From the NCBI GenBank assembly GCA_946885605.1, contig CAMPGR010000093.1, positions 1-14,841 on the forward strand: DNA of 14,841 nt, in the 5' to 3' direction. Every line of letters begins with the position of its first letter. Position 1 is the first letter of the stretch. Positions 1-14,841 of this stretch are shown here, piece by piece. Made by a program: the position numbers and the translations under genes. Below the pieces are notes generated by a model that saw only the letters and a list, made by a program, of their open reading frames with translations, was not told the origin of the DNA and did no database searches. Source of the DNA: an uncultured Pseudomonadota bacterium (lineage in GTDB: Bacteria; Pseudomonadota; Gammaproteobacteria; Burkholderiales; SG8-41).

Positions 1-1119
1 GCCGAGAAAGAACTCGTCGAGAGCGAGCTGCGCTTTCGCCTGCTCGCAGAATCGATCCCGCACCACGTCTGGTGCGTTCGTTCGGATGGCACCGCGGCCT
101 ACTGGAATCGACGGCTGAGCGAGTATACGGGCCTCACGGATGAAGAATTGCGCTCCGGCGGCTGGGCGGCGCTGCACCCCGATGATGTGGCGCGCGTCAA
201 GGCGGCGTGGGAAATGGTCCGGACGCAGGGAACGGGGTACCAGATGGAGCAGCGCTTGCGCGGGCGTGACGGCCGCTACCGGCGCTTCATGTGCCGTGGG
301 GTGGCGGTGGGAGACGGGCAAGGCCGACCGGTCGAATGGTGCGGAACCAGCACCGATATCGAGGAGCGCCATCAGGCCGAGGAAGCGTTGCACAAGGCGC
401 GGACCGAACTTGCGCATGTGACGCGCGTGACAGCGATGGGCGAACTCGCGGCATCCATCGCGCACGAAGTAAACCAGCCGCTCGCCGCGATAGTCGCGAA
501 TGGTCATGCGTGCGCACATTGGCTGTCTGCGGATCCGCCAAACCTGCGGGAAGCGAGTCAATCGGCAGAGCGCATCGTTCGCGACGCGAACCGCGCAAGC
601 CAGGTGGTTTCCCGCATCCGCGCGTTTCTGAAAAGGGGAGAATCGCGCCTTGCGCCGCTCGATATCGAAGAGATCGTCCGCGAAGCGATGGACATGACGC
701 AGGGGGAAATCCGCGCTCACGGCGTCCACTTGAGTCTTACGGCGTCCGCCGACTTGCCACCGGTGCTGGGCGATCGGATACAGCTGCAGCAGGTCGTGCT
801 GAATCTGGTGATGAACGCCGTGGAAGCGATGGAGCCGGTAACGGAGCGTCCGCGCATGATGCGAGTGGAAATAGCGCGCTGTGGCGCGGAGACGGTGCGC
901 GTCGCGGTGTGCGATTCGGGTATAGGGCTCGATCCAGGGCGTCGGGAAGAGGTGTTCGATGCCTTTCATACGACCAAACCGGGCGGCATGGGAATGGGGC
1001 TCGCGGTCAGCCGCTCCATTATCGAGGCTCACCGCGGGCGGCTGTGGACAACGCCAAACGAAGGTCCCGGCGAGACTTTTCAGTTCACGGTCCCGCTCGC
1101 TGTGCCGGCCACACCATGA
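1..1119 (+). CDS. PAS-domain sensor histidine kinase, FixL-like (5' end cut by window edge)
   Basis: Membrane or cytosolic sensor kinase that would autophosphorylate on His and pass the phosphate to the regulator encoded next. The reading frame is open from base 1, so the N-terminus lies outside the window; 372 residues are visible. Counting from base 1, a PAS/PAC domain spans about residues 8-125 (PAC end CGTSTDIEERHQAE). The HisKA H-box is IAHEVNQPLAAI with the phosphoacceptor at His155. The HATPase domain has the N-box NLVMNAVEAM (268-277), G1 box DSGIGL (305-310) and G2 box GGMGMGL (328-334). The layout and the FixJ-like partner resemble FixL/TodS-type systems. No haem-binding or other ligand signature is recognisable in the visible PAS domain, so the signal is unknown. 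The stop codon overlaps the start of the regulator gene (ATGA), which implies one operon. Confidence 0.93.
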   Translation, partial: AEKELVESELRFRLLAESIPHHVWCVRSDGTAAYWNRRLSEYTGLTDEELRSGGWAALHPDDVARVKAAWEMVRTQGTGYQMEQRLRGRDGRYRRFMCRGVAVGDGQGRPVEWCGTSTDIEERHQAEEALHKARTELAHVTRVTAMGELAASIAHEVNQPLAAIVANGHACAHWLSADPPNLREASQSAERIVRDANRASQVVSRIRAFLKRGESRLAPLDIEEIVREAMDMTQGEIRAHGVHLSLTASADLPPVLGDRIQLQQVVLNLVMNAVEAMEPVTERPRMMRVEIARCGAETVRVAVCDSGIGLDPGRREEVFDAFHTTKPGGMGMGLAVSRSIIEAHRGRLWTTPNEGPGETFQFTVPLAVPATP

Positions 1120-1742
1120 AGCCGGCGGCCGACCCTCTGGTGTTCATCGTCGACGACGATCCATCCGTGCGTGAGGGATTGAGCAGTCTGTTGCGGTCTG
1201 TTGGACTTCATGTCAGGACTTTCCCGTTCGCGGAGGAATTCCTGCGCTACCCGAAGCCGGAAGTGCCCGCCTGCCTCGTGCTCGATGTGCGCATGCCCGG
1301 CTTGAGCGGGCTTGACCTGCAGCGGGAGATGGCCGCATCGGAGGAAGGCGTACCCATTATCTTCATCACCGGCCACGGTGATATCCCGATGGCTGTACGC
1401 GCCATGAAAGCCGGAGCCGTCGAATTCCTGTCAAAGCCGTTCCGGGAACAGGACCTCCTGGACGCGATCCAGCAGGCGTTGGAACGGAATCGCGCGGAGA
1501 AACGGGATCGGGCGGCACTGACAGACATTCGCGGCCGTTACGCAACGCTCACCGATCGGGAGCGTGAGGTGCTGCCTCTGGTCGCCCACGGCATGCCGAA
1601 TAAACAAGTTGCCGCTACGCTGGGCATCAGCGAAATCACTGTCAAAGTTCACCGCGGGCACCTCATGCGCAAGATGAAAGCCGCGTCGTTGGTGGAACTG
1701 GCGCGCATATTCGAGCAGCTTTCTGACTCCACCAGGCGATGA
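1116..1742 (+). CDS. FixJ-family response regulator (receiver + LuxR-type HTH)
   Basis: DNA-binding response regulator of 208 residues, the likely partner of the upstream kinase. The receiver domain (about 7-122) has the acidic pocket Asp13-Asp15, phosphoacceptor Asp57 in LVLDVRMPGLSG, Thr85 in FITGHGD and Lys107 in LSKPF. The LuxR/NarL-type helix-turn-helix spans about 142-200 (LTDREREVLPLVAHG, then the recognition helix region ISEITVKVHRGHLMRKM). Receiver plus LuxR HTH with the TGHGDIPMAVRAMKAGA sequence is typical of the FixJ/TodT group. The ATG at 1116 overlaps the kinase stop by ATGA. No Shine-Dalgarno is evident before it, which fits translational coupling. Target genes cannot be read from the sequence; the stress cluster downstream is a candidate only by proximity. 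Confidence 0.93.
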   Translation: MKPAADPLVFIVDDDPSVREGLSSLLRSVGLHVRTFPFAEEFLRYPKPEVPACLVLDVRMPGLSGLDLQREMAASEEGVPIIFITGHGDIPMAVRAMKAGAVEFLSKPFREQDLLDAIQQALERNRAEKRDRAALTDIRGRYATLTDREREVLPLVAHGMPNKQVAATLGISEITVKVHRGHLMRKMKAASLVELARIFEQLSDSTRR

Positions 1743-1841
1743 GTGCGCCTGGGCCTCGGCGTCGTACCGTTGCGATACCGGCTAGAACGTCGGGCGCTCG
1801 CTTCGCCGGGGGAACCGTTTAAGAACGAGATCGTCCTTATG

Positions 1842-1876
1842 AGAGGCGGTCTTTTCGCATGCGGGCCGCCGCCTCT
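1842..1876 (+). terminator. Hairpin after the two-component operon, possible weak terminator
   Basis: AGAGGCGG (1842-1849) is exactly complementary to CCGCCTCT (1869-1876), with a 19-base loop. Only a short T-containing stretch (TGTT) follows, so this is not a classical strong intrinsic terminator. It lies in the 200-base gap between the regulator stop and the AraC gene. It could end transcription of the two-component operon or act in the leader of the next one. Confidence 0.35.
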
Positions 1877-1942
1877 TGTTCGGAGAGCGTAAATGCCTAA
1901 CACCATCGTCTAATGGATTCCATGCAAGCCGCCTTCTAGCCT

Positions 1943-2824
1943 ATGCGCGTGCAGGCCCATGGTAGACCGTCCATGAAACTGGAACATCAGGAAATACCTG
2001 CTGACCGGCGTCACGCTCTCGGCGTAACCCGGGTTTCGAGCGTGGCTTCGGGCGCGCGCTGTGCGGTGATGAGTGTCTGGTGTTCGGGGCGGGCCGTCGA
2101 TCCGGCACGGCAGCCGGGGTCCGAAGATATAGAGATCCTCATACCCGGCGATCCGGAGGCCTGCACCATGGTCATCGCTCTCGACCGCGCCTACTTCGAG
2201 CGCAAGGCGCGGGAGGTGCTGGGCGGCGAAGCGGTCACCACGGCCGAAATTCCACCACGGGTCGAGCGTTATGCCGCCGCCGCGGACCCTTTGATGAGAG
2301 AGATCGGCAACGCGCTGCGCAGCGAAGTCCACTCGCGGCGGCGCCCCAACGCCGCCTATCTCGAATGCATGGCAGCAATGGTCGCGATCCACCTCGCGAA
2401 GACGTACTGCGGAGGAGCGCCCGCACTGCCGCCGTGCGCCGGGCTACCCCCCCACAAGCTCGCCCGGGTGCAGAGCTTCATCAACGCCCATCTAGCGGAA
2501 GGACTCCGCCTGAAGCAATTGGCCGGCGTTGTCCACATGAGCACTTTCCATTTCTCGCGCATGTTCAAGCAGGCCACTGGCCGATCTCCGCACGCGTACC
2601 TCACCGAGCTGCGCGTGGAGCAGGCGAAGCGCTTGTTGACGGAGAGCACGCTTCCTCTCATTGAAGTGGCAGCTCGAGTCGGCTTTCAGACCCAGGGGCA
2701 TTTCACGGGGGTGTTTCACCGCCATACCGGCCTCACGCCGCGCGTATTCCGGATGAACTGTCCGGCGAGGCATACCGCCGAGGCGTCGTCCGACTCAGCT
2801 CCTCAACGGCGCGCCAGAGCATGA
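1943..2824 (+). CDS. AraC/XylS-family transcriptional regulator
   Basis: Predicted DNA-binding regulator of 293 residues from the first ATG. A second in-frame ATG at 1973 is equally plausible because neither has a clear ribosome-binding site. The N-terminal ~170 residues look like a divergent sensing domain with no recognised ligand motif. The C-terminal ~100 residues are a clear AraC double helix-turn-helix: LARVQSFINAHLAEGLRLKQ, then LAGVVHMSTFHFSRMFKQAT (first HTH), then the second HTH with PLIEVAARVGFQTQGHFTGV and the family-typical FHRHTGLTPRVFR. The stop overlaps the ftsH start as ATGA, so the two are probably co-transcribed and translationally coupled. That makes it a candidate local regulator of the stress cluster, an inference from position alone. 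Confidence 0.9.
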   Translation: MRVQAHGRPSMKLEHQEIPADRRHALGVTRVSSVASGARCAVMSVWCSGRAVDPARQPGSEDIEILIPGDPEACTMVIALDRAYFERKAREVLGGEAVTTAEIPPRVERYAAAADPLMREIGNALRSEVHSRRRPNAAYLECMAAMVAIHLAKTYCGGAPALPPCAGLPPHKLARVQSFINAHLAEGLRLKQLAGVVHMSTFHFSRMFKQATGRSPHAYLTELRVEQAKRLLTESTLPLIEVAARVGFQTQGHFTGVFHRHTGLTPRVFRMNCPARHTAEASSDSAPQRRARA

Positions 2825-4686
2825 ACAAGAAAGAAGCACAATGGAACGTCAGTTACCTGATTTTCTCGGTGATCGCGCTGCTGCTGTTCCAGTCCTGGCT
2901 AAGCGAGGCGCGCGTAACGGAAGTCGTTCCCTATAGCGAGTTGGAGCGCGCGCTCGAACAAGGTCGAGTCGAGCGCGTGGTGCTGACCGAGCGCCGTATC
3001 GTCGGGCACCTCAAGAAACCGACGGAGCAAGGCAAGCGCGTGATCGCGGCCAACCTGGTGGAGCCGGATCTGGCCGAGCGGCTCTCCCGTTTCAACGTGC
3101 CGTACACCCGCGAGCACGAGAGCAACCTCCTGACGGCCGTCATTTCGTGGGTTGCGCCCGCCCTGGTGTTCTTCGCCGTTTGGTACTTCCTGTTCCGCAG
3201 CTTCGCGGAGAAGCAGGGCATGGGCGGGTTCATGTCGATCGGCAAAAGCCGGGCCAAGGTGATGATGGAGAAATCCACGGGCGTGACCTTCGCCGACGTG
3301 GCGGGCGTGGACGAGGCCAAAGTGGAGCTGCAGGAAGTCGTGGAATTTCTCAAGAACCCGGCGCGTTACAGCCGTCTCGGGGCGCGTGTGCCCAAGGGAA
3401 TTCTCCTGGTGGGTCCACCGGGCACCGGCAAGACCCTTCTCGCCCGTGCGGTGGCCGGCGAGGCGGGGGTCACCTTTTTCTCCACCAACGGTGCGGAGTT
3501 CGTGGAGATGTTCGTCGGTGTCGGCGCGGCGCGTGTGCGCGATCTATTCGAGCAGGCGCGGGCGCGCGCGCCCGCAATCATCTTCATCGACGAGCTCGAT
3601 GCGCTGGGGCGCGCGCGCGGTGCCTATGCCATCGGTGGTCACGACGAGAAGGAACAGACGCTGAACCAGCTGCTCTCCGAAATGGACGGCTTCGACCCGT
3701 CAGTGGGCGTCGTGATCCTTGGCGCGACCAACCGGCCCGAGATCCTCGATCCAGCGCTGCTGCGCGCCGGCCGTTTCGACCGTCAGGTGGCGGTCGACCG
3801 TCCGGACAAGAAGGGACGCCTGCAGATCCTCCAGGTGCACGCGCGCAAGGTCAAGCTCGCCCCGGACGTGAACCTCGAGCAGATCGCAGCGATCACGCCC
3901 GGGTTCGTCGGAGCGGATCTCGCCAACCTGGTGAACGAAGCGGCGCTGCTCGCCACGCGGCGCGGCGCCGAGGCGGTAACGATGGAGGATTTCACCGCGG
4001 CCGTGGAGCGCATCGTGGCCGGCCTGGAAAAAAGACATCGCGTGCTCAGCGAAACCGAGCGCAAGGTCGTCGCCCACCACGAGATGGGTCACGCGCTGGT
4101 GGCGATGGCGCTGCCGGGCGCCGATCCGGTTCACAAGATTTCGATCATCCCGCGCGGCGTCGGCGCTCTGGGATACACCCTCCAGCGCCCGACCGAGGAC
4201 CGTTTTCTCATGACGCGCGAGGAAATGGAGAACAAGATGGCGGTGCTACTCGGCGGGCGCGCCGCCGAAATGCTGGTCTTCGGGCGTCCGTCCACCGGGG
4301 CCGCCGACGACCTCGCGAAGGCGACCGACATCGCCCGCGCCATGGTCTTGCGCTACGGCATGCACGAGCGGCTCGGTCTCGTCGCGTATGAGGACGAGCG
4401 CCGCAATCTCTTCCTCGGCACGCCGACGCAGCCGCCGCCGGGCGAGCGTCGCTACAGCGAGGAAACCGCGCGGCAGATCGACGAGGCGGTGCGAGAGGCC
4501 GTCCGACGAGCGTACGACTCGGCGTCCGGCATCCTCACACGCGGACGCAAGGTGCTCGAGACCGGTGCGAAGCGGCTCCTGGAGAAAGAGACACTGTTGG
4601 ACCGAGACCTCGACCTCCTGCGTGGCGAACTGCTCGATCTATTGAAGCGCTCCGGCGTTCCGCTTGCCGCTGCGGGTGCATCGTGA
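2821..4686 (+). CDS. ftsH: FtsH-type membrane ATP-dependent zinc metalloprotease
   Basis: Inner-membrane AAA+ protease that extracts and degrades misfolded membrane and some soluble proteins. It has 621 residues, slightly shorter than E. coli FtsH. Two membrane segments (about 10-27 and 104-127) flank a periplasmic domain. The AAA module has Walker A GPPGTGKT (198-205), Walker [12 protein letters not shown], and the second region of homology [20 protein letters not shown]. The zinc protease site is H420-E-M-G-H424, a variant of the usual HEAGH that keeps the HExxH ligands and catalytic Glu. The probable third zinc ligand is Asp497 in [12 protein letters not shown]. The ATG overlaps the AraC stop (ATGA) and no strong ribosome-binding site precedes it. 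As part of a set with hsp20, clpG and degP it is probably an island-borne paralogue rather than the housekeeping ftsH, which normally sits beside rlmE. That would need a genome check. Confidence 0.96.
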
Positions 4687-4765
4687 ACGCCATCGGCCGA
4701 CGCTCGCGTGGAAGAGCGGAGGATAGCGTGCCGCGGACGAAGTAGGCGCGCAGCGTTCGACAGCA

Positions 4766-6442
4766 ATGTCTCCGGACGATCTTGTCCTTTCTCTTCAGCG
4801 CGCGAGCGATCTTCTCGTGCGGCGACTGCGCCGCGGCGCCTCGCCGCCCGTCACGCATCGCCGGTTGCTGATCGTGCAGATCGACGGTCTGTCGCGCTCC
4901 CGTTTCGAACAGGCGCTCACGTCGAAGCGCATGCCCTTCGTCAGGCGACTGATCGAGAGCGGCCGCTATCATCTCGAGCCCATGTCGGTGGGCTTGCCCA
5001 CCTCGACGCCAGCCTTCCAGATGGCAGCTTTCTACGGCGTCCGTCCGGACATCCCGGGGTTCCACTATTACAACCGCGAGCGACGGGGCGACATACACTT
5101 CCCGCGGTCCGGCCACGCGGCATGGGTTGAAGGCAAGCATTCCGCCGACCGGCGCGGCATCCTGCAAGGCGGCAGCGCGTACGGCTGCTGCTTTACCGGG
5201 GGCGCGGAAAACAATTTCTTCACGTTTGCCAGCCTGACGAAGCCGAGCGGCCGGGGAATACTGTCCGCGTTGTCGCCATACTTCGTCGTTGCGTGGGTGG
5301 CCGGAAAGAACCTCGCGCTGACGCTCTATGAGATTGCGCGGGCCGTGCCGCGCTTCGTCGCCCATCCCCGCCGCCGCGCGCGGCGCGGCTGGCGCTGGTT
5401 GTGGCTGAAGGTCGGGATGGGGATCTGGATCCGCAATTTTTTCACGATGGCGGTATCCCGCGACCTTTACGCAGGCGTGCCCGTCATCTACGTCAATTAC
5501 CTGGATTATGACGAGGCCGCGCATGCCTACGGCCCGAACAGTCGCCGCGTGGTGCAGGCTCTCCGCGGAGTGGACCGCGCAATACGCCAGCTCTGGCGCG
5601 TCATGCGGCGCGTGCCCGAGCACGACTACGACGCCTATATTTTGGCCGATCACGGACAGGCTCCGTGCACGCCCTACCGGGAGCTGAGCAGGGGCCGGCG
5701 CCTGGAGCGCTGGATCTTCGACGAGTTCCTCCATCCCGTCGGAGCGGACGTACCTCAAAACCCGAACCACGGCCTCACACGTGGAATCCACACGCGCCGC
5801 AAGGGTACCGCCGGCATGTTCCAGCGTTTCATGAACTATATCGACGAGGACTATTTCCGCCAGCGCGATCCGCAAGCTTACGAGCAAGATGGCGTGCGCG
5901 TGATTGCCGCGGGACCCAATGCGTTTCTCTATGCGCTGGATACCGCCGCCCCGCTTGACATCGAAGCGATAGATCGGAAGTTTCCGGAGCTGCCGGAAAA
6001 GTTGTCGCGCAGCCTCGGCATAGGCTATGTCCTGGCCCGCTCGACGAACGGCCCGGTATGTTTCTGGCAAGGGGAGCGCCATGTGTTGCGCGCTTCGGAG
6101 CCCGGCCCGTTTGCGGGGCGCGAGGATTCCGCCACCGTCGTGCAAGGCATCGTCGACCTGATGGCCATGCCAAGCGCAGGGGATCTCGTCATCTACGGCA
6201 CCGACGCCCCCAAGGGCCATGTGTCGTATATACCCGAACACGGCGCTCACGCCGGAACCTCACCGGACGAGATGCACACCTTCATCGTTCGGCCGGCACG
6301 GGCCGTCTTGCCGTTACCGATCTCCCATCCGGTTCAGCTCTACAAGCACTTCATGCGCTACCAGAACGGATGGCCGCGATCAGCAGGAATCCGTCACGCA
6401 TCCGCAAGGGCGGGGAAGAATGGTCAGGGCACCTGTGCGTAA
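4766..6442 (+). CDS. Alkaline-phosphatase-superfamily hydrolase (nucleotide pyrophosphatase/phosphodiesterase-like)
   Basis: Predicted metal-dependent phosphoester hydrolase of 558 residues; substrate unknown. Alkaline-phosphatase-superfamily landmarks appear in order: metal-ligand Asp40 in VQIDGLS; a candidate Thr/Ser nucleophile in GLPTSTPAFQ (Thr79-Thr81); Asp249 and His253 in YLDYDEAAHAYGP; Asp295-His296 in LADHGQ; and a C-terminal EHGAHAG with His492 and His495. These fit a two-metal phosphodiesterase core. There is no signal peptide. A stretch around residues 175-235 is hydrophobic and basic (Arg/Trp-rich) and might associate with the membrane. The ATG start has no good ribosome-binding site; a purine-rich GGAGGATAG lies further upstream at about 4717-4726 but leads to no long frame. 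It sits between ftsH and hdeD in the same direction. It is not a usual member of the heat-resistance island as I know it. The family call is firm; the function is not. Confidence 0.85.
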   Translation: MSPDDLVLSLQRASDLLVRRLRRGASPPVTHRRLLIVQIDGLSRSRFEQALTSKRMPFVRRLIESGRYHLEPMSVGLPTSTPAFQMAAFYGVRPDIPGFHYYNRERRGDIHFPRSGHAAWVEGKHSADRRGILQGGSAYGCCFTGGAENNFFTFASLTKPSGRGILSALSPYFVVAWVAGKNLALTLYEIARAVPRFVAHPRRRARRGWRWLWLKVGMGIWIRNFFTMAVSRDLYAGVPVIYVNYLDYDEAAHAYGPNSRRVVQALRGVDRAIRQLWRVMRRVPEHDYDAYILADHGQAPCTPYRELSRGRRLERWIFDEFLHPVGADVPQNPNHGLTRGIHTRRKGTAGMFQRFMNYIDEDYFRQRDPQAYEQDGVRVIAAGPNAFLYALDTAAPLDIEAIDRKFPELPEKLSRSLGIGYVLARSTNGPVCFWQGERHVLRASEPGPFAGREDSATVVQGIVDLMAMPSAGDLVIYGTDAPKGHVSYIPEHGAHAGTSPDEMHTFIVRPARAVLPLPISHPVQLYKHFMRYQNGWPRSAGIRHASARAGKNGQGTCA

Positions 6443-6473
6443 GCTTTAGGATATTCGAGCGGAACATTTATAC

Positions 6474-7052
6474 ATGGAAGATCTGATTTCCCGAACCTGG
6501 TGGGTCCTTGCACTGCAAGGCGCCTGCGCGCTCGCGTTCGGCATCCTCGCGCTGCTGTGGCCCGACATCACGCTCCTGTGGCTGGTCGCGCTGTTCGCGG
6601 CCTACGCGTTGATCGCCGGTGTGATGACCGTGGTCGGCGTGGTGAGAAACCGCAGGCGCGAAGAGTACTGGTGGCTCCTGCTTCTGCTCGGACTCTCCAG
6701 CATTGCGGCCGGCGTGATCGCCGTGCTGCATCCCGATCTGACGGCGCTTGTGCTCGTGTTGCTCATGGGTGCGAACGCGCTGGTAAACGGGGTCCTGCAC
6801 ATCGCATTGGCAATCCAGCTGCGCAAGGTGATTCGCGGCGAGTGGCTGATGGTGGCGGCTGGCATCGTTTCGATCGTGTTCGGCATCCTCGTTTTCCTTT
6901 TCCCGGGCGCAGGCGCGCTCGCCCTCGTTTGGCTGATCAGCGCTTATGCCATCCTGATTGGCATATTGCTGCTCGCCGTAGCCCTCCGCGCCAGGGCATT
7001 GGCCAAGGCGTCAGGCCGAAGACCGCGGCGGGAAGCGGTGAGGCAACACTGA
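6474..7052 (+). CDS. hdeD: HdeD-family (DUF308) six-helix membrane protein
   Basis: Integral inner-membrane protein of 192 residues. Six hydrophobic helices are visible at about 9-30, 32-57, 63-86, 88-113, 121-144 and 145-172, in the three-hairpin repeat pattern of the HdeD/DUF308 family. Family features include the WWVLALQGACALAFGILALLWP first helix and the repeated GI.A.L.P turns at helix ends. HdeD of E. coli is linked to acid resistance at high cell density, and homologues recur in transmissible heat-resistance islands; the biochemical role is not settled. A basic tail (ASGRRPRREAVRQH) is probably cytoplasmic. It starts 31 bases after the hydrolase gene with only a weak AGCGGA upstream, consistent with an operon. 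Confidence 0.9.
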   Translation: MEDLISRTWWVLALQGACALAFGILALLWPDITLLWLVALFAAYALIAGVMTVVGVVRNRRREEYWWLLLLLGLSSIAAGVIAVLHPDLTALVLVLLMGANALVNGVLHIALAIQLRKVIRGEWLMVAAGIVSIVFGILVFLFPGAGALALVWLISAYAILIGILLLAVALRARALAKASGRRPRREAVRQH

Positions 7053-7113
7053 CGGACGGGAGCACCTCTTCGTTTTGCCCGGGGCGAGCATTCTTGCACC
7101 GGTAAACATTATC

Positions 7114-7130
7114 CGAAGGAGATCATGATG
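7114..7130 (+). promoter_or_regulatory. Ribosome-binding site and double ATG of hsp20
   Basis: A strong AAGGAG (7116-7121) precedes two adjacent in-frame ATGs at 7125 and 7128. The spacing is 3 bases to the first and 6 to the second, so the second ATG may be the one mainly used. It is one of the clearest ribosome-binding sites in the cluster, suggesting high translation of the small heat-shock protein. Confidence 0.7.
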
Positions 7131-7706
7131 AAACTGGACGTCGGAAAGTGGAATCCCTTCAGATTCCTGCGCAGGTCGGCCGGAGAGCGGCGCAACGAGC
7201 CGTCGCAGACGGGACTGGCTGCGGCCGGCAACATGCCGGCAGCCTGGCCGGACGCGCTCATGGCGCAGCCGCTGCGCATGATGCAGGACATGATGATGCG
7301 CGATCCGTTCAGCGTGATGCGCGATCCCTTCAGCGGCGCGGGGCTGGAGCGCTGGTTTGGCGACTTCAGCCCCGGCACTTTTCTACCGCGCCTCGACGTG
7401 GTGGACGATGGCGACGCGCTGCGTGTCATCGCCGAGCTTCCCGGCATGGATCGCAAGGACGTGGAGATCATCCTCGAAGATGATGCGATCGTGCTGCGCG
7501 GCGAGAAGAAGCTCGAGTCGGAGACCGAGGAACAGGGCTGCTACCGCGTCGAGCGCGCGTTCGGCAGCTTCCAGCGCGTAATCCCGCTTCCCGAAGGTGT
7601 GGACATCAAAGGCGCCGAGGCAAAGTTCGAAAACGGAGTGCTGACGGTGCGCCTGCCAAAGAGCACGGCAGACAAACCCGGCGCCCGGCGGATCGAGATC
7701 AAGTAA
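7125..7706 (+). CDS. Hsp20-family small heat-shock protein
   Basis: ATP-independent holdase chaperone of 193 residues that would bind unfolding proteins and hand them to the disaggregase encoded next. The alpha-crystallin domain runs from about 88 to 180 (start LPRLDVVDDGDALRVIAELP; signature AKFENGVLTVRLPK at 166-179). A C-terminal I-x-I oligomerisation motif is present as Ile190-Glu-Ile192, two residues from the end. The N-terminal arm is long and Met-rich (LMAQPLRMMQDMMMRDPFS) and contains a tandem heptapeptide MRDPFSV/MRDPFSG at 58-71, encoded by two adjacent 21-bp copies. It lies 48 bases upstream of the ClpG-type gene, the sHsp-clpG pairing known from transmissible protein-quality-control islands. 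Confidence 0.96.
   Translation: MMKLDVGKWNPFRFLRRSAGERRNEPSQTGLAAAGNMPAAWPDALMAQPLRMMQDMMMRDPFSVMRDPFSGAGLERWFGDFSPGTFLPRLDVVDDGDALRVIAELPGMDRKDVEIILEDDAIVLRGEKKLESETEEQGCYRVERAFGSFQRVIPLPEGVDIKGAEAKFENGVLTVRLPKSTADKPGARRIEIK
7294..7335 (+). repeat. Tandem 21-bp duplication inside hsp20
   Basis: Two directly adjacent 21-base units (7294-7314 and 7315-7335) differ at a single position (G7307 versus C7328). They encode the heptapeptides MRDPFSV and MRDPFSG in the N-terminal arm. The unit is a multiple of three, so the frame is kept. Confidence 0.9.
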
Positions 7707-7723
7707 ACATTCGAGATCAAGTA
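7693..7723 (+). repeat. Short direct repeat across the hsp20 stop codon
   Basis: The 13-mer TCGAGATCAAGTA occurs at 7693-7705 and again at 7711-7723, offset by 18 bases. The first copy encodes the C-terminal Ile-Glu-Ile-Lys and the stop; the second lies in the spacer before clpG. It looks like a slippage duplication of the gene end. Confidence 0.75.
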
Positions 7724-7754
7724 CGGATCAAACCAAGCTACTGAGGAACTGACT

Positions 7755-10505
<2,751 letters not shown>

Positions 10506-10522
10506 GAACCGTGACCAGGCTT

Positions 10523-10547
10523 CCCCCACCGTTCCATTCGGTGGGGG
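10523..10547 (+). terminator. Perfect 9-bp hairpin between clpG and degP
   Basis: CCCCCACCG (10523-10531) pairs fully with CGGTGGGGG (10539-10547) around a 7-base loop. A further outer pairing AACCGT (10507-10512) with ACGGTT (10554-10559) could enclose it. Only TTAAG follows, so it lacks a proper T-run. It begins 18 bases after the clpG stop and ends 30 bases before the degP start. It may be an attenuator, a leaky terminator or an mRNA 3'-end stabiliser that separates clpG from degP expression. Confidence 0.6.
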
Positions 10548-10577
10548 TTAAGAACGGTTTCGAGGAGAAACAGCGCC

Positions 10578-11450
10578 ATGGCTGTACGTCACGACCGCTT
10601 TCTTTCGAGGGTCCTGTGGGTGACCGTGGTTGCCATCACGATCGTGAACGCGTGGCAGGCTCCATCATGGAGGGAGCGCGCGTTCATCGGCCTTGGCGCC
10701 GCTCCGCGCCTCGTGGAAGCGCGTGGCGATCTGGCGGACGAGGAGAAAAGCACAATCGAGCTCTTCGAAAAATCGAGAGGCTCTGTCGTCTACATCACCA
10801 CTACGGAGCGCGTGCTGGACCTTTGGTCGCGCACCGGCTCCGGGTTCCTCTGGGATGAAATCGGGCATGTGGTCACGAATTTTCATGTGGTCGGCAATGC
10901 CGAAGCGCGTGTGCGACTGAACGATGGACGCGAATACGGGGCCGCTCTGGTGGGCGCAAGCCCGTTGCATGACCTTGCGGTGCTGCGCATCCGGATCTCG
11001 GGCAGCCTTCCGACACCCTTGCCCGTGGGCTCGAGCGGGGAGCTCAAGGTCGGGCAGAAAGTCTTCGCGATCGGAAACCCGTTCGGGCTCGACTGGTCGC
11101 TCACCACTGGGGTCGTCTCGGCGCTCGACCGGTCGATCCCGACCGAGGACGCGCGCAGCGTGATCGAGCACCTCATCCAAACCGACGCCGCGATCAACCC
11201 GGGCAATTCAGGGGGGCCGCTGCTCGATTCCGCCGGCCGCTTGATTGGCGTCAATACCGCGATCTATAGCCCTTCGGGCGCTTATGCCGGCGTCGGCTTC
11301 GCCGTGCCCGTTGATACCGTAAACCGGGTCGTACCCCAGCTGATCTCCCGCGGCAACTACATTCATCCAATGCCAGGGGTCGGAGCGGGCGACACCACCA
11401 TCGCCGTGAATGGCAAAGACAGTGGAGGTCGCAAGGCTGATTATCAGTAA
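10578..11450 (+). CDS. degP: DegP/HtrA-type serine protease, truncated (PDZ domain lost)
   Basis: Trypsin-like envelope quality-control protease of 290 residues. An N-terminal hydrophobic segment (about 11-27) would act as a membrane anchor or signal, placing the protease domain in the periplasm. The catalytic triad is intact: His103 in VTNFHVVGNA, Asp132 in LHDLAVLRI and Ser211 in INPGNSGGPLL. After the protease core (to about RGNYIHP) the sequence jumps to AGDTTIAVNGK, which resembles only the last part of a PDZ domain (GDxIxAVNGK), and stops 11 residues later. Most of the PDZ domain is therefore missing, and a frameshift near 11418 probably removes the rest. Full-length single-PDZ relatives are roughly 80-100 residues longer. 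AGGAG (10563-10567) precedes the ATG. The protease may be active but unable to sense substrates through PDZ; it could equally be a decaying gene. Confidence 0.88.
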   Translation: MAVRHDRFLSRVLWVTVVAITIVNAWQAPSWRERAFIGLGAAPRLVEARGDLADEEKSTIELFEKSRGSVVYITTTERVLDLWSRTGSGFLWDEIGHVVTNFHVVGNAEARVRLNDGREYGAALVGASPLHDLAVLRIRISGSLPTPLPVGSSGELKVGQKVFAIGNPFGLDWSLTTGVVSALDRSIPTEDARSVIEHLIQTDAAINPGNSGGPLLDSAGRLIGVNTAIYSPSGAYAGVGFAVPVDTVNRVVPQLISRGNYIHPMPGVGAGDTTIAVNGKDSGGRKADYQ

Positions 11451-11535
11451 ACACAACACCGTGCGGCGCCGCGGAACTGAGCGGTATGCAAGGCTCTGGA
11501 ATGACCGTCAGTGGCTGACAACACCCGGAAGATGA
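11385..11535 (+). pseudogene. Degraded PDZ remnant at the degP 3' end
   Basis: The degP frame shows a PDZ-like GDTTIAVNGK and then diverges. From about 11416 the next frame stays open to a TGA at 11533-11535 and reads KTVEVARLIISKHNTVRRRG followed by ERYARLWNDRQWLTTPG. Joined as NGK-TVEVARL, this resembles the usual NGKxVxxxxxL continuation of HtrA PDZ domains, with a Trp/Asp/Gln stretch like the final PDZ strand. The simplest reading is an internal deletion plus a small frameshift. This is judged by eye without an alignment. Confidence 0.45.
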
Positions 11536-12047
11536 AGATAGAAGCCGACCGCAATCTTCTGGACGAATTATTGGCGGAGACTCGCCGTCATTGGCCGGTG
11601 ATGACGGCGTACGAGCGCTTCGAGCAAATCGTCGCTCTGGTGCTCAGTACCATCATAGCGATCCTCGTCGCTATTGCGCTCGTTCAACTGGTTCTCCAGG
11701 TATTGCCGCTGTTAATCGGCGGCGCTCTCAACATCCTGGACCATAGCGTCTTCCAGGCATTGTTCGGCGCGATCATGACACTGCTGATCGCGATGGAGTT
11801 CAAGCATTCGATTATCCGTGTCGCGGCGCGGAGAGAGCACATTATCCGGGTGAAGACGGTGGTTCTTGTCGCTCTCCTCGCGCTCAGCCGAAAATTCATC
11901 ATCCTGGACACGGATCAGACCAGCGCGGCCTCTGTTGCAGCGCTTGCGGGCGCCACCTTCGTGCTGGGAATCGTGTACTGGCTGTTGCGCGAGCGAGACG
12001 ATCGCTTGGGCACGTCGAGTACGTTTGACGAGGGAAGGTCGGCATGA
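11511..12047 (+). CDS. psiE: PsiE-family (phosphate-starvation-inducible) membrane protein
   Basis: Small inner-membrane protein of 178 residues from a GTG start at 11511. An ATG at 11532 (residue 8) is the alternative, and neither has a strong ribosome-binding site. Four hydrophobic helices are visible (about 37-67, 80-98, 117-133 and 143-163). The family-typical core is MEFKHSIIR followed by IRVKTVVLVALLALSRKFI and ILD. PsiE is named from phosphate-starvation induction in E. coli; its molecular function is unknown, but homologues recur with degP in heat-resistance islands. The start lies within the degraded downstream remnant of degP, so the erosion of degP reaches its leader. Its stop overlaps the start of the S4 gene by ATGA. 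Confidence 0.92.
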   Translation: MADNTRKMKIEADRNLLDELLAETRRHWPVMTAYERFEQIVALVLSTIIAILVAIALVQLVLQVLPLLIGGALNILDHSVFQALFGAIMTLLIAMEFKHSIIRVAARREHIIRVKTVVLVALLALSRKFIILDTDQTSAASVAALAGATFVLGIVYWLLRERDDRLGTSSTFDEGRSA

Positions 12048-12658
12048 GCAGGCCTGGTCCTCGCCTCAAGCGCATGCGCGCGCTCGGGTTGAATCTTCCC
12101 GGGCTGTCTCGCAAGTCGATCGAGAAGCGGCCGTATCCTCCGGGCCAGCATGGTCCGCGCAAGGCGGGCCGCCGCATCTCCGATTTCGGCAGGCAGCTCC
12201 TGGAGAAGCAGAAGCTGCGACTCAACTACGGGCTGAATGAAAGCGATCTTCGCCGCGCGGTTCTCGAAGCGCGGCGCAGCACACTGTCCACGGGCGCCAA
12301 GCTGGTCGAGCTGCTGGAACGGCGGCTGGACAATGTGGTATTCCGCGCGGGACTGGCGCCGTCGATTCCGGCTGCACGACAGCTCGTGCGACACCGCCAC
12401 ATCAGCGTAAACGACCGCGTCGTCACGATCCCGTCCCTGCGGGTACGCGCGGGCGATGTCATCGCGGCGCGTGAGCGTAGCCGTGAGCACCCTGTGATTC
12501 TTGACGCGCTACAGAATCCGGCACTCACGCGTCCCGACTGGCTTGCAGTGGACCCCGAAAGGCGAGTGGCGACCGTCAAGGCGCTGCCGGACCAGGGCGC
12601 GCCACCCTTTCCTGTGGACCTGCAGCGAGTGGTGGAGTACTACGCCACGCGAATTTGA
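12044..12658 (+). CDS. rpsD: Ribosomal protein S4 paralogue (C-minus form)
   Basis: Small-subunit 16S rRNA-binding protein of 204 residues, about the usual S4 length. Conserved S4 features are RPYPPGQHGPRK (29-40), ISDFGRQLLEKQKLRLNYG (45-63), the S4 RNA-binding domain (about 86-147: LLERRLDNVVFRAG, ARQLVRHRHISVN, VRAGDVIAARERSR) and a VEYYATRI ending. The N-terminal zinc-binding cysteines of C-plus S4 proteins are absent, and the first 30 residues diverge from a normal MARY-type start. The normal rpsD lies between rpsK and rpoA; this one stands alone behind psiE with an ATGA overlap and a good AGGGAAGG (12031-12038). It is therefore most likely a second, accessory S4. Whether it replaces S4 in ribosomes or acts as a free RNA-binding regulator is unknown. 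Confidence 0.93.
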   Translation: MSRPGPRLKRMRALGLNLPGLSRKSIEKRPYPPGQHGPRKAGRRISDFGRQLLEKQKLRLNYGLNESDLRRAVLEARRSTLSTGAKLVELLERRLDNVVFRAGLAPSIPAARQLVRHRHISVNDRVVTIPSLRVRAGDVIAARERSREHPVILDALQNPALTRPDWLAVDPERRVATVKALPDQGAPPFPVDLQRVVEYYATRI

Positions 12659-12741
12659 TCGGCATTGCGGCGCTTGCGCCGGCGTCGCGGCGCAGGGATG
12701 GCAAGGCTTATCCGCCGCGCTCGCTGGAAGAGGGAGGTGAA

Positions 12742-14445
12742 TCAGTGTTGCGCAAGTGCGTGATAACCCGGCTGTCCCTGGCGAGCAAGGAAAGCGTGAA
12801 TCTGGGGAACCGCCGCGGCGCCCTCGCCGATGGCGGCGCCCACGCGCTTGACCGATCCGGAGCGAACATCTCCAATCGCGAAAACCCCGGGCACGCTGCT
12901 CTCCAACGGCATGCGGCCATCCTTGCCCGTCGTCACGAATCCATGGTGATCAAGCGCGACGCCGCAATGTGCCAGCCATTCTGTGATTGGAACCGCGCCC
13001 AGGAATAGGAACACATGGCGGATCGGCCGCGTTTCCTGTTGGTTCGTGTCACGCTGGCACCACGTTACGGACTGCAGGCCGGACTCCGGGGTACCCGTCA
13101 CTCCGATGATCTCGGTGAGCTTTCGAATCTCGATGTTGGGGATCGCTTCCAGGCGGTCGATCAGATATTTCGACATGCTGGCGGCGAGGCTGGCACCGCG
13201 AACCAGCATCCATACTTTGGATACATGCTTAGAAAGATAATCAGCGGCCTGACCTGCTGAGTTGCCGCCACCCACGACAACGACCTCCTGTCGCTCGCAC
13301 ATCCTGGCTTCGATGGGCGAGGCCCAGTACCAGACGCCGTGCCCTTCCATGGCCCTGAGAGCGGGACAGTCCGGGCGGCGATACCGCGCGCCCGTGGCAA
13401 TGACCACCACACGACTGCGCACTGAGCGACTGTCGGCATGGTGGAGCGTAAAGAGATTGCCGTTGGTGGCCGACGCGCAATCAAGGTGGGCGACCTCGGA
13501 TGGAATCAATATGGTTGCACCGAACTTCTGCGCCTGGGTGAAAGCGCGTCCGGCCAATGCCTGACCCGAAATGCCAGTTGGAAAGCCAAGATAATTCTCG
13601 ATGCGCGCGCTGGCGCCGGCCTGTCCACCGAACCACCGCGCATCGATTGCCATTACGGACATGCCTTCCGAGGCCGCGTAGACTGCGGTCGCCAATCCAG
13701 CTGGACCCGCGCCCACGATGGCCAAGTCGTGCACCATAGCGTCGCGGGGGCCGATATCCAGCATGCCCATGCACGCTGCGAGCGCCCGTTCGGTCGGATT
13801 GCGCAGCACCGATCCATCGGGGCAGATGGCGAGCGGCAGCTCGGCCGGTCGTTCCGCGTAGTGCTCGATGAACGTTTGCGCATCCTGATCCCTGTCGGGA
13901 TCGAGCAGCAGGTGCGGAATGCCATTGCGGCTCAAGAAAGCGCGCAGCATGGCGACGTCGCCGGACGATTCGTGCCCGATCAGCACAGGGCCTCCCGTGC
14001 CGGTCTCGATCAACGCCACGCGACGCAGGATCAGTGCGCGCATGATCTTCTCGCCGAGATCTGCCTCCGCGATCAGTAAGGCCTGCAGGTGTTCCGGGGC
14101 GATCAGCAGTGCGTCCACATCCTCGATCGCCACAGCATCCACGAGGGAGTGCCGGCCGGAAAGCGATGTCAGTTCGCCGGCAAAGTTTCCAGCGAAGTAA
14201 TCGACTACGTGTGCCTCGTGTCCGTGTCTGTCGCGAGCCGTAATGCGGAGGGTTCCCGACAGCACGACGACAAGGCCGGGACTGGGCTTGCCTGTGCTAT
14301 AGACTCGCTCGCCCGCTCTATAGCCGCATGGCGTCCCGAATCGGCGCATGCGCGCAATCTCGTTCGGTGCGAGGACCGGGAAGGTTTGTGCGCGCCGCGT
14401 TTCGAGCGTCGGCGATGTGAGTTCATTCATCGTACCGTCTTGCAT
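12742..14445 (-). CDS. Cyclic-nucleotide-binding-like domain fused to thioredoxin-reductase-like flavoprotein
   Basis: Predicted FAD/NAD(P)H oxidoreductase of 567 residues from the ATG at 14445. GTG at 14460 and ATG at 14430 are alternatives, and none has a convincing ribosome-binding site. Order: a CRP-like cNMP-binding fold (about 25-145; GELTSLSGRHSLVDAVA), a thioredoxin/glutaredoxin-like linker (about 150-225; VLIGHESSGDVAMLRAFL) without a CxxC, then a TrxR-type reductase with FAD motif GAGPAG (245-250), NAD(P) motif GGGNSAG (392-398) and FAD-binding GVFAIGDVRSGSVKRVGA. Where classical TrxR has CATC it reads GVWYWASPIEARMC, so disulfide chemistry by the usual pair is impossible. The phosphate-binding Arg of the cNMP motif is replaced by Ser. 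It is convergent with the S4 gene, 83 bases apart, and so is probably transcribed separately. The true electron acceptor is unknown. Confidence 0.9.
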   Translation of the reverse strand: MQDGTMNELTSPTLETRRAQTFPVLAPNEIARMRRFGTPCGYRAGERVYSTGKPSPGLVVVLSGTLRITARDRHGHEAHVVDYFAGNFAGELTSLSGRHSLVDAVAIEDVDALLIAPEHLQALLIAEADLGEKIMRALILRRVALIETGTGGPVLIGHESSGDVAMLRAFLSRNGIPHLLLDPDRDQDAQTFIEHYAERPAELPLAICPDGSVLRNPTERALAACMGMLDIGPRDAMVHDLAIVGAGPAGLATAVYAASEGMSVMAIDARWFGGQAGASARIENYLGFPTGISGQALAGRAFTQAQKFGATILIPSEVAHLDCASATNGNLFTLHHADSRSVRSRVVVIATGARYRRPDCPALRAMEGHGVWYWASPIEARMCERQEVVVVGGGNSAGQAADYLSKHVSKVWMLVRGASLAASMSKYLIDRLEAIPNIEIRKLTEIIGVTGTPESGLQSVTWCQRDTNQQETRPIRHVFLFLGAVPITEWLAHCGVALDHHGFVTTGKDGRMPLESSVPGVFAIGDVRSGSVKRVGAAIGEGAAAVPQIHAFLARQGQPGYHALAQH

Positions 14446-14460
14446 TGTCTGAGGCTGCAC

Positions 14461-14841
14461 GTGGGTTGCGTCAATCTGTCAGCGGGCAAGAAACGTAAGT
14501 TTTTGTGAATAGACGCGTCACGTTCGAACATGCGTGCGCGTAGCACACAGCAGACCGCGCCGACGAGCGCCGCGACAGGATGAGAAACGCGGTCAAAGGG
14601 ATCGGCGACTGCTGGCGCGAATCAATCAAGTATACAGAGACGTCAGAACGGCGCTGCCGGACGCACGCGACAGAGTGCCGTCAGCAATCGCTTACAACCA
14701 AAGGTAGATCGTTTCTTAGCGGGCGATGGAGCAGAATTGCAACGTCCGTCGGGTTACGCAAAAAGAAGTGAAGTCAAAAGACAGGCCCCGCGTGACCATG
14801 CGACAAGGGCGGCGGGGAGGCCTGTAGCCTTCGCCGAGTAC
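14461..14841. other. Region without a supported gene
   Basis: This 381-base stretch upstream of the minus-strand flavoprotein gene should hold its promoter, but I found no convincing -35/-10 pair. A 63-codon frame (14580-14771, plus) has no recognisable motif and only a weak ribosome-binding site, so I do not call it. The segment is visibly less GC-rich than the rest, with a purine-rich AAAAAGAAGTGAAGTCAAAAG just before the terminal hairpin. Confidence 0.6.
14781..14825 (-). terminator. Hairpin with T-rich flank on the minus strand, possible intrinsic terminator
   Basis: ACAGG (14781-14785) and CCCCGC (14786-14791) pair with GCGGGG (14812-14817) and CCTGT (14821-14825), leaving a three-base bulge and a 20-base loop. 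The adjacent plus-strand sequence AAAAGAAGTGAAGTCAAAAG reads as a T-rich run (CTTTTGACTTCACTTCTTTT) after the stem on the minus strand. It would end a gene entering from the right edge. Confidence 0.4.

Follow-up and report, generated by a model that had tools for sequence, protein, structure and literature searches.

A cysteine-free ribosomal protein S4 of the C-(IV) type at the end of a putative proteostasis stress operon, with a lead to iron control in its relatives

The locus described here raises the question of why a gene for ribosomal protein S4 should be the last member of what looks like an operon for proteostasis under stress. The window (the whole stretch of 14,841 nucleotides that was analysed) carries this gene, for which we use the name rpsD2, at 12044..12658 on the forward strand, and its product was identified by profiles, fold and tree as a cysteine-free S4 of the C-(IV) type. 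We consider the locus to be a known S4 class in a new setting, which also provides a lead on the purpose of part of that class. In the available text of the 2009 study that defined the class the role of S4 paralogues was left open (PMC3087516), and the role of ribosomal Fe-S clusters, including that of Thermus S4, is called poorly understood in the portions available of another article (PMC11791143). The reading that we favour, and to which we give about an even chance, is that the window protein is a cluster-free stand-in S4 of the C-(IV) type, a kind of protein that is partly iron-controlled in relatives and that is here part of a proteostasis stress operon.

The S4 gene and the operon that it closes

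The open reading frame at 12044-12658 begins with ATG and encodes 204 residues, with zero cysteines and zero internal stops. Its product matched the NCBIfam profile NF003717 with 214.4 bits (cut-off 116) and TIGR01017 (rpsD_bact) with 200.1 bits, above the equivalog cut-off of 177.2, in both cases over nearly the full length, and Pfam placed a Ribosomal_S4 domain at residues 5-92 and an S4 domain at 93-140. S4 chains were the top matches in a PDB sequence search with the protein. An AlphaFold model (mean pLDDT 79, with residues 1-40 poorly predicted) was used for a Foldseek search in which ribosome entries ranked first, including the S4 chain 1fjg_D, and the predicted fold of the window protein matches that of ribosomal S4. 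The open reading frame, the profile scores above cut-off and the fold match together confirm the claim of the first-pass annotation that this is a complete, divergent and cysteine-free S4. The protein retains 44 of the 54 columns conserved at 90% or more in 132 other S4s, which were assumed to be ordinary, and 49 of the 52 columns conserved at 95% or more in 109 proteins of its own clade. Judged by its sequence, it is probably a working S4 of the 30S subunit that would bind 16S rRNA. The protein database contains an entry 99% identical to it (P0001, with 11 member sequences, on a 2516-base contig), which argues against the window gene being an accident of assembly, and the next relatives in that search are 73% identical and lower. 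Residues 68 and 124 of the window protein are both aspartate, at positions where 96 and 98% of the 109 clade proteins have glutamine and glycine, respectively; Asp124 is also present in the relative P0002.

The genes named below that precede S4 lie on the same strand. They begin with an AraC-type regulator (1943..2824, domain profile), which overlaps the gene for an FtsH protease (2821..4686, domain and family profiles) by 4 nt, and continue with genes for a type I phosphodiesterase-like protein (4766..6442, PF01663), an HdeD-like DUF308 protein (6474..7052, PF03729), an Hsp20 small heat shock protein (7125..7706, PF00011), a ClpK/ClpG-like AAA+ protein (7755..10505; 1285 bits against the NCBIfam ClpK profile, below its cut-off of 1900), a DegP/HtrA-like protease domain in which Pfam reported no PDZ domain (10578..11450, domain and family profiles) and a PsiE family membrane protein whose start codon is uncertain (11511..12047; PF06146, 1.2e-29). 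Gaps between the named genes, from the AraC gene (1943) to the end of S4 (12658), range from -4 to 79 nt. Convergent with S4, and separated from it by 83 nt, is a reverse-strand gene whose product resembles thioredoxin reductase and has a cyclic-nucleotide-binding domain at its N-terminus (12742-14460, domain and family profiles). The start of S4 overlaps the end of psiE by 4 nt (ATGA), and a ribosome-binding-site-like sequence, GAGGGAAGG, was recognised by eye inside psiE at 12030..12038 on the forward strand, 5 nt before the S4 ATG; both elements are seen in the sequence as the first-pass annotation had reported them. As S4 is coupled to psiE at the end of the operon, it would be made whenever the operon is on. 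Scans of 10400-12900 for sigma-70 promoters and terminators gave no match, nor did a simple scan for sigma-32, sigma-E and sigma-54 consensus sequences, and Rfam returned nothing at the gathering threshold.

In its gene content the operon resembles the tLST islands of plasmids (PMC8290217, PMC5347186), as both have genes for Hsp20, a ClpK-like protein, FtsH, HdeD, PsiE and DegP on one strand. The window PsiE is ~62% identical to its counterpart from tLST-type plasmids, FtsH is 69% identical to that of Enterobacteriaceae plasmids and the ClpK-like protein is ~63% identical to Klebsiella ClpK. A protein search with the window FtsH places it near proteins of Steroidobacteraceae and Burkholderiales. 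The psiE-htpX-degP order of tLST, which is seen in a Klebsiella plasmid (L374) with htpX overlapping psiE, is not that of the window, where the order is degP-psiE-rpsD: HtpX is missing after psiE, S4 stands in its place and DegP precedes psiE. The AraC regulator, the phosphodiesterase and S4 are additions relative to tLST, Hsp20 is shared and the ClpK/ClpG score falls short of the curated cut-off. The words "ribosomal" and "rpsD" are absent from the main texts of both tLST articles, and our literature search found no S4 in tLST islands.

S4 class, copy number and two alternative roles

According to the available text of Chen et al. 2009 (PMC3087516), S4 proteins of the C-(IV) class have no cysteines, are missing the indel at the second cysteine pair, contain the motif PGXHG and are encoded outside the alpha operon by genes that have moved horizontally; those named, from Nitrosomonas, Myxococcus, Sorangium and Bdellovibrio, are mobile and usually accompany a four-cysteine S4. 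The sequence of the window S4 fits this class. All four metal-site cysteines are absent, PGQHG is present at residues 33-37, the second-cysteine-pair indel is absent (as read from the sequences, the N-terminus is shorter than that of the 209-residue C+ forms) and its neighbours are psiE and the thioredoxin-reductase-like gene, a position outside the alpha operon. The presence of PGXHG without the indel sets it apart from class C-(V). What distinguishes the window gene from the paralogues of that study is that it closes a proteostasis stress operon and is coupled to psiE; neither "stress" nor "psiE" occurs in the main text of the article, which searched for Zur sites. Cysteines are also rare at the N-terminus of the relatives: among the 110 context proteins that share 50% or more identity with the window S4, 104 have none in their first 45 residues and the other six have one. 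The first-pass annotation foresaw neither this established class nor the link to iron described below.

A tree of 91 S4s placed the window protein within a 56-row set (97/97) that contains, besides two sole S4s and relatives from metagenomes, second S4s of Rhodocyclaceae-like and Myxococcota genomes, where the label "Rhodocyclaceae-like" rests on a Dechloromonas locus (L073) and on a protein (L206) identical to the Niveibacterium protein P0088. A 63-row set just outside it adds five second S4s of Myxococcota and two single S4s, from a Planctomycetota member (L004) and Granulicella (L031), and the opposite side of the tree is occupied by the ordinary S4s that were sampled, from betaproteobacteria, Myxococcota, Bacillota, Bacteroidota and some additional groups. 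Family members were found in eight of 200 genomes of the order of genome G001 (the split copy of G001 included), in 57 of 199 of the family of G144 and, at E <=1e-50 and with some members just 45-50% identical, in 74 of 282 of the phylum of G003. Three of 369 genomes of the class of G001 gave S4 matches that are 48-50% identical and that may be of another type. In a Dechloromonas MAG (L073 / L160) the second S4 is split over two frames, representing either decay or an assembly error.

Two S4s are present in 42 of 45 genomes with a family member (seven from the order of G001 and 38 of the 57 from the family of G144), and one S4 in the remaining three. Alpha-operon S4s were fetched from 20 of the 42 two-S4 genomes, and in all 20 there are cysteines at positions 9, 12, 26 and 31 and the CX2C...CX4C arrangement is intact. 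Among other genomes of the order of G001, the 21 best-scoring single S4s include four with the same four cysteines and 17 with two or one. The window gene is probably a second copy, as the term paralogue in the first-pass annotation implied, since a pair of S4s is the state of 42 of the 45 genomes in which a relative occurs, and we infer that it most likely accompanies an alpha-operon S4 in its host. Both "paralogue" and "stress operon member" are interpretations of this gene rather than observations.

Two other roles for the window protein would set it apart from a cluster-free stand-in. The host alpha operon could have lost rpsD, leaving the window copy to do all the work, as seems to have happened in genomes G058 and G105, in which no S4 other than the family member was detected (E 1e-10) and the alpha operon runs rpsM-rpsK-rpoA without rpsD (loci L335 and L334); a Methylobacillus case in the available text of PMC3087516 is comparable. 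These two genomes indicate that members of the clade can serve working ribosomes, whereas the third genome with one S4, G159, is uninformative because rpoA was not found in it. We consider such a loss in the window's host to be improbable, given that two S4s are kept in nearly all genomes with a family member and that an essential gene closing a stress operon would be odd. Alternatively, a stress copy of S4 might yield more error-prone ribosomes and thereby prime stress responses. The window S4 has lost the equivalents of R184 and E193, which lie near the C-terminus and are 98 and 96% conserved in the 132 other S4s, and the available texts of three articles report that error-prone rpsD I199N shields E. 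coli from oxidative stress (PMC4330365), that error-prone S4 protects it from the same stress (PMC12186496) and that error-prone (ram) mutations of S4 map to the S4/S5 interface (PMC6379664). However, the Arg and Glu at window positions 184 and 193 are replaced throughout the clade, including in both sole S4s, which indicates that cells can grow with the change, and we regard a tuning of fidelity as very improbable.

The psiE-rpsD pair in other genomes

The first-pass annotation had proposed that S4 is a designed member of the operon and that adjacency of psiE and rpsD should be surveyed across genomes. We compiled 119 contexts of S4 relatives, 97 of them extending 4 kb or more to either side, which were searched with the window proteins other than the response regulator as queries (E 1e-4) and in which genes were called with a crude home-made caller. 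Relatives of PsiE, ClpK, Hsp20, HdeD, FtsH, the phosphodiesterase and the AraC regulator were found in none of the 119 at this threshold, and DegP-like proteins (two contexts), thioredoxin-reductase-like proteins (five) and histidine kinases (ten) were all at least 2 kb from S4. The reciprocal sample comprised 45 psiE loci of 2.1-3.5 kb each (15 genes from 250 genomes and 30 of 33 from 369 genomes); S4 was absent from all of them, and Hsp20 was present in six, DegP in five, FtsH in four and HtpX in two. The psiE-S4 pair has thus far been seen only in the window, with the closest relatives, P0002-P0009 (65-73% identical), lying outside the sample. The physical coupling to psiE speaks for an operon member, but conserved linkage, whose lack the first-pass annotation had said would argue for chance, was not borne out. 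With the pair absent elsewhere in the sample, S4 may have joined the operon recently or by accident.

Viral contigs contained no relative of the window S4, a tblastn search of plasmids gave matches in 64 records, all below 60% identity, and three plasmid neighbourhoods (L001, which is an alpha operon, L002 and L003) contained no stress island; a scan of genome contigs returned mostly ordinary S4s among the matches listed. We also considered linkage to heat shock genes as a trait of the family and rejected it, as only four of the 119 loci (L153, L154, L156 and L158) have a same-strand htpG (Hsp90) gene upstream of S4, at a distance of 2-6 kb, and these are close relatives and were not taken as a pattern.

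Fur-like boxes and iron-related neighbours of the relatives

Upstream regions of 200 nt (300 nt in one earlier scan) were compared with a Fur consensus of 19 positions at thresholds of 12-15 matches, and 118 of the 119 S4 loci had sufficient upstream DNA. Boxes with at least 13 of 19 matches were found at 24 of the 118 S4 loci, compared with 43 of the 695 genes lying up to 4 kb away in the same contexts, 17 of 555 genes beyond 4 kb and 12 of the 248 genes beyond 4 kb whose upstream region is mostly intergenic. At 14 or more matches the corresponding counts were 14 of 118, 22 of 695, nine of 555 and six of 248. Fisher tests against the 248 gave p values of 1.5e-5 (at least 13) and 7e-4 (at least 14), which ignore relatedness and are too small because the loci are related to each other. 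The G+C content of the S4 upstream regions is like that of the 248 controls (0.60 and 0.60), and none of 150 permuted palindromes gave so large an excess as the Fur consensus. When the S4s were clustered at 75% identity, a Fur-like box was present in ten of 45 clusters; two of the cases, L159 and L167, are S4s less than 50% identical, and without such rows the count is 22 of 111. The palindromes reach 17 of 19 matches, with examples at L324, L325, L257, L218, L224, L327, L161, L163-L167 and L171.

The excess concerns part of the class, as 94 of the 118 relatives have no box at 13 or more matches and the window S4 itself has none, its best score within 200 nt being 10 of 19; a match of 13 of 19 lies farther upstream, inside the psiE coding sequence (300-nt scan). 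The two sole S4s are also without a box (11 and 9 of 19), which is a weak point since their two nearest second-copy kin have none either (9 and 12 of 19). Among the results listed, our literature search, run on terms other than Fur, found no iron control of S4 paralogues.

In some of the relatives the genes around S4 include ones for iron uptake. At 11 of the 119 loci (L153, L154, L156, L158, L205, L220, L226, L231, L237, L245 and L247) exbB is no more than ~2.2 kb from a second or sole S4, which shares its strand with exbB, tonB and exbD and stands ahead of these genes or after them; exbB is farther away at seven additional loci. Where S4 stands behind exbD (seven loci), a 14/19 Fur match occurs once in the 1 kb preceding the ton genes, and where S4 stands before tonB (four loci), three have 14 or 15 of 19 before tonB, i.e. 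behind S4. Pfam families were assigned to 92 of 97 called upstream and 82 of 99 called downstream neighbours, after 5 upstream and 17 downstream calls that were very long, short or truncated had been left out. Among the 25 of 45 upstream families listed were EAL, periplasmic binding protein and radical-SAM/UPF0004 (four each), FeoB, ChaN-type haem-binding and TonB receptor plug (three each) and Hsp90 (two), and among the 25 of 72 downstream families listed were TonB plug (four), glycosyltransferase (three), ZIP (two) and TonB (two). These counts have no control set, and EAL and radical-SAM neighbours are as common as the iron families.

The metal site of S4 is described as zinc in older literature, and the window protein might accordingly serve to spare zinc, as is usual for C- paralogues, under the control of Zur. 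Such a role would agree with the four cysteines of all 20 alpha-operon partners, with the two ZIP zinc transporters among the 82 downstream neighbours, with the regulation by Zur that the available text of PMC3087516 describes for other C- ribosomal proteins and with Zur-like sites of 12 or more matches being weakly in excess at S4 loci (39 of the 118, compared with 50 of the 248 control genes). The excess is not clear at 13 or more (12 of 118 against 17 of 248) or at 14 or more (5 of 118 against 3 of 248; in 300 nt, 6 of 118 against 4 of 354 for shuffles), and the same text saw no Zur site near S4 paralogues, making this explanation unlikely. A passive origin, in which a mobile spare rpsD landed behind psiE and is read through without any role in stress, has a better but still rather low probability. 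It would account for the lack of linkage in both directions, for recurrent neighbours being common only to subsets of S4 loci and for the description of S4 outside the alpha operon as "quite mobile" in the available text of PMC3087516, but not readily for the ATGA coupling with its ribosome-binding site or for conserved S4 residues that are mostly intact; in addition, the linkage counts leave out the nearest relatives, P0002-P0009.

The favoured reading, a cluster-free stand-in, draws on the four-cysteine uS4 of T. thermophilus, which binds an Fe4S4 cluster according to the available texts of PMC6555806, PMC10450194 and PMC11791143, Thermus being the only case for which a [4Fe-4S] cluster in S4 has been shown. 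Potentially, C-(IV) proteins of the relatives stand in for a four-cysteine S4 whose metal site can be empty or destroyed, and making them would let 30S assembly proceed without the metal; the predicted Fur operator or iron-uptake neighbourhood at part of their genes would be consistent with such a function. If controlled by Fur, a cluster-free S4 would be to iron what the zinc-free ribosomal proteins under Zur (such as paralogues of L31, L33, L36, S14 and S18) are to zinc, the latter being likewise metal-free stand-ins for cysteine-containing proteins. It would differ from them in that the protein is S4, that Fur-like sites are clearer than Zur-like ones and that its partner may carry an Fe-S cluster. 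As such clusters are liable to be destroyed by heat and oxidants, a cluster-free S4 could serve in a stress operon too. The window gene may have been captured as the last member of a tLST-like operon, with translational coupling to psiE, and its product would then take the place of S4 in ribosomes made during heat or oxidative stress, to the possible benefit of the host.

More generally, we tentatively suggest that in bacteria with a four-cysteine S4 an Fe-S-free replacement S4 under Fur or stress control acts as an assembly switch, by which ribosomes dispense with the S4 cluster when iron is scarce or clusters are damaged, and that in the window this module was captured by an operon for tolerance of heat and oxidation. 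If true, a cluster-free S4 tied both to iron control and to capture by a stress operon would join the question of the S4 paralogues with that of the ribosomal Fe-S clusters, and the two together would become experimentally testable in a cultured strain.
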